Origin: an uncultured Opitutia bacterium
GTDB lineage: Bacteria > Verrucomicrobiota > Verrucomicrobiia > Opitutales > UBA953
Reading direction: 5' to 3'
Length of the DNA: 64,000 nucleotides
Assembly (NCBI GenBank): GCA_945957395.1
Contig: CAMFKE010000001.1
Location: forward strand, 310,001 to 374,000
Position 1 is the stretch's first letter. Each line of letters begins with the position of its first letter. The position numbers were made by a program, and so were the translations under genes. Under the pieces are notes generated by a model, which saw nothing but the letters and a program-made list of their open reading frames with translations, was not told where the DNA came from and did not search any database. Positions 1 through 64,000 of this stretch are shown in pieces.

Positions 1-419
1 CGCCCGCGGGCGGCCACGGCGGCGTTGATGCGGTCGGTGTGCAGGAGGGTCTCGTTCCACACGAACGCCTTCACCAGCGGCTTGCCCGCCCATTGCGACA
101 GGTACAGGCCCGCGCCGATGACGGCGGGGAAGGTAGCCTCCTTCACGGCGAACCAGAACGGGTCGAGCTTCATGAGGCCCACCACGCCGCTGAGCAGCGT
201 GCCCGCGAAGCCGAACATGGAGATGACATTGGCCTGGCGCCGCCGGATGTAGTCGAAAACGAAATACGCGACCGGGAACAGGAGCGCGCCGACCAGGCGC
301 TGTTCCGGCGACAGGAAGGCGAGCGCGCTGCGCCCGTAATCGCTCAGGATGAGGCCCGGGATGACGAGGTTGAAGGCGATGTTGACGAGGATGTTCTCCT
401 TCTTGGGGGATTCGGGCAT
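1..419 (-). CDS. VC0807-family membrane protein (3' end beyond window)
   Basis: The minus-strand reading frame opens with ATG at 419 (MPESPKKENILVN) and stays open to the window edge, so about 139 N-terminal residues are visible and the C-terminus is missing. The opening NILVNIAFNLVIPGLILSDY, the segment LVGALLFPVAYFVFDYIRRR and the later FWFAVKEATFPAVIGAGLYL resemble the VC0807 family of small polytopic inner-membrane proteins, in which a short hydrophilic N-terminus precedes a series of helices. At least three hydrophobic segments are visible. The molecular function of this family is not established. No Shine-Dalgarno sequence is apparent before the start. The next gene upstream on the same strand is Hsp33, 69 bases away, so co-transcription is possible. 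Confidence 0.7.
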   Translation of the reverse strand, partial: MPESPKKENILVNIAFNLVIPGLILSDYGRSALAFLSPEQRLVGALLFPVAYFVFDYIRRRQANVISMFGFAGTLLSGVVGLMKLDPFWFAVKEATFPAVIGAGLYLSQWAGKPLVKAFVWNETLLHTDRINAAVAARG

Positions 420-488
420 GGGGTGTCGGTTAATGGCTGACTTCGGATCAAACGGGGCGGGGCGGGTGGGGCGCCTGTGGCGCGAAGC

Positions 489-1307
489 TTACGAGCCCTT
501 CTTGCGCAGGGCCTCGCTCGCGGCGAACGCCTGCATCTCGGTGGCGGCGATGGTGTGGCGGCCGGCGCAGCGCGGGCAGGCGAGTTCGAGGGTGAGCTCG
601 TCGCCGAAGAGCTCGGCGGGCTGCTTGAGGTAGGTGGGCAGCAGCGCGCGAAGCAGGCGCGAGCGCTCCTCGCAGCCGCAGTGCCAGCCGAACGAGCGAG
701 TCTCGATGCGGCCGAGTTCCTCCTTGGCGGCGATGTCGCGCACGAGGTCGGCGGTGAGGTGCGTGAACCAACCCTCGTCGTAATCGGGGTGGGCGTGCGC
801 CATGGCGAATCGGCAGCCGCCCAGGTCGAACAGCTTGGCCGGGCGCTGCTCGCTCATGGCGTAGTACTGCTCGACGGCCTCGAAGATATCGTGGCTCACG
901 AAGGTGGCGTGGCTGCGGAACGGGCCTTTGCCGCCCACGATGGCCTCCTGGTAGAACTGGCCCTTGGGGAAGGTCGCCACATCCTCGGTGAACACGCGGC
1001 CGGTCACGCCGCCGGAGATGGTGTCGCCGCCCAGGAACAGGTTGATGGCGGGCGAGCCGATGTTGACCGTCCAGGTCATGTGCCGGTTGCGCGACTGGCC
1101 GGCCAGGTGCAGGACGAACGCGGCGAGGGCGTTCTCGAACTGCGAGGCGTGCTCGGGCGCCAGGTCGAGCCGGTTGGTGTCGTGGTGGCGGTGCCAGCGT
1201 TCGAAAAGCGGCCGCAGATCGCCGTGCGTGAGCAGCACGCTGCGGTTGCGCACGAAGTCGCAGGAGATTTCGACGACGCCGTCGGCGTTGGCGGTTTCTT
1301 CACTCAT
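489..1307 (-). CDS. hslO: Hsp33 redox-regulated molecular chaperone
   Basis: This 272-residue cytoplasmic holdase chaperone is expected to be activated by oxidative unfolding of a C-terminal zinc centre. The zinc-binding pattern is intact: CGC near residue 208 is followed by 31 residues and then CPRC, matching the C-x-C...C-x-x-C arrangement of Hsp33. The N-terminal domain has the family's glycine-rich core (LGGDTISGGVTGRVF) and overall length is normal (about 290 in E. coli). The start at 1307 (MSEETANADG) is the first ATG in frame and leads directly into the conserved FVRNRSVLL segment. It is followed on the same strand by a VC0807-family membrane protein; the divergent neighbour is the OpcA-like gene. 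Confidence 0.93.
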   Translation of the reverse strand: MSEETANADGVVEISCDFVRNRSVLLTHGDLRPLFERWHRHHDTNRLDLAPEHASQFENALAAFVLHLAGQSRNRHMTWTVNIGSPAINLFLGGDTISGGVTGRVFTEDVATFPKGQFYQEAIVGGKGPFRSHATFVSHDIFEAVEQYYAMSEQRPAKLFDLGGCRFAMAHAHPDYDEGWFTHLTADLVRDIAAKEELGRIETRSFGWHCGCEERSRLLRALLPTYLKQPAELFGDELTLELACPRCAGRHTIAATEMQAFAASEALRKKGS

Positions 1308-1408
1308 GCGGGCACGGCAATGTACAAGCGGCGGGGCGTCAAGCCGGGGCCGGTGCGCGTGTTGCGCGAAGGCGCCGCGGCGCCGTTGACGAGGAGGCGC
1401 GCCGGCGC

Positions 1409-2389
1409 ATGGTGGCGCGCATGTCCGCCGTCCTCGACGCCCTGCCCGGCACGCCCATGCGCGTGGCCGAAGTGATTCCCGCCCTCGCCAAATACTGGCA
1501 GGACGCGCCTCACGACACGCCCACCTCGCGCGCCTCGCAGATGAATCTGGTGCTGGTTTTCGGCCGCGGCGTGGGCGAGGACTCGGCGCGCGAGCAAATG
1601 GACCACGCCCTGGCGCTGGCTCGCCGCTACCCGTGCCGCATCGTCGTGCTGTGCCCCGACGCCGCGGACGCGCCGCCGCGCGGGCGCCTGCACATCGCCT
1701 GCTACCCGGCCGCCAACGGCAAGTCGCGCCGCTGCGGCGAGGCGCTGCTGATGAGCTTCCCCGCGCAGGCCGCGCCCGAGTCGCTGGAGAACCAGGTGTC
1801 GGTGTGGCTGGAGAGCGATCTGCCCGTGTATGTGTGGCTGCACGGCGTCGACGCCGCCGAGGCCTCGCGCTACGCGAGGCTGGTGCGCACCGCCCGCCGG
1901 GTGGTCTATGACAGCTCGGCCTGCGGCGGGCTTCTCCCCGACGCCGTCTGGCCGAAGCCGGAAATCGTGCGCGACCTGGCCCGCTCGCGCACGCTGGCCG
2001 TGCGCCAGTCGCTCGGTCAGTTCCTCAGCGCCTACGCGGCGGACAGCCTGGTGAGAGGGCTCGTCTCGGTTCAGGTGCGCCATGCCGCCGACAAGGCCGG
2101 CGAGGCCACGCACCTGCTCGAGTGGATGCGCGAGCGGCTGGACGAGGCGGCGCGCCGCACCTGCGTGCCCGTGACGGCCGATTTCCGCATGGAGTCGCGC
2201 GCGGACTGCAAGGCCTGCCTGTCCACCGAGTGGCGCTATGCCGACGGCGGTTTCTTCCGATGGGAGCATGCGGCCACCGGCAGCGGCGCGCAGGTCGCCG
2301 CCGACATCGCCGGAGTGAGCCAGGCCTACCCGCTGCGCGTGCCGTTCCTTGAGCAGCCGGTCGCCCTGGCCGAGTCGCTCTTTTTCTGA
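1409..2389 (+). CDS. OpcA-like glucose-6-phosphate dehydrogenase assembly protein
   Basis: The 326-residue product resembles OpcA, a protein needed for activity of glucose-6-phosphate dehydrogenase in cyanobacteria and actinobacteria. The visible signatures are SRASQMNLVLVFG in the first third, CRIVVLCPDA, and VSVWLESDLPVYVWLHG in the middle, which match the conserved parts of the family (MNL-V strand, SVWLPDLPV-W). The start at 1409 has a GAGGAGG 11 bases upstream; a second ATG four codons later is less well placed. No zwf gene lies in the window, so the partner enzyme must be elsewhere. The next gene, DAHP synthase, follows after 93 bases containing a TAAACC...GGTTTA hairpin without a T-tract. 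Assignment rests on motif recognition. Confidence 0.68.
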   Translation: MVARMSAVLDALPGTPMRVAEVIPALAKYWQDAPHDTPTSRASQMNLVLVFGRGVGEDSAREQMDHALALARRYPCRIVVLCPDAADAPPRGRLHIACYPAANGKSRRCGEALLMSFPAQAAPESLENQVSVWLESDLPVYVWLHGVDAAEASRYARLVRTARRVVYDSSACGGLLPDAVWPKPEIVRDLARSRTLAVRQSLGQFLSAYAADSLVRGLVSVQVRHAADKAGEATHLLEWMRERLDEAARRTCVPVTADFRMESRADCKACLSTEWRYADGGFFRWEHAATGSGAQVAADIAGVSQAYPLRVPFLEQPVALAESLFF

Positions 2390-2482
2390 TGTTAAACCCG
2401 GCGGCCGCCTGCGGTTTAGCCCGCCGGCAGCACACTTCCCTCTTTTCTCCCCGGGCCGCATGCGGCTCACTCCCGCCCCGAA

Positions 2483-3553
2483 ATGCATTTCAACACCGAC
2501 GACCTCCGCATCCGCGCCAAACGCCCGCTCGCCTCGCCCGCCGTGGTGATGGACGAGCTGCGCCTTTCCGAAACCGCCACGGAGTTCGTGACCGCCTCGC
2601 GCGCCGCGGTGGCCGCCGCCCTGCGCGGGGAGGACGACCGCCTGGTGGTCGTCGTGGGCCCCTGTTCCATCCATGATGTGAACGCCGCGCGCGAGTACGC
2701 CTCGCGCCTTCTGCCGCTCATCGGCCGGCATGCCAAGGACCTGCTCATCGTCATGCGCGTGTACTTCGAAAAGCCGCGCACCACGGTGGGCTGGAAGGGC
2801 CTCATCAACGACCCGCACATCGACGGCACCTTCCGCATCAACGACGGCCTGCGCATCGCGCGCAAGGTGCTGCTGGATGTCGCCGAACTGGGCGTGCCCG
2901 CGGCCACCGAGTTCCTCGACACGCTCACGCCGCAGTACATCGCCGACCTGGTGACCTACGGCGCCATCGGCGCGCGCACCACGGAGAGCCAGTCGCACCG
3001 CGAGCTCGCCTCCGGCCTGTCCATGCCCGTGGGCTTCAAGAACGGCACCGACGGCGGCGTGCAGGTGGCCGTGGACGCCGTGTTCTCGGCGCGCCACGCG
3101 CACTGGTTCACCGGCGTGTCCAAGGACGGCGTGGCCGCCATTTTCCAGACCGCCGGCAACCCTGACGCGCACATCATCCTGCGCGGCGGCTCGCGCACCG
3201 GCACCAATTACGACGCGAAGTCGGTGGCCGACGCGGCCGCGCTTCTGGCGAAGGCCAAGCTGCCCGAGTCCATCGTCATCGACTGCTCGCACGGCAACAG
3301 CTCGAAGGACCACAACCGCCAGCCGGTCGTGGCCGCCGACATCGCCGCGCAGATCGCGGGCGGCTCGCGCGCCATCACCGGCGTGATGATCGAGTCCAAT
3401 CTTGTGGAGGGCGCGCAGAAGTGGAACGGCCCGGATAGCGCCGTGTACGGCCGGTCCATCACCGACGCGTGCATCTCGTTCGAGCAGACCGTGCCCGTGC
3501 TTGAGCAACTCGCCGAAGCCGTGCGCGCCCGTCGCGTCCAAGGCGCCCGATAG
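2483..3553 (+). CDS. 3-deoxy-7-phosphoheptulonate synthase (DAHP synthase, class I)
   Basis: This enzyme condenses phosphoenolpyruvate and erythrose 4-phosphate to DAHP, the first step of the shikimate pathway, in the cytoplasm. At 356 residues it matches AroF/AroG/AroH of E. coli. Diagnostic stretches include VVVGPCSIHD near residue 54, FEKPRTTVGWKGLINDP, ATEFLDTLTPQYIADLV, GARTTESQSHRELASGLSMPVGFKNGTDG, and DCSHGNSSKDH with metal-binding His. The feedback type cannot be assigned from sequence inspection, so no specific paralogue symbol is given. The leader before ATG 2483 is pyrimidine-rich (TTCCCTCTTTTCTCC) with no Shine-Dalgarno. The ExoD-like gene starts 27 bases after its stop. Confidence 0.95.
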   Translation: MHFNTDDLRIRAKRPLASPAVVMDELRLSETATEFVTASRAAVAAALRGEDDRLVVVVGPCSIHDVNAAREYASRLLPLIGRHAKDLLIVMRVYFEKPRTTVGWKGLINDPHIDGTFRINDGLRIARKVLLDVAELGVPAATEFLDTLTPQYIADLVTYGAIGARTTESQSHRELASGLSMPVGFKNGTDGGVQVAVDAVFSARHAHWFTGVSKDGVAAIFQTAGNPDAHIILRGGSRTGTNYDAKSVADAAALLAKAKLPESIVIDCSHGNSSKDHNRQPVVAADIAAQIAGGSRAITGVMIESNLVEGAQKWNGPDSAVYGRSITDACISFEQTVPVLEQLAEAVRARRVQGAR

Positions 3554-3580
3554 GCTCGCTCCGGCGAGCCGACATCCGTC

Positions 3581-4246
3581 ATGACGCCGCCCGCCGACGC
3601 CGCCCACGCGCCCCTGTCGCGCCGCCTGCTGGAGTTGGCGGAGGCGTGTCGCGGGCGCGATGTGACGCTGGCCGAGCTCGCCTCGTTCGGCGACGAGCGC
3701 GAGGACGCCGCGTTTCTGCTGGTCCTGCTTTTGTCGCTGCCGTTTTGCCAGCCGGTGCCGTTGGCCGGATTGTCCACGCCGTTCGGGCTGATGCTGGCCG
3801 CGCTGGGGTGGGGGATGTTGCGCCAGAGGCCGTTTCGCGTGCCGGCCCGGATCGCGGCCGTGCGTGTGCCGCACCGGTTTTTCCCGCTTCTCATCAAGGG
3901 CGCCGCGAGGTTGGTCGGGTGGATCGAGCGTCGTCTGCACCGTCGCCGCGTGGGGCTGGCCCGTTCGCCCCGGCTGCGCCGCATGCATGGCGCCATGATC
4001 ACCTTCTGGGCGCTCATGCTCGCGCTGCCGCTGCCCATACCGCTCTCGAATGTTTTTTCGGCCCTGCCGCTGCCGCTGCTGGCCGCCGCGCTGCTGGAGG
4101 ACGACGGGGTGATGGTGATGCGCGCGTATGTCGCCGGGGCCGTCTGCATGGCCTACTGGGTGGCCATCGGCTTCTTCGGCGCCGAGCTGGTCTCTTTCGC
4201 CAACGGGCACGATTGGGCCGAGTGGTTCCGTCGGCTTGTTTCCTGA
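3581..4246 (+). CDS. ExoD-family exopolysaccharide biosynthesis membrane protein
   Basis: The 221-residue protein has the layout of ExoD: a soluble N-terminus (LSRRLLELAEACRGRDVTLAELA) followed by hydrophobic stretches, the first around LLVLLLSLPFCQPVPLAGLS, then GLMLAALGWGM, and a C-terminal group including MITFWALMLALPLPIPLSNV and AYVAGAVCMAYWVAIGFFG. The pair of LP(F/L)P-like turns after the first and third helices is typical of the family. ExoD was named from a Sinorhizobium exopolysaccharide mutant, but its biochemical role is not known. Only 27 bases separate it from the DAHP synthase stop, so it is probably in the same transcript. There is no exopolysaccharide cluster nearby. Confidence 0.72.
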   Translation: MTPPADAAHAPLSRRLLELAEACRGRDVTLAELASFGDEREDAAFLLVLLLSLPFCQPVPLAGLSTPFGLMLAALGWGMLRQRPFRVPARIAAVRVPHRFFPLLIKGAARLVGWIERRLHRRRVGLARSPRLRRMHGAMITFWALMLALPLPIPLSNVFSALPLPLLAAALLEDDGVMVMRAYVAGAVCMAYWVAIGFFGAELVSFANGHDWAEWFRRLVS

Positions 4247-4302
4247 GCGCCCCGGCGTAAGCCGCCCGTTGCATACGGGGGCTTCCGGCTGCCGTGGCCC
4301 CC

Positions 4303-4337
4303 GTTCCGAGTTCCGCGTTCCGCGTTCTGCGTTCGCG
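4303..4337. repeat. Array of five heptamers, GTTCCGC type
   Basis: Five consecutive 7-base units run through this stretch: GTTCCGA, GTTCCGC twice, GTTCTGC and GTTCGCG. Read on the other strand the consensus is GGAACGC with variable last positions, the same consensus as the longer array at 45090-45150. It lies between the ExoD-like stop and the leuB start, about 50 bases before the leuB ATG. Confidence 0.8.
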
Positions 4338-4386
4338 AAAAATTCCCGTTGCCGCCGTGGGCGGGGCGCTCTTTCTCGCCGCCACC

Positions 4387-5484
4387 ATGGACCTCAAAAT
4401 CGCAGTTCTCCCCGGCGACTACATCGGCCCCGAAGTGATGGCGGCCTCGCTTCCCGTGCTGGAAGCCGCTCTCAAGCGTGCCGGCCACACCCTCTCGTAT
4501 TCCACCCACGACGTCGGCGGCGCCGGCATCGACAACCACGGCAAGGCCCTCCCGGACTCCACGCTCGCCGCGTGCCGCGCGGCCGACGCCATCCTGTTCG
4601 GCTCCGTGGGCGGCCCCAAGTGGGAGAAGCTCCCGCCGGCCGAACAGCCCGAGCGCGGCTCGCTGCTGCCCCTGCGCAAGGCGTTCACCCTCTTCGCCAA
4701 TGTCCGCCCGGGCTTCATGCCCGCCGCCCTCTCGGCCTCCTCGCCGCTGAAGGCCGAGCGCATCCCCAACGGCATCGACATGGTGTGCATCCGCGAGCTC
4801 ACCGGCGGCCTCTACTTCGGCCGGCCCAAGTCCACCACGACGCTCGCCGACGGCGACATCGAGGCCATCGACACCATGGTGTACCGCAAGAGCGAGATCG
4901 AGCGCATCACCGACGTGGCCATCGCCACCGCCCGCGCCCGCTCCAAGCGTATCCTCTCCGTGGATAAGGCCAATGTGCTCGAATGCTCCGTGCTCTGGCG
5001 CAAGGTCGTCACCGAGCGCGTGAAGGCCCTCGCCCCCGACATCGAGGTGACCCACATGTACGTGGACAACGCCGCCATGCAGCTCACGCTCAACCCAGCC
5101 AAGATCGATGTGATGCTCACCGAAAACATGTTCGGCGACATCCTCTCCGACGAGATGGCCGCCGTGTGCGGCTCCCTCGGCATGATGTCCTCCGCCTCCC
5201 TCGGCGATGTGAAGAACCGCTACGGCAAGCCCTTCGGCCTCTACGAGCCCGCCGGCGGCAGCGCCCCCGACATCGCCGGCCAGGACAAGGCCAACCCCTG
5301 CGCCCAGATTCTGTCCGCCGCCCTCATGTTGCGCCACTCCTTCGGCCTCAACGCCGAGGCCGACGCCATCGAGGCCGCCGTGCGCAAGACCATCGCCGAC
5401 GGCATCCGCACCGGCGACATCGCCTTCGGCGGCCCCTCCGTGGGCACCAAGGCCATGGGCGCCGCCATCCTCGCTCGCCTGTAA
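4387..5484 (+). CDS. leuB: 3-isopropylmalate dehydrogenase
   Basis: LeuB oxidatively decarboxylates 3-isopropylmalate with NAD in leucine biosynthesis. The 365-residue product starts MDLKIAVLPGDYIGPEVM, the canonical (G)DGIGPE-type N-terminus with a Tyr replacing the usual Gly. Other family marks are ADAILFGSVGGPKW, the substrate-binding Arg region LLPLRKAFTLFANVRP, RELTGGLYFG, DKANVLECSVLWRKVV, the metal site LTENMFGDILSDEMAA, and EPAGGSAPDIAGQ. An upstream extension of the frame to 4294 is possible but would precede the family N-terminus and run through the heptamer array, so 4387 is preferred. The start is preceded by CTCTTTCTCGCCGCCACC and has no Shine-Dalgarno. No other leu gene is in the window. 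A terminator follows. Confidence 0.95.
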   Translation: MDLKIAVLPGDYIGPEVMAASLPVLEAALKRAGHTLSYSTHDVGGAGIDNHGKALPDSTLAACRAADAILFGSVGGPKWEKLPPAEQPERGSLLPLRKAFTLFANVRPGFMPAALSASSPLKAERIPNGIDMVCIRELTGGLYFGRPKSTTTLADGDIEAIDTMVYRKSEIERITDVAIATARARSKRILSVDKANVLECSVLWRKVVTERVKALAPDIEVTHMYVDNAAMQLTLNPAKIDVMLTENMFGDILSDEMAAVCGSLGMMSSASLGDVKNRYGKPFGLYEPAGGSAPDIAGQDKANPCAQILSAALMLRHSFGLNAEADAIEAAVRKTIADGIRTGDIAFGGPSVGTKAMGAAILARL

Positions 5485-5509
5485 TCCGGTTTCCGATTCC
5501 GGCTCGTCC

Positions 5510-5564
5510 AACCGCCGCCGCCAACCGCGCCCTTCTCCGGGCCGGGTGGCGGCGGTTTTGTTTT
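5510..5564 (+). terminator. Rho-independent terminator after leuB
   Basis: The 10-base arms AACCGCCGCC (5510-5519) and GGCGGCGGTT (5548-5557) are perfectly complementary around a 28-base loop and are followed by TTGTTTT. Position 26 bases after the leuB stop fits a leuB terminator. Confidence 0.8.
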
Positions 5565-5762
5565 GGCGATAGGGATGCGGGTCGAAGCGTCGCTTCCGTT
5601 TTTCCGTCGAGGCTCTTGGCCTTCGCATTGAGAGCCGTGCGGGCGTGATTTCGCGGCTGTCGTCGCATGCCGTATTCGAAACCCCGGAATAATCCCCGGC
5701 TTGTCCCGATTGCGGAACAGCGGCGGGTTCCGGTTGTCTCGGAGCGTTCACCCCAAAGCCCA

Positions 5763-8282
5763 ATGTCCATCGCCCGTATCTCACTCGCCTCGGCCTTCCT
5801 TATGGCCGCCGCCGCTGTCGACGCCGCCCCCAACCCCGCCCCCGAAGTGGTGCCCGCCGTGCAACGCTGGAACGGCGCCGAAGGCGTCGTGTCGCTGAAA
5901 GGCGCGGCGCTCGTGGTGGACGCGCGTCACCACGCCGAGCTCGAGCCCGTCGCGCACGCCTGGGCCGCCGACCTGGAGGCCGCCGGACTCGGCAAACACG
6001 CCGTGCGCGTCGCCGCGAGCGCCGGCCGCGGGGACATTTTCCTGACGCTCACGGGTTCGGACAAGCTCCCGAACGCCGAGAGCTACACGCTGACCGTGGC
6101 GTCCGACGCCCCGGTGGTCATCGCGGGCAAGACTCGCGCGGGCGCCTTCTACGGCACGCGCACGCTCCAGCAGATGCTCGCCAACGACAAGGCCGCGCTC
6201 ACCGCGCCGTGCGGCGAGGTCACCGATTTCCCGACCTACCGCCGGCGCATGTTCATGCTCGATGTGGGCCGCAAGGCCACGCCCTTCGGCGTGCTGAAGG
6301 ACTACATCCGGCTGCTCTCGTACTATAAGTTCAACGAGTTCCACCTGCACCTCTCCGACGAGGCCTTCGGCGGCACCTACACCGGCTTCCGCATCGTCTC
6401 CGACACCTTCCCCGGTCTGGCCAACACCGATGTGGCCTACACCAAAAAGCAGATCCGCGAGCTGCAGGATTTCGCCAAGGCGCACGGCGTGACCATCACG
6501 CCGGAAATCGACATGCCCGGCCACTCCGGCTGTTTCACCAAGTACTGGCCCGAGATCACCCTCAAGGACTCCACCGGCCGCGTGTACAAGGACTACATGG
6601 ATGTCACCAATCCCAAGTCCATCGAGTACATGAAGCGCCTGCTCGACGAGATGATCCCCCTCTTCGACGCCCCGGATTTCCACATCGGCACCGACGAATA
6701 CCGCGTGGGCGGACCGGACCGTGACAAGCTCCACGAGGCCTTCCGCCAGTTCATCAACACGATGAACGCGCATGTGCGCAAACATGGCAAAAACACCCGC
6801 ATCTGGTCCGGCTTCGAGCACATGAAGGGCACCACCGAAATCGACCCTTCCGTCATTATCGACATGTGGGAGACCGACGACGCCAAGAGCCAGATCGCCA
6901 AGGGGCACAAGCTCATCAACTCCAACCACGGCCGCACCTACATCGTGCCCGGCGCCCCTTACTACGGCGTCAGCAACGCCGGCATCTACAACGGTTGGGA
7001 GCCCTGGATGGTCTCCGGCGACAACGCCAAGAACCCCGCCAAGGACGACCCCGCCCTGCTCGGCGGCAAGCTGCATGTCTGGAACGACCAGGGCCCGACC
7101 GGCTGGAACCACGCCGAAATCGCCCACATCACGCGCGACAGCCTCCTCGCCTTCGGCGAAAAACTTTGGGGCACCAAGGGCTCCCCGGACTACAACGCCT
7201 TCCGCAAGCGCGCCGCCAAACACCTCGTCGTCCCCGGCGTCACCGTCCTGGACCGCCCGCTCGGCGCGCCCGTCGGCGTGCCCGGCGACGCCGAGCTCGT
7301 CGCCAAGGACGAGTTCACCCTGGGCTCCGTCGACGAGTTCAAATCGCTCCCGTGGACGGGCAGGTTCGCCGACAAGAACCTCGCGCACCCGTGGACGCTC
7401 ACCTTCGAGGTCATGAAGACCGCCGAGACCGGTAAGCGCGGCGTCATCTTCTCGTCCGACCTGATGGAGATCGTCACCGACTACACCCGCTCCGAGGAGG
7501 TGAAGTCCAAGGACCCCGCCACCGGCAAGGAGGTGAAGACCGAGGTCGCCAAGACCGGATTCGGCGTGGTGCGCGCCGCCAGCTCCCTGCTTCGCGACAA
7601 CGAGCCCGGCTCCGCCGCGCATGTCGACACGCCCTCGCGCGTCTACGCCCCGCGTCTGCCGCTCAACCAATGGGTCAAGGTTTCCGTCGGCGGCTTCGCC
7701 GGGCGAACCGTCGTCTACATCGACGGCGAAAAGGTCGGCGAATCGAACAACCAGACCGTCTGCCCGCTCGACATCCTCGGCTCGCGCGCCGGCCAGTCGC
7801 TGGTGGGCAAGGTGCGCAACATCGCCATCCGCAACCGCGCCCCGTCCGACAAGGACGCCGCACGCGACGCCGGCATCCCGGTGCCCGTGAACCTCGCGGA
7901 CGCCAAGCCCGCGAGCGCCTCGCGCAGCGATACCGGCCACGGGTTCACCGCCGACCTGCTCACCGACGGCTCCACCGACACGCGCTGGTCCTCCGGCCCC
8001 GGCGGCGCGCCCGCCTGGGTGCAGGTCGACCTTGGCATGGCCGTGCCCGTCAGCCGAGTGCGCATCCACTGGGAAGCCGCCTTCGCCAAGAAGTACCGCG
8101 TCGAAGTCTCCACTGACGGCGACGCCTGGCGCCCCGTCGCCGACGGCGCCGGTCGCGCCGGTCCCACCGACGCCTCCTTCGGCACCGCCACCACCCGGTT
8201 TGTGCGTATCGCCATGGAGTCTCCGGCCACCCCGTGGGGCTTCTCCATCAGGGAACTGGAAATCTTCCCGAACGCCGAGTAG
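5763..8282 (+). CDS. Secreted glycoside hydrolase family 20 beta-N-acetylhexosaminidase with C-terminal LamG-like and F5/8C domains
   Basis: This 839-residue enzyme should remove terminal N-acetylhexosamine from glycans by substrate-assisted catalysis. A signal peptide (MSIARISLASAFLMAAAAVDA) is followed by a GH20b-like domain (to about residue 150, ending AFYGTRTLQQML), then the TIM barrel: YRRRMFMLDVGRK, FNEFHLHLSDE, ITPEIDMPGHSG and the catalytic pair Asp311-Glu312 in HIGTDEY. The usual motif is HxGGDE; here Thr replaces the second Gly. About residues 520-710 look like a concanavalin/LamG-type domain (LNQWVKVSVGGFAGRTVVYIDGEKVG). The last 125 residues form a discoidin (F5/8 type C) domain (DGSTDTRWSS...WVQVDLG...FVRIAME). 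The start at 5763 is chosen because it begins the signal peptide. It stands alone between two terminators. Confidence 0.9.
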   Translation: MSIARISLASAFLMAAAAVDAAPNPAPEVVPAVQRWNGAEGVVSLKGAALVVDARHHAELEPVAHAWAADLEAAGLGKHAVRVAASAGRGDIFLTLTGSDKLPNAESYTLTVASDAPVVIAGKTRAGAFYGTRTLQQMLANDKAALTAPCGEVTDFPTYRRRMFMLDVGRKATPFGVLKDYIRLLSYYKFNEFHLHLSDEAFGGTYTGFRIVSDTFPGLANTDVAYTKKQIRELQDFAKAHGVTITPEIDMPGHSGCFTKYWPEITLKDSTGRVYKDYMDVTNPKSIEYMKRLLDEMIPLFDAPDFHIGTDEYRVGGPDRDKLHEAFRQFINTMNAHVRKHGKNTRIWSGFEHMKGTTEIDPSVIIDMWETDDAKSQIAKGHKLINSNHGRTYIVPGAPYYGVSNAGIYNGWEPWMVSGDNAKNPAKDDPALLGGKLHVWNDQGPTGWNHAEIAHITRDSLLAFGEKLWGTKGSPDYNAFRKRAAKHLVVPGVTVLDRPLGAPVGVPGDAELVAKDEFTLGSVDEFKSLPWTGRFADKNLAHPWTLTFEVMKTAETGKRGVIFSSDLMEIVTDYTRSEEVKSKDPATGKEVKTEVAKTGFGVVRAASSLLRDNEPGSAAHVDTPSRVYAPRLPLNQWVKVSVGGFAGRTVVYIDGEKVGESNNQTVCPLDILGSRAGQSLVGKVRNIAIRNRAPSDKDAARDAGIPVPVNLADAKPASASRSDTGHGFTADLLTDGSTDTRWSSGPGGAPAWVQVDLGMAVPVSRVRIHWEAAFAKKYRVEVSTDGDAWRPVADGAGRAGPTDASFGTATTRFVRIAMESPATPWGFSIRELEIFPNAE

Positions 8283-8320
8283 TGCGCGAACGCGCGCCGA
8301 TTTGGCCGTTTCGAATCCGA

Positions 8321-8354
8321 CGAAGCCTCCGGGAGACCGGGGGCTTCGGTTTTT
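8321..8354 (+). terminator. Rho-independent terminator after the GH20 gene
   Basis: Arms CGAAGCC...CCGG and CCGG...GGCTTCG pair around a short GAGA loop and are followed by GGTTTTT. It begins 39 bases after the hexosaminidase stop. Confidence 0.8.
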
Positions 8355-8542
8355 CCGCGCCACGCCGGCTCTGCGTGGCTTTCCGGGCGCCTTCGCCACG
8401 GGCCGTTTCGGCGCGGTCGGCCTGCTGTTAATGAAAATTCAAAGGGCGGTGGCGGCGCGCCTGTTGACAGCGTTGGGCGTTGCCCCTGCCGGCCGGCGGC
8501 GGTAGTCTTTTGAGGAACCAATCCCACAAAGGAAACACGACC

Positions 8543-9394
8543 ATGCGCAAAATCCTACTCTGCCTCGACGGCTCACTTTACGGACGCTCCTGCTGCGGCT
8601 ACGCCGCCTGGATGGCCGGACGCACCGGCGCCTCGGTGGACGCGCTTTATGTGTCGGAGCTGTGGCAGTTTGAAACCCCGCTTATCGCCGACTTCGGCGG
8701 CAGTCTCGGCGCCCAGCCGTACCTCGCCCTCACCGCCCAGCTTCAGGAAATCGAGAAGACCAAGGCCGACGCCATGAAGGGCGCCGCCGAGGACATGTTC
8801 TCCAAGATGTCGGCCGCCGACTCCCTGCGCTTCCATCACCGCACGGGCGTGCTGGTCGACACCCTCGATGAGTTCGAGCAGGGCGACACGCCGTGCGACT
8901 TCCTTGTCGTGGGCAAGCGCGGCGAAAACGCCAATTTCGCCAAGGGTCACCTGGGCACCAACATGGAGCGCGTCGTGCGCGCCTCCACCATGCCGGTGCT
9001 GGTCGCCAACCGCGAGTTCACCGCCCCCACGCGCCTTCTCCTCGCCTATGACGGCAGCCCCAGCGCGACCAAGGCGCTCGACTTCGTCGCCACCTCCTCG
9101 CTCTTCGACGGCATCGAGAAACATGTGGTGACGGTCGCCCGCTCCGGCGAGGAACGCCAGGCTTCGGAACGCCTCGCGGCCGCCGAAAAGGCGCTCAGCG
9201 CCGCGGGCGTCGGCTCCGCGCAGGTGCTCGGCGGACATCCCGGCGACGCCATCGCCGAGTATGTGGCGGCCAACGGCATCAACCTTCTCGTGATGGGCGC
9301 CTACGGCCACTCCGTGATCCGCCGCCTCATCATCGGCAGCACGACCACCGAGTTGCTGCGCCGCTGCAAGGTGCCGGTCATGCTCTTCCGCTAA
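8543..9394 (+). CDS. Tandem universal stress protein (UspA family)
   Basis: The 283-residue protein contains two Usp domains. The first runs from MRKILLCLDGSLYGRSCCGYAAWMA to about residue 155, ending GHLGTNMERVVRASTMPVLVANREF; the second from TRLLLAYDGSPSATKALDFVA to the C-terminus. The second domain has an ATP-binding-type motif GAYGHSVIRRLIIGSTTTELLRRCKVPVMLF (G-2x-G-9x-G-S/T), while the first carries GKRGENANFAKGHLGTNMERV. Such tandem Usp proteins act in stress survival in the cytoplasm; specific targets are not known. AAAGGA nine bases before ATG 8543 is a good ribosome-binding site and decides the start. A long perfect hairpin terminator follows. The gene is monocistronic. Confidence 0.92.
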   Translation: MRKILLCLDGSLYGRSCCGYAAWMAGRTGASVDALYVSELWQFETPLIADFGGSLGAQPYLALTAQLQEIEKTKADAMKGAAEDMFSKMSAADSLRFHHRTGVLVDTLDEFEQGDTPCDFLVVGKRGENANFAKGHLGTNMERVVRASTMPVLVANREFTAPTRLLLAYDGSPSATKALDFVATSSLFDGIEKHVVTVARSGEERQASERLAAAEKALSAAGVGSAQVLGGHPGDAIAEYVAANGINLLVMGAYGHSVIRRLIIGSTTTELLRRCKVPVMLFR

Positions 9395-9463
9395 GTCCGC
9401 CCCGACGCGCTCCGGATTTGCCGATTATCCGAGGCCGGGGTGGGGCGTCCCGGCCCGCCGAAT

Positions 9464-9514
9464 GTGACCCGCCGCAGCCATCGCCACCGGTGCGCGGCGG
9501 GTCACAACTTTTTG
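9464..9514 (+). terminator. Terminator after the Usp gene with a 12-bp perfect stem
   Basis: GTGACCCGCCGC (9464-9475) and GCGGCGGGTCAC (9494-9505) are perfectly complementary around an 18-base loop and are followed by AACTTTTT. Confidence 0.85.
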
Positions 9515-9572
9515 AAATTTCGCCTTGATTAAAGCGGGTGGGGATGCAGCGTGTGCGACCTCGAAACGAGAC

Positions 9573-9649
9573 GGACGCTTAGCTCAGTTGGTTAGAGCAC
9601 GGCATTCACATTGCCGGGGTCGCAGGTTCAAGTCCTGCAGCGTCCACCA
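9573..9649 (+). tRNA. tRNA-Val (anticodon CAC)
   Basis: The cloverleaf can be drawn directly. Acceptor arm GGACGCT (9573-9579) pairs with AGCGTCC (9639-9645). The anticodon stem CGGCA/TGCCG encloses the loop TTCACAT with anticodon CAC at 9607-9609, which reads GTG. The T-arm is GCAGG-TTCAAGT-CCTGC. The D-arm has AGCTCAGTTGGTTAGAGC. The discriminator A and CCA are encoded (9646-9649). CAC specifies valine. The gene stands alone and is followed immediately by a terminator. Confidence 0.95.
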
Positions 9650-9653
9650 CTTT

Positions 9654-9685
9654 AAAAAGGCCCGCCTATCAGGCGGGCCTTTTTT
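9654..9685 (+). terminator. Terminator of the tRNA-Val gene
   Basis: AAAAAGGCCCGCC and GGCGGGCCTTTTT pair perfectly over 13 bases around TATCA and end in a T-run, four bases after the tRNA CCA. The A-run on the left arm makes it potentially bidirectional. Confidence 0.9.
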
Positions 9686-9837
9686 CGTTTCGAGCAGGAG
9701 TCGCGGCGGAGGTTGAGCCGCTTGGTTTTTTCCGCACAATCCGAGGCGGTGTTTTGGCGTGGGGCGGCGCGGCGGTGTTTTTTCTTTCTGCGCGACGCGA
9801 ATTCCAAAATAACCGTGGCACTCCGATTTTTCCCAAC

Positions 9838-11295
9838 ATGAGCCTGAAAAGCCTTTTTCGCACGAAATCGCACGAGAGAATCCTGGCCGACGCCGAAGAG
9901 GGCGAGCACCGCATGCCGCGCACGCTGGATGCGTGGCACCTGACGCTGCTGGGCATCGGGGCCGTCATCGGCGCCGGTATTTTCGTGCTCACCGGGCACG
10001 CCGCGGCGGCGTATGCGGGGCCGGCCATCACGCTGTCGTTCGTGCTTTCGGCGTTGGCGTGCGTGTTCGCGGCGCTGTGCTACGCGGAGTTCGCCTCGAT
10101 GATCCCCGTGGCGGGAAGCGCCTACACCTACTCGTACGCGACTCTCGGCGAGCTGTTCGCGTGGGTCATCGGGTGGGACCTGATTTTGGAGTATCTTTTC
10201 GGAGCGGCGACGGTGTCGGTGGGGTGGTCCGGCTATGTGGTGAGCTTTTTGCACGGGTTCGGCGTGCACCTGCCCGCCGAGCTTTGCGGGGCTCCGTTCG
10301 CGTACGACCACGCGACGGGCTTCGCGCTGTCGGGGTGCTGGATAAACCTGCCGGCGGCGCTCGTGATCATGGCGCTGACCGTGATGCTCACGCGCGGGCT
10401 GCGCGAGTCGGCGAATCTGAACAACATCATCGTGGTGGTGAAGGTGGCGGTGATCCTGCTCTTCATCGCCTTCGGCCTGCGCCATGTGAACACGGGGAAC
10501 TGGACGCCCTTCATTCCCGAAAACACGACCGGAAAATTCGGCGAGTACGGGTGGACCGGCATCCTGCGCGGAGCGGGCGTGGTGTTCTTCGCCTACATCG
10601 GCTTTGACGCCATCTCCACGGCCGCCCAGGAGGCGAAAAACCCGCAGCGCGACATGCCGCGAGGCATCCTGTGGTCGCTGGCGGTGTGTGCGGCGCTGTA
10701 CATGGCGGTGGCCCTGGTGCTCACCGGCATCGTGCACTATTCGCAGCTGAATGTGGCCTATCCGATGGCGGTCGCCATGGACGCGGCCGGGGACTCGTTG
10801 CGCTGGCTGGCGCCCTTCATCAAGTTCGGCGCCATCGCCGGGCTGAGTTCGGTCATCCTCGTGCTGCTGATGGGGCAGACGCGCATCTTTTACTCGATGG
10901 CCAAGGACAGCCTGCTGCCGGGGCGCTTCGCGGCGATCCACCCGCGATTCAAGACGCCGGCGTTTTCCACGCGGCTCACGGGCGTGTGCGCCACGCTGAT
11001 AGCGGCGCTGTTCCCCATCGACCTGTTGGGTGAGATGGTGTCCATCGGGGCGCTGCTGGCGTTCATGATGGTGTGCGCGGGCATCCTGGTGATGCGCCGC
11101 ACGAAGCCGGATCTGCCGCGCCCGTTCCGTACGCCGTGGGTGCCGGTGGTGCCGGTGCTGGGCATCGTCTTCGCGGGCATCCAGATGGTCGCGCTGCCGG
11201 CGGGCACCTGGGGGCGTCTGGTGGTCTGGATGGCTCTGGGCGTCGCGATTTACTTCGCCTACGGGCGCCGACGCGCGGCGCAGGCGCTTTCCTGA
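9838..11295 (+). CDS. APC-superfamily amino acid permease (CAT-like)
   Basis: The 485-residue protein is a polytopic inner-membrane transporter of the amino acid-polyamine-organocation superfamily. The N-terminus (HRMPRTLDAWHLTLLGIGAVIGAGIFVLTGHAAA) carries the unwound TM1 motif G-A-x-I-G-A-G-I-F, and FFAYIGFDAISTAAQEAKNPQRDMPRGIL is the conserved TM6-TM7 loop of cationic amino-acid transporters and YfnA-like permeases. About 12-14 hydrophobic helices are visible. Substrate is not deducible beyond amino acids. The start at 9838 (MSLKSLFRTKSHERIL) is chosen over an upstream extension to 9754 because only from here does the family alignment make sense. rlmJ starts ten bases after its stop, so the two are probably co-transcribed. 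Confidence 0.9.
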   Translation: MSLKSLFRTKSHERILADAEEGEHRMPRTLDAWHLTLLGIGAVIGAGIFVLTGHAAAAYAGPAITLSFVLSALACVFAALCYAEFASMIPVAGSAYTYSYATLGELFAWVIGWDLILEYLFGAATVSVGWSGYVVSFLHGFGVHLPAELCGAPFAYDHATGFALSGCWINLPAALVIMALTVMLTRGLRESANLNNIIVVVKVAVILLFIAFGLRHVNTGNWTPFIPENTTGKFGEYGWTGILRGAGVVFFAYIGFDAISTAAQEAKNPQRDMPRGILWSLAVCAALYMAVALVLTGIVHYSQLNVAYPMAVAMDAAGDSLRWLAPFIKFGAIAGLSSVILVLLMGQTRIFYSMAKDSLLPGRFAAIHPRFKTPAFSTRLTGVCATLIAALFPIDLLGEMVSIGALLAFMMVCAGILVMRRTKPDLPRPFRTPWVPVVPVLGIVFAGIQMVALPAGTWGRLVVWMALGVAIYFAYGRRRAAQALS

Positions 11296-11305
11296 GACGC
11301 CGGCC

Positions 11306-12160
11306 ATGCTCGCCTACCGTCACGCGTATCACGCCGGCAACCATGCCGATGTGCTCAAGCATGCCGTGCTCGTGCGCGTGCTGCGCCACATGAACCTGAA
11401 GGAGAAGCCGTATCGCATCGTGGACACGCATGCGGGCGCCGGCGGTTACGCGCTGGATTCGGAGTTCGCGCGGAAGAAGTCGGAGTATGCCGACGGGGTG
11501 GGGCGGCTGTGGGCGCGCGAGGATTTGCCGGAGTCGCTGGCGGACTACCTCGCGCTGGTGCGCGCCTTCAACGCCGACGGGAATCTGCGGCTTTATCCGG
11601 GGTCGCCGGAGTTCGCCGACCGGCTGCGCCGGCCGCGCGACGAACTGAATCTTTTTGAGCTGCATCCGGGCGACCACCCGGTGCTGGCGGAGCGTTTCGC
11701 CGGAGTGCCCGGGGTGGAGGTCCGTCGGGCGGACGGCTTCTCAGGTCTGGCGAAGCGGCTTCCGCCGCCGAGCCGGCGCGGCGTCATCCTGATGGACCCG
11801 AGCTACGAGGGTTTGTCCGATTACGCCCGGGTGTGCGATGCCGTGGAGACGGGCCTGGCGCGTTTTGCGGAGGGCGTGTTTCTGGTGTGGTATCCGTTGG
11901 TCCATAACAAGCCGGAGTCGTTCGAGCTGGCGGGCCGGCTGGCCGGGCTTTCGGCGCGGGCGCCGAAAGGGTGGCTGGACGCGCGGCTGGTGGTGGGCGA
12001 GCCCGACGAAAAGGGGTTTGGCATGGTGGGCAGCGGCATGTTCGTGGTGAACCCTCCGCACACGCTGGCCGCGGATCTGCGCGAGATGCTCCCGTATCTG
12101 ACGCGACTGCTCGCCCAATCGGCTTCGGCGCATCACCGGCTGGAGGTTTCGCCCACCTGA
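11306..12160 (+). CDS. rlmJ: 23S rRNA (adenine(2030)-N6)-methyltransferase RlmJ
   Basis: RlmJ methylates A2030 of 23S rRNA (E. coli numbering) before the large subunit is assembled, using S-adenosylmethionine. The 284-residue product starts MLAYRHAYHAGNHADVLKHAVL, the hallmark N-terminus. The SAM pocket VDTHAGAGGYAL (near residue 39), the ELHPGDHPVL segment and the catalytic loop ILMDPSYEG (a D-P-P-Y/F-like motif, here DPSYE) all match. The gene follows the amino-acid permease by ten bases. No Shine-Dalgarno is obvious, consistent with coupling to the upstream gene. Confidence 0.93.
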   Translation: MLAYRHAYHAGNHADVLKHAVLVRVLRHMNLKEKPYRIVDTHAGAGGYALDSEFARKKSEYADGVGRLWAREDLPESLADYLALVRAFNADGNLRLYPGSPEFADRLRRPRDELNLFELHPGDHPVLAERFAGVPGVEVRRADGFSGLAKRLPPPSRRGVILMDPSYEGLSDYARVCDAVETGLARFAEGVFLVWYPLVHNKPESFELAGRLAGLSARAPKGWLDARLVVGEPDEKGFGMVGSGMFVVNPPHTLAADLREMLPYLTRLLAQSASAHHRLEVSPT

Positions 12161-12281
12161 GGGCCGCTCGCGCCGATTCCCCGGCATGAGGGTTGTTTGA
12201 TAATCCGGGGCGAGGGAGGTAATGCGGATTGAAGCCGGGCGCCGCGACGCCCAAGGTGCGCGAGCCCCGAAAGGAATTTTT

Positions 12282-13463
12282 ATGAAATCGCTCGAAGCCA
12301 TCCTGCTCATCCTCGCCGGAATGATCGGCATCCAAGTGCTGTGCGGCAGGTTTCGCCTGCCCGGCGCGATTTTCCCCGGCTATGTGGTGTACGGGTTGCT
12401 GCTGGGCGCCGGCATGAGCGACGACACGCGCGTGTTTCTGCGCGACGCCGGCCAGTTCGGTTTCATCCTCCTGCTGTATTTGCTCGGTTTGGAGGTGCGC
12501 ATCCCGCGCATGGGCGAATCGCTGCTGGCCATGAAGGCGGCGGCGCGGTGGTTCCTGTGGCAGGTGCCGCTGGTCATGCTTGTCGGCACGGCGATGGGGC
12601 TTTCCCCGGGGGCGACCGCCCTGGCGGCGCTGGCGCTGTCGGGCGTGGCGGTGGGCATGGCGCATCCGTTGCTGCACGAGTATTCGGAGCGCGGCGGGGC
12701 CAGGAGCGCCGAACTGCTGTCGTGGCTGGTGGCGCTGGAGGTGTGGGCGATCCTGCTGCTCTCGGGCGGCGACGCGTTGTTCAGGTTCGGACTGGGGTGG
12801 GACGCCGCGCTGAAGATATTCCTGATGGTGTTCATGATCGGGCTTCTTGCGCACGGCGCGCCGGTCGTGGGCGGGGCGATTCGCCGGATTCTCGACCGCG
12901 CGCTGCGCTGGCGCATCCACGGGGTGCTCCTGCTGCTTTTCGGACTGTGCGCGGTGTCCGACCGCATCGGGCTGGCCGCGCCGAAGGCGGCTTTCTTCCT
13001 GGGCCTTTTCACGCACACGCTGGCGGACGAGAAGGGGCAGGACACCATCGAGGAATCGTTGCGCCCGCTGGCGCGCGATTTCCTCATCCCGATTTTCTTC
13101 GTTTATCTGGGCACGCTGGTTTCGGTGAAGGCGCTGTTCTCCCCGGCGATGCTGTGGGCGGCGCTCACCACGCTGCTTCTGGTGTGCTGGCGCATGGAAC
13201 TGTTTCGGCGCAAATTCATGCCGATGTTCGGTTGGCGTTTTGACGCCGTGCGCACCACGCTGCCGAACCTGAGCATGGTCGCGGTGGGCGTGCAGGCGTT
13301 GCGTCAGTCGCGCGCCCCGGAGGAGGTCACGGACTGGCTGCTGCTTTCCGGGCTGATGCTATCGCTGCTGCCGATGTTCTGGCGTGCGGGAGCGCCTTCG
13401 GGAGAGCCGGCATCGGAGTCGTCGGAAGGGGAGTGCGAGGGGCGGCCCGAGAGCGCCTCGTAG
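12282..13463 (+). CDS. Cation/proton antiporter, CPA2 (KefB-like) type
   Basis: The 393-residue membrane protein resembles the transport domain of Na+/H+ or K+/H+ exchangers. Repeated hydrophobic helices begin at SLEAILLILAGMIGIQVLC; the segment FGFILLLYLLGLEVRIPRM is the F-x-x-G-L-E motif typical of CPA2. No C-terminal TrkA-N regulatory domain is present. The start is fixed by AAGGA seven bases upstream of ATG 12282. The last 53 codons (from 13304) overlap, on the opposite strand, the 3' end of the CLC transporter gene; the overlap includes the final helix DWLLLSGLMLSLLPMFW and a Ser/Glu-rich tail. The ion specificity cannot be told from sequence. Confidence 0.82.
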   Translation: MKSLEAILLILAGMIGIQVLCGRFRLPGAIFPGYVVYGLLLGAGMSDDTRVFLRDAGQFGFILLLYLLGLEVRIPRMGESLLAMKAAARWFLWQVPLVMLVGTAMGLSPGATALAALALSGVAVGMAHPLLHEYSERGGARSAELLSWLVALEVWAILLLSGGDALFRFGLGWDAALKIFLMVFMIGLLAHGAPVVGGAIRRILDRALRWRIHGVLLLLFGLCAVSDRIGLAAPKAAFFLGLFTHTLADEKGQDTIEESLRPLARDFLIPIFFVYLGTLVSVKALFSPAMLWAALTTLLLVCWRMELFRRKFMPMFGWRFDAVRTTLPNLSMVAVGVQALRQSRAPEEVTDWLLLSGLMLSLLPMFWRAGAPSGEPASESSEGECEGRPESAS

Positions 13464-14758
13464 ACGGGAGGCGAGCCGAGCTCCTCGGCGACGAGGAAGG
13501 CGATCATGCAGGCGATGAGAGCCGGCAGCATGAAGGCGTAGTCGCCGGTGAGTTCCAGCACGAGCACGAGCGCGGTGAGCGGGGCGCGCACGCTGGCGGA
13601 GAAAAACGCCCCCATGCCCACCGCCACGAAAATGCCGGGCGGCAGCACGCTGTCGGGAAAGAAGCGGTTCCACTGGTCGCCCAGGGCGCGGCCCAGGAGC
13701 GCGCCCAGCGCGAGCAGGGGCACCATGAAGCCCGTAGCGGCGCCGGAGGCCGTGGCCATGAGGGTGGCCAGGAAGCGCAGGGCGAACAGCGTGAGCAGGA
13801 GCGAGAGGGCGGGTGCGCCCTGCATGGCCAGCTCGACCAAGGGGGCGCCGCCGCCGCTCATGCCCGGGTGATGCAACGCGAGAAACGCGGTGAAGCCCGC
13901 CGCCGCCGCGCCCAGGGCGACGCGCGAGAGGGGCCGCTTGCCGGCGCCGAGGGCGGCGGAGGCGACGAGGCGGCTGTTGAAGACCGCGCCGATAAGGCCG
14001 GCGGCGAGGCCCAGAAGACTGGCGCCCAGGAGCGGGCCGATGCCGGGGGGGCAGACGACGCCGTGAAGGTGGAACACCGGGGGGTGTCCGATCCACAGGC
14101 GTGAGATCACATCGGCGGTGGCGGAGGCCAGCACGGTGCACACGAGCACGGGCGTGCTGAAGTTGCCCTGAAGTTCCTCGAGCACGAAGATCACGCCGGC
14201 GAGCGGCGCGTTGAAGGCGGCGGAGAGGCCGGCGGCGGCGCCGGCGGAGATGAGCGCGCGGTGTTCGCCGATGCCGCGAGGGGCGCGGAGCAGGTTGGCG
14301 AGGCCCTGTCCGCAGGCGCCCCCGGCGTGCACGGCGGGCGCTTCGGAGCCGGCGCCCATGCCGCCGGTCACCGCGCACACGAGCGAGGCGGTCTTCACCG
14401 CGAGCACGCGCTTCCAGCGGAAGTCGGTGCGGCGGGCGAGCACGGCGCGCAGGTGCGGCACGCCGCCGCCGCCGGCTTCGGGGGCGAAGCGTATGACCAG
14501 CCACACCGAGAGGGCACCGAACGAACAGCAGCCGAGCAGCCACAGGGCGGTCATCCCGGGCGAGGCCGGCAGGGCGGCGCGCAGCGATGCAGCCTCTTCC
14601 AGAAGGAAATCGGGCAGGGTGCGCAGAAGCACGCCCACGACACCGGCGGCCAGGCCGATGAGGATGGCCTTGGCGATGAGGTGTCTTTTGCGGACGGTTT
14701 CGGCGGCGGCGCCGAAGCCGCGGGTCGCCCATTCCAAGGCTTCGTCAATGTATTGCAT
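13304..14758 (-). CDS. CLC-family chloride transporter, probably a Cl-/H+ antiporter
   Basis: The 484-residue protein carries the three CLC selectivity segments: GGGGVPHLRAVL (GSGIP-like), GGMGAGSEAPAVHAGG (GxEGP-like, gating Glu present) and GFMVPLLALGALLG (GxFxP). LAGVIFVLEELQGNF keeps the intracellular proton glutamate of antiporter-type CLCs, so proton exchange is likely. No CBS domains follow. The start at 14758 (MQYIDEALEWATRG) is preferred to an upstream ATG because it begins the cytoplasmic N-terminal helix. After the last helix (LIACMIAFLVAEELG) a hydrophilic tail of about 55 residues rich in Ser, Asp and Glu extends 160 bases into the convergent antiporter gene. Confidence 0.92.
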   Translation of the reverse strand: MQYIDEALEWATRGFGAAAETVRKRHLIAKAILIGLAAGVVGVLLRTLPDFLLEEAASLRAALPASPGMTALWLLGCCSFGALSVWLVIRFAPEAGGGGVPHLRAVLARRTDFRWKRVLAVKTASLVCAVTGGMGAGSEAPAVHAGGACGQGLANLLRAPRGIGEHRALISAGAAAGLSAAFNAPLAGVIFVLEELQGNFSTPVLVCTVLASATADVISRLWIGHPPVFHLHGVVCPPGIGPLLGASLLGLAAGLIGAVFNSRLVASAALGAGKRPLSRVALGAAAAGFTAFLALHHPGMSGGGAPLVELAMQGAPALSLLLTLFALRFLATLMATASGAATGFMVPLLALGALLGRALGDQWNRFFPDSVLPPGIFVAVGMGAFFSASVRAPLTALVLVLELTGDYAFMLPALIACMIAFLVAEELGSPPVYEALSGRPSHSPSDDSDAGSPEGAPARQNIGSSDSISPESSSQSVTSSGARD

Positions 14759-14939
14759 GGTGGTGTCGCGGAGGAACCGAAAACCGGTTTCCGGCCCTGG
14801 GGGCCGGATGACGGCGCGGTGGGCGGTCAATCCGATGGAGAAAGGTCGCCATCTCGTCAACCCTATAGGCCGACGGAGGCCGTTTGCATGGTGGCGGCGG
14901 CGGGCGAAAAAATCAGCCGGGGGCGGTGTTTTTTAAGGA

Positions 14940-14967
14940 AAAGGCCGCCCGTGGCGGGGCGGCCTTT
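14940..14967 (-). terminator. Terminator after the isochorismatase-like gene
   Basis: AAAGGCCGCCC and GGGCGGCCTTT form an 11-bp perfect stem around GTGGCG or its complement. Read on the minus strand it lies 16 bases after the hydrolase stop and is followed by TCCTTAAAAAA, so the T-tract is short. Confidence 0.65.
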
Positions 14968-14983
14968 GTGTGTGGCGGCGGGC

Positions 14984-15499
14984 TCAGAGGGCCTGCGTGG
15001 AGGTGACGAGCGGGATGCGGGTGGATACGGCGTGAAGCGCGATGAGGTGGATGGGTTCGTTCACCGTGGTGCAGCAGTCCGTGAGGATGCAGACCTTGTA
15101 TTTCTCTGCGGACTTGGAGATGGCCGTGTGCGTGACGCAGTTTTGGGTCATCATGCCGCACACCAGCAGTTCGCCGACGCCCAGGCCGGAAAGCACCTTT
15201 TCCAAATCCGTCTGCACGAAGCTGTCGGCGTAGTGTTTGATCACCACCGGGGCGTCAGGCGCGGCGGCCAGGATTTCCGGGTGAATCTTGGCGCCCTCGG
15301 TGCCGGCGTTGAAGAAGGGGGCGATGCCGGCCTTGGGGTCCGCGATGTGTTGGATGTGGATGACGGCCACGCCGGCGGCGCGGGCCCGGGCGATGGCGGC
15401 TTTGGTGTTGGCGAGGGTTTTCTCGGTGTTCCACAGGGGGAACAGACCGCCGGGGAAGTAATCGTTCTGAAGGTCGATGAGCAGGAGGGCCTTTTTCAT
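14984..15499 (-). CDS. Isochorismatase-like cysteine hydrolase (nicotinamidase-type fold)
   Basis: The 171-residue cytoplasmic enzyme has the catalytic triad of the isochorismatase superfamily: Asp in KKALLLIDLQNDYF, Lys in PVVIKHYADSF and Cys in VCGMMTQNCVTHTA. A cis-peptide-like GMMTQNC segment precedes the cysteine as in family members. The likely reaction is hydrolysis of a C-N bond in an amide or related substrate; nicotinamidase is possible but the metal-ligand pattern is not clear enough to name it. The start at 15499 begins the first beta strand directly. It lies between CLC and ybeY on the same strand, 161 bases after ybeY, and has its own terminator. Confidence 0.85.
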   Translation of the reverse strand: MKKALLLIDLQNDYFPGGLFPLWNTEKTLANTKAAIARARAAGVAVIHIQHIADPKAGIAPFFNAGTEGAKIHPEILAAAPDAPVVIKHYADSFVQTDLEKVLSGLGVGELLVCGMMTQNCVTHTAISKSAEKYKVCILTDCCTTVNEPIHLIALHAVSTRIPLVTSTQAL

Positions 15500-15660
15500 G
15501 TTCGTACAATGAATCAAGGGTTTGCCACGGCATGGGGCCTCCATGCCGGGAGAGCGGGCAGTGGCGGCGGATTTCGGGGCGAAGTCAACCGGGCCTCCCG
15601 CCCTCGCCGCTTCGGCGCGACCTTTTTACGCCGGGCTCAGGCTGCGCGCGACCCCGGCGC

Positions 15661-16158
15661 TCAGTTGGCGCCGAGTACGGCGGGGAAGGTGTAGGCGGGC
15701 ATGAGGCCCTTGTCGCGCAGCAGGGCGAGGCAGGCCTTTTCGGCGTCGCGCATGGCGGCGCGCGGTGCGTCGGAGAGGTCGCAGTGGCCGGCGAGGTGCA
15801 GCCAGCCGTGCACGATGTAGAGGGTGAGCTCGTCGTCGGGGGAGAAACCGTGGCGGGGCGCCTCGCGCACCGCCTGCTCGGCGCACACGCAGATCTCTCC
15901 GGCGAAGGGTTCGGGGTCGGTCGGGTCCTCGGCGCCGTCGCCGGGGAAGGTGATCACATCGGTGACCGTGGGGTCCTCGAGAAACTCGTCGTGCAGGCGG
16001 ATGATCTCGGCGGTGTCCACGAACACCAGCGAGAGGTCGCCGGGCGGGCAGGTCCAAGGCATTTCGGCGTCGAGCGCGGCGATGACGCGGCGCAGGGCGG
16101 GGCGGTCGATTTTGAGGCCCTTGCAGAGGTTGGAGATGCGGATGCGGCGGCGGGCCAT
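15661..16158 (-). CDS. ybeY: Endoribonuclease YbeY (rRNA maturation factor)
   Basis: YbeY is a zinc-dependent endoribonuclease for 16S rRNA 3'-end maturation and ribosome quality control. The 165-residue product has the family order: an N-terminal alpha/beta part (SLVFVDTAEIIRLHDEFLEDPTVTDVITFP) and the metal site HGWLHLAGHCDLSD at about residue 112. In the usual H-G-x-L-H-L-x-G-Y-D-H motif the third ligand is His; here that position is Asp, with His and Cys just before it. The start at 16158 (MARRRIRISN) follows a pyrimidine-rich leader (CACCTCTCACTTTTCCC). It lies downstream of pgpH on the same strand, the usual pgpH-ybeY order, separated by 182 bases. Confidence 0.9.
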   Translation of the reverse strand: MARRRIRISNLCKGLKIDRPALRRVIAALDAEMPWTCPPGDLSLVFVDTAEIIRLHDEFLEDPTVTDVITFPGDGAEDPTDPEPFAGEICVCAEQAVREAPRHGFSPDDELTLYIVHGWLHLAGHCDLSDAPRAAMRDAEKACLALLRDKGLMPAYTFPAVLGAN

Positions 16159-16340
16159 GGGAAAAGTGAGAGGTGGGAATGAAGAAAGACGAAGTGGGCC
16201 GGAGGGGCTTTGGGGGCATGGATTCACGCCCATGAGCACAGATTTTCGAAGAAACGGCATGCCCGTGAAGGCTGGGCGCGAGCGCAAGTACCGAAGAAGC
16301 CCGGCACGCACGCCCGAGCCTGCTTCTCGCCGCATCGTTC

Positions 16341-18710
16341 TTATTTCTTACCGCCCCTGGCCGGTTCCTGCGCCGGGTACTCGACGCGCTGGTGCAGGCT
16401 GTTGAGCAGCGAGCTCTTCAGGCTGGCGCGAAGCTTGCGGATTTCCCGGAAGCTCAGCGGGCATTCGTCGAGCTGGCCGTCCTCGATGCGTTCGGTGACG
16501 ATGTTGTCCACGAGGTCCTCCACGGAGTGCGGGGTGACCTTCTTGAGCGAGCGCGAGGCGGCCTCGACGCTGTCGGCCAGGAGCATGACGGCGGCCTCGC
16601 GGGTGGCGGGCTTGGGGCCGTCGTAGCGGAAGAGCGACTCGTCCACCGTGCGGTCGGCGTCGGGGTCGCCGTGGGCCTCGTTGCGGGCGGCGAGGCAGGC
16701 CTTGTGGTGGAAGAAGCGGATGAGGCCGGTGCCGTGGTGCTGCTCGATGATGTCGATGATGACGCGGGGCAGGCGGTACTCGCGGGCGATTTCGGCGCCT
16801 TCGCGCACATGGCACTTGATGATGAGCGCCGACATGGAGGGCGCCATGTTGTCGTGCGGGCCGGGGCCGGGGTGGCGGTTTTCCGTGAAGTACTCCGGTT
16901 TGGCCATCTTGCCGATGTCGTGGTAGAGCGCGGCGCAGCGGCACAGCAGGGCGTTGGCGCCGATGTCGCCGGCGGCGCGTTCGGCTATGTTGGCGACCAT
17001 CACGCTGTGGTGGAAGGTGCCCGGGGCGATGATCTGCAGTTTGCGCAGGAGGGGACGGTTGTAGTCGGTGAGCTCCAGCAGCGTGATGTCCGTGGTGAAC
17101 TTGAACAGGTTCTCCAGGTACGGGATGAGACCGGCGGCGACCACGCCGGTGAGCAGGCCGGAGGCGAGCGCGGCGAGCGGGATGGTGACGGTCTCCGGCC
17201 GCATCCAGTCGGCCGCCGAGGCGTTGTCAAAGAAGGCGATGAGGGCGACCGGCACGGCGGAGAGCACGCCGGCGGTGACGATGCTGCCGCGCGCGCGCAC
17301 CTCGCGGGCGGCGCGCACGCTGACGAGGGAGGCCAGCAGGGAGGCCAGCAGGATCTGCAGGCTGTTGCCGTTCATGGCCGAGGCGAAGCCGGCGATGAGC
17401 AGGGCGGACACCATGGCCATGTGCGTGCCGGCGAGGACCGTGACCACCAGCGGGGCGAGCGCCCAGGGCGCGATCCATTGAAGGGCTTCGCCGGCGATGG
17501 AGCCGATGCCGGATTCGGCGAGGGAAAGGGTGCCGCGCAGCAGGAGCAGGTTCACCATCACGGTGAGCGCCACGAGCGTCATGGCGCGTTTGGGGCGCGG
17601 TCCCGCCGGGGCCGCCAGCCGCGCGTACATGATGACGAGCGCCATGATGGCCATGCCCCAGATGGTGTTGACGATGAAGGTGCGCGTGAGGCCGAAGTCG
17701 ACGGCCTCGCGCCGGGCGTTCTCGGCGCGGAAGGCGCGCCAGCGTTCCAGGGTCTCCTTGCCCACGGCCACATCGCGGGCGATGAGGGGGGTGCCCTCCT
17801 TCACCTCGACCGGCACCGGCTGGACGGCGGCGGCGGCGGCCTCGCGCACGATGTCCGTGGCGGTGTAATCCATGCGGATGTTGGCGGCCAGACCGGGGTT
17901 GAAGATGTCGGCGATGGCGCGGGAGAGCCTGCGGGCGCCCTCCTGCTCGGAGGCCGCGGGGCCGGCGTCGCTGCCGGCCTGCGCGTGGATGTTTTGTAGG
18001 AGCGTGCGGCGCGCCTCGAACACCGACATTTCGCGCCGGTGTTTTTCGCCGCCGGCGAGGCCGATGGCGGTGAGCCCGTTGAGTGAGGGGAAGGTGGTCT
18101 CGTCGTAGATGCCGCGACGGCACAGCTCTTCGAAAAGCGGAATGGAGTCGCCGAAGATGAAATCGAGGTAGGCTCCGGAGCCGGCGTTTTCCAAGGCCAC
18201 GGAGGCGGAGTAGGCGATGACGCGCGGTGTGCCGGGCAGCGAGCGGGCGGCGGGCAGGTCCTGGATGCGCCGGACGCGTTCGTCGGGGGGGAGGTCCAGG
18301 AGGGCGTCGCGCGAGGCGGCGAGGACCTTGCCGAACTCGCGATATTGGCGCGAGAGCGCCTCGAGCGAGTCGGTGTCCACGCGGAACACCGGCAGCACGC
18401 CCATGCGGGCGATCTGCTGGCGCTCGCGCAGGGCCGATTCGCTCATGTAGGTGAAGTCGAACGGCGCCTCGAAGGTGAATTTCGGGCGCTGGTGAAGCTG
18501 CACGATGGGCGCATGCGGGGGCCGGCCGAGGAAGGCGATGGCGGCGAGCGCGAAGGTGAGGACCAGGAAAACGAAGGCGTCCCAGAGTACCGGCCGGATC
18601 TGGATGCGGTTGTAGAGGCGCGCGTCGTGCGTGATGCGTCGGACGACGGAGAGCTCCTCGCGGCGGTTGCCGCGGAGTCGGGACAGCAGGGATGGCGGAG
18701 TGCGCGGCAT
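16341..18710 (-). CDS. PgpH-like membrane HD hydrolase (7TMR-HD family), probable cyclic-di-AMP phosphodiesterase
   Basis: This 789-residue protein has the complete PgpH/YqfF architecture: a first transmembrane helix (AFVFLVLTFALAAIAFLG, residues 45-62), a periplasmic 7TMR-HDED domain (about 80-330), seven transmembrane helices (about 335-540) and a cytoplasmic HD domain. The HD motif is intact: FHHSVMVANIAERAA, AALYHDIGKMAKPEYF, and IIKCHVREGAEIAREY with IIEQHHGTGL. Relatives degrade the second messenger c-di-AMP. No c-di-AMP synthase is in the window. The gene is divergent from ybaB/ebfC, with a 197-base intergenic region, and ybeY follows downstream. The leader GCGTTGCGCGCCACAACGC before the ATG has a partial inverted repeat. 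Confidence 0.9.
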   Translation of the reverse strand: MPRTPPSLLSRLRGNRREELSVVRRITHDARLYNRIQIRPVLWDAFVFLVLTFALAAIAFLGRPPHAPIVQLHQRPKFTFEAPFDFTYMSESALRERQQIARMGVLPVFRVDTDSLEALSRQYREFGKVLAASRDALLDLPPDERVRRIQDLPAARSLPGTPRVIAYSASVALENAGSGAYLDFIFGDSIPLFEELCRRGIYDETTFPSLNGLTAIGLAGGEKHRREMSVFEARRTLLQNIHAQAGSDAGPAASEQEGARRLSRAIADIFNPGLAANIRMDYTATDIVREAAAAAVQPVPVEVKEGTPLIARDVAVGKETLERWRAFRAENARREAVDFGLTRTFIVNTIWGMAIMALVIMYARLAAPAGPRPKRAMTLVALTVMVNLLLLRGTLSLAESGIGSIAGEALQWIAPWALAPLVVTVLAGTHMAMVSALLIAGFASAMNGNSLQILLASLLASLVSVRAAREVRARGSIVTAGVLSAVPVALIAFFDNASAADWMRPETVTIPLAALASGLLTGVVAAGLIPYLENLFKFTTDITLLELTDYNRPLLRKLQIIAPGTFHHSVMVANIAERAAGDIGANALLCRCAALYHDIGKMAKPEYFTENRHPGPGPHDNMAPSMSALIIKCHVREGAEIAREYRLPRVIIDIIEQHHGTGLIRFFHHKACLAARNEAHGDPDADRTVDESLFRYDGPKPATREAAVMLLADSVEAASRSLKKVTPHSVEDLVDNIVTERIEDGQLDECPLSFREIRKLRASLKSSLLNSLHQRVEYPAQEPARGGKK

Positions 18711-18907
18711 GCGTTGTGGCGCGCAACGCTAACGACAGGCCGGCTTTGGCAAGGGGGGATTTGCCGCCCCGGGGGCCGGCGTTTCGCCGATGGGCGAGGG
18801 CGGGGGGAGGGGCGCGTCCGGGACGCGCTCTTGACTCCCGGGCCAAGGGCGGCCGGATTGGCGGCCTTTCATTTCCAACACCCAACCCCCCACAACACCC
18901 GATTCCC

Positions 18908-19216
18908 ATGGCAGGCGTAGGCAAACTTCTCAAGCAGGCCCAAAAGATGCAGAAGCGCATCGAAGAGGCCCAGGCCGAACTGGCCGCCTCCACCGTCGAA
19001 GTCGCCCACGGAGGCGGCGCGGTGAAGATCGTGATCAACGGTCACAGCGAAATCTCCAAGCTCACCCTCGACCCCGAGTTCCTCAAGGAGGGCAAGGAGG
19101 TCGTCGAGGCCACCCTGCTGTCCGCCCTTCGCGAGGCCTACGCCAAGTCCAAGGAGCTCAACCAGTCCCGCATGCAGGCCGCCACCGACGGCTTCGGGCT
19201 CCCCGGCATCTTCTAA
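18908..19216 (+). CDS. YbaB/EbfC nucleoid-associated protein
   Basis: The 102-residue protein belongs to the YbaB/EbfC family of small DNA-binding dimers. The signature is GKLLKQAQKMQKRIEEAQAELA, forming the N-terminal tweezer helix, then GGGAVKIVINGHSEISKLTLDPEFL and the C-terminal FGLPGIF. In many bacteria it lies between dnaX and recR; neither is near here. The start at 18908 agrees with family length (an upstream in-frame extension to 18692 has no family support). The leader from 18869 is almost free of G and rich in A and C, with no Shine-Dalgarno. A terminator follows 37 bases after the stop. Confidence 0.92.
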   Translation: MAGVGKLLKQAQKMQKRIEEAQAELAASTVEVAHGGGAVKIVINGHSEISKLTLDPEFLKEGKEVVEATLLSALREAYAKSKELNQSRMQAATDGFGLPGIF

Positions 19217-19252
19217 AAAACGAGCGGCGGCCTTCGGGCCTACCTTCAAGAT

Positions 19253-19281
19253 AAAGCCCCGGCGAGTCCGGGGCTTTTTTT
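19253..19281 (+). terminator. Terminator after ybaB/ebfC
   Basis: AAAGCCCCGG and CCGGGGCTTT pair over ten bases around CGAGT and run into a T-tract. Confidence 0.9.
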
Positions 19282-19348
19282 GCGCGCCCCGGGCGCCGGC
19301 ATCGCCGCCGAGCCACCGCGCCGGGGGGATTTTCCTGCGCCAGCAACC

Positions 19349-19381
19349 TTGACAAACATGCGATTCAAACGAGCGTTTCAT
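19349..19381 (+). promoter_or_regulatory. Candidate promoter/operator of the RND efflux operon
   Basis: A consensus -35-like TTGACA occurs at 19349-19354, followed by ATTCAAACGAGCGTTTCAT (about 19363-19381), an inverted repeat with core AAACG-AG-CGTTT. Such a palindrome just behind the -35 is typical of TetR-type repressor sites in front of RND pumps. No convincing -10 is visible at the standard spacing, and no repressor gene is adjacent. Confidence 0.35.
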
Positions 19382-19386
19382 GGCGT

Positions 19387-20613
19387 ATGCCAAAGCTCAT
19401 GAGAATCGCCCGAAAGTCCGCCACCGCCCCTCTCATCACGCTCGTCGCGGCCGCCGCGCTGGTCGGGTGCGGCCGCAAGGCCCCGCCACCCCAGCGCGCG
19501 CTGCCGACCGCCTCGGTGATCACCGTGCAAAGCGAGACCGTGCCGGTGTCCAACGAGTTCATCGGACGCGCCGTGTCCCCCTACGATGTCGAACTGCGCG
19601 CGCAGGTGAACGGCACAATCAAGGAAAAGCTCATGAAGGACGGCGCCACGGTGAAGGCCGGCGACCTGCTCTTCGTCATCGACGACATCCCTTATCTGGC
19701 GGCTCATGACAACGCCCGGGCCATGGTGGCCCAGCGCGAATCCGACCTGACCAACGCCGAGCGCACGCTCGCCCGCCTGCGCTCCGTGAGCGACCCGCGC
19801 GCGGTGAGCGACAAGGACCTCGACGACGCCATCAACGCGGTGGCCGGGGCTAAGGCCTCGCTGGCCGCGGCCCGGTCCGGGCTCATCAAGGCGAAGTGGG
19901 ACTTGGACAACACGCGCATCAAGGCCCCCGTGGCCGGCACGGTCGGCAAGAGCGCCTTCGATGTGGGCGCGCCCGTGGTGGCCAACGGAGCGGCCCTCGT
20001 GCGCCTGCAGCAGTTCGACCCGATCTGGGTCACCTTCACCATCCCGGAAAGCACCGTGCTCAAGCTCGCCCAGGGCATCGAGAGCAACCGCATCGTGGAC
20101 GCCGATCCGTCCAACCTGCGCGCCAACCTCGTGCTCACCAACGGCAGCAAGTACCCGGTCACCGGCCGCATGAACTTCTCGGATGTCAATGTGCGCACCG
20201 ATGTGGCCGCCATCGACGCGCGCGCCGTGTTCGCCAACCCCGACCGCGCCCTCATGCCCGGCCAGTTCTTCCGCGTCACCATCTCCGGCCCCAAGAAGCG
20301 CGGCGTCTTCCTCGTGCCCCAGCGCGCCGTCGAGATCAGCCCCGCCGGACAGACCGTGCTCGTCGTCACCAAGGCCAAGGACAAGGAGGGCCGCGAGTAC
20401 GACGCGCTCTTCCGCCGCCCCGTGAAGACCGGCGAATGGATCGGCGAGCGCTGGGTCGTCGAATCCGGACTCGCCGACGGCGACCGCGTGGTCGTCGAGG
20501 GCACCATCGCGCGCATGATGCCCCCCGGCGCGCCCGTCGCCGTGAAGCCCTATGAGCCCGCCGCGGCCAAGCCCGCCGAAGCCGCCGCCAACGCCAAGCC
20601 CGCCGCGAAATGA
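19387..20613 (+). CDS. RND efflux periplasmic adaptor lipoprotein (AcrA/MexA type)
   Basis: The 408-residue adaptor links an inner-membrane RND pump to an outer-membrane channel. The N-terminus is a lipoprotein signal with lipobox LVGC (about residue 28). Then come the first lipoyl half (RAQVNGTIKEKLMKDGATVKAGDLLFVID), an alpha-hairpin (LAAHDNARAMVAQRESDLTNAERTLARL...), the second lipoyl half (TRIKAPVAGTVGKSAFDVGAPV), a beta-barrel (FDPIWVTFTIPES) and the membrane-proximal domain. The Lys/Ala/Pro-rich C-terminal tail is longer than usual. Its stop overlaps the pump start by ATGA. ATG 19387 is followed by another in-frame ATG four codons later, so the start is uncertain by a few codons. Confidence 0.93.
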   Translation: MPKLMRIARKSATAPLITLVAAAALVGCGRKAPPPQRALPTASVITVQSETVPVSNEFIGRAVSPYDVELRAQVNGTIKEKLMKDGATVKAGDLLFVIDDIPYLAAHDNARAMVAQRESDLTNAERTLARLRSVSDPRAVSDKDLDDAINAVAGAKASLAAARSGLIKAKWDLDNTRIKAPVAGTVGKSAFDVGAPVVANGAALVRLQQFDPIWVTFTIPESTVLKLAQGIESNRIVDADPSNLRANLVLTNGSKYPVTGRMNFSDVNVRTDVAAIDARAVFANPDRALMPGQFFRVTISGPKKRGVFLVPQRAVEISPAGQTVLVVTKAKDKEGREYDALFRRPVKTGEWIGERWVVESGLADGDRVVVEGTIARMMPPGAPVAVKPYEPAAAKPAEAAANAKPAAK

Positions 20614-23600
20614 ACCCGCGCTTCTTCATCAACCGCCCGATCTTCGCGGCGGTCCTGTCCATCTTCATCCTGCTGGTGGGCTTCATCGCGATGCGCAACC
20701 TCGCCGTGGAGCAGGCGCCCAACATCACGCCCCCCACCGTCGAGATCTCCGCCACCTATCCCGGCGCCTCCGCCGAGGAGGTGGCCCGCGCCGTGGCCAC
20801 GCCCATCGAGAGCCGCCTCTCCGGCGCCGAGCGCATGCTGTACTACTCCTCGTCCAGCAACAGCGACGGCTCGCTCTCCATCACCGTCACCTTCGAGGTC
20901 GGCACCGACATCGACATCGCCACGGTGGACCTGCAGAACCGCGTCAACCGCGCCACGCCGCAGCTGCCGCAGGAGGTCACCCGCATGGGTGTGACCGTCG
21001 CCAAGAAGTCCTCCTCCATCCTGGGCGTGCTCGCGCTGAAGTCCGCCGACCCGCAGTACGACGCGCTCTTCCTGGGCAACTACGCGACGATCAACTTCCT
21101 CGACAGCATCAAGCGCGTGCCCGGCGTGGGCGACGCCACGGTGTTCGGCGCCTCCGATTACACCATGCGCGTGCTGCTCGACCCCGTGCGCATGGCCCGT
21201 CTGGGCGTCACGCCCTCCGATGTCGCCCAGGTGCTGCGTGAGCAGAACAACTCGTTCCCGGCCGGCATGCTCGGACGCGAGCCCGCCCCGGCGCGCACCG
21301 AGTACACCATCCCGGTGGTCACCCGCAGCCGCCTCAGCGAGGTGTCGCAGTTCGAGGAGCTCATCGTGCGCTCCATGCCCGACGGCGCCACCGTGCGTCT
21401 GCGCGATGTCGCCCGCATCGAGCTGGGCGGCCAGAGCTACAGCATGGAGGGTCGCCTCAACGGCAAGCCCGCCGCCATCATCCCCATCTACCTCGCTCCC
21501 GGCGCCAACGCGCTGAACACCGTGGACGCCGTGAAGAAGACGATGGACGAGTTCTCCGTGCGTTTCCCGCAGGGCGTCACCTACGACATGCCCTACGACA
21601 CCACGCCGTTCATCCGCGTGTCGGTGCAGGAGGTGCTCAAGACCCTCGCCGAGGCCATGGTGCTCGTGTTCCTCGTCGTCTACCTGTTCCTGCAGAACTG
21701 GCGCGCCACGCTCATCCCGATGCTCACCGTGCCGGTGTCGCTCATCGGCACCTTCGCCGGCATGTACGCGCTGGGCTTCTCCATCAACACCCTGACCCTC
21801 TTCGGCATGGTGCTCGCCATCGGCATCGTGGTGGACGACGCCATCGTGGTGCTCGAAAATGTGGAGCGCATCATGACGGAGGAGAAACTCCCGCCGCGCG
21901 AGGCGACCAAGAAGGCGATGAAGGACATCACCGGACCGGTCGTGGCCATCGTGCTCGTGCTGTGCGCGGTGTTCGTGCCGGTGGGCTTCCTGGGCGGACT
22001 CTCCGGCCAGCTGTACCGCCAGTTCGCCATCACCATCGCCATGTCGGTGGTGCTCTCCGGCATCGTCGCTCTCACCCTGTGCCCGGCGCTGTGCGCGCTG
22101 CTGCTCAAGTCCGACCACGGCCCCAAGCGCGGCTTCTTCGGCTGGTTCAACGACCGCTTCGAACGGCTCACCCGCGGCTACACCTCGGGCGTGCGCAAGA
22201 CGCTGCGCCACGCCGGCATCACCTTCACGCTCTTCCTCGCCCTGTGCGCCGGCACCTACGGCCTGTTCAAGAAGGTGCCCACGGGCTTCATCCCGGCCGA
22301 GGACCAGGGCTCGATGTTCGTGGGCGTCATGCTCCCGGACGGCGCCTCCAAGGAGCGCACCACGGCCGTGCTCGAGAAGGTCGAGCGCGTGCTGCTGGAC
22401 CAGCCCGAGATCCAGAACGCGGTGTGCCTCAACGGCATGAACTTCCTCTTCGGCACCCGCACCGCCAACGGCGCCACGCTCTTCGTGCGCCTGCGCCCGT
22501 GGTCGGAACGCTCCGGCCCCGGCCAGGATGTGGACAGCCTGGTGGCCCGCTGCTCGCGTGAGTTCGCCGCCATCAACGAGGCGCTCATCATCGCCGTGAA
22601 CCCGCCGCCCATTCAGGGCCTGGGCTCCAGCGCCGGCTTCTCCGTGCAGCTGCTCAACCGCACCGGCATGCCGCTCAACGAGTTCGCCGCCAAGACCGGC
22701 GCCTTCCGCGCCGAGCTCGCCAAGCTGCCCGAACTCTCGGCCGCCTCGCTGCGCACCGGCTTCTCCATCGGCGCCCCCAAGGTGTACCTGAACCTCGACC
22801 GCGAACGCGCCAAGTCGCTGGGCATCCCGGTGGACGAGGTGTTCACCACGCTGCAGGCCTACCTGGGCACCACCTATGTGAACGACTTCTTCAAGTTCGG
22901 CCGCGTGTACAAGGTGCAGCTCGAAGGCGAGGCCGACTACCGCCGCTCCACCGACGACTTCCAGCTCCTGCAGGTGCGCAACGGCTCCGGCGAGATGGTC
23001 CCGCTCAACGCCGTGATCACGCCCGACTTCACCACCGGTCCTGACGCCCTCACGCACTTCAACGGCAACCAGACCGTCTCCCTCGCCGGCGCCCCGGCCC
23101 CCGGCTACAGCACGGGCGAGGCCATGGCCGCCATCGAGAAACTGGCCAACGAGAAGCTCGTGGCGGAGGGCCTCGACTACGCCTGGGACGGCGTCTCCTA
23201 CCAGGAGAAGCGTACCGGCAGCGACTCCGCGAAGGTGTTCATCCTCGGTCTGGTGATGGTGTTCCTCCTGCTCGCCGCCCAGTACGAGAGCTGGACGATC
23301 CCGTTCGCCGTGATCCTGAGCATCCCCATCGGCATCTTCGGCGCGCTCCTGTCGGTGTTCATGCGCGACATGCCCAACGACACCTACTTCCAGATCGGTC
23401 TGCTCACGCTCGTCGGTCTGGCCGCCAAGAACGCCATTCTCATCGTGGAGTTCGCGAACACCCGCGTGGCCGCCGGCATGCCGCTGCTCGACGCCGCCGC
23501 CGAGGCCGCGCGCCTTCGCCTGCGACCGATCATCATGACCTCGCTGGCGTTCATCCTCGGCGTGTTCCCGCTCGTCATCGCCAAGGGCGCCGGCGCCGCG

Positions 23601-23771
23601 GGCCGCCACTCCATCGGCACCGGCGTGTGCGGCGGCATGCTCGCGGCGACTTTCATCGCCATCTTCTTCATCCCGCTGTTCTTCGTGCTGATGCGCCGCG
23701 TCGCCGACCGCGTGTCCGCCCTGTCCGGCCCGCGCGAAGCGGCCTCCGGCCATGACGAGCACGGGGATTGA
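20610..23771 (+). CDS. RND multidrug efflux transporter (AcrB/MexB family)
   Basis: This 1053-residue inner-membrane proton-drug antiporter is the normal size for hydrophobe/amphiphile efflux-1 pumps. TM1 is FFINRPIFAAVLSIFILLVGFIAM. The proton-relay Asp pair in TM4 is present in LAIGIVVDDAIVVLENVERIM, and the TM10 region has LLTLVGLAAKNAILIVEFAN. The two large periplasmic loops with porter and funnel subdomains are intact, and PTGFIPAEDQGSMFVGVMLPDGAS marks the start of the second loop. ATGA overlap with the adaptor gene implies translational coupling. No TolC-type gene follows, so the pump must borrow an outer-membrane channel. A terminator lies 48 bases after the stop. Confidence 0.96.
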   Translation: MNPRFFINRPIFAAVLSIFILLVGFIAMRNLAVEQAPNITPPTVEISATYPGASAEEVARAVATPIESRLSGAERMLYYSSSSNSDGSLSITVTFEVGTDIDIATVDLQNRVNRATPQLPQEVTRMGVTVAKKSSSILGVLALKSADPQYDALFLGNYATINFLDSIKRVPGVGDATVFGASDYTMRVLLDPVRMARLGVTPSDVAQVLREQNNSFPAGMLGREPAPARTEYTIPVVTRSRLSEVSQFEELIVRSMPDGATVRLRDVARIELGGQSYSMEGRLNGKPAAIIPIYLAPGANALNTVDAVKKTMDEFSVRFPQGVTYDMPYDTTPFIRVSVQEVLKTLAEAMVLVFLVVYLFLQNWRATLIPMLTVPVSLIGTFAGMYALGFSINTLTLFGMVLAIGIVVDDAIVVLENVERIMTEEKLPPREATKKAMKDITGPVVAIVLVLCAVFVPVGFLGGLSGQLYRQFAITIAMSVVLSGIVALTLCPALCALLLKSDHGPKRGFFGWFNDRFERLTRGYTSGVRKTLRHAGITFTLFLALCAGTYGLFKKVPTGFIPAEDQGSMFVGVMLPDGASKERTTAVLEKVERVLLDQPEIQNAVCLNGMNFLFGTRTANGATLFVRLRPWSERSGPGQDVDSLVARCSREFAAINEALIIAVNPPPIQGLGSSAGFSVQLLNRTGMPLNEFAAKTGAFRAELAKLPELSAASLRTGFSIGAPKVYLNLDRERAKSLGIPVDEVFTTLQAYLGTTYVNDFFKFGRVYKVQLEGEADYRRSTDDFQLLQVRNGSGEMVPLNAVITPDFTTGPDALTHFNGNQTVSLAGAPAPGYSTGEAMAAIEKLANEKLVAEGLDYAWDGVSYQEKRTGSDSAKVFILGLVMVFLLLAAQYESWTIPFAVILSIPIGIFGALLSVFMRDMPNDTYFQIGLLTLVGLAAKNAILIVEFANTRVAAGMPLLDAAAEAARLRLRPIIMTSLAFILGVFPLVIAKGAGAAGRHSIGTGVCGGMLAATFIAIFFIPLFFVLMRRVADRVSALSGPREAASGHDEHGD

Positions 23772-23818
23772 ACGACGATGCCGTGAGGCTTCGGGGGCCC
23801 ATCCCCGCCGCCTGAATC

Positions 23819-23857
23819 AAAAGCCCGCTCCGGTCTCCTCCGGGGCGGGCTTTTTTT
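23819..23857 (+). terminator. Terminator after the RND operon
   Basis: AAAAGCCCGC and GCGGGCTTTTTTT pair around a loop with a second small CCGG/CCGG stem, ending in a run of seven T. The A-run makes it usable for the convergent Sel1 gene as well. Confidence 0.88.
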
Positions 23858-23875
23858 CGTGGTGAGCGTGGCGCT

Positions 23876-25657
23876 TCAGTCGCGCGCCTTCGGCGTTTTG
23901 GATTTCACGAGGCGGCGCAGTTCGTCCGCTCGCTCGGCGGCGCGCTCCTTGCGGAACGGGTCGAGGCGTTCGCGCATCTGCGCGGCCGGGTTGGCGTCGG
24001 CGGAGAGGCCGCCCTCGACGCTCAGGAGCACCCAGGCGTAGGCCAGGATGCGGTCGGCCGCCACGCCTTCGCCGTTCCACAGGCACACGCCGTACCAGGA
24101 TTGGGCGCGCGCGTCGCCCAGCTCCGCGCCGCGGCTCGCGCAGTAGGCGGCTTCGCGCAGGTCCTTTTCCACGCCCGTTCCGGATTCGTAGATCTTGGCC
24201 AGCGCCAGCCACGAGGCGGCGTCGCCCAGTTCGCCCGCACGACGGTGGAAACGCATGGCGCGCGCCATGTCGCGCGGCGTGTCCGCATCGCCTTTGGAAA
24301 GCAGCCTGGCGGCCTCCTTCATCGCGCCCACATGCCCCTGGTCGGCGGCGGCCTCCAGCAGGCGCATCGCCTCCGCCGGGTCGGCTTCCAGCAACGGGCC
24401 GCCTTTGCGCATCCGCTTGGCCAGCTCGAAGCGCGCGTCGGCCTCGCCGAGCCGCGCGGCGCGCTGAAGCCGCAGCAGTTCCGCGTGCTCACGGTGGTGC
24501 TTGGCCGGCGCGAAACCCTGCGAGGCGGCGCGCTTCAGCCAGAAATTGAACAGGTCCGGGTCGGCCTTCTGGACCTCGGATCCGCTTTCATACAGGCGCG
24601 CCAGGTCGTACTGGGCGCGCGCATGGCCGGATTCCGCCGCCTGCTTCAGCAGTGTCAGCGCGCCGCCCGGATCCTTCGGCGCGCCGCGTCCGGCGCTCAG
24701 CAGCGTCGCGAGCGCATAGCGCGCCCGAGGCTCACCCGCCGTCGCCGGCGCGCGCAGGTCGCGCGCCGCGCGCGCATCCGCGACGCGGTCGGGCGCGTCC
24801 TCCGCGACGAGGCAGGCCAGTTCCAGTCGGGCGTCGGGAACGCCGTCGTCGGCGGCCATGGAAAGCCAGCGCATGGCTTCGGCGCGGCTGCGGGGAACCC
24901 CCACGCCGTTGAGGCAGAGCAGGGCGTAGCGCAGACGCGCCGCGGGATGCCCGCCTCGCGCCGCATCGCCCATGCGCCGGGCCCCCTCGGCGAGCGCGCC
25001 CTTGTCGCGCTCGTCGCGCAGCAGCAGCGCGGCGTACTCGTACGCGGACGGCGCGTGGCCGGCGTCGGCGGCGGCGCGAAGCAGGTCGGCGTGCTCGGAG
25101 GGGCGGACGGGCTCGGCCTTGCGCGAGCCCAGCAGCGAGGCCAGCCGGTGCTGCGCCGCCGTGTGCCCGCCGGAGGCCGCCGCGCGCAGCCGTCTCGCCG
25201 CCTCGGCGTAGTCGAGCGGCACGCCCTCGCCGAGTTCGTGCATGCGACCGAGCCGGTAGGCCGCGTCGGGGTCGCCTCCGTCGGCGGCGAACGCGTACCA
25301 GCGCGCCGCCTCGGCGAGGTCGCGCGCGGTGCCGTTGCCGGTGCGCAGGGCGTCGCCCAGGGCCCGCTGGGCGTCGACATGGCCCTGCATGGCCGCCTTC
25401 CAGTGCCAGGCGAAGGCGGCGGCGGGGTCCTTTTTCAGGGAGAGTCCCTGCGCGAAGCGCTCGCCCAGCAGGTGCTGCGCGGAGGCCTCCCCCTTTTCGG
25501 CCCGTCGCCAGAGCCTGACGAGCAGGTCGCCTCCGGCGCGTATCTCGGCGGGCGCCGCAAGCTCTTCCGCCGTACCGGGTTGCGCGAGGGCGGCGCAGGT
25601 CGCCAGCGCGAGGGCGAGACCCGCTCTTGTCATTGGAATGTGGATGCAATTGGGCAT
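23876..25657 (-). CDS. Secreted or periplasmic Sel1-repeat protein
   Basis: The 593-residue protein consists of a signal peptide (TRAGLALALATCAALAQPGTA) followed by more than a dozen Sel1-like repeats, each about 36 residues with the pattern A-x-x-x-L-G-x-x-Y/F...G-x-x-x-D-x-x-x-A-x-x-W/L-x-x-x-A-A, for example WYAFAADGGDPDAAYRLGRMHELGEGV and ARLYESGSEVQKADPDLFNFWLKRAASQG. Sel1 arrays are alpha-solenoid scaffolds for protein-protein contacts; no enzymatic domain is visible. The ATG at 25657 has GGAAG ten bases upstream and is chosen, though ATG 25633 also opens a valid signal peptide. The C-terminus (ERADELRRLVKSKTPKARD) is basic. It is convergent with the RND operon. Confidence 0.88.
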   Translation of the reverse strand: MPNCIHIPMTRAGLALALATCAALAQPGTAEELAAPAEIRAGGDLLVRLWRRAEKGEASAQHLLGERFAQGLSLKKDPAAAFAWHWKAAMQGHVDAQRALGDALRTGNGTARDLAEAARWYAFAADGGDPDAAYRLGRMHELGEGVPLDYAEAARRLRAAASGGHTAAQHRLASLLGSRKAEPVRPSEHADLLRAAADAGHAPSAYEYAALLLRDERDKGALAEGARRMGDAARGGHPAARLRYALLCLNGVGVPRSRAEAMRWLSMAADDGVPDARLELACLVAEDAPDRVADARAARDLRAPATAGEPRARYALATLLSAGRGAPKDPGGALTLLKQAAESGHARAQYDLARLYESGSEVQKADPDLFNFWLKRAASQGFAPAKHHREHAELLRLQRAARLGEADARFELAKRMRKGGPLLEADPAEAMRLLEAAADQGHVGAMKEAARLLSKGDADTPRDMARAMRFHRRAGELGDAASWLALAKIYESGTGVEKDLREAAYCASRGAELGDARAQSWYGVCLWNGEGVAADRILAYAWVLLSVEGGLSADANPAAQMRERLDPFRKERAAERADELRRLVKSKTPKARD

Positions 25658-25833
25658 GTCCCGGCGTCTTCCGTGCGTGTTGGGAGCCGCCCATCTTACG
25701 GAAATCGCCGAGCCGGAAACCGAAAACCGCGCCGACACCGCGGCGTAACAGCGGTGTCAACCTGCGGGCCAGGGGACATGCGGGTTGCCGGTCCGCCGGC
25801 AGGTTTTAGAACGGCGCCCAATCCAAGCCGGTT

Positions 25834-26280
25834 ATGAACACATCCAAACGCATGCAAACCCTGACCCGCCTCTTCGAGATTCTCCATGGCGGGTTGATCG
25901 TGGCGGTCTCGGACTCTGCGTCAGGCACGGTTCGTCTCATCGTCGAAAACCGACCCGCGCTCGCTCCCATCCGCGATTCGTGGGGCCGGGTGGCTGTCAC
26001 CCTGACCGGGTGCCGCACCTTCGGGTTCGTCTCGGGGGACGGCGTGGGGGTGTCGGATGCGAACCGACGAGCGAGCACGCTGCGCCCCGTGGTGCGCGAG
26101 GCGCACAGCCGGGCCGGGATGTGCCGCGTGGAGTGCGGGTTCGGGCTTTCGGCCTGCACTCTGGAAATCGAGGCGGATACCTTCTCCCTCATGCTTGGCG
26201 GCGGTCGCGTCGTGTCCTTCGGCGAGCTTCAGTCGGAGCTGGGCGCTCCGGTGAGCGCGCAATATGCGCAGGCCTCCTGA
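25834..26280 (+). CDS. Hypothetical protein, 148 residues
   Basis: I do not recognise this protein. The frame opens at ATG 25834 (MNTSKRMQTLTRLFEIL), with an internal ATG at codon 7 as the alternative. The composition is that of a small globular beta-rich protein: LHGGLIVAVSDS, TVRLIVENRPA, WGRVAVTLTGCRTFGFVS, MCRVECGFGLSACTLEIEADTFSLML. No signal peptide or membrane helix is evident. It has five Cys or more, unevenly placed. A longer minus-strand frame covers part of the same region, but the plus frame has the more protein-like alternation of strands and is followed by a terminator-like hairpin, so it is preferred. It stands alone between the divergent Sel1 gene and the MFS exporter. Confidence 0.5.
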   Translation: MNTSKRMQTLTRLFEILHGGLIVAVSDSASGTVRLIVENRPALAPIRDSWGRVAVTLTGCRTFGFVSGDGVGVSDANRRASTLRPVVREAHSRAGMCRVECGFGLSACTLEIEADTFSLMLGGGRVVSFGELQSELGAPVSAQYAQAS

Positions 26281-26306
26281 CGCGCCGGGGTGGATATCGG
26301 GGAATC

Positions 26307-26345
26307 CGCCCTCGTCCGGTTTCGGACGGGGGCGTTTCCTTTTTG
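26307..26345 (+). terminator. Terminator-like hairpin after the 148-residue hypothetical gene
   Basis: CGCCCTCGTCCG and CGGACGGGGGCG pair (one T-G wobble) around GTTT and are followed by TTTCCTTTTT. It lies 26 bases after the stop at 26280. Confidence 0.7.
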
Positions 26346-26404
26346 GGGAAGGGGGTGAATCGGACTTTGCCGGGCGGCGGCGAATCGGGCAGGATGGCGG
26401 GACC

Positions 26405-27619
26405 ATGACGGATTCCGACAATGACCGTGCGGGGCGTTTTGCCGAGAGGGCCATGCTGCTGGGGTTGGCCGCCGTGCAGTTCACGCACATTCTGGATTTC
26501 ATGATCATGATGCCCCTGGGGCCGAAATTCATGCGCGAATTCGGCATATCCCCGGAGCGTTTCGGCGTTCTTCTGGCCTCGTATTCCTTCAGCGCCGGCA
26601 TCGCGGGATTTCTGGCCGGCTTTTACCTGGATCGGTTCGAGCGTCGGCGCGTCCTGGTCACGCTCTACGCCGGTTTCACGCTGGGCACGCTGGGGTGCGC
26701 GCTGGCCGGGGGCTATTGGTCGCTCATGGCGGCGCGCGTGGTGGCGGGCGCCTTCGGCGGCGTGGCGGGCTCGGTGGTGCTGGCCATCGTGGGAGACGCC
26801 GTCGCTGCGGAGCGGCGGGGCAGGGCCATGGGGTTGATCATGACCGCCTTTTCGCTCGCGTCGGTGTTGGGCATGCCGGTGGGGCTTTCGCTGGCTGACC
26901 GCTTCGGGTGGAACGCCCCGTTTTTCGTGCTGGCGGCGTGCGGCCTGGCGGTTCTGGCCGTGATTTCCCGGGTGGTTCCCGTGATGCCGGCGCACGCGGC
27001 TCATTCGGCGCAGGGGGCGCTGAAGCGTATGGGTGCGATCCTGCGCGAGCCCAATCACCGGAGGGCCTTCGCGCTGATGGCGGTCGTCACCGGTGCCGGG
27101 GCGCTGATCTACCCGTTCATGAGCCCGTCGCTGGTGTTCAATGCGGGGCTGCCCGAGGACCGTCTGGCTCTGGTCTACCTTTGCGGCGGGGCGGCGACCA
27201 TCGTGACCTCCAACTTTTTCGGCCGGCTTTCCGACAGGCTGGGGCGCGTGCGCGTGTTTTCCGCCATCGTGCTGATGTCGGCGCCGCTCACGCTCGGCGT
27301 CACCCACCTGCCGCCCACTCCGGTGTGGGCGATATTGGCGCTGACGACCTGTTTCGTGGTGTCCACCGCCGGCCGCATGGTGCCGATGATGGCGATTCTT
27401 TCGACGAGCGTGGAGCCCCGTCATCGGGGCGGCTTCATGAGCGTGAATTCGGCTGTGCAGCAGCTTTCCGGAGGTCTCGCCACCGCGCTGGCGGGCGCCT
27501 TGGTGAGCCGGGGTGAGTCGGGGCGGTTGGAGGGCTACGGCTACGCCGGCTGGCTGTCCGTCGCGTGCGTCGCGCTATCCGTGTTGTTGGTGCGTCGCGT
27601 GCGCCCCGTCGCGCAGTGA
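26405..27619 (+). CDS. MFS transporter, arabinose-efflux-like
   Basis: The 404-residue protein has twelve predicted helices in two halves joined by a cytoplasmic loop near ALKRMGAILREPNHRRAF. The first helix contains FTHILDFMIMMPLGPKFMREFGISPERFG, and GFYLDRFERRRVLVTLYAGF after TM2 is motif A (G-x-x-x-D-R-x-x-R-R). The matching GRLSDRLGRVRVF is seen in the second half. Such drug:H+ or sugar efflux permeases have broad substrates that cannot be predicted here. The start at 26405 (MTDSDNDRAGRF) is the ATG closest to the first helix; GGATGGCGGGACC precedes it and offers a weak GGCGG ribosome site. The phosphoribosyltransferase gene follows after 60 bases. Confidence 0.9.
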   Translation: MTDSDNDRAGRFAERAMLLGLAAVQFTHILDFMIMMPLGPKFMREFGISPERFGVLLASYSFSAGIAGFLAGFYLDRFERRRVLVTLYAGFTLGTLGCALAGGYWSLMAARVVAGAFGGVAGSVVLAIVGDAVAAERRGRAMGLIMTAFSLASVLGMPVGLSLADRFGWNAPFFVLAACGLAVLAVISRVVPVMPAHAAHSAQGALKRMGAILREPNHRRAFALMAVVTGAGALIYPFMSPSLVFNAGLPEDRLALVYLCGGAATIVTSNFFGRLSDRLGRVRVFSAIVLMSAPLTLGVTHLPPTPVWAILALTTCFVVSTAGRMVPMMAILSTSVEPRHRGGFMSVNSAVQQLSGGLATALAGALVSRGESGRLEGYGYAGWLSVACVALSVLLVRRVRPVAQ

Positions 27620-27679
27620 GCGTGCGTTTTGTCGCCAAGGAGGCGTTGCCCGTCGTGCCAAACGGGCCATGGTGAGGGT

Positions 27680-28246
27680 ATGAGTGAACGCGTTGAAGCC
27701 AGCCCCCTTTCGTCCGTGATCTTTTCGCGCGAGCGCATCGCGCTGTGCGTGGAGCGCATGGGGCGAGAAATCGCGGTGCACTACGCGCAGGCCGGCGTGC
27801 GGGAAATCACGCTGGTCGCGGTGGCCGACGGGGCGCTGATGTTCGCGGCCGACCTTATGCGGGCTTTGCCTGAAAGTCCGATTGTGCGGTTCGTGAGCGT
27901 GCGGGTGAGCGCCTACGGGGAGGGGATGACGCCGCGCGAGAAGGCCGACATCCTCGGGCCGCTGCCCGATCTGGCCGGCGCTCACACGCTGATCGTGGAG
28001 GACATCCTGGACACCGGGCTCACGCTGGGCGCCCTGACGGCGGCCTTGCGCGAGAAGGGGCCGGCGTCTTTGCGCACCGCGGTGCTCTTGGACAAGCCGA
28101 CGGGTCGACGTCGGCCGTTCGAGGCGGATCATGTGGGGTTTGTTTGCCCCGACGAATTCGTCGTGGGCTACGGCCTGGATTTCGCCGGGCGCTACCGGAA
28201 CCTGGCGGACATCGGCGTGCTGCGCCACGAACTGCGCGACGCCTGA
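27680..28246 (+). CDS. hpt: Hypoxanthine phosphoribosyltransferase
   Basis: This 188-residue purine-salvage enzyme transfers phosphoribose from PRPP to hypoxanthine or guanine. The PRPP-binding loop is LIVEDILDTGLTLGAL (residues about 111-126) with the acidic ED pair, and the N-terminal flexible loop and strand follow the family (ITLVAVADGALMFAADLM, where the usual motif is GxLKGA). The substrate-specifying C-terminal part DHVGFVCPDEFVVGYGLDFAGRYRNLADIGVL is nearly textbook. The start at 27680 has GGTGAGGGT just upstream. It could be co-transcribed with the MFS gene, and it is followed by a strong terminator. Confidence 0.93.
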   Translation: MSERVEASPLSSVIFSRERIALCVERMGREIAVHYAQAGVREITLVAVADGALMFAADLMRALPESPIVRFVSVRVSAYGEGMTPREKADILGPLPDLAGAHTLIVEDILDTGLTLGALTAALREKGPASLRTAVLLDKPTGRRRPFEADHVGFVCPDEFVVGYGLDFAGRYRNLADIGVLRHELRDA

Positions 28247-28266
28247 GGCCGGATGCCGGAAAACAG

Positions 28267-28304
28267 AAAACCCCGCCTCACAGCTACAAGGGCGGGGTTT
28301 TTGT
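28267..28304 (+). terminator. Terminator after hpt
   Basis: AAAACCCCGCC and GGCGGGGTTTT form an 11-bp perfect stem around a 13-base loop and end in TTTTTG. Confidence 0.88.
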
Positions 28305-28492
28305 TTCGGTTGGTCGCAAACGGTCTAAGGCTCTTTATTCCTGGGATACAGCCGGACTTTATACGGTCGGGCTTTGCTTGCTGCACGGGGTTCGGTGATC
28401 GGCCGGAACCGCATGACTGCCGATGAATATGAAGAGCTCTTTTCGTTCGTCAAATGGTTTTTTGAAAAAACTTCCCGAAGGGTTTTAAGCGG

Positions 28493-29872
28493 TCATCCGC
28501 GCAGGATGAGTCGGATGAAGTCGGCGTTGCTTTTGGTTTTGGCGAGGCGGTCGGTCATAGCCTCGGCGATGTCCTCGATCTTGCCGCCGACCATGGCGCG
28601 GCGCAGCAGGCGGGAGGCCTCCAGGTAGTCGTCCGGGAGGATGAGCTCCTCCTTGCGGGTGCCGGAAGCGGCGAGGTCGAAGGCGGGCCAGATGCGCAGT
28701 TCGGCGACCTTGCGGTCGAGCACCATCTCCATGTTGCCCGTGCCCTTGAACTCCTCGAAAATCAGGTCGTCCATGCGGCTGCCGGTCTTGATGAGCGCGG
28801 AGGCCACGATGGTGAGACTGCCGCCCTCCTCGGTGTTGCGAGCGGAGGAGAAAATCTGGCGGGGTTTCTCCATGGCGCGCGAATCGAGACCGCCGGTCAT
28901 GGTGCGGCCGGAGCCGACCTTGGCGTTGTTGTAGGCGCGCGTGAGGCGGGTGATGGAGTCCATCAGCAGCACCACATGCTTGCCGCATTCCACGAGGCGC
29001 TTGGCGCGTTCGATGCAGAATTCGGCCACGCGGATGTGGTTTTCGGCCTCCTCGTCGTTGGAGGAGGCGTACATCTCGACATCGGGCAGGTCGCGGCGGA
29101 AGTCGGTCACCTCCTCGGGGCGTTCGTCGACGAGCAGGAGCATGACGACGCACTCGGGGTGGTTGTGCTGCACGCCGAAGGCGATGTCCTTGAGCAGGGT
29201 GGTCTTTCCGGTGCGGGGCGGCGCGACGATGAGGCCGCGTGTGCCCTTGCCGACGGGGCAGAAGAGGTCGACCACTCGCGTGGTGAGCCGGCCGTCCTTG
29301 GTCTCCAGCTTGAGCATGTCGTCCGGAGCGACGCTGGTGAGCTGGGTGAACGGTATGCGGCGCATGCGCGAATCCGGCTCCAGTCCGTCGACGGAGACGA
29401 TCTGCATGACCTTGGCGTTGGGGAATCGCGGGTCGTGGCGGGCCTTGGCCACGATGTGCGACCCGGCCTTGAGCTTGTGCCGCTTGGCGATTTCGCGGGA
29501 GACGAAGGGGTCGGTGGCGCGCACGCGGCCGCCGGCGCGGGGCGAGACGAGGTTGCCGTTCTCCTTGCCGTCCGGGGCGAAAAGGCCCTCGACGGTGACG
29601 AGTTCCTCTTGCGGCTTGGGGGCGGGGCGCTCCGGGCGGTTGGTGCGCTCCGCAGTCGGCGTCTGAGCCGGGGCGGCCGGGACGGCGGAGGCTTGCTCAA
29701 GGGGGGCGGCGGCGGCTTCGCGCAGTTCGGCGTGGGGCTCGGAGGGCGCCTCGACGGGCGCGACCGTCTCGGGAGCGGCCGGCGCGGGAGCCGCGGATTC
29801 TCCTCGCGGCTTGGAGGCGCGGGGGCGGCGTTTGTCGGGCGAATTGTTCTGTCGGGCGTTGAGGGCGCTCAT
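28493..29872 (-). CDS. rho: Transcription termination factor Rho
   Basis: Rho is the hexameric RNA helicase that terminates transcription. The 459-residue product has about 75 residues of Ala/Pro/Glu-rich, probably disordered sequence (PAPAAPETVAPVEAPSEP) before the RNA-binding cold-shock domain (VEGLFAPDGKENGNLVSP...DPFVSREIAKRHKLKAGSHIVAKARHDPR). The ATPase core includes the P-loop IVAPPRTGKTTLL, Walker B VVMLLLVDERPEEVTDF, LLMDSITRLTRAYN, the Q-loop/R-loop region VGSGRTMTGGLDS and FEEFKGTGNMEM. The usual N-terminal Rho helix bundle is not obvious. The start at 29872 (MSALNARQNNS) begins the extension; upstream sequence contains CACCTTTCGCACC but no Shine-Dalgarno. Confidence 0.96.
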   Translation of the reverse strand: MSALNARQNNSPDKRRPRASKPRGESAAPAPAAPETVAPVEAPSEPHAELREAAAAPLEQASAVPAAPAQTPTAERTNRPERPAPKPQEELVTVEGLFAPDGKENGNLVSPRAGGRVRATDPFVSREIAKRHKLKAGSHIVAKARHDPRFPNAKVMQIVSVDGLEPDSRMRRIPFTQLTSVAPDDMLKLETKDGRLTTRVVDLFCPVGKGTRGLIVAPPRTGKTTLLKDIAFGVQHNHPECVVMLLLVDERPEEVTDFRRDLPDVEMYASSNDEEAENHIRVAEFCIERAKRLVECGKHVVLLMDSITRLTRAYNNAKVGSGRTMTGGLDSRAMEKPRQIFSSARNTEEGGSLTIVASALIKTGSRMDDLIFEEFKGTGNMEMVLDRKVAELRIWPAFDLAASGTRKEELILPDDYLEASRLLRRAMVGGKIEDIAEAMTDRLAKTKSNADFIRLILRG

Positions 29873-30209
29873 CGTGAACCGTGGTGCGAAAGGTGTGCGG
29901 GGGGAGGGGCCTGCCTCTGCCGGCGCCGAGGGGGCGCGCCGGTCTGCGGGCATGGCGTGATGCGAGCCTGCGTGCCCCCGGAATCCGGGATTTCCGGCGT
30001 GGGGCGTTTCGCCTGCGCGTAAGCCGCAAAGGGCGTATCTTGTGCCGGCGGGATTGGGTCACGAGACCCGTGCCGGCTAAGAATCACAGGGAAAGCCGTA
30101 GAGGGGGGGGCGGGTGGAGCAAACAAAAAAAGCGGAGCACGCGCGCGCATCCGGAGTTTCCCGAAGAATCCCGCGCAAGGCGAGGAGCGGCGGGCCCGCG
30201 CCTCGCGGG
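29873..30209. other. Intergenic region upstream of rho
   Basis: This 337-base stretch separates rho from the response-regulator kinase gene on the same strand. No credible gene was found in either direction. The half nearer 30209 holds a terminator-like hairpin with a run of seven T for the kinase transcript; the rest should hold the rho promoter and leader, but no clear -35/-10 pair is visible. Confidence 0.6.
30124..30155 (-). terminator. Probable terminator after the REC-kinase gene
   Basis: Read on the minus strand, CTCCGGATGCGCG and CGCGTGCTCCG form an imperfect GC-rich stem followed by CTTTTTTTG. It lies about 55 bases after the stop at 30210. Confidence 0.55.
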
Positions 30210-31342
30210 TTACGCCGCGCCGGGGGCGGCCGGCGGCGGTTGGGTCGGCAGGGTGAAGCGGAAGGTCGTGCCTTTGCCCTGTTCGCTTTCCACGCCGATG
30301 GTTCCGCCATGGGCCTCGACGGCCAGCTTGCACAGCGAAAGGCCCAGACCGGTGGAGTGTACGCCGGGGATTTGCGTGCCTTCGACCTGGACGAACTTTT
30401 CGAAAATGCGCGCGTGGTAGTCGGGGGGGATTCCGGGGCCGTTGTCGCTGATGGCCACAATCACTCTCGCCTTGTCCGCCGAGAGGTCGGCCCTCAGCGT
30501 GATCTCGCCGGTCGTCCGGTCGGTGAACTTCAGGGCGTTTCCGAGGATGTTCTGGATGACGCGTCGCAGCAGCGCGCGGTCGACTCGGGCCACGGGCGGC
30601 TCCGTCGAGCCGAGCACGGTGACGGCGCGTTTGCCGACGAGCAGGCCGGCGTTGGCGACCGCCTCGCGGCAAACCTCGGCGAGGTCGACCGGCTCGCGCA
30701 GCAGCGTCATCACGCCTTCCTCGAGTTTGCTGAGGTCAAGCAGACTGTCGGCCATGTCGAGCAGCTGGCGCGCGGCGGATTGCGAGCGGCGAAGGTAGTT
30801 TTGGGAGGCGTCGTCGAGGCCCGGGTTGCGTTCGGCGACCTCCTCCAGGAAGCCCTTGATGGCGTTGAGCGGGTTGCGCAGGTCGTGCACGATGAGCCGG
30901 CTGAGGTCCTTGCGCATCGACTCGAGTTCGCGGATGCGGGCGAGGTTGGCCTGCAGCTCCAGACGCTGGCGGCGCAGGGCGAGGTGGGTGGCCACGCGCG
31001 CCTCGACCTCCTCGATCTGGAAGGGTTTGGTGATGTAGTCCACGCCTCCGGAGAGGAAGGCTTTGACCTTGTCGGACGATTCGTTGAGCGCGCTGATGAA
31101 CAGCACGGGAATGTCCTTGAGCCCGAGGTCGTCCTTGAGCCGCGCGCACACCTCGTAGCCGTTCATCTCGGGCATGTTGATGTCCAGCAGGACGATGTCG
31201 GGCGGTTGGGCCGCGCAGGCCTGAAGCGCGAGTTTTCCGGAAGGCACCGGGCGTACCTTGTAACCGTGGCGCCTTAGCATGTCGCCGAGGACCTGCAGGT
31301 TTTCGAGGGTGTCGTCGACGATGAGAATGTTGGGAGGGGTGT

Positions 31343-31346
<4 letters not shown>
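30210..31346 (-). CDS. Response regulator receiver fused to histidine kinase (REC-HisKA-HATPase)
   Basis: The 378-residue cytoplasmic protein begins with a receiver domain (PNILIVDDTLENLQVL, phospho-acceptor Asp in DIVLLDINMPEMNGYEV, conserved Lys in DYITKPF), then a coiled segment (RRQRLELQANLARIRELESMRKDL), a HisKA domain (LSRLIVHDLRNPLNAIKGFLEE, His about residue 155) and a HATPase_c domain (RRVIQNILGNALKFTD, VIVAISDNGPGI, STGLGLSLCKLAVEAHGGTI). There is no DNA-binding output. Its ATG overlaps the stop of the upstream sensor kinase by four bases, so the two are made together; the receiver probably takes phosphate from that kinase. The target after this step is not in the window. Confidence 0.92.
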
Positions 31347-33355
<2,009 letters not shown>

Positions 33356-33498
33356 GGTGCGCCGGCCGGGGCGCGGGCGTCGGCCGCATATCACGGCTTC
33401 TCCCCCTGCGCCAATTGGCTCGACGATGTGGGCAAGCTACCTGTGCGCCGTGCTCCGGGCGAGCGTTTATCCGGAAAATGAATCGTGGCGGGGCGCGT

Positions 33499-33536
33499 AA
33501 AAGGCCCGCCCAAGCGCCGCCGTCGAGTGGCGGGCC
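33499..33536 (-). terminator. Terminator after the second REC-kinase gene
   Basis: GGCCCGCC (33503-33510) and GGCGGGCC (33529-33536) are complementary; on the minus strand the stem is followed by TTTTACG. It starts four bases after the stop at 33541. Confidence 0.7.
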
Positions 33537-33540
33537 GGAT

Positions 33541-34746
33541 TCACTCCTCGGCGTCCAGCGCGACGGGGGGGCGGTTCTCGGCGGGCAGCAGGGGCAGCGA
33601 CACGGTGGCCACGGCGCCGGAGTCGGCGGCGTTGGAGAGGGCGAGGGTGCCGCCCAGGCGCTCCACGGCGTGGCGGGCGAGGGGCAGGCCGAGGCCGGCG
33701 CCGACATCGGCCTTCACGCTGATGAAGGGCTCGAAGAGCGTGTCGGCCACGGAGGGGTCGATGCCCGGTCCGTTGTCCCGGATGCGCAGGATGAGCCGAC
33801 GCGCGTCGGAAGGGCCGTCGGCGACGGCCGAAAGGGTGATTTTCGCACGCGGTGTGATGCGGCGCGAGGTGGCGTCGGCGGCGTTGCTGAGCAGGCGCAC
33901 GAGGACGATTTTGAGCGTTTCGGCGTTGGTGCGCAGGCGGAGGTTTTCCAGTTCGCCGAGTTCCGAGTCGAGCTCGCCCTCGTACTCCTTTTCGGTGCGC
34001 ATGGTCTCCAGCGCATCGCGCACGATGTCGCGCAGGGAGGCGTCGTGCAGCGGGGGCCGGGTGTGTTCGCCGAGCACGAGCACCTGGGAGATGATGTTGC
34101 CGATGCGGCGCAGGCCGCGGTCCATGCCGTCGATGGAGCGGTTCACCAGCGGGGCGTTCGAGGGGGCCGTGCGCATGAGGTCGAGGTAGCCCACGACGAT
34201 GCCCAGCAGGTTGTTGAGGTTGTGCGAAAGGCCCAGCGTGAGCTGGCCGAGCATGGCCTGGCGGCGGGCCTCGGCGAGGCGCTGCTGCAGGGCGAGGTTC
34301 TCGCGGTGGTAGTCGCGCACACGCAACTGCGTGCGCACGCGCGCCATGGTCTCGTCGAGGTCGATGGGCTTGACGATGTAGTCGACGGCGCCGGCGCCGA
34401 GGCCCTCGAGTTTGCCCTCCTTGCCGGCGCGCGCGGTGATGAAGATGACCGGGATTTCACGCGTCTCCGGGCGTTCCTGCAGGATGCGGCAGGCCTCGAT
34501 GCCGTCCATTTCGGGCATCATGACATCCAGCAGGATGATGTCGGGGCGCTCGGCCAGGGCGAGTTCGACGCACTGGCGGCCGTTTTCGGCGACGAGGGGG
34601 AGCATGCCCTCGCGCTCGAGCTTGCGCTCCAGCAGCTTCACATTGATGGGCTGGTCGTCGACCACGAGCACGCGGGGCGGTCGGGCGGCGCCGGGGGCGC
34701 CGGGGCTGGTCGCGGGTTTGGGCAGGTGGTCGAAGATGGACGACAT
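33541..34746 (-). CDS. Response regulator receiver-histidine kinase with SHNLNN-type H-box
   Basis: The 401-residue protein starts with a Pro/Ala linker, then a receiver (PRVLVVDDQPINVKLLERKL, phospho-acceptor Asp in DIILLDVMMPEMDGIEA, Lys in DYIVKPIDLDET), a coiled coil (RDYHRENLALQQRLAEARRQAML) and a kinase core. The H-box is LTLGLSHNLNNLLGIVVGYLDL, of the S-H-N-L-N-N-L type rather than S-H-E-L-R-T-P; such boxes occur in NtrB-like and related families. HATPase_c motifs are present (VRLLSNAADATSRR, LRIRDNGPGIDPSV, GAGLGLPLARHAVERLGGTL). The start at 34746 begins MSSIFDHLPKP and follows the leader CTCTTCCTTTCCCTTC. It is separated from the preceding sensor pair by its own terminator, so it is a separate unit. 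Confidence 0.9.
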   Translation of the reverse strand: MSSIFDHLPKPATSPGAPGAARPPRVLVVDDQPINVKLLERKLEREGMLPLVAENGRQCVELALAERPDIILLDVMMPEMDGIEACRILQERPETREIPVIFITARAGKEGKLEGLGAGAVDYIVKPIDLDETMARVRTQLRVRDYHRENLALQQRLAEARRQAMLGQLTLGLSHNLNNLLGIVVGYLDLMRTAPSNAPLVNRSIDGMDRGLRRIGNIISQVLVLGEHTRPPLHDASLRDIVRDALETMRTEKEYEGELDSELGELENLRLRTNAETLKIVLVRLLSNAADATSRRITPRAKITLSAVADGPSDARRLILRIRDNGPGIDPSVADTLFEPFISVKADVGAGLGLPLARHAVERLGGTLALSNAADSGAVATVSLPLLPAENRPPVALDAEE

Positions 34747-34816
34747 GAAGGGAAAGGAAGAGGTCGGAGTGATGAATGATGAACGGCGTGCGGTTTCGCC
34801 ATTTAGACGGGGGCTT

Positions 34817-35185
34817 TCAGTCGCCTTGTTCTTCCATGTGGCGTCGTGTGGTTTTGACGCTGGCGACGAGGATCGCGATGAGCTCGTCGCACTCGGCGCG
34901 CAGGTCGGCAAGTTTCGCCGACGGAAGGGAATTGGAGCGATCGAGCAGGTCCATCCAGTAGGCCGTTTCGTCTGCTTCCTTCAGGCAATCGCCGAGTTTG
35001 GCGAGGAATTCGGCGCGGCTGCGTGAGCGCGCCGCCTCGCGGTAGTTGGCACCGATGGAGGTGCTTGAGCGCAGAATTTGTTTCCCGATGATCTCGGAAA
35101 CCGGGTCATGCGGCAGGGCCCGTGTCATCCGGATGACACGAAGCGCGAACTCCGTGGTTCGCTCGGATAAATCCGGCGTTGTCAT
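34817..35185 (-). CDS. Four helix bundle protein (23S rRNA intervening-sequence protein family)
   Basis: The 122-residue protein matches the small four-helix-bundle family first noticed inside 23S rRNA intervening sequences and also related to Avd of diversity-generating retroelements. The characteristic run is FALRVIRMTRALPHDPVSEIIGKQILRSSTSIGANYREAARSRSRAEFLAKLGDCLKEADETAYWMDLL, with the S-x-S-I-x-A-N-Y-x-E turn. Family members are pentameric and basic, and most have no known function. It sits between two signalling and metabolic genes, not in an rRNA gene, and no reverse transcriptase is nearby. Short heptamer-like repeats (GATGAAT/GATGAAC at 34771-34784 and GCACTCC/GCAATCC at 35226-35239) flank it on either side. 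Confidence 0.88.
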   Translation of the reverse strand: MTTPDLSERTTEFALRVIRMTRALPHDPVSEIIGKQILRSSTSIGANYREAARSRSRAEFLAKLGDCLKEADETAYWMDLLDRSNSLPSAKLADLRAECDELIAILVASVKTTRRHMEEQGD

Positions 35186-35250
35186 TCGCGCTTCGTGGTC
35201 GGTTTTACCGTCGGTTCCTCAGTCGGCACTCCGCAATCCGACTTCGCCGG

Positions 35251-36666
35251 TCAGGCCTTGGCGGACTCGCTGCGCGCCTTCTTGGCGGCGACGGCGTGCT
35301 TGGCGAGGTTCATGCCGAAGGTCCACATGGGGCCGATAGGCGAGCTGCAGCGATCGAGCACGCGGTCGAGGGCGGCGACGAAGAGGTCGATCTCCTTGTC
35401 CGAGATGGTGAGCGGGGGCAGGAGCTTGATGACGTCCATGTTGTGGCCGGCGACCTGGGTGAGCACATGCTCGTCGTGCATGAGGCCGTGGACGATCATC
35501 TGCGGGAAGAGGCCCTTGTCGACCTGGTCGAAGATCTTCCAGGCCTGGCGAAGCAGGAAGGAGGAGGGCTTCTGGAACTCGATGGCGATCATGCAGCCCT
35601 TGCCGCGCACTTCCTTGATGAGCTCGTGCTTCTTCTGCAGCTCGCGGATGCGCGCCATGAGCTTCTCGCCCTGGGTGGCGGAGTTCTCGACGAGCTTGTC
35701 CTGCTCCATGATGTGGAAGGTGGCGAGGCCGCAGGCCATGGCCATGTTGTTGCGGCCGAAGGTGGACGAGTGCACGACGGCGCGGTCCATGCGCGAGTAC
35801 ACGCCCTGGTAGATGTCGCGGCGCGTCACGATGCAGGCGGCCGGGGCGTAGCCGCCGGAGAGGGCCTTGGCGAAGGTGACGATGTCGGGGTCGAGGCCCC
35901 AGTGCTGGTAGCACCACATCTTGCCGGTGCGGCCCATGCCGGTCTGCACCTCGTCGGCGATGAACATCGTGCCGTACTTGCGGCAGAGTTCGCGGGCCTT
36001 GGGCCAGTAGTCGCCGTCGACGAAGTGGACGCCCTTGCCCTGGATGGGTTCGACGATGAATCCGGCCACATCCTTTTTGGCCAGCTCTGCCTCGAGGGCG
36101 GCGAGGTCGCCGAGCTCGATGTGCACGACGCCGGGCAGGAGGGGGCCGAAGCCTTCCTGGAAGTTGACGTTTTGGGTGAGGGTGAGGGAGCCGTAGCTGA
36201 GGCCGTGGTAGGAGCCCTTCAGCGAGATCATGCGGGGGCGACCGGTGTAGGCGCGGGCGAACTTGATGGCCGCCTCGTTCACCTCGGTGCCGGAGTTGCC
36301 GAAGAAGCAGGAGTCGAGACCGTGGCCCATGAGGGTGGACACCTTCTCGGCGAGCAGGCCGGAGAGCAGGGCGCAGTCCATCTGCACCATGTTGGGCAGG
36401 TCGAGGTCGAGCAGGTCGCGGATGGTCTGCTTGATGACCGGGTGGTTGCGGCCGATGTTGTAGACGCCGTAGCCGGAGAGGAAGTCGAGGTAGGCGTCGC
36501 CCTTCTTGTCGTAGAGGTAGCAGCCCTCGGCGCGCGCGTAGATCTTGTCGAAGCCGATGGTGCGCAGGACGGAGACGAGCGTGCGGTTCACATAGCGCTC
36601 GTGCAGGTCGTAGTTCTCGCCCAGGCGGCGGGCGACGATGTCCTTGAGGGGGAAGTTTTCGGCCAT
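35251..36666 (-). CDS. Class III PLP-dependent aminotransferase
   Basis: The 471-residue enzyme belongs to the ornithine/acetylornithine/4-aminobutyrate aminotransferase group. Hallmarks are YLDFLSGYGVYNIGRNHPVI, CFFGNSGTEVNEAAIKFARAYTGR, the PLP-stacking Asp in MFIADEVQTGMGRTG, and the Schiff-base Lys in DIVTFAKALSGGYAPAACIV. Family sequence alone does not fix the substrate; it may use an omega-amino group donor. A C-terminal extension (GMNLAKHAVAAKKARSESAKA) is basic. The start at 36666 (MAENFPLKDIVARRL) is the first ATG before the family N-terminus. It lies between lepA upstream and the four-helix-bundle gene downstream on the same strand, with a lepA terminator in between. Confidence 0.88.
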   Translation of the reverse strand: MAENFPLKDIVARRLGENYDLHERYVNRTLVSVLRTIGFDKIYARAEGCYLYDKKGDAYLDFLSGYGVYNIGRNHPVIKQTIRDLLDLDLPNMVQMDCALLSGLLAEKVSTLMGHGLDSCFFGNSGTEVNEAAIKFARAYTGRPRMISLKGSYHGLSYGSLTLTQNVNFQEGFGPLLPGVVHIELGDLAALEAELAKKDVAGFIVEPIQGKGVHFVDGDYWPKARELCRKYGTMFIADEVQTGMGRTGKMWCYQHWGLDPDIVTFAKALSGGYAPAACIVTRRDIYQGVYSRMDRAVVHSSTFGRNNMAMACGLATFHIMEQDKLVENSATQGEKLMARIRELQKKHELIKEVRGKGCMIAIEFQKPSSFLLRQAWKIFDQVDKGLFPQMIVHGLMHDEHVLTQVAGHNMDVIKLLPPLTISDKEIDLFVAALDRVLDRCSSPIGPMWTFGMNLAKHAVAAKKARSESAKA

Positions 36667-36793
36667 GGCGTATCGTTTTGGAAGGCGCGGACTATCCCCG
36701 GAGACGGCCGTGTATCAACTGAGAAAACGCACGGGCGACGCCTTGGCCGGCCGCCCGGAAAAGGGCGGTGGCGGCGCGGTCGCCCGGGTGACG

Positions 36794-36827
36794 AAAAAGC
36801 CCCGCGCACGCCGGCGACGGGGCTTTT
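36794..36827 (-). terminator. Terminator after lepA
   Basis: AAAAGCCCCG and CGGGGCTTTT pair around a 13-base loop; the minus strand continues TTTTTCGTC. It is 21 bases after the lepA stop and symmetric enough to act in both directions. Confidence 0.85.
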
Positions 36828-36847
36828 CCGATTCCGCAAGGGAGGGC

Positions 36848-38650
36848 TCAGCCTTCGTTGCGGAGGATTTTGGTGAAGACCTCCTGAGGGATGTCCACCT
36901 TGCCGATGGACTTCATGCGGGCCTTGCCCTCCTTCTGCTTGTCGAGGAGCTTGCGCTTGCGGGAGATGTCGCCGCCGTAGCACTTGGCGGTCACGTCCTT
37001 GCCGCGCGAGGAGAGGGTTTCGCGGGCGATGATCTTCTCGCCGATGGCGGCCTGGATGGGTACCTTGAAGAGCTGGTTGGGCAGGAGCTCCTTGAGCTTT
37101 GCGCACAGGGCGCGGCCGCGGGTCTCGGCCTTCGAGCGGTGCACGATGCTGGAGAACGCGTCCACGGGTTCCTCGTGCACGAGGATGTCCATCTTCACGA
37201 GGTCGTTCTCGACATAGTCGCCGAAGTCGTAGTCGAGGGAGCCGTAGCCGCGCGTGATGGACTTCAGGCGGTCGTTGAAGTCCACGAGGATCTCGTTGAG
37301 CGGGATGGTGCAGGTGAGCATCACGCGGTCGCCGTCGATGGTGTCGGTGTGTTCGCACACGCCGCGCTTCTCCATGACGAGGGCGAGCACGTCGCCGATG
37401 CACCAGCCGGGGATGTGGATGTGCGCCTTGATGGTCGGCTCCTCGATCTTCTCGATGGAGGCCGGGTCGGGCATGTGCGAGGGGTTGTCGATCTGGTGGC
37501 ACACGCCGTCCATGGTGTACACCTTGTAAATGACGGACGGATACGTGGAGATGATGTCCAGGTCGTACTCGCGGCGGAGGCGCTCCTGGATGATCTCCAT
37601 GTGCAGGAGGCCGAGGAAGCCGCAGCGGAAGCCGAAGCCGAGGGCGACGGAGCTCTCGGAGGCGTAGCTGAGCGCGGCGTCGTTGATGGCGAGCTTGGCG
37701 ATGGAAGCCTTGAGCTTCTCGTAGTCGTCGGTGTCGATCGGGTAGATGCCGGAGAACACCATGGGGCGCACCTCCTTGAAGCCGGGCACGGGGTCCGGGG
37801 CCGGGGCGGCGGCGTGCGTGATGGTGTCGCCCACCTTCACGTCGGCGACATCGCGGATGTTCACCACGATGTAGCCCACGGCGCCGGCCTCCAGGATGTC
37901 GCTGGGCTTCATCTTGGGGGAGAAGACGCCGACCTCCTTGACCTGCGACTTCACGCCGTTGTGCATCATCTGCACCATGTCGCCGGGCTTGAAGGAGCCG
38001 GAGAACACGCGCACATAGGCGATGACGCCCTTGTAGGCGTCGAAATGGCAGTCGAAAATCAGGGCGCGCGGCTGCGGGTAATCGGCCCAGCGGGGCGGCT
38101 GGATGCGCGTGATGACGGATTCCAGGATGTCCTCGATGCCCAGGCCGGCCTTGCCGGAGGCGAGCACGGCCTCGTCGGCCGGGATGGTCAGCACATCCTC
38201 GATCTGCTTGCGGGCGGCCTCGGGGTCGGCGCTGGGCAGGTCGATCTTGTTGATGACCGGCACGATATCGAGGTTCTGCGAGAGGGCCAGGGTGGCGTTC
38301 GCCACGGTCTGCGCCTCGACGCCCTGGGTGGCGTCCACGAGAAGGCAGGCGCCTTCGCAGGCGGCGAGGGAGCGGGACACCTCGTAGGAGAAGTCCACGT
38401 GGCCCGGAGTGTCGATGAGGTTGAAGGTGTACTCCACGCCCGAGCGGGACTTGTAGAGCATGGTGACCGGGTGGCACTTGATGGTGATGCCCTTCTCGCG
38501 CTCCAGGTCCATACCGTCCAGCATCTGCTCCTTCATCGCGCGCATCTCGATGGTCTTGGTATGTTCCAGGATACGGTCGGAGAGCGTCGTCTTACCGTGG
38601 TCGACGTGCGCGATGATGCAGAAGTTGCGGATCTTGGAGAGGTCGCTCAT
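36848..38650 (-). CDS. lepA: Elongation factor 4 (LepA)
   Basis: LepA is a translational GTPase that acts in initiation and in back-translocation under stress. The 600-residue product has the G1 motif AHVDHGKTTLSDRIL right after the start, the switch II DTPGHVDFSYEVSRSL, NKID in VIPVINKIDLPSADPE, and the LepA-specific C-terminal domain ending KVDIPQEVFTKILRNEG. The unique block SRGKDVTAKCYGGDISRKRKLLDKQKEGKARMK confirms LepA over EF-G. The start at 38650 is chosen because MSDLSKIRNFCIIAHVDHG is the normal N-terminus. The leader is long and pyrimidine-rich (CTTTTTCCTTTTCTCTTTC about 40 bases before). Confidence 0.97.
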   Translation of the reverse strand: MSDLSKIRNFCIIAHVDHGKTTLSDRILEHTKTIEMRAMKEQMLDGMDLEREKGITIKCHPVTMLYKSRSGVEYTFNLIDTPGHVDFSYEVSRSLAACEGACLLVDATQGVEAQTVANATLALSQNLDIVPVINKIDLPSADPEAARKQIEDVLTIPADEAVLASGKAGLGIEDILESVITRIQPPRWADYPQPRALIFDCHFDAYKGVIAYVRVFSGSFKPGDMVQMMHNGVKSQVKEVGVFSPKMKPSDILEAGAVGYIVVNIRDVADVKVGDTITHAAAPAPDPVPGFKEVRPMVFSGIYPIDTDDYEKLKASIAKLAINDAALSYASESSVALGFGFRCGFLGLLHMEIIQERLRREYDLDIISTYPSVIYKVYTMDGVCHQIDNPSHMPDPASIEKIEEPTIKAHIHIPGWCIGDVLALVMEKRGVCEHTDTIDGDRVMLTCTIPLNEILVDFNDRLKSITRGYGSLDYDFGDYVENDLVKMDILVHEEPVDAFSSIVHRSKAETRGRALCAKLKELLPNQLFKVPIQAAIGEKIIARETLSSRGKDVTAKCYGGDISRKRKLLDKQKEGKARMKSIGKVDIPQEVFTKILRNEG

Positions 38651-38810
38651 GAACTTGTAAACGGTGTGTGATGCGGCGCGGGCCGAAAGAGAAAAGGAAA
38701 AAGTCGGGAGCGCGAGGCGCGCAGGGCGATTCGCGGGCTTTGCGAGCGGGCGGGCGCGGGCGAAAAAAACGGCCCCCCTCGCGGGAGGCCGATTCGTCCT
38801 GTCCGGAAAC

Positions 38811-38841
38811 AAAAACGGGGCGCGGTACGGGGCGCCCCGTT
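38811..38841 (-). terminator. Terminator after the VOC gene
   Basis: ACGGGGCGC and GCGCCCCGT are complementary around GGTACGG; on the minus strand the stem ends in GTTTTTG. It lies 12 bases after the stop at 38853. Confidence 0.8.
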
Positions 38842-38852
38842 CGGTTTCGCCG

Positions 38853-39245
38853 TCACACTTCGGCGAAGTAGCCCGGGGCGCGCCGGCAGATCTGCAGGCA
38901 AACGCCGAAGGGGTCGCGCAGCATGATCAGCCGGGTGCCGTCCTCCAGCGTGCGGTCCGACAGGGGTTCCGCGCCGGCTTGCACCAGCCGGGCCTTGTCG
39001 GCGTCGGGCGTGTCGGAGGCCATGGCGATGTGCAGGGTGAACGGGTTGAGAGAGCGGTAATCGGGGATGGCGCCGGAGGGCTGGTGGTACAGCTCGACCA
39101 TCACGCCCGTGTGCGCGTCGCGCAGGAAGGTCGTGTGGTCGGGGGCGCCGCCCTGGCGTGCGAGGGTCCAGCCGAGGTGGCGCGAGTACCAGGCCGCCAT
39201 GGCCGGCGGGTTGTCCACATTGTAGGCGAAGTGTTCGAGCTTCAT
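38853..39245 (-). CDS. VOC (glyoxalase/bleomycin-resistance-like) protein
   Basis: The 130-residue protein has two beta-alpha-beta-beta-beta modules of the vicinal oxygen chelate fold: MKLEHFAYNVDNPPAMAAWYSRHLGWTLAR with a potential metal ligand His5, HTGVMVELYH with a metal ligand Glu, then PFTLHIAMAS and the final LIMLRDPFGVCLQICRR. Such proteins are dioxygenases, isomerases or resistance proteins; the substrate is unknown. It starts 13 bases after the GlcD-type gene on the same strand and ends in a terminator, so it is probably the second gene of an operon with that dehydrogenase. Confidence 0.87.
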   Translation of the reverse strand: MKLEHFAYNVDNPPAMAAWYSRHLGWTLARQGGAPDHTTFLRDAHTGVMVELYHQPSGAIPDYRSLNPFTLHIAMASDTPDADKARLVQAGAEPLSDRTLEDGTRLIMLRDPFGVCLQICRRAPGYFAEV

Positions 39246-39258
39246 GGCGAAGGGCGGC

Positions 39259-40731
39259 TCAGTGTTTGTCCCAGGGCATGGTCACCTTGATGGGCGTGTG
39301 CTCCCAGATGTTGGTGACCTCGAAAATCTGGCCGCGGCCGAGGATGTCGCGCGGGTCCAGCGCGCGCTTGATGGCGAGCATGGCGCCGATCTCCGCCGGG
39401 GAGTGTTGGATGGCGAGGAAGGGCGACTTGGCCAGGCCCACGCCGTGTTCGCCGGTGATGGCGCCGCCCATGTCGACGACCGCCTTCATGAGCATGAGGA
39501 TTCCGGCCTCGGCCTTGCGGCACTGGTCGGGGTCCTCGCGATTGTACATGATGTGCACATGGAAGTTGCCGTCGGCGGCGTGGCCGAAGGTCGGCGTGGC
39601 CAGACCGGTCGCCTCCTTCACCTCGCGCGTGAGCCGAAGCAGCGGCAGGTACGAGCGCAGCGGCACCACGATGTCCTCGTTGAGCTTGGCGTTGCCGTGC
39701 ATGAACATGGCCTGCGAGCAGGTGCGGCGCAGGTGCCACAGTTTCTCGGCCTCGGCCGCGTCGTCCGTCTCGCGCAGCACGAGCGCGTGTTCGCCGGCCC
39801 ATTCGCGCAGCGTGCGCGACTCCTCCGCAATCTGCGCGGGGTGCCCGTCCAGCTCCAGCAGCATGACGGCGGGCGTGGCGGGCCCGTCCGGGCCGAGCTC
39901 GTCGCGCGAGAACACGGGTTTGCCGGCGCGGTGCTCGGCGCACGCCACGGTCTGCGTGTCGAGGAACTCGCACACCGAGGTGACCACGCGCGTGCGCAGC
40001 AGCGCCACGCACGCGCGCAGCGCGTCCTCGTCCGTGCGGAACGCGCACTGGAAGGTGCGGCGCGACTTGGGAAGAGGGACGAGCTTGATGACGGCGGAGG
40101 TGATGACGCCCAGCGTGCCCTCGGAGCCGATCCAGAGGTCGCGCAGGTTGTATCCGGAAACATACTTGCGCACGGGGCCGGCCCACTTCACCGGCTCGCC
40201 GGTGGGCAGCAGTCCCTCCAGCGCGTAGACATAGTCGCGCGTCACGCCGTACTTGGCGGCGCGCAGGCCGCCGGCGTTGGTTGCGATGTTGCCGCCGATG
40301 GTGCAGTGCTTCACCGACGACGGGTCGGGCGGGAAGAACAGCCCGTGTTTGGCGGCCTCCTCGTTGATCTTACCGGTGATGGCGCCCGGCTGCACGCGCG
40401 CCATGCCGGCGTCGGCGTCGATCTCGATCTTGTCCCAGTGCGTGAGGCTCACGACCCAGCCCCCGCGCAGCGGGGCGGAGGCGCCGGTGGTGCCGGTGCC
40501 GGCGCCGCGCACATACACGGGCACGTCGCGCTCGTTGGCCAGGCGCAGCAGGTAGGCGAGGTCGGCCTCGTCGGCGGGCTTCACCACCGCCTCGGGCAGG
40601 AAGGCGATGCGGGTGTTGTCATGCGCGTGCGCCAGGCGCACGGCGTGCTCGGTGAACACCTTTTGCGGGCCCAGTTCCGCGAGCAGCGCGGCGGTGGCTC
40701 CGGGGTGTCGGACGGCGGGTTCGATGACCAT
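39259..40731 (-). CDS. FAD-linked 2-hydroxyacid dehydrogenase (GlcD type)
   Basis: The 490-residue flavoprotein belongs to the glycolate oxidase subunit D / D-lactate dehydrogenase group (FAD_binding_4 with FAD-oxidase C domain). FAD-binding signatures are VPVYVRGAGTGTTGASAPLRGGWVVSL, HCTIGGNIATNAGGLRAAKYGVTRDYV and LWIGSEGTLGVITSAVIKL; the C-terminal FGHAADGNFHVHIM and GAITGEHGVGLAKS are the substrate/metal block. The start at 40731 (MVIEPAVRHPGATAALL) begins a typical N-terminus; an extension to 40824 lacks support. The leader CCCCTTTCCTTCC lies directly before the ATG. It is divergent from the glucosidase gene, with 244 bases between, and followed closely by the VOC gene. Glycolate or D-lactate is a likely substrate, unproven. 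Confidence 0.88.
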   Translation of the reverse strand: MVIEPAVRHPGATAALLAELGPQKVFTEHAVRLAHAHDNTRIAFLPEAVVKPADEADLAYLLRLANERDVPVYVRGAGTGTTGASAPLRGGWVVSLTHWDKIEIDADAGMARVQPGAITGKINEEAAKHGLFFPPDPSSVKHCTIGGNIATNAGGLRAAKYGVTRDYVYALEGLLPTGEPVKWAGPVRKYVSGYNLRDLWIGSEGTLGVITSAVIKLVPLPKSRRTFQCAFRTDEDALRACVALLRTRVVTSVCEFLDTQTVACAEHRAGKPVFSRDELGPDGPATPAVMLLELDGHPAQIAEESRTLREWAGEHALVLRETDDAAEAEKLWHLRRTCSQAMFMHGNAKLNEDIVVPLRSYLPLLRLTREVKEATGLATPTFGHAADGNFHVHIMYNREDPDQCRKAEAGILMLMKAVVDMGGAITGEHGVGLAKSPFLAIQHSPAEIGAMLAIKRALDPRDILGRGQIFEVTNIWEHTPIKVTMPWDKH

Positions 40732-40975
40732 GGAAGGAAAGGGGAGGGGCGGCCTTGGCGGGGGTCGGTCCGCAAAGGGCGCGCGCAGTGTCGCAAAGTT
40801 GAGCGGCGGGCGGGCGCGACGCAATGCGCGTCCGGGGCGCGCGGGGCGGTTTCTTTAGCCGGCTCGGGCGAGGTGTGTCGGGCGAGTTTTACCGGAAAAG
40901 GCCTCACCGGGCGTTGCCCGCGGCGCGCGCGCCGGCATGGGTGTAGGCCTCCATTCATCTCCAACTTTTGATGCC

Positions 40976-43756
40976 ATGAAAGAATCCGCCGAACACCGCC
41001 GTCTGAACGAATGCAGCGACAACCCCAAGATTCCCTGGCGGCTGTGGGGGCCCTATCTGAGCGAGCGCCAGTGGGGCACCGTGCGCGAGGACTACAGCGC
41101 CGACGGCAACGCCTGGGATTATTTCTCCCACGAGCAGTCGCACTTCCGCGCCTATGTGAACGGCGAGGACGGCCTCGGCGGCGTGTGCGATGCGCGTCAG
41201 CGGCTTTGCCTGGCGCTGGCCCTGTGGAACGGCAAGGACGGCGTGCTCAAGGAGCGTCTCTTCGGTCTGGCCAACTCGCAGGGCAACCACGGCGAGGATG
41301 TGAAGGAGTGCTACCACTACCTGGACAGCACGCCCACGCACAGCTACATGCGCTTCCTTTACCGCTACCCGCAGGCCGAGTTTCCTTACGCGCAGCTGGT
41401 GGAGAAAAACCGGGCGCGCTCGCGCACCGAGCCCGAGTACGAGCTGGAGGACACCGGTATTTTCGAGGGCAACCGCCACTTCGACATCTTCGTCGAGTAC
41501 GCCAAGGCCGGCCCCGAGGACCTGCTCGTGCGCATCGTCGCGCACAACCGCGGCCCGGAGGACGCCCCCCTGCATGTGCTGCCCACGCTCTGGTTCCGCC
41601 AGGTGCCCGGCGTCCCCGCCGAGGCCGCCGCCGCGCGCCGCATCCGGCTGGCCGGTCCCGGCAAGGGCTGCGTGCTCCTGCGCGCCGAGCACCCCGAGCT
41701 GGGCGTGTACCACCTCGCCGCCGAGGGCGACGACCCCGCGTATTTCACGGAAAACGAGACCAACCTCGCGCGTCTCAACGGCGGCGCGAACCGCACCCCG
41801 TATGTGAAGGACGCCTTCCATGAGCGCGTGATCCGCGGGCGCGTCGAGGCCGTGAACCCCGAGGGCTTCGGCACCAAGGCCGCCACGCACCGCACCGCCG
41901 TGGTGCCCGCCGGCGGCTCGCTCACCCTGCGCCTTCGCCTTTCCGCCGGCGAACCTCCGGCGGAGCCTTTCGGCGAGGCCTTCGACGCCGTCTTCCGCGA
42001 GCGCCTGCAGGAGGCCGACGCCTTCTTCGACGCCGTCACGCCCGACGCGCTGCCGCCGCCCGCGGCGCAGGTCATGCGCCAGGCGCTCTCCGGCATGCTC
42101 TGGTCCAAGCAGTACTTCGAGTTCGACGGCACCGCCTGGCTGCGCCGCGCGGGCGACGACCTCTCTCAGGGCAAGCGCGCCACCTCGCGCAACGCCGAGT
42201 GGCGCCACATGTACAACGCCGATGTGATCTCGATGCCGGACAAGTGGGAGTACCCCTGGTACGCCGCCTGGGACCTCGCCTTCCACTGCCTCCCGCTCTC
42301 GCTCGTCGACCTCGACTTCGCCAAGGAGCAGCTGCGCCTGTTCCTCACCGAGCGCTACCAGCACCCGAACGGCCAGATACCCGCCTACGAGTGGAATTTC
42401 TCCGATGTTAACCCGCCCGTGCACGCCTGGGCCGTCTGGCATTTCTACAGCTACGAGAAGGAACTGCACGGCAAGGGCGACATCAGCTTCCTCAAGTCCT
42501 GCTTCCCCAAGCTGCTCATGAACTTCAGCTGGTGGGCCAACCGCAAGGACCCCGAGGGCAAGAATGTCTTCGGCGGCGGCTTTCTCGGGCTCGACAACAT
42601 CGGCGTCTTCGACCGCAGCCGGCCCCTGCCCACCGGCGGCCACCTCGAGCAGTCGGACGGCACCTCCTGGATGGCCTTCTTCTGCGCCATGATGCTGCAG
42701 ATCTCCATCGAGCTGGCCATCGAGGAGGACCCCGTCCACGAGGACATGGCCATCAAGTTCTTCGACCATTACCTGTGGATCGTCACCGCCATGGACAACA
42801 TCGGCCCCTCCGGAGACAAGCTCTGGGACGAGGGTGACGGCTTCTTCTACGACCTGCTGCGCCTGCCCGACGGCTCCGCCATGCACCTGAAGGTGCGCTC
42901 CCTCGTGGGCCTGCTCCCCCTCGCCGCCACGGCGCTTTTCCGCGCCGACGCCGAGGAGAAACTGCCCCGCCTGGGCAAACACGCCCGATGGTTCATGGAG
43001 CGCCAGCCGCACCTCGCGCGCACCGTCACCGCCCCGCTTCAGCCCGGCGCCGGCGGCCGCCGCCTGCTCTCCCTCGTCAACGAGGGCAAGCTGCGCCGCA
43101 TCCTCGAAAAGCTGCTCGACGAGAAGGAGTTCCTCAGCCCCCACGGCATCCGCTCCCTCTCCCGCATCCATCTCGACCACCCCTATGTCTTCAAGTGCGG
43201 CGAGACCGAGTTCAAGGTCGGCTATGTCCCGGGCGACTCCGACACGGGCATGTTCGGCGGCAACTCCAACTGGCGCGGACCCGTGTGGATGCCCATGAAC
43301 TTCATCCTCATCCGCGGCCTGATGAACCTCTACAGCTTCTACGGCGACGCCTTCACCGTCGAGTTCCCCACCGGCAGCGGCGAGCGCGTCACCCTGCTGG
43401 AGGTCGCCCGCCGCCTCGTCCACCGACTCTCGTCCATCTTCCTCCCCGGACCCGACGGCACGCGCCCGGCCCTCGCCCAAAATCCGCGCTACCGCGACGA
43501 CCCCCACTGGCGCGACACGCTGCTCTTCCACGAATACTTCCACGGAGACACCGGCGCGGGCCTGGGCGCCACCCACCAGACGGGCTGGACCGGCCTCATC
43601 GCCTCCCTGCTTTACTCCTTCTCGCAGATCGACGCCGAGGACGCCCGCCGCCTTGGCGCCGCCGCGCTTTACACCGTGTCAGACGAGCACAAGGAGGCCG
43701 TGGCCGAAGCCGAATCACCCGAGCCCCCCGCCGCCCCGGACCCCCCCCCGCGCTGA
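40976..43756 (+). CDS. Glucosidase, MGH1/GH63-like glycoside hydrolase
   Basis: The 926-residue cytoplasmic-looking protein (no signal peptide) resembles GH63-type glucosidases found in many bacteria. The N-terminus (RLNECSDNPKIPWRLWGPYLSERQWGTVREDYSADGNAWDYF) is characteristic, followed by a beta-sandwich domain to about residue 330 and an (alpha/alpha)6 barrel with the landmark FSDVNPPVHAWAVWHFY and WEYPWYAAWDLAFHCLPLSLVDLDFAKEQLRLFL (WDLAFH as probable catalytic acid Asp region). GYVPGDSDTGMFGGNSNWRGPVWMPMNFILIRGL is the second conserved block. The C-terminal Pro-rich tail (PEPPAAPDPPPR) is disordered. Relatives act on glucosides and mannosylglycerate-type compounds; the substrate is not known. 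The start at 40976 (MKESAEHRRLNECSD) is preferred to 40937. Confidence 0.85.
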   Translation: MKESAEHRRLNECSDNPKIPWRLWGPYLSERQWGTVREDYSADGNAWDYFSHEQSHFRAYVNGEDGLGGVCDARQRLCLALALWNGKDGVLKERLFGLANSQGNHGEDVKECYHYLDSTPTHSYMRFLYRYPQAEFPYAQLVEKNRARSRTEPEYELEDTGIFEGNRHFDIFVEYAKAGPEDLLVRIVAHNRGPEDAPLHVLPTLWFRQVPGVPAEAAAARRIRLAGPGKGCVLLRAEHPELGVYHLAAEGDDPAYFTENETNLARLNGGANRTPYVKDAFHERVIRGRVEAVNPEGFGTKAATHRTAVVPAGGSLTLRLRLSAGEPPAEPFGEAFDAVFRERLQEADAFFDAVTPDALPPPAAQVMRQALSGMLWSKQYFEFDGTAWLRRAGDDLSQGKRATSRNAEWRHMYNADVISMPDKWEYPWYAAWDLAFHCLPLSLVDLDFAKEQLRLFLTERYQHPNGQIPAYEWNFSDVNPPVHAWAVWHFYSYEKELHGKGDISFLKSCFPKLLMNFSWWANRKDPEGKNVFGGGFLGLDNIGVFDRSRPLPTGGHLEQSDGTSWMAFFCAMMLQISIELAIEEDPVHEDMAIKFFDHYLWIVTAMDNIGPSGDKLWDEGDGFFYDLLRLPDGSAMHLKVRSLVGLLPLAATALFRADAEEKLPRLGKHARWFMERQPHLARTVTAPLQPGAGGRRLLSLVNEGKLRRILEKLLDEKEFLSPHGIRSLSRIHLDHPYVFKCGETEFKVGYVPGDSDTGMFGGNSNWRGPVWMPMNFILIRGLMNLYSFYGDAFTVEFPTGSGERVTLLEVARRLVHRLSSIFLPGPDGTRPALAQNPRYRDDPHWRDTLLFHEYFHGDTGAGLGATHQTGWTGLIASLLYSFSQIDAEDARRLGAAALYTVSDEHKEAVAEAESPEPPAAPDPPPR

Positions 43757-43778
43757 CCGCGTTTCCTCCCAATACACC

Positions 43779-43811
43779 AAGGCCCGCCCGGAATTTTTCC
43801 GGGCGGGCCTT
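43779..43811. terminator. Bidirectional hairpin between the glucosidase and ychF
   Basis: AAGGCCCGCCCGGA and TCCGGGCGGGCCTT pair over 14 bases around a T-rich loop, between convergent genes. There is no long T-tract on either side (TTGTGGG, TTGGTG), so termination strength is uncertain. Confidence 0.6.
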
Positions 43812-43873
43812 GTGGGTTTCGGGGGGGCGGCTATGGCCAAACCACCGAAAACCGAATCACCGAAAACCTGTCT

Positions 43874-44980
43874 TTACGGGTTCACGCGGAAGAGCGCGAC
43901 ATCGCCGTCCTTGAACAGGTAGTCCTTGCCTTCGGAGCGGTACTTGCCGGCGTCGCGAGCGGCGGCGACGGAGCCGAGGGAGGCCAGGTCGGTGTAGGCG
44001 ACGACTTCGGCGCGGATGAAGTTTTTCTCGAAGTCGGTGTGGATGACGGCGGCGCACTGGGGGGCGGTCATGCCGACCTTGAAGGTCCAGCAGCGCACTT
44101 CCTTTTCGCCGGCGGTGAAGTAGGTGGCGAGGCCGAGGAGCTTGTAGGATTCCTTGATGAGCTGCGACACGCCGGAGTCGGTCACGCCGAGGGAGCCGAG
44201 GAATTCCTTGGCGTCCTCGGGGGAGAGGTCGCACAGCTCGGCCTCCACCTGGGCGGAGATGACGCACACGCGGCAGCCGTGCTGGTCGGCCACGTACTTC
44301 TTCACCGCCGTCACGTGCGGGTTGGCGTCCGGGTTGGCGATGTCGTTTTCGGCGACATTGCAGGCGTAGAGGACGGCCTTGGTGGTGAGCAGGTTGAAGA
44401 ACTTCATGCGGGCGCGCTCCTCGTCGTCGGCCTGCAGGGAGCTGGCGGGCTTGTCCTCGTTGAGGTGGGCGAGCAGGCGCTCGAGCAGCGCGGCGCTGGC
44501 GACGGCTTCCTTGTCGGCGCCGCCCTTGGCCTTCTTCTTGTTGGTATCGAGCTGCTTCTCGACGGACTGGATGTCGGCGAGGATGAGCTCGGTGTTGATC
44601 ACCTGGATGTCGCGCACCGGGTCGACCTTGCCCATGTTGTGCACGATGTCGTCGTTTTCGAAGCAACGCACCACATGCACGATGGCGTCCACCTCGCGGA
44701 TGTTCGTGAGGAACTTGTTGCCCAGTCCCTCGCCCTTGGACGCGCCGGCCACGAGGCCCGCGATGTCCACGAACTCGATGGCGGCGGGGATGACGACCTG
44801 GGTCTTGGCGATGCCCTTCAGGACATACGCGCGCTCATCGGGCACCTCGACGACGCCCACATTGGGCTCGATGGTGCAGAAGGGGTAGTTGGCGGCCTCG
44901 GCCTTGCGCGAGCGGGTGAGGGCGTTGAACAGGGTGGATTTGCCCACATTGGGCAGACCGACGATACCGGCTTGGAGCAT
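43874..44980 (-). CDS. ychF: Redox-regulated ATPase YchF
   Basis: YchF (OLA1 family) is an Obg-related P-loop protein that hydrolyses ATP in preference to GTP and is linked to translation and the oxidative-stress response. The 368-residue product starts MLQAGIVGLPNVGKSTLFNALT; G2/G3 are NYPFCTIEPNVGVV and FVDIAGLVAGASKGEGLGNKFL. The G4 position is the non-canonical NVAEND (N-x-x-E) that explains ATP preference. A TGS domain closes the protein (GMTAPQCAAVIHTDFEKNFIRAEVVAY). The start is the first ATG; the leader CACCTCCCTTTCCCGCC lies immediately before it. Confidence 0.96.
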   Translation of the reverse strand: MLQAGIVGLPNVGKSTLFNALTRSRKAEAANYPFCTIEPNVGVVEVPDERAYVLKGIAKTQVVIPAAIEFVDIAGLVAGASKGEGLGNKFLTNIREVDAIVHVVRCFENDDIVHNMGKVDPVRDIQVINTELILADIQSVEKQLDTNKKKAKGGADKEAVASAALLERLLAHLNEDKPASSLQADDEERARMKFFNLLTTKAVLYACNVAENDIANPDANPHVTAVKKYVADQHGCRVCVISAQVEAELCDLSPEDAKEFLGSLGVTDSGVSQLIKESYKLLGLATYFTAGEKEVRCWTFKVGMTAPQCAAVIHTDFEKNFIRAEVVAYTDLASLGSVAAARDAGKYRSEGKDYLFKDGDVALFRVNP

Positions 44981-45011
44981 GGCGGGAAAGGGAGGTGCGA
45001 GGTTTTAAGGT

Positions 45012-45150
45012 TTCAGAGTTCAGGGTTCAGGGAACCGTTTTGTGCGCGCAAGGTGCGAGCGCGGGCGTTTTGCGCAATGGGGAACTTTGGGAACTCGGAA
45101 CAGGGAACGCGGAACTCGGAACGGGGAGCTCGGAACGCGGAATGGGGAAC
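45012..45150. repeat. Heptamer arrays: three TTCAGGG-type units and about nine GGAACNN-type units
   Basis: Positions 45012-45032 are TTCAGAG, TTCAGGG, TTCAGGG. Positions 45090-45150 hold eight full 7-base units plus a partial one, with GGAAC at the start of most and variable last bases (TC, AG, GC, TC, GG, then GGAGCTC, GGAACGC, GGAATGG). Between them is ordinary GC-rich sequence. The arrays lie in the intergenic region between ychF and the ghrA-type gene, on the upstream side of both genes. Confidence 0.85.
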
Positions 45151-45222
45151 ATGGACGAAGGGGCGAGGTCGGCGTGTTCGGGCTTTCCCGGCGGTGCGGA
45201 CTGTGAAAGCGTTCGCGCCGTC

Positions 45223-46158
45223 ATGCGCCTCCTTCTTTGGACCCCCGACGCCGCCGAAGACGCCGTCTGGCTGGAGCACCTCGCCGCCCTGTTTCCTCGC
45301 GCCCGGGTGCGACGCTGGTCGCCCGGCGACGACGCCCCCGCCGACTACGCTCTGGTGTGGAGGCCGCCGGCGGACTTCCGGTGGGACGGGCGCGGGCTGC
45401 GCGCGGTGTTCGCTCCGGGCGCGGGCGTGGACGCGCTTCTGCCGGTCGTTCCGGCCGCGCTGCCCCTCGTGCGGCTGGACGACGCCGGCATGGCCGCGCT
45501 GATGACGCGCTATGTGGCGCACGCCGTGCTGCGCGCGAGGCTCGGGTGCGACCTGGTGGCGCCGTCGGCGGACTGGGCGACGCAGCGCGCGCAGTACGAT
45601 GTTTTGGGCGAACGCGATTTCGCGGTGGGCGTGCTGGGGCTGGGCGCGCTGGGCGCCCCCGTGGCGGGCGCCCTGGCGGCGCTGGGGCTGGAGACGCACG
45701 GGTGGAGCCGCACGCCCAAGAGCGTGCCCGGCGTGACCTGCCATGTCGGCGCGGCCGGGCTCGACGCGCTGCTGGCGCGTTCGCACGCCCTCGTGAACCT
45801 GCTCCCACTCACCCCGCTCACCGAAAACCTGCTCGACGCCCGGCTGTTCTCGAAGCTGCCGCGCGGCGCCCATCTGGTGAATGCGGCGCGCGGCGCGCAC
45901 CTGGTGGACGCCGATCTGCTTGCCGCGCTGGAGGACGGACGGCTCGCGCACGCCACGCTGGATGTGCTGCGCACGGAGCCTCCGGCGCCCGATCACCCGT
46001 TCCTGCGCCACCCGCGCATCACCGTCACCCCGCATGTGGCCGCGCGCACCCCGCGCGCCCCGGCGCTCGCCCAGGTGGCCGCGAAGCTGAGCGCGCTGGC
46101 ATCGGGCGCGTCGGCGTCGGCGTTGCCCGGGTATGTGGACCGCACGCGCGGCTACTAA
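45223..46158 (+). CDS. Glyoxylate/hydroxypyruvate reductase A-type D-2-hydroxyacid dehydrogenase
   Basis: This 311-residue NAD(P)-dependent enzyme resembles GhrA. The Rossmann motif is FAVGVLGLGALGAPVAGALAALGLETHGWSRT, with the catalytic residues Arg in HLVNAARGAHLVDADLL, Glu in LDVLRTEPPAPDHPF and His in ITVTPHVAARTPRAP. The usual reaction is reduction of glyoxylate or hydroxypyruvate. The start at 45223 (MRLLLWTPDAAEDAVWLEHL) is the natural beginning; the frame extends upstream to 44995 but that segment is the heptamer repeat region and is not part of the family. Five bases separate its stop from the stop of the convergent cupin gene. Confidence 0.87.
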   Translation: MRLLLWTPDAAEDAVWLEHLAALFPRARVRRWSPGDDAPADYALVWRPPADFRWDGRGLRAVFAPGAGVDALLPVVPAALPLVRLDDAGMAALMTRYVAHAVLRARLGCDLVAPSADWATQRAQYDVLGERDFAVGVLGLGALGAPVAGALAALGLETHGWSRTPKSVPGVTCHVGAAGLDALLARSHALVNLLPLTPLTENLLDARLFSKLPRGAHLVNAARGAHLVDADLLAALEDGRLAHATLDVLRTEPPAPDHPFLRHPRITVTPHVAARTPRAPALAQVAAKLSALASGASASALPGYVDRTRGY

Positions 46159-46162
46159 GCCG

Positions 46163-46615
46163 TCAGTCGCGCAGAATCGTGTTTTTCACGCCGGGCGGCG
46201 TGGTGTCCAGGACGAGCAGCCGCACCGGGGCGTCGCCCAGCGTCTCGCCGTGGTGCCAGTTGCCCACGGTCTCGGCGATGAAGTCGCCGGCGCGGTAGTC
46301 GAAGGTGCGACCGTCGGCGAGGATGACGCGAAGCCGGCCCGCCTCGACATAGGCTAATCGCGGATACGGGTGCTTGTGCACGGGCAGCCTGGCGCCGGGG
46401 GGGATGTCGTAGGTGCACACGCTCACCTCCGCCTCACCGGCGGGCAACCGGATGGGCTCGCCGGTGGCGGTGCGCGTCACTTTGGCCACCGGCGTGACCG
46501 TCGCGCCCGGCGCCGCGCAGGCGGCGCAGGGGGTCTCTTGAGCTTCGCCGGCGCAACCGGCGAGGGCGCAGACGGTGAGGGCGGCGATGGCGTTGGCGGC
46601 GAGGCGCTTGGGCAT
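46163..46615 (-). CDS. Cupin-domain lipoprotein
   Basis: The 150-residue product has a lipoprotein signal (MPKRLAANAIAALTVCALAGCAG, lipobox LAGC) and a single cupin-2 barrel: VSVCTYDIPPGARLPVHKHPYPRLAYVEAGRLRVILADGRTFDYRAGDFIAE with the His-rich metal motif (H-x-H), and NWHHGETLGDAPVRLLVLDTTPPG. The role of this periplasmic or envelope-anchored cupin is not known. It is followed by four bases and then the convergent reductase gene, and preceded by the 480-residue orphan gene at 64 bases distance on the same strand. Confidence 0.85.
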   Translation of the reverse strand: MPKRLAANAIAALTVCALAGCAGEAQETPCAACAAPGATVTPVAKVTRTATGEPIRLPAGEAEVSVCTYDIPPGARLPVHKHPYPRLAYVEAGRLRVILADGRTFDYRAGDFIAETVGNWHHGETLGDAPVRLLVLDTTPPGVKNTILRD

Positions 46616-46679
46616 GCGCGACGGATTGGCGCCGGGCCCTAGCCGGCGCAAGCCGCAAGGGGCGTCGCCGCAGTCGGGC

Positions 46680-48122
46680 TCAGTCGATGGCGAAGCCGCC
46701 GCGCTCGATGGTGCGCTTGAGCTTGGAGTGGCGCGAGCGCTCATGCACTTCCATGCCGTCCACATTGAGGTCCACCGGGGCCTCGCGCATGTTGCCGGCC
46801 ACCTCCTCCAGCCGCCTGTCCCACTGGAGGAAGGCGAGCTGTTGGCGGGCGTTGGCGACATACGGGTAGACGCGCTCGAAGAGCGCCGCCTCCTCCTCGC
46901 CGTGCGAGAGGTGCCAGAAGTGGCGGGGGAAGCCGCGCATGAGCCCGTGCAGGGTCTCGCCGTGCTTCTCGCGCAGGAGGCGCGAATCGGGCACGCCGTA
47001 GCACTGGAGGATGTCGTGGCGGCCCAGGCAGCGCGAATCGAGCTCGGGGATGGCGCAGCGCACCCACTCGTCGGCGAAGATGAGCGTGAGGTCGCTTCCG
47101 GGGCGTCCGGTGAGCACCATGCGCTGGATGTCGCGCTTCACGCAGTGCGCGGTGAAGCGGCCGGCGTGGGTGGAGGTGTCGATGTGCCAGAGCTTGCCGG
47201 GCACCAGCAGGTCGGCGCGCGGGATGATGTCGCGCCCCAGGTAGGTGCCGGAGAAGAGTTCCTTGGCCAGGTTGGCGGCCATGGGCGGCACCGCCTCGTG
47301 CGATTCCCAGATGGCGTCGAACGCCACGCGCAGGGTGTTTTTTGCGTCGCCGGCGGTCATGCCGTCGAGGTTGGTGGCGAAAAATTCCAGGAGGGTCTCG
47401 CGCGCCTCGGCGTCGCAGATCATCGAGTGCAGCACCGGGGTGGTGAGCGGCTTGCCGAACGCCTCGATGAGCGGGATGAGGTTGCGCAGGAAGATTGTGG
47501 CGTTGAGCCCCAGCGGGTACAGCTGGTTGAGCCGCGCGATGACCTCCTCGATGTCGGAGAGGCCCGCGATGCCGTCGTAGCCGTTGTGCCCGGCGGTGGT
47601 GAAGGTCTGCTTGTAGAGGAGGACCTTGGGGCGGGGCAGTTCTCGCCCGGTGAACCGGTGGCGCAGGATGCCGGGCTTGGCCGTGGCCAGCCAGTCGCTG
47701 AAGCACAGCTCGGGCGGAATGGGGTAGGGGTAGCCCGGGGTGAACGCGGGCACCTTGTCGATGCGCGCGAACTCGGACTGCGGCAGGTGCCACAGCGAGC
47801 CGGTCTCCTCGTCCTGGAAGCGCAGCGTGCCGCGGGTGGCGTTGAAGGTGAGCAGGTTCTCGGCCGTATCGAAGCCGATCTCGTTGAGCGTGCGCTCCAC
47901 GCGGTCGAAGGGCAGGCCGATGATCACCCCGCGCACATGCGCCGGGTTGGCCTTCACCACCGCCCTCAACGCCTCCAGTTGGGAGAGGCGGATGGCGGAA
48001 TCCTTATGGCCGAACAGCAGCAGGCTCTCCCGCGCGTGCGGGTCGTCCTTCGCCTCGGCCCGCTCGGTGGCGGCGGAGGCGCCCTTGCTGAAGAGGCTCT
48101 GTGTGATTCGTTTTAACACCAT
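46680..48122 (-). CDS. Conserved-looking hypothetical protein, 480 residues, next to lptB
   Basis: I do not recognise this family. The product is 480 residues, soluble, with no signal peptide and no membrane segment. The sequence is dense and globular: ARESLLLFGHKDSAIRLSQLEALRAVV, RGVIIGLPFDRVERTLNEIGFDTAENLLTF, PKVLLYKQTFTTAGHNGYDGIAGLSDIEEVIARLNQLYPLGLNATIFLRNLIPLIEAFGKPL, GTYLGRDIIPRADLLVPGKLWHIDTSTHAGRFTAHCVKRDIQRMVL. Several His and Cys are present (HIDTSTHAG, HCVKRD, CLGRHDILQCYG) but no classical metal motif. It starts 21 bases after the lptB stop on the same strand, so it is likely in the lptA-lptB transcript. A link to the envelope is inferred only from that position. The start at 48122 is the ATG nearest to lptB. 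Confidence 0.8.
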   Translation of the reverse strand: MVLKRITQSLFSKGASAATERAEAKDDPHARESLLLFGHKDSAIRLSQLEALRAVVKANPAHVRGVIIGLPFDRVERTLNEIGFDTAENLLTFNATRGTLRFQDEETGSLWHLPQSEFARIDKVPAFTPGYPYPIPPELCFSDWLATAKPGILRHRFTGRELPRPKVLLYKQTFTTAGHNGYDGIAGLSDIEEVIARLNQLYPLGLNATIFLRNLIPLIEAFGKPLTTPVLHSMICDAEARETLLEFFATNLDGMTAGDAKNTLRVAFDAIWESHEAVPPMAANLAKELFSGTYLGRDIIPRADLLVPGKLWHIDTSTHAGRFTAHCVKRDIQRMVLTGRPGSDLTLIFADEWVRCAIPELDSRCLGRHDILQCYGVPDSRLLREKHGETLHGLMRGFPRHFWHLSHGEEEAALFERVYPYVANARQQLAFLQWDRRLEEVAGNMREAPVDLNVDGMEVHERSRHSKLKRTIERGGFAID

Positions 48123-48143
48123 TGCGGAGCCCGGCATGGTGAA

Positions 48144-48902
48144 TCACATTCTGAAGTCTTCGCCTAGGTAAAAACGGCGTGAATCGGGGTTGTTGACGAT
48201 GTCGTCGGCGGAGCCGGAGATGAGCACGCGGCCCTGATAGATAAGGTAGGCGCGGTCGACCAGGGAGAGCGTCTCGCGCACATTGTGGTCGGTGATGAGC
48301 ACGCCGATGCCGCGCGTCTTGAGGTTGCGCACGATCTGCTGCACATCGGCCACCGAGATGGGGTCCACCCCGGAGAACGGCTCGTCCATGAGCAGGAAGC
48401 GCGGCTTGGTGGCCAGGGCGCGGGTGATTTCCAGGCGGCGGCGTTCGCCGCCGGAGAGGGTGTAGGCGGGCTGCTTGGCGAGCCGCATCAGGTCGAGGTC
48501 GGCCAGCAGCTCCTCCGTGTAGGCGCGGCGCTGTTTGGCCGGCATGTCGAGCGTCTCGACCACGGCCATGACATTGTCCCACACCGAGAGCTTGCGGAAG
48601 ATGGAGGCGTCCTGGGGCAGGTAGCCGAGCCCGAGTCGGGCGCGCCGCCACATGGGCATGTCGGTGATGTCGCGCCCGTCGAGGAAGACCTTGCCGCGGG
48701 TGGCGGGCACGAGGCCCACGACCATGTAGAAGGTGGTGGTCTTGCCGGCGCCGTTGGCGCCGAGCAGTCCGACCACCTCGCCGGCGCCCACGCGCAGGCT
48801 CACATCGTGTACCACCTCGCGCTTGCCGTAGACCTTGGCGAGGCTCTCGGTGCGGATTTCCCCGGCGGGTGCGTCGGGGGCGGATGAGGGGGAGTCGGAC
48901 AT
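48144..48902 (-). CDS. lptB: LPS export ABC transporter ATP-binding protein
   Basis: LptB powers extraction of lipopolysaccharide from the inner membrane with LptFG. The 252-residue ATPase has Walker A GLLGANGAGKTTTFYMV, Q-loop LGYLPQDASIFRKLSVWDN, signature YTLSGGERRRLEITRALA, Walker B FLLMDEPFSGVDPISV and H-loop ITDHNVRETLSLVDRAY. The signature and YLPQDASIFRKL segment are specific to LptB. The N-terminal MSDSPSSAPDAPAGEIRTE is a short extension. It lies 30 bases downstream of the large OstA-domain gene. LptF, LptG and LptD are not in the window. Confidence 0.95.
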   Translation of the reverse strand: MSDSPSSAPDAPAGEIRTESLAKVYGKREVVHDVSLRVGAGEVVGLLGANGAGKTTTFYMVVGLVPATRGKVFLDGRDITDMPMWRRARLGLGYLPQDASIFRKLSVWDNVMAVVETLDMPAKQRRAYTEELLADLDLMRLAKQPAYTLSGGERRRLEITRALATKPRFLLMDEPFSGVDPISVADVQQIVRNLKTRGIGVLITDHNVRETLSLVDRAYLIYQGRVLISGSADDIVNNPDSRRFYLGEDFRM

Positions 48903-48932
48903 CGGGCTGAACGGGGCCAAGGGGTGCTCGGG

Positions 48933-51374
48933 TCACTCGTCCTTGTCGAGTTTCTTCAATGCGCGGCCCAGGTCGGGGGCGGCCTCCATGGGCAGGTAGA
49001 TCTTGGGGCGCAGCACACCCTCGGCCATGCCGGCGCGCGCCTCGTCGCGCACGCGCAGCGTGGTGGTCGGCGAACGGCCGTCGGGGCCGCTCGCGCGGGT
49101 CCACTCCAGCGTCTTGCGCTGGACGCCCGGGGAGTCGGCCCAGCCGTCGATGTGCGGGGAGCCGGAAAGCGCGACGCGGCTGCGGGCGGGGAACACCTCC
49201 AGTGTGTCGGCGCGCGCCGAGCGCTCGCCGAAGCGCACGCGCACGCCGCCCCGGGCCACCAGCGTGTCGGCCTCGAAACTTCCTTCGGCGCCGGGGGCGG
49301 CGCCCGCGGCGGGCGCCTTGCGCGTGGCGAGCAGTTCGGCGTTCGCCGCGTCGCACTCGAAGTCGGCGCCGCGCACGGCCACGGCCCCGGTGGCGAAGGC
49401 GCGCAGACGCTCGGCGCCCTTGACGAATTCCTGGTAGTCGGCCTCCAGCGTCATGGGGGCGGCGGGGGCGTCGGCGGCGCGCACGGGCATGCCCGGCAGC
49501 CCCTGTTCGCCCAGGGTGGGGATGTGCACGGGCGGGTGCGTGACCTTGGGGCGCAGCCCCGGCGAGGAGGCCTCGTCGCGCGAAAGCATGACGAACAGCG
49601 GTTCGCGCCCGTCCATGCCGTTGTCGTCGGCGACGGAAAGTTCCTTGAGCCGCGCGTAGGGGATGATCTCGGCGCGGCCCGTGTGCACGGCGTACTCGTC
49701 GAGCTTCAGGCGCGCGTCGCCCAGCGCGACGATGCGGCGCGGGCGGTGCCGGCGGCGCGCGTCGTCGGCGTTGGCCGACACGGGGCGGGGAGCCGCTGTG
49801 GGCACGGGTTCCACCTCCACCCCCAGCCGGCGGCAGCTGCCTTCCAGTCCGCGTCCGGTAATCTTCACGCCGTGGTCGAACTCGAACACGACCACCTCGC
49901 CCTTGCCGGGCGGGCGCGACACGACGACCGTGCCGGCGTCCACCGCGGTGTCCTTGCGTTCCTTGGCCATGAGCGCCACGGGGGGCAGCACGATGTGCAC
50001 CGGTTGGGCGCCGTCGGCCGAGCCGGAGGCGATGAGGCGTTCCTCGCCCTCGCGCGTGTCCAGCCGGATGTCTGCGGCCTCGATGGAGGCGCCGGATTGG
50101 ATGTCCTCGGCGCGCGGGCTCAGCGAAAGGTTCACCCGGTTCTTCTCGGGCAGGAATTCGGCGTGGCCGCAGCGCAGGGTCCACGAGTCGCGCGAGAGCG
50201 AGACGGCGCCTTCGGCGACGATGCGCCGCAGCGCGCCGGGGGCGGTCAGGTCGCCCTGAGCCACGCCGGAGCGGTCGATGCGGGTGTCGGCGGCGAGGCG
50301 TTCGCAGGAGCCCTTGTAGACGGGGTCGTCGAGGCGCACATCGCCGGTGAGCAGCAGCGTGGCCGTCTGCTTGGCCAAGAGAATCTCCATGCGCTTGCCC
50401 GAGGCGTGCGCGCGGGCGGCGGCGGCGGCGCGGTCCTGCTCGGCGAAGGTGTTGAAGGCGGGTAGCTCGACCTGCACGCGCCCGTCGGCGGAATCGGTGC
50501 GAGGCTCCACGGTGACGCGCCCGGCGAGGGCGTCGTAGCGCATGGATTCGCCGTCCACGCGCACGCGGTGCTCGTGCAGCAGTTCGAATCGGGCGTCGCC
50601 GCGCACGAGGTAGACCGACTTGGACGGCAGGATCTCGGCGGAGTTGCCGGTAATCACGGCGCCCTTGCGCGAAAGGCGCACGGCGCCGGAGGCGTCGATG
50701 CGTTCGAGGTCCTCCTTGCCGCGTCCGCCGAGGTTGAGCTTGTCGCCGCCGGCGGGGGCGTGGGCGCGCGTGGTGAGGGAGTCGCAGGTGACGATCGTGT
50801 CGCCGCGCGACACGCGCACCTCGCCGGCGAAGGTGAGCCGCAGGCCGGAGTCGTCGAGCACGGCGTCGAGGGTGCGCGAGGTGATGTAAACGGGGTCGGC
50901 CTTGGGGTCCTTGCCCTTGGCCAGACGCACGCTCACCTGCGAGCGCAGGGAGAAGGTGGTGGCGCCGGATTTGCTCTCCCAGCTCCAGTCGCGGCCGGCC
51001 AGACGAGTGCCGAGCGCCTCGATCGTGACCTCCCCGGTGTGTTTGGCGGTCTTGGCATCGCCGAGGTAATCGGCCAGGGGGGCGGTGATGAGCGCCTGCT
51101 GGGCGCCGGTCTTCTTCTCGTAGGTGCGGATGCGCACGCCCTTGAGCGTCCACGCGTTGCGCTCCGCCTTGGCGCCCGCGAGGGGCTCGGCGGATTCGGC
51201 GGCGAGGGACCAGCGGCGGCGGCCGAGCGCGTCGGTGTCGTAGCCGGAGAAGGTGACCCCGGTGGCCGAGCCCATCAGGGGCTTGTCCTCGCCGGAGGCC
51301 GCCGGGGCGCGCGCGGGTAGGGCGGCGAGCAGGGCGGCGGCCGTGAGGAGCAGAGGGCGGGAGGCGCGCGGCAT
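48933..51374 (-). CDS. Large LptA/OstA-family periplasmic protein (813 residues)
   Basis: This 813-residue protein has a signal peptide (RPLLLTAAALLAALPARAPAA), then an LptC-like first part (GVTFSGYDTDALGRRRWSLAAESAEPL...GVRIRTYEKK, about residues 40-180) and several OstA-like beta-rich stretches with the recurrent pattern of strands, e.g. LTFAGEVRVSRGDTIVTCDSLTTRAHA, IDASGAVRLSRKGAVITGNSAEILPSK, IVAEGAVSLSRDSWTLRCGHAEFLPEKNRV, AFATGAVAVRGADFECDAANAELLATRKA. LptA proper is about 185 residues, so this is over four times as long and could span the periplasm alone or fuse LptC and LptA functions. It is directly upstream of lptB (30 bases). Divided function is inferred from position and repeats. 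Confidence 0.85.
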   Translation of the reverse strand: MPRASRPLLLTAAALLAALPARAPAASGEDKPLMGSATGVTFSGYDTDALGRRRWSLAAESAEPLAGAKAERNAWTLKGVRIRTYEKKTGAQQALITAPLADYLGDAKTAKHTGEVTIEALGTRLAGRDWSWESKSGATTFSLRSQVSVRLAKGKDPKADPVYITSRTLDAVLDDSGLRLTFAGEVRVSRGDTIVTCDSLTTRAHAPAGGDKLNLGGRGKEDLERIDASGAVRLSRKGAVITGNSAEILPSKSVYLVRGDARFELLHEHRVRVDGESMRYDALAGRVTVEPRTDSADGRVQVELPAFNTFAEQDRAAAAARAHASGKRMEILLAKQTATLLLTGDVRLDDPVYKGSCERLAADTRIDRSGVAQGDLTAPGALRRIVAEGAVSLSRDSWTLRCGHAEFLPEKNRVNLSLSPRAEDIQSGASIEAADIRLDTREGEERLIASGSADGAQPVHIVLPPVALMAKERKDTAVDAGTVVVSRPPGKGEVVVFEFDHGVKITGRGLEGSCRRLGVEVEPVPTAAPRPVSANADDARRRHRPRRIVALGDARLKLDEYAVHTGRAEIIPYARLKELSVADDNGMDGREPLFVMLSRDEASSPGLRPKVTHPPVHIPTLGEQGLPGMPVRAADAPAAPMTLEADYQEFVKGAERLRAFATGAVAVRGADFECDAANAELLATRKAPAAGAAPGAEGSFEADTLVARGGVRVRFGERSARADTLEVFPARSRVALSGSPHIDGWADSPGVQRKTLEWTRASGPDGRSPTTTLRVRDEARAGMAEGVLRPKIYLPMEAAPDLGRALKKLDKDE

Positions 51375-51426
51375 GGGAGGTGGCGTTTTGCGCCTTGGGT
51401 GAATCGGCGGGCGGGCGCCTTAGCCA

Positions 51427-51464
51427 CAAAAAAAGCCCCGCAGGCGGTGTCGCTTCGGGGCTTT
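51427..51464 (-). terminator. Terminator after the 239-residue hypothetical gene
   Basis: AAAGCCCCG and CGGGGCTTT pair around a 15-base loop; the minus strand continues as TTTTTTTGTGG. It lies 19 bases after the stop at 51483. Confidence 0.85.
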
Positions 51465-51482
51465 CGGCGTGGCGTCTCGCGC

Positions 51483-52202
51483 TCAGAACTTGGGGCGCAG
51501 GTCGTCGATGGTGGGCAGGTCCTTGCGCAGCGGGATGTCGAAGTCGAGCGGTTCGTCGTCGTCGTAGGACTTGCCCTTGGCGGAGGGGGCGGCGTTGAGC
51601 CGGTCGAGGATCACCTGGGCGATGGCGCGCTCCAGGTGGATTTCCGGCCAGTAGCCGTTCTCCATCTCGTAGCTGGAGGGCGTGTAGCCGTACTTTTCCA
51701 GCACATTGAGGATGATGGAGGAGTCGGGCGTGGCGGACATGCCGCGCAGCAGGCCCTTGGCGTCGTGCTCGCGCACGGCTTCGGAAATGATGAAGGGCGG
51801 CAGCTCCTTCTTGTAAGCCGGGTGGATGCGGTGGCGCGAGGCCCACTTCGTCCAGTCCGTGAAGTCCATGGAGCGGAACTCGCGGGCGAGGGCGTCGTAG
51901 AAGTAAACGCGGCGCTTGGTGAGGCGCGTGACGAGAGCGTAGGTGGCCATGCCGTCCTCGCGCACCTCGACCCAGTCGAGCGGGCGGGGCTCCTCGGCGG
52001 GGTTGCGCTTGCCCGAGATGTCCTCGGGGGCCGGCAGGTAGTTGGCGTCCATCACACGGGACACACGAACGACCGTTTCGCCGTCCTTGCGCAGGTCGAT
52101 GACACCGCGCTCAAGCAGCTCGTGCATGAATTTCTCCGCATCCTCGCAGCTGTCTGCGGTGATGTACTGGGAGATGCGATAGATGACCCGGAAGCGCTTC
52201 AT
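51483..52202 (-). CDS. Hypothetical protein, 239 residues
   Basis: I do not recognise this protein. It is a soluble, charged protein without signal or membrane segments. The first 60 residues (FRVIYRISQYITADSCEDAEKFMHELLERGVIDLRKDGETVVRVSRVMDANY) could be a ferredoxin-like alpha/beta unit. The middle contains MDFTDWTKWASRHRIHPAYKKELPPFIISEAV and the C-terminus is acidic (YDDDEPLDFDIPLRKDLPTIDDLRPKF). The start at 52202 (MKRFRVIYRISQY) is chosen because the frame upstream is low-complexity and because the pyrimidine-rich leader CCCCTTTCCCCCACCCGCCG ends right before it. It lies on the same strand as the 201-residue gene (142 bases upstream). Confidence 0.78.
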   Translation of the reverse strand: MKRFRVIYRISQYITADSCEDAEKFMHELLERGVIDLRKDGETVVRVSRVMDANYLPAPEDISGKRNPAEEPRPLDWVEVREDGMATYALVTRLTKRRVYFYDALAREFRSMDFTDWTKWASRHRIHPAYKKELPPFIISEAVREHDAKGLLRGMSATPDSSIILNVLEKYGYTPSSYEMENGYWPEIHLERAIAQVILDRLNAAPSAKGKSYDDDEPLDFDIPLRKDLPTIDDLRPKF

Positions 52203-52344
52203 CGGCGGGTGGGGGAAAGGGGTGGGCGGGTAGGGAAAATGGGAGGGGAGCTCCAGTAGGTTCCGGGTTGGAGCGGGGTGCAAGCGCGAACGGGCCGCAT
52301 CCGCCTGGAAGCCGCCGCGGCCAGTGTTGAAGCGCCCTGTGCGC

Positions 52345-52950
52345 TCAGCCCGGGACGCCCAAACCGAGGCGCTCCAGCCGCGCGCGCAGCCGGGCGTTGT
52401 TGGCCGGGTTGGCGCTCCACACCAAGGGCGTGCCGGAGGACTCCAGGTGGGCCCACAGGCGGCGCAGCGCGGCGTCGGCGTCGGAGCCCTCGTCGAGGTA
52501 GTTGGGCGAGATGCAAACGCCGACGGCGGCCACTCGGGGCAGCAGCTCGTCGAGGTCGTAGCCCTCGCGCTTGTCGGCGGCGAGCCAGCCGGTGAGCCGC
52601 GGGGTGTCGGTGAAGGGGTTTTCGCCCACATGGCAGTACCCCCAGCGCAGGTGGTAGTCGTTCAGGCGCGGGAGGACCCACAGGTACTCGGCGCGGGCGC
52701 GCCAGCTCACATAGTTCACCCAGTTGCCGATGTGCAGCGGCTCGGGCGCGCTGAGCAGGTCGCTGTGGTAGTCGATGTTCACCAGCCGAGTGAGCTCCGC
52801 ATGCGCGTCGGCGTGCGGGAGCAGGTCGTGGTGGTCGAGCGTCACGCGGGGCTTCACCCCGAGCGCGAACACGGCGTCGAGCAGGGCCGGGTCGAACGGC
52901 GCCTTGTTCCAGTAGTCCAGGTCGATGGACAGGTAGGTGTCGCGGGACAT
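52345..52950 (-). CDS. Possible UPF0489/arginase-like fold protein
   Basis: The 201-residue protein has three acidic motifs spaced like a di-metal site: YLSIDLDYWN at the start, VTLDHHDLLPHADAH near residue 36 and LVNIDYHSDL near residue 58. UPF0489 proteins and related peptide arginases have an early D-H-x and a later D-x-H-x-D motif of this kind. The remainder (HIGNWVNYVSWRARAEYLWVLPRLNDYHLRWGYCHVGENPF) is rich in Trp and Tyr. I cannot confirm the family, and arginase activity is inference only. It has no signal peptide. It lies between prfB and the 239-residue hypothetical gene, with the heptamer hairpin on its upstream side. Confidence 0.6.
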   Translation of the reverse strand: MSRDTYLSIDLDYWNKAPFDPALLDAVFALGVKPRVTLDHHDLLPHADAHAELTRLVNIDYHSDLLSAPEPLHIGNWVNYVSWRARAEYLWVLPRLNDYHLRWGYCHVGENPFTDTPRLTGWLAADKREGYDLDELLPRVAAVGVCISPNYLDEGSDADAALRRLWAHLESSGTPLVWSANPANNARLRARLERLGLGVPG

Positions 52951-52973
52951 GGGCGGGAGGGGGGGGCGAAAGA

Positions 52974-53033
52974 TTGCAGGGTTCAGATTTCAGGATTCAG
53001 GAAGGCCTGAAGTCTGAAACCTGAACCCTGCAA
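52974..53033. repeat. 60-base hairpin of heptamers, TTCAGNN type
   Basis: Two 28-base arms (52974-53001 and 53006-53033) are complementary except for three positions, around the loop AAGG. The left arm contains TTCAGAT, TTCAGGA, TTCAGGA and the right arm TGAAGTC, TGAAACC, TGAACCC, so the stem itself is built of 7-base units. It lies 24 bases beyond the prfB stop on the minus strand and has no T-tract. Confidence 0.9.
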
Positions 53034-53057
53034 ACTCCGCGCGCGCAGGGCGCCGGC

Positions 53058-54200
53058 TTAGTCGTCGATCTTGATGTCCTTGTTGCGCTGGCGCGGGCCG
53101 CCGGCGCGCAGCCAGCCGTTGATGAACGGGTCGAGGTCGCCGTCCATGACCGCCTGGATGTTGCCGGTGTTCACGCCGGTGCGCAGGTCCTTCACCATCT
53201 GGTAAGGCTGGAAAACATAGGAGCGGATCTGGTTGCCCCAGCTCACTTCGCCCTTTTCGCCGTAGTAGCGCTCCATCTCGCTGCGACGGTCGTCCATGAG
53301 CTTTTCGTAGAGGCGCGCCTTCAGGATCTGCATGGCGACGGCGTAGTTCTGAATCTGCGAGCGTTCGCGTTGGCAGGCCACCACGATGCCGGTGGCCAGG
53401 TGGGTGAGGCGCACCGCGGAGTCCGTCTTGTTCACGTGCTGGCCGCCCTTGCCGCCGGAGCGGTAGGTGTCCTTGCGGATGTCGGCCTCGTTGATGGTCA
53501 CATCGATGTCGTCCGTCACTTCCGCGACCACGTCGATGGAGGCGAACGAGGTGTGGCGGCGCGCGTTGGCGTCGTAGGGCGAGATGCGCACGAGGCGGTG
53601 CACGCCGCGCTCGGCCTTGAGGTAGCCGTAGGCGTTGGGCCCTTCCACGCGCACGATGGCGGTGGAGATGCCGGCGCCTTCGCCGTCTTGCACGTCGTCC
53701 ACGACGAACTTGAACCCGCGGCGTTCGGCCCAGCGGAAGTACATGCGGAAGAGCAGGTCGGCCCAGTCGCACGCCTCGGTGCCGCCGGCGCCCGCCTTGA
53801 TCGTCATGATGGCGTTGTTCTTGTCCATCGGCCCGGACAGGAACGACGAGATCTCCAGCGTATCCACCTCCTCGACCAGCTTGACCGACTCGGCGTCCAG
53901 CTCGGCCAGCTCGGCGTCGGCGCCCGATTCCTCGGCGGAGACGAGCTCGGCGAGGGTCTTGGCGTCGTCAAGGCGGGCCATGTAGGCGCTGATGGGGCCC
54001 ACGATGGCCTTGTGCTGGTTGAGCTCGCCGATGACTTTCTGGGCGGCCTGCTGGCTGTTCCAGAAGTCGGGCGCGGCCATGCATTCCTCCAGCCGCAGGA
54101 TCTCTTCGCGGCGGCGGGGGATTTCCAGGAACTTGAAAAGATGACCGGCGCGGCGCTCGGCTTCGGCGAGGCGGTCGCGGGTTTCGGGCGAAATGTACAT
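53058..54200 (-). CDS. prfB: Peptide chain release factor 2
   Basis: RF2 reads UGA and UAA stop codons and triggers peptide release. The 380-residue product has the catalytic GGQ motif in [22 protein letters not shown] and the codon-recognition segment [20 protein letters not shown]. The tripeptide that is SPF in E. coli RF2 reads SPY here. The coding frame is continuous from ATG 54200 ([11 protein letters not shown]), so the autoregulatory +1 frameshift found near codon 26 in many bacteria is absent; at the equivalent place the sequence reads [14 protein letters not shown] without an in-frame stop. It is divergent from the ABC-F gene. Confidence 0.96.
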
Positions 54201-54322
54201 GCGGCGCGCAGTGAGGGGTTTGCGCGCTTCGGTGCAAACGGAAAAGGCCGCCCGCCGCCCCGCCGCGCGAAACCCGGCCGATGGGGCTCGCCTTCCGCGC
54301 GCGGGGCGTCACCGACGCGCGC

Positions 54323-55954
<1,632 letters not shown>

Positions 55955-56025
55955 CGTCCGTATCCTGTTTTTAACCACCCGGTCTTGCGCTGTACTTTCC
56001 CCGATTATCCCATTTCCTCGCAACG

Positions 56026-56376
56026 ATGAACAACCCTCCCAAGTGCCCGGCCTGCGGCTCCGAATACGCCTACGCCGACGGCGACAACTTCGTCTGCCCC
56101 GACTGCGGCCACGAGTGGTCCAAGCACGCCGCCGCCGCTCCGGCCGCGGAGGAGGACGGCCCGAGCGTGGTCAGGGACGCCAACGGCAACATCCTGCAGG
56201 ACGGCGACTCGGTCGTGTTGATCAAGGACCTGAAGCTCAAGGGGGCGGCCAACACGCTCAAGAGCGGCACGAAGGTGAAGAACATCCGGCTCGTGGACGG
56301 CGACCACAACATCGACTGCAAGGTCGACGGCATCGGCGCCATCGGGCTGAAGTCGGAGTTCGTTCGCAAGGCCTGA
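56026..56376 (+). CDS. Zinc-ribbon YjdM/PhnA-family protein
   Basis: The 116-residue protein has an N-terminal zinc ribbon ([26 protein letters not shown], two C-x-x-C knuckles) followed by an Ala-rich linker and the compact beta domain [69 protein letters not shown]. This matches YjdM/PhnA. Despite its old name it is not established as a phosphonate enzyme. The start at 56026 is preceded by CCCATTTCCTCGCAACG. It lies 72 bases after the ABC-F gene and is convergent with hrpA. Confidence 0.92.
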
Positions 56377-56406
56377 GTCGGGCGCGCCCGGGGGGCGCGC
56401 ACCGAA

Positions 56407-59400
56407 CTACTTCAGACCGAAGAGCTTGTTCACCTCGGCGATGTGAGCGTCGAGGATGGCCGGGGACACCTTGCCTTCGGTGCCCACCTCGGGCGCGAAG
56501 ACGCTGATGCGCAGCTCCTCCAGCAGCCGGCGGAACTCGGCCAGCGCGGCGCGCTGCTCGGGCGTGGCGGCCTTCAGCTTCGCGAACGCCTCGGCCTTCG
56601 CCAGGTACGGCTTCAGCTTCAGCGCCTTTTCGGCGTCCTTGAAGGGCGAGCCCATGTGGCGCTCGCGACGCAGCAGGCGCCCGCGCAGCCAGCGCAGCAG
56701 GCGCGGGAATTCGGCGTAGTCGCGCGTCTCCAAAAAGTCCTTGGGCAGGAAGGTGAGCATGTCGGAGGCCGCGCCCGGATACGCCTTTTCGCCCGAGGTC
56801 AGCAGCAGGTCGCGCTGTTCGAGGAGGGTGCGCAGCGTCTTGATGTATGCGGCGACGAGCCCGGGCACCTTGGCGCGCGCCCGTCGCAGGCGTTCCTCCC
56901 AGGCGGGCTTGGTGAGCGGCAGCAGCGGCGGGGCGTCGGCGAGCAGCAGGTGCCGGCGCAACTGGCCCTTGGCGCCGGCGAGCAACTGGTCGCCCGTGCC
57001 CAGCGTGAGCCACAGCAGGTGCAGCGACTTGAGATCCTTCGACAGCGCGTAGTCGATGCCGGAGAGCTCCGAGCGCAGCGCCGTCTCGGCCAGCGCGATG
57101 AGGCCGGTCGCCGTAGCGTCCTCGGCCTCGCCTCGGCTGCGGAAGAGGCGCAGGTGCGTGCCGTCCTTGTCGCGGGAAAGTCCGGGCCAGGCGAAGATGG
57201 GCGCGCCTGCGGCCGTGCCGGCCGGGAAGGCCTCGGGCAGGTCGGGGAAGGTCCATTCGCGCAGCCCGCTCACCTCGTGTTGCGCGCGCAACTGCGAGAA
57301 CAGGTCGGCCGGTGGCGTTTGCGTGGGGCGCTCGCCGGCGCGTGCCGCTGGCGCAGCGGAATCCGCGGCACGCGTAAGCGCGCGGCCTGCGGGAGCCACC
57401 GCGCTCGTCGGCAGTGACTTCTGTTTCTCCAGCGCCACCTGCCAGGCGTCGCGCAGCGAGCCCAGGTCGCGCGAGGCGCCGGCGGATTTGCCGGCGAAGT
57501 CGGCGAGCTCCAGGCGCGGGATGAGCCGCTCGGGCACATCGGCCGAGGCCAGGTCGCGCGGGAAGATGACGACGCCCCAGCGCCGGCGCACCTCGCCGGC
57601 CAGCCAGTCTTCAATCTTCTTTTGGGAATCCGGCTGCAGGTCCGCGAGCAGCTCCTTCACCTTGTCGGCGATGGGGTGCAGCGCGATGCGCGCCTCCTTG
57701 GGCGCTCGCCGCAGCATGAGCTCCACGCGCTCGGGCAGGTAGCCCGGCACGAGCCAGTCGAGGAAACCCGGCGGCAGCGACGAGTACAGCTCGGCCGGCA
57801 GGCGCAGCGTGACGCCGTCGTCCTCGCCGCCGGGAGCCTGGCGGTAGGTGAGCGCGAACTCCTGCGAGCCGATCTGCACGGAGGACGGGAAGGCCGCGGC
57901 CTCGCCGAGGTTCTCGACGCCCAGGTCGCGCTCGGTGAGGTGCAGCAGGCGCGACTCCGCCGTGCGGTGGTCGCGGCAGAACCGGCGCAGGTCGCCCGTG
58001 CTGCCCACCGCGGTGAGCCGTTCGGCGTAAAAGGTGGTGAGGCGCTCGTCGATGGCGGCGGCCGAGAACTTGCGCAGGCGCATGAGCCGGTCCTCCACAT
58101 TCGCGAGCACATCGCGGTTGTGGTCGAGGAACTCGAAGTGCTCGTTCACCTCGTCCGGCACGAGGGCGTTGCGGATGAACATGTCCGTGGCCGCCACGGG
58201 GTCGAACTGCGCGTAGCCGACGGCGCGCGTGGCGACCTCCAACCCGTAAAGGCGTGTGCGCTCCTTGATTACCGCGCGGCAGCCGGCTTCGTCCCAGAAG
58301 GGCTCGGTGTGCGAGGTGACGAGCAGGTGCTTGCCCAGGTCGAGAATCCACGAGGGGTTCACGCGCGCCACGGTGCGCGCGAACAGCCGGCTGGTCTCCA
58401 TCCACCCGGCGCACACCGTCCACTCCGGCAGCTTCGGCGCCTTGTCCGGCGCGGGGTCGCCCGGCTTGCGCCGCAACCGCGCGATCTCGGCGCCGCGGCG
58501 GCCCTTGGCGAGCGAGCTGCCCGGGAAGAGCGCGGCCTTGCGGCTGTGCGTGGCGTTGTACACGCCGTCCTTGTCCAGGTGCGCGACATTGCCGAGCAGA
58601 CCGGCGAGGATGGAGCGGTGGATGGGGTCGTAGCCGGCGCGCGAGACGCGGTTTTCAAGGTGCGAGGTGCGAGGTGTGAGGTGCGAGGATGAGTCGCCGG
58701 AATCCCTTCCTCGAACCTCCGACCTCGCGCCTCGCTCCTCGAGTTCGTCCATCGCGCGTTCGAGCTGCGAGTGCAGGTCGCGCCACTCCTGCATGCGCAG
58801 GAAGTTGAGGAAGTGCGATTTGCAGAACTTGCGCAGCTTGCCCAGCGAGAGGTTCTCGCACTCGTCGTGGTAGGCGTCCCAGATGTTGAGCAGCGTGAGG
58901 AAGTCGGATTCCGGATGCAGGAACGGCTTGTGCATCATGTCGGCCTGACCCGGGTTTTCCTGCGGGCGCTCGCGCGGGTCCATGATGCTCAGTCCAGCGG
59001 CGATCACCAGGGCCTCGCGCAGGCATTGCTCGCGCCGCGCCTGAAGCAGGATGCGCGCGAGCGTGGGGTCCACGGGCAGCCGGGCCATCTCGCGGCCCAG
59101 CGGCGTGAGCCGGTGCTCCTCGTCGATGGCGCCGAGCTCGTGCAGCTGCACGAAGCCGGCTTTGATGGTGCGCTCCTGCGGCGGGTTGAGGAACGGGAAC
59201 TCGCGGATGTCGCCCAGCCGGAACGCCAGCATGCGCAGGATGACCCCCGCGAGGTTGCTGCGCAGGATCTCCGGCTCGGTCTGCACCGGGCGCTTGTTGA
59301 AGTCGTCCTCCGAATACAGGCGGAAGCACACGCCTTCGGCCACGCGGCCGCAGCGGCCCTTGCGCTGGTTGGCGGCGGATTGGGAAACGGGCTCGACCGG

Positions 59401-60387
59401 CAGGCGCTGCGTGCGCGTCTGCGGGCTGTGGCGCGACACGCGCGCCAGTCCGGAGTCGATGACGAACCGGATGCCGGGGATGGTCAGCGAGGTCTCCGCG
59501 ACATTCGTGGAGACGACGATCTTGCGGTGGCGCGACGGCGCGAAGATGCGCTGCTGGTCGGCGGCGGACAACCGCCCGAACAGCGGCAGCACCTCGGCGG
59601 GCTTGGGCCCGTGCTTCTCGAGCAGCGCGCAGGTCTCACGGATGTCGCGCTCCGTGGGCATGAAGATGAGGATGTCGCCGCGGTCGCCGGTCGCCGCGAT
59701 GTCGCGCGCCGTCTGCGCGGCCGCCTCGGTGAAGCTGACATCGCCGGCCTCCTCGCGGATCTCGTCGAGCGGGCGCCACACGACCTCCACCGGGTAGGTG
59801 CGGCCGGATACCCGGATGACCGGCGCGCCCGGGAAGGCCTCCGAGAAGGCTTCCAGGTCGAGCGTGGCGGAGGTGATGATGAGGCGCAGGTCGGGCCGCT
59901 TCTCGCGAATCCGGCGGAAGTGCCCGATCAGGAAATCCATGTTCAGCGAGCGCTCGTGCGCCTCGTCGAGCATGACGGCCGAGTAGCGCCGCAGGAGCGG
60001 GTCGTGCTGGATCTCGTTCAGCAGGATGCCGTCCGTCATCACCTTGATGCGCGTCTCGTCGCGCGAGCGGTCGCTGAAACGGATCTGGCAGCCGACATAG
60101 CCGCCCCATTCCGTCTTCATCTCCTCGGCGATGCGGCGCGACACGGCCAGCGCGGCCACGCGGCGCGGCTGGGTGACCGCCACGCGCCCGGTGTCGGCGA
60201 ATCCGGCCTCCACCAGCATCTTGGGCAGCTGCGTGGTTTTGCCCGAGCCGGTCTCGCCGGCCAGGATGAGGGTGTTGTGCTCGCGCAGGGCGCGCACGAT
60301 GTCCTCGCGACGCGCGGACACGGGCAGCTCCTCCGGATACTCCAGGGAGGGCCGGGGAACGGGCGCGGATGGCGGGGGCGTGGACAT
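56407..60387 (-). CDS. hrpA: ATP-dependent RNA helicase HrpA (DEAH box) with repeat insertion
   Basis: HrpA is a large DEAH-box RNA helicase. The 1326-residue product has Walker A ILAGETGSGKTTQLPKM, DEAH in VMLDEAHERSLNMDFL, SAT in LIITSATLDLEAF, FMPTERDIRETCALLEKHG and the QRKGRCGR motif VI (AANQRKGRCGRVAEGVCF), then a winged-helix and HA2 part, an OB-fold and the long C-terminal DUF3418 region (ALVPDEVNEHFEFLDHNRDVLANVEDRLMRLRKFS...). Near residue 560, between DELEE and NRVSRAGYDP, about 27 residues (RGARSEVRGRD...SHLTPRTSHLE) are encoded by two opposed heptamer arrays at 58658-58739, keeping the frame open. The start at 60387 (MSTPPPSAPVPRP) fits the E. coli length; longer starts do not match the family. 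Confidence 0.94.
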   Translation of the reverse strand: MSTPPPSAPVPRPSLEYPEELPVSARREDIVRALREHNTLILAGETGSGKTTQLPKMLVEAGFADTGRVAVTQPRRVAALAVSRRIAEEMKTEWGGYVGCQIRFSDRSRDETRIKVMTDGILLNEIQHDPLLRRYSAVMLDEAHERSLNMDFLIGHFRRIREKRPDLRLIITSATLDLEAFSEAFPGAPVIRVSGRTYPVEVVWRPLDEIREEAGDVSFTEAAAQTARDIAATGDRGDILIFMPTERDIRETCALLEKHGPKPAEVLPLFGRLSAADQQRIFAPSRHRKIVVSTNVAETSLTIPGIRFVIDSGLARVSRHSPQTRTQRLPVEPVSQSAANQRKGRCGRVAEGVCFRLYSEDDFNKRPVQTEPEILRSNLAGVILRMLAFRLGDIREFPFLNPPQERTIKAGFVQLHELGAIDEEHRLTPLGREMARLPVDPTLARILLQARREQCLREALVIAAGLSIMDPRERPQENPGQADMMHKPFLHPESDFLTLLNIWDAYHDECENLSLGKLRKFCKSHFLNFLRMQEWRDLHSQLERAMDELEERGARSEVRGRDSGDSSSHLTPRTSHLENRVSRAGYDPIHRSILAGLLGNVAHLDKDGVYNATHSRKAALFPGSSLAKGRRGAEIARLRRKPGDPAPDKAPKLPEWTVCAGWMETSRLFARTVARVNPSWILDLGKHLLVTSHTEPFWDEAGCRAVIKERTRLYGLEVATRAVGYAQFDPVAATDMFIRNALVPDEVNEHFEFLDHNRDVLANVEDRLMRLRKFSAAAIDERLTTFYAERLTAVGSTGDLRRFCRDHRTAESRLLHLTERDLGVENLGEAAAFPSSVQIGSQEFALTYRQAPGGEDDGVTLRLPAELYSSLPPGFLDWLVPGYLPERVELMLRRAPKEARIALHPIADKVKELLADLQPDSQKKIEDWLAGEVRRRWGVVIFPRDLASADVPERLIPRLELADFAGKSAGASRDLGSLRDAWQVALEKQKSLPTSAVAPAGRALTRAADSAAPAARAGERPTQTPPADLFSQLRAQHEVSGLREWTFPDLPEAFPAGTAAGAPIFAWPGLSRDKDGTHLRLFRSRGEAEDATATGLIALAETALRSELSGIDYALSKDLKSLHLLWLTLGTGDQLLAGAKGQLRRHLLLADAPPLLPLTKPAWEERLRRARAKVPGLVAAYIKTLRTLLEQRDLLLTSGEKAYPGAASDMLTFLPKDFLETRDYAEFPRLLRWLRGRLLRRERHMGSPFKDAEKALKLKPYLAKAEAFAKLKAATPEQRAALAEFRRLLEELRISVFAPEVGTEGKVSPAILDAHIAEVNKLFGLK
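58658..58739. repeat. In-gene heptamer inverted repeat inside hrpA
   Basis: On the plus strand, positions 58658-58692 are five 7-base units of the form AGGNNNG (AGGTGCG, AGGTGCG, AGGTGTG, AGGTGCG, AGGATGA). After 12 bases, 58705-58739 are five units of the form CNNNCCT (CCTTCCT, CGAACCT, CCGACCT, CGCGCCT, CGCTCCT), the reverse complement of the first class. The hrpA reading frame runs through the whole element. Confidence 0.88.
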
Positions 60388-60409
60388 AGGCGAACGCGGG
60401 AAATGGCGA

Positions 60410-60434
60410 CGCCTCCGCCAAAAGCGAGCCCGAG
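60410..60434. repeat. 25-base direct repeat, copy 1
   Basis: A 25-base string beginning CGCCTCCGCCAAAA and ending GAGCCCGAG is identical to 61447-61471. It is found just before the hrpA start on the minus strand and on the upstream side of the first lipoprotein gene. Confidence 0.95.
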
Positions 60435-60492
60435 CATGCGGGTGGGCGAACAGTCGGCTTGCTGGACGGACGCCGGGCGACACAAGGGCCGC

Positions 60493-61023
60493 ATGATCAG
60501 AGTATCGCCCCTCATGCTCTCCGTGCTGCTGACACCGGTACTCGGAGGCTGTTTCAATTTCGCGAACGAGACCGCTCCGCCCCATGCCGCCGCCGCGGTC
60601 GCCTGGTACTCCGGTGAAGATGTGAACCCGGATCCCATGGCCAACGCGCGCTTCAACTTTTTCGACCTTGAGGACATGGCGAAGTCGCTTGTGGCGGGCG
60701 CAAACGAGAAGGGGGTCAAGCCCGTCTCCTTCACGCGAAGCGACGCCGACAGCCACCTCGTGTACCACCTCGGCAAGCAGGTGGAATTGCTCCCGGGAGA
60801 AGGCGCCGCGCTGGAACGCTCGGGAAAGCGTCCATGGAAGAAAGCGTTCCCGGGAGGGCTCGCCTACGCGCCGAAAGGCGACGGGCCCATACGGCTTGTT
60901 TTCAAGGACGCTCATGGGTTTCTCGCCCGCATGCCCGGGGCCGATGGAGGAACCTTGCTGGTCGTGACCATCCACGAAAGCGGCGACGACACGCTGCGCC
61001 GCGAAGCCGAATCCATCCGCTGA
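60493..61023 (+). CDS. Putative lipoprotein, 176 residues
   Basis: The protein starts at ATG 60493 with a short lipoprotein signal (MIRVSPLMLSVLLTPVLGGC, lipobox LGGC), confirmed by AAGGG five bases before the start. The mature part (NFANETAPPHAAAAVAWYSGEDVNPDPMANARFNFFDLEDMAKSLVAGANEKG...) has no recognised domain. It contains KQVELLPGEGAALERSGKRPWKKAFPGGLAYAPKGDGPIRLVFKDAHG, suggestive of a small beta-rich domain. The second lipoprotein gene follows after ten bases. The pair is bracketed by the 25-base direct repeats and lies opposite to the strand of hrpA and the greA-like gene. Confidence 0.8.
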   Translation: MIRVSPLMLSVLLTPVLGGCFNFANETAPPHAAAAVAWYSGEDVNPDPMANARFNFFDLEDMAKSLVAGANEKGVKPVSFTRSDADSHLVYHLGKQVELLPGEGAALERSGKRPWKKAFPGGLAYAPKGDGPIRLVFKDAHGFLARMPGADGGTLLVVTIHESGDDTLRREAESIR

Positions 61024-61033
61024 ATCCCCACCC

Positions 61034-61444
61034 ATGAGTCCCCTCCGCACGCCGGTGTCGCTGGCCGCGCTTCTCGCGCTCGCCGGATGTTCCTCCCCGT
61101 CACCCGAGACCATCGATTTCGGCGATGAAATGGTCTCGCGCGCCAAGCCGGCCAAGCGCCCTGCGTCGGCTGAAATGGCCGCGTTGTCGCTCACCCATAG
61201 GACCGAAAGCATCCGGGGCTTCACGCTCCTGAACATCGGCTACGAGCGATACAGGACCGGAGTCTTCGCCGCGCCGAACGGGAAGCCTTTCACCGACGAA
61301 AAGGGAAGGCGCGTGGTGACCCTCGACTTCACCACCGCCGGCTATCACCGGTACGCATTCCTCTTTGGCAGCACCACATCCCATGCGGGGCTGCAGACGC
61401 GCCCGGTTCGGGTCGTGCTCGACTCTTCGAGTCCCGCGCGTTGA
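61034..61444 (+). CDS. Putative lipoprotein, 136 residues
   Basis: The protein has a lipoprotein signal (MSPLRTPVSLAALLALAGC, lipobox LAGC) and a 117-residue mature part with no recognised domain: PETIDFGDEMVSRAKPAKRPASAEMAALSL, then GFTLLNIGYERYRTGVFAAPNGKPFTDEKGRRVVTLDFTTAGYHRYAFLFGSTTSHAGLQTRPVRVVLD. It may be a small beta-sandwich. It starts ten bases after the previous lipoprotein and is probably in the same transcript. It ends three bases before the second 25-base repeat. Confidence 0.8.
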   Translation: MSPLRTPVSLAALLALAGCSSPSPETIDFGDEMVSRAKPAKRPASAEMAALSLTHRTESIRGFTLLNIGYERYRTGVFAAPNGKPFTDEKGRRVVTLDFTTAGYHRYAFLFGSTTSHAGLQTRPVRVVLDSSSPAR

Positions 61445-61446
61445 GC

Positions 61447-61471
61447 CGCCTCCGCCAAAAGCGAGCCCGAG
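61447..61471. repeat. 25-base direct repeat, copy 2
   Basis: Identical to 60410-60434. It touches the stop codon of the greA-like gene (minus strand, stop at 61472-61474), so on that strand the repeat is the first sequence after the gene. Confidence 0.95.
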
Positions 61472-61963
61472 TCACTCCACCGCGAGCACGCGCCAGGCCG
61501 GGCGGCCCGGGTGCGCGGCGACGGTGTCGCCGGCGCGACGGCCGGCGAGCTTGCGCCCGAGGGGGGAGGCTGGCGTGAGCAGGGTGATGGTTCGCCCCTC
61601 GTGCGGCACCTCGGCGCCTCCGGCCGCCGGGCACAGGAAGTAGGCGAGGGGGCCGTCGGGAGTCTCGAGCGTGACGAGCGAGCCGAGCGCGGCGGGCCCG
61701 CCGGTCGGGGGCGGCGCGGCGGCGAAGGCCAGGAGGTCGCGCAGCGATTCCTGCAACTCGGTCACGCGGCGGGCCTGTCCGCGCGCCAGGTACGAGGCCT
61801 CCAGGGCGCGCGTGTCGTACTTGTTCTCCGCCTTGCTGTCCGGGTCGGTCGCGGCGTCCGACGCGGCGCGCGCCTCGCGCACGGCCGCATCCAGTTCGGC
61901 TTCAAGCGTTTCGACGATGGCGCGCAGCAACCCGGTCTTGTTCATCCGGTCCACCTTGGGCAT
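61472..61963 (-). CDS. GreA/GreB-like transcription elongation factor paralogue
   Basis: The 163-residue protein has an N-terminal coiled coil (KTGLLRAIVETLEAELDAAVREARAASDAATDPDSKAENKYDTRALEASYLARGQARRVTELQESL) and a C-terminal FKBP-like domain (ALGSLVTLETPDGPLAYFLCP...ITLLTPASPLGRKLAGRRAGDTVAA). In GreA the coil tip carries D-x-x-E for RNA cleavage in RNA polymerase; here the equivalent loop reads ATDPDSKAENKYDTR, which keeps acidic residues in a different spacing, so it may be a GreAB-type factor or a competing regulator. The start at 61963 or 61945 is uncertain by six codons. It precedes hrpA on the minus strand, separated by the lipoprotein module. Confidence 0.82.
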   Translation of the reverse strand: MPKVDRMNKTGLLRAIVETLEAELDAAVREARAASDAATDPDSKAENKYDTRALEASYLARGQARRVTELQESLRDLLAFAAAPPPTGGPAALGSLVTLETPDGPLAYFLCPAAGGAEVPHEGRTITLLTPASPLGRKLAGRRAGDTVAAHPGRPAWRVLAVE

Positions 61964-62104
61964 CGCGCGGCGTTCGCCAAGCGCCCAACCGGGCCTTTGT
62001 GCGCTTTCCGCAGGGCCCCGTTTGCCGGGCATTTTCGAACCTCAGCGGCTCTCCTCGGCGCGTTTCCTGCCGCCGGTCATGCTCGTCCGGTGTCGATGTT
62101 TACT

Positions 62105-62145
62105 GGTTTTTTGGTTAAATGGAAAATGAGACACAAATTTAATTG
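62105..62145 (+). promoter_or_regulatory. AT-rich island upstream of the TonB receptor
   Basis: In a window of about 70 percent GC, this 40-base patch is mostly A and T. It includes TTGGTT (62111), then AAAATGAGACACAAATTTAA, with TTAAAT (62115-62120) and ATTTAA (62137-62142) as inverted repeat ends. A promoter and a Fur-type operator are likely but no full consensus is met. Confidence 0.4.
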
Positions 62146-62188
62146 CCGGGCGCTGCGGGCTTTGTCTTAACGCCGGCCTTTCCTGAAA

Positions 62189-64000
62189 ATGAAACCCGTT
62201 CTCACAAAAAGAAACCTTCTCATCGCCGCTGCGGGCACCTTCGCCCTGGCTTGCACCGGCTACGCCGCCGAAGCGGTGAAAAGCGCGGAAGCCAAGCCCG
62301 CAGACGCCGCGCCGGTGAACGCGCCGTCGGGCCCCGCGACGGCCGACGCCACGGCGGTGGCCTCGCCGGGCGAGCAGTCCAAGGAGCGCAAGCTTGAGGA
62401 CACGGTGGTCACGGCCGAGCGCGAAAAGGCCGACGAATCCGGCGCGCGTCGCAAGGACATCACGGCGCTGAAGATGCCGGAGTCGCTGCATGAGACGCCC
62501 CGCAGCGTCACGGTGGTGGACGCCGAGAAGATCCGGGAGCGCAATTACAACTCGATGGACGACATGATGGACTCGGTGCCCGGGGTGTTCGTGAACAGCC
62601 GCAACGGAGGCGGCTACCATTACATTTCGCGCGGGTTCCGCATGTCGCCCAACGAGACGCGCATGGACGGCTTCCGCGGCATCTATGCCGGAAGCGGGCA
62701 GAACGCCCTGCCGCTGTACGGCGTGGACAGCGTGGTGTTCCTGCGCGGTCCGGCCGGGTTGCTCTACGGCTCCGCCGGGGCGCCCGGAGGGCTGGTGAAC
62801 ATCATCATGCGCAAGCCCGAGGAGGAGCAGCGGACCACCCTGGAGTTCACCACCTCCACCTACGCCGGCAACGGCGTCGGTTTCGGCGAACGCGCCTCCA
62901 TCGGCGCCGAACTCGACTCCACCGGCGCTCTTTCCGACGACTTCCTGTACCGTGTGGGCCTGGCCGGCGACAACAGCGACCACTACACGGCCGACATCAC
63001 CAACCGCAACCGGTTCGCCCAGGGCGCCATCACCTGGAAGCTCGACGACGAGGGCCTCATCAAGTTCACGCCCCTCGTGCAGCAGCTCAACACCGAGACG
63101 CCCGCCGGCGCCGGCATGGTCATGTCGCCGTCCTCCTCGCTGAGCACCAACGACGGCTCCTCCAAGGTGAATGTGAACGACCTCACGCCCCTGGATGTGA
63201 ACCTGTACGACGGCACGCGCACCGACGCGTTGACGGTGGCCGGGTTTGACTTCGCCATCGACAAGAAGGAATCCGCCACGCTCAACGCCGGGTACCGCTA
63301 CATCCGCCTGGAGACCGATGTGAACACCTGGTCGCCCGTCGTGAACACCGCCGCGCAGCGCGCCGCGCTCGCCGCCACCGGCATCGTCTCGCGCACCCAG
63401 ACCAAGCGCGAATCGTTCAGCGACAGCCACAACTTCGACATCAACGGCACGCTGGAAAGCCGCCCGATGGCCGATTGGAAAAACCGGCTCATGGCCGGCG
63501 TGAACGCGCGCTATGTGGAGGCCTCCGCGCGCAACGCCGCCGGCCCGCTGTCCACGCCGCAGTCGCCCATCGATGTGAACACCGGCGTGGCGGGCTCGCC
63601 CGTCGTGGACATGTCCACCGGCTGGCAGCCCTGGAGCCGCAGCGAGGCGTTCGAGTGGAACGCGTACCTGCAGGACCAGGCCGCGCTCTTCGACGAGCGT
63701 CTGGTGGTCACCGCCGGCGTCGGCTACGGCCAGTTGCACACGCCGGGCGAAACCACGATGCGAGGCGATGTCACCCCCAACGCCTCGCTCCTGTGGAATA
63801 TCACGCGCAGCGTGGCCACCTATGTGAGCTACTCCACCTCCTACGCCTTCGCCGACCCCGCCACCGTCTACGAGGACGCCGCCGGCAACACCTTCACGCC
63901 CGACCCCACCAAGGGCGACAACAAGGAGGTCGGTTTCAAATTCCAGATGCCCGGGCGCAAGAGCAGCGCCGCCGTGGCGCTCTTCCGCGCCGAGCGCTCC
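62189..64000 (+). CDS. TonB-dependent siderophore receptor (3' end beyond window)
   Basis: About 604 residues of an outer-membrane TonB-dependent receptor are visible. It starts at ATG 62189 with a signal peptide (MKPVLTKRNLLIAAAGTFALA...GYAA), followed by an Ala/Pro-rich linker and a TonB-box-like EDTVVTAERE. The plug domain is clear: MPESLHETPRSVTVVDAEKIRERNYNSMDDMMDSVPGVFVNSRNGGGYHYISRGFRMSPNETRMDGFR and VVFLRGPAGLLYGSAGAPGGLVNIIMRKP. The barrel begins near TTLEFTTSTYAGNG and runs off the window. The plug pattern fits the ferrichrome/catecholate-siderophore subgroup (RGF motif), so ferric siderophore uptake is likely. The upstream AT-rich island may hold a Fur-controlled promoter. Confidence 0.93.
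   Translation, partial: MKPVLTKRNLLIAAAGTFALACTGYAAEAVKSAEAKPADAAPVNAPSGPATADATAVASPGEQSKERKLEDTVVTAEREKADESGARRKDITALKMPESLHETPRSVTVVDAEKIRERNYNSMDDMMDSVPGVFVNSRNGGGYHYISRGFRMSPNETRMDGFRGIYAGSGQNALPLYGVDSVVFLRGPAGLLYGSAGAPGGLVNIIMRKPEEEQRTTLEFTTSTYAGNGVGFGERASIGAELDSTGALSDDFLYRVGLAGDNSDHYTADITNRNRFAQGAITWKLDDEGLIKFTPLVQQLNTETPAGAGMVMSPSSSLSTNDGSSKVNVNDLTPLDVNLYDGTRTDALTVAGFDFAIDKKESATLNAGYRYIRLETDVNTWSPVVNTAAQRAALAATGIVSRTQTKRESFSDSHNFDINGTLESRPMADWKNRLMAGVNARYVEASARNAAGPLSTPQSPIDVNTGVAGSPVVDMSTGWQPWSRSEAFEWNAYLQDQAALFDERLVVTAGVGYGQLHTPGETTMRGDVTPNASLLWNITRSVATYVSYSTSYAFADPATVYEDAAGNTFTPDPTKGDNKEVGFKFQMPGRKSSAAVALFRAERS

Follow-up and report, generated by a model that had tools for sequence, protein, structure and literature searches.

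What is an array of inverted heptamers doing inside a housekeeping helicase gene, and how could it arise there in frame? The locus lies in the window, a 64,000-nucleotide stretch of one contig from the genome of an uncultured Opitutia bacterium (G000; 2.79 Mb, 14 contigs). The original prediction described five AGGNNNG units, a 12-base spacer and five CNNNCCT units on the opposite arm. This inverted repeat is present, with four perfect AGGNNNG units and an imperfect fifth that has A instead of G at position 7, and an extra CCTC unit extends the right arm beyond the five predicted units (Table 1). A period of 7 was detected independently in each arm by TRF, and the best period-7 score in the surrounding linker is 24/28 compared with at most 15 for the other tested periods. 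The array is in frame within a single ORF and none of the three coding-strand frames contains a stop codon across it.

Table 1. Positions of the hrpA array and of other heptamer arrays in the window, and heptamers found at the same HrpA linker.
Feature	Position	Strand	Description
hrpA CDS	56407..60387	-	start ATG at 60387 by homology; ORF open to upstream ATG at 61236
hrpA heptamer array, whole	58658-58743		inside minus-strand hrpA; GAGG-NNN heptamers, then CCTC-NNN heptamers
Left arm	58658..58692	+	core GAGG + NNN; units AGGTGCG 58658, AGGTGCG 58665, AGGTGTG 58672, AGGTGCG 58679, AGGATGA 58686
Spacer, 12-base	58693..58704	.	loop of predicted hairpin
Right arm	58705..58743	-	CCTC heptamers; units CCTTCCT 58705, CGAACCT 58712, CCGACCT 58719, CGCGCCT 58726, CGCTCCT 58733-58739; minus strand GAGG + AGC, CGC, TCG, TTC, AAG
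Heptamer array, GTTCCGN	4285..4341	+	
Heptamer array, AGGTTTC/AGGGTTC	44989..45035	+	upstream of minus-strand ORF 43874-44980
Heptamer array, GGAACNN units	45085..45151	+	
Second inverted heptamer pair, TTCAGGN / CCTGAAN	52971..53035	.	between ORFs
Linker array, window			GAGG/CCTC
Linker array, G083 (L134)			CCCCACG
Linker array, G142 (L115)			CACCACY
Linker arrays, G206 (L137)			GAACGTC with GTTCGAC arms; third array CACTCCY
Linker arrays, Planctomycetota L064 and L079			different heptamers

The gene encodes HrpA, as indicated by a match to NCBIfam TIGR01967 at 1091.9 bits (cut-off 722.75), by the Pfam domains DEAD, Helicase_C, HA2_N, HA2_C, OB_NTP_bind and DUF3418 and by matches to E. coli HrpA structures. 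Upstream of the likely start the ORF stays open for 283 codons on the minus strand (60388-61236), an extension that is commonplace at 70% GC and probably untranslated. The insert corresponds to about 25 residues (approximately 552-576, numbered from the M at 60387) and sits in the linker between HA2_C, which Pfam ends at residue 499, and the OB fold, which begins at 589. An AF2 model built with 31 sequences (mean pLDDT 85.6) places helices at residues 529-560 and 586-596, with pLDDT below 50 at 563-574, within the insert. The linker is 46 residues long compared with 21 and 20 in G191 and G153, respectively, which rank among the three best matches apart from the self-match, and most named HrpA homologues have a linker of 20-24 residues. 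The proposal that extra residues were added in frame between conserved blocks of HrpA is thus borne out by their absence from the closest homologues; conservation of the peptide across all HrpA proteins, which would have spoken against an insertion, was looked for and is not seen. Linker length varies widely, with about 35-52 non-heptameric residues in the f14 genomes of the same order and long non-periodic linkers in L010, L128 and L138; since L010 and L087 both have long linkers without period 7, long HrpA linkers are not heptameric in general. Those genomes of the same family (G001-G024) that were searched gave no close hrpA match and only weak helicase matches (about 1e-12 to 1e-17); hrpA therefore seems to be missing from the family's other members, whether by loss or otherwise.

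The hrpA array has many relatives in its own genome. In pattern searches, which together with selected stretches form the basis of all own-genome statistics, AGGN3GAGGN3GAGG has 83 matches compared with 8 for the reversed control. The same pattern has 0-4 matches in five other genomes of the family that were searched, and 96-130 GAGG-heptamer matches were found in G031, G036 and G165, which belong to other families of the same order; the 1.3 Mb genome of G036 has 96 compared with 0 for the control. By these sequence counts, the GAGG array population is real, genome-specific and patchy. In the named HrpA flanks and the window, 26 period-7 arrays were found versus 1, 6, 1, 0 and 0 for periods 5, 8, 10, 11 and 13, respectively. 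Many arrays are single-armed, and arrays with the same rhythm also occur outside genes. Many GAGG/CCTC arrays stop 0-30 bases short of an ATG (own-genome stretches L148, L149, L152, L156 and L158-L161), and their sense strand is the C-rich one (CACCTC), which is similar to the 16S anti-Shine-Dalgarno sequence. Some contigs terminate within or close to such arrays (C6 at its end, L149 2194-2322, and C11:164); assembly breaks at arrays are therefore probable, which would make the genome-wide count a lower bound. Arrays can also be dense elsewhere, as in the 22.8 kb of L087 (Pirellulales SJ322), where nine period-7 arrays are built on several unrelated cores (GGGATAG, TTGGGTC, GCAATTT and ATGAAGT).

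The units combine a fixed core with free triplets. Across 143 units from 23 own-genome arrays, chosen for GAGG in the consensus and with units kept at four or more matches out of seven, mismatches to the array consensus at G, A, G, G, N, N and N number 15, 9, 6, 13, 29, 41 and 52, respectively. Arrays were pooled with unit trimming because conservation tests on single arrays included flanks and were underpowered (only 4 of the 85 arrays reached p < 0.05). Of 36 adjacent triplet pairs in short strict GAGG-NNN arrays, 3 are identical, compared with 9.3% between arrays, a small sample; adjacency within an array thus brings no greater likeness than chance pairing across arrays, the opposite of what simple one-unit slippage would predict, and such slippage fails to explain the units. 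When all arrays are taken, identity lies below the within-array shuffle at lag 1 and above it at lag 2 due to long alternating TGG/TCC arrays close to where contig C6 ends. Of 18 pairs of neighbouring arrays no more than 150 bp apart, 10 have reverse-complementary consensus sequences (at least 5 of 7 positions), while 200 shuffles gave 2.5 such pairs on average and never more than 8. Distant loci yielded no two arrays with a long series of triplets in the same order, which counts against template switching, the mechanism proposed below.

Period-7 arrays are found in the same linker of six HrpA genes, those of the window, G083, G142, G206, L064 and L079, and periods 4, 5, 8, 10, 11 and 13 yielded none at threshold in this linker. 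The linker pattern search missed 68 loci and was complemented by tblastn, which covered 193 loci. L064 and L079 encode sister HrpA proteins that are 83% identical, yet their heptamers differ. The G206 linker, with its GAACGTC/GTTCGAC arms, measures 73 residues compared with 28 in G410 of the same family, the left flank being identical. A second loop, upstream of the linker, contains CAGAAGC/CAGAGGC-type arrays in two genomes (G037, L010; G115, L146), the L146 array being irregular in register and called as period 8. In a third loop, between ERDIRE and PLFGRL, AAAATCN arrays are present in G188 (L103), G110 (L104) and G379 (L121). This loop has 19 residues in G188 and G110 and 13 in their congeners G391 and G307, which are without heptamers there, so that filled and empty sites can be compared within one genus as a net in-frame gain of 18 nucleotides in alignable DNA. 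Parsimony requires at least four changes for the linker arrays and at least nine for all three loops on a quick HrpA tree of 114 rows with some long branches and SH-aLRT support only. HrpA was chosen as the surveyed gene by the finding itself and the recurrence counts concern HrpA alone. Within that scope, the new part of these observations is the repeated gain of different period-7 arrays in HrpA loops.

Rickettsia palindromic elements (RPE), to which the original prediction compared the locus, are palindromic DNA segments that lie in frame at tolerated sites of conserved proteins and are translated with them. Transposition of a whole mobile palindromic element (RPE, REP or MITE-like) into hrpA, followed by in-frame read-through, would agree with the inverted arms, the in-frame site in a conserved protein where relatives lack it, the open coding-strand frames and the many related arrays in the genome. 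Dispersed full-element homology is, however, lacking. A search of the genome with the element and its flanks finds the full length only at the locus itself; the other 45 matches span 14-47 bases, the best of them 31-47 bases of one arm, and arm-sized matches fall in heptamer arrays where inspected. The absence of a second whole copy largely refutes this explanation. Cores also vary between loci and between genomes, many arrays have a single arm and no target-site duplication is seen by eye at the presumed insertion ends (58650-58750), which no unoccupied site in a near relative defines. We thus consider a transposed element very unlikely. Ordinary replication slippage, with a seed heptamer duplicated unit by unit, decaying by point mutation and selected for multiples of three in coding sequence, is easier to entertain, as a 7-nucleotide polymerase contact favouring heptamer slippage has been proposed (Mrazek 2007, as cited in PMC4679880 and PMC4692102). 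Some arrays in other genomes are near-perfect and resemble ordinary slippage, for example ACA ACA ACA in G083. Slippage nevertheless fits poorly with the dissimilar adjacent triplets of this genome, the lag pattern of the long alternating arrays, the concentration of mismatches in three positions, the excess of inverted pairing and a core common to many loci of the genome and not to its family, and remains a possible but unlikely account.

Two further explanations assign a function to the array. A DNA- or RNA-binding factor could read GAGG every 7 nucleotides or the stem, the arrays being regulatory and the hrpA copy modulating translation or binding the factor. Selection of the core as a binding site would produce fixed cores with random triplets just as well, many arrays lie directly upstream of ATG codons and translational regulation was proposed by MacGregor for TAACTGA repeats upstream of starts (PMC4679880). 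The single strand of the hrpA array is predicted to fold at -65.7 kcal/mol (z = -7.3), with 0 of 200 dinucleotide shuffles as stable; the whole linker gives z = -6.2, and against synonymous recoding the array gives z = -2.6. The predicted pairing of the arms in the mRNA therefore stands, but other windows of the GC-rich hrpA gene nearly equal the array's absolute folding energy and the pairing is not general to HrpA arrays. While L137 and L079 have z values of -2.9 and -3.0, no unusual stem is predicted for the same-site arrays of G083 (L134, +1.7), G142 (L115, -1.3) and L064 (+1.4). These arrays do not bear out the suggested effect on ribosomes, and because several HrpA arrays are stemless, a role for the mRNA stem was discarded as an account of such arrays in general. 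The mid-gene position of the hrpA array and the wholly different cores at the same site in relatives also argue against a binding site, which we regard as improbable. That the added peptide is useful in itself, for example as a charged linker lengthening HrpA, with the DNA rhythm being incidental, would be in line with the variable length of the linker, including its long non-periodic forms. The peptides of the different lineages are unrelated, however, and arrays of the same rhythm lie outside genes, leaving this idea with hardly any likelihood.

The reading we favour, and hold to be fairly likely, is that a degenerate heptamer array arose or expanded inside hrpA and was tolerated in a disordered inter-domain loop; growth by template switching is the inferred mechanism. 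The array, four fixed bases (GAGG) and three free ones in two opposed arms, belongs to a genome-wide population, which on this reading turns over rapidly. During replication, the 4-base core may act as microhomology for re-annealing of the nascent strand within the array, onto an array elsewhere in the genome or in reversed orientation, the last giving rise to inverted arms. Such template switching would fix the core, reshuffle the triplets and spread one core throughout the genome. The disordered loop, the frame-preserving length and the lack of stop codons in all three coding-strand frames would explain why the array was kept in hrpA, and neither the mRNA stem nor the peptide encoded by the array is probably functional, both being by-products that the cell tolerates. 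A more far-reaching proposal is that bacteria of several phyla possess a sequence-specific process, carried out by a dedicated protein or through templated synthesis, which lays down genome-specific 4-base cores every 7 nucleotides with free bases between them in either orientation. Arrays would then be inserted or grown in frame in gene loops such as those of hrpA, the core being set genome-wide and changing between families. We put this forward as a speculative and rather improbable extension.

In most genomes, heptanucleotides outnumber all other long repeats according to Mrazek and colleagues (as cited in PMC4679880 and PMC4692102), and this reported over-representation among long bacterial repeats lacks an explanation of its origin. 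The literature searched contained no report on heptamers in Verrucomicrobiota or Planctomycetota. HrpA offers a natural experiment, one conserved gene with few loops, several independent gains and different cores, and the growth rate, the selection on frame and the role of the core would therefore be measurable. In this genome, the lack of similarity between adjacent units, although from a small sample, conflicts with the usual slippage account.

Among known systems, the closest likeness is to the STRR/LSSR heptamers of Calothrix, Nostoc, Xanthomonas (GGGAATC) and Beggiatoaceae (TAACTGA), which share the period of 7, a genome-specific motif, degenerate positions (GGGANTN in Xanthomonas), a mostly intergenic dispersal, often upstream of starts, and occasional inverted pairs (PMC4692102, PMC4679880); Rehm et al. 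included inverted pairs among the GGGANTN heptamers (PMC4692102). The hrpA array agrees with this class in its 7-nucleotide tandem units, seen by TRF and autocorrelation, and in its many related arrays in the genome. In contrast to STRR/LSSR, its units share only four of seven bases and are not the (near-)identical products of unit duplication, which makes it a variant and not a plain member; an inverted pair inside a housekeeping gene and the recurrence of arrays at one protein loop in other lineages are further differences. In the P6b region of Nostoc trnL, degenerate heptamers (TDNGATT/NNTGAGT) on complementary arms likewise form a stem, and the motif class at this one site differs by lineage as it does in HrpA (Kaasalainen et al., PMC4476775). 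The Nostoc site is a stem of a self-splicing group I intron while the site described here is protein-coding. Unlike RPEs, the hrpA array has no dispersed homologous full-length copies and is built of heptamers. As judged from its sequence, it fits the loose bacterial heptanucleotide-repeat class and not the RPEs.
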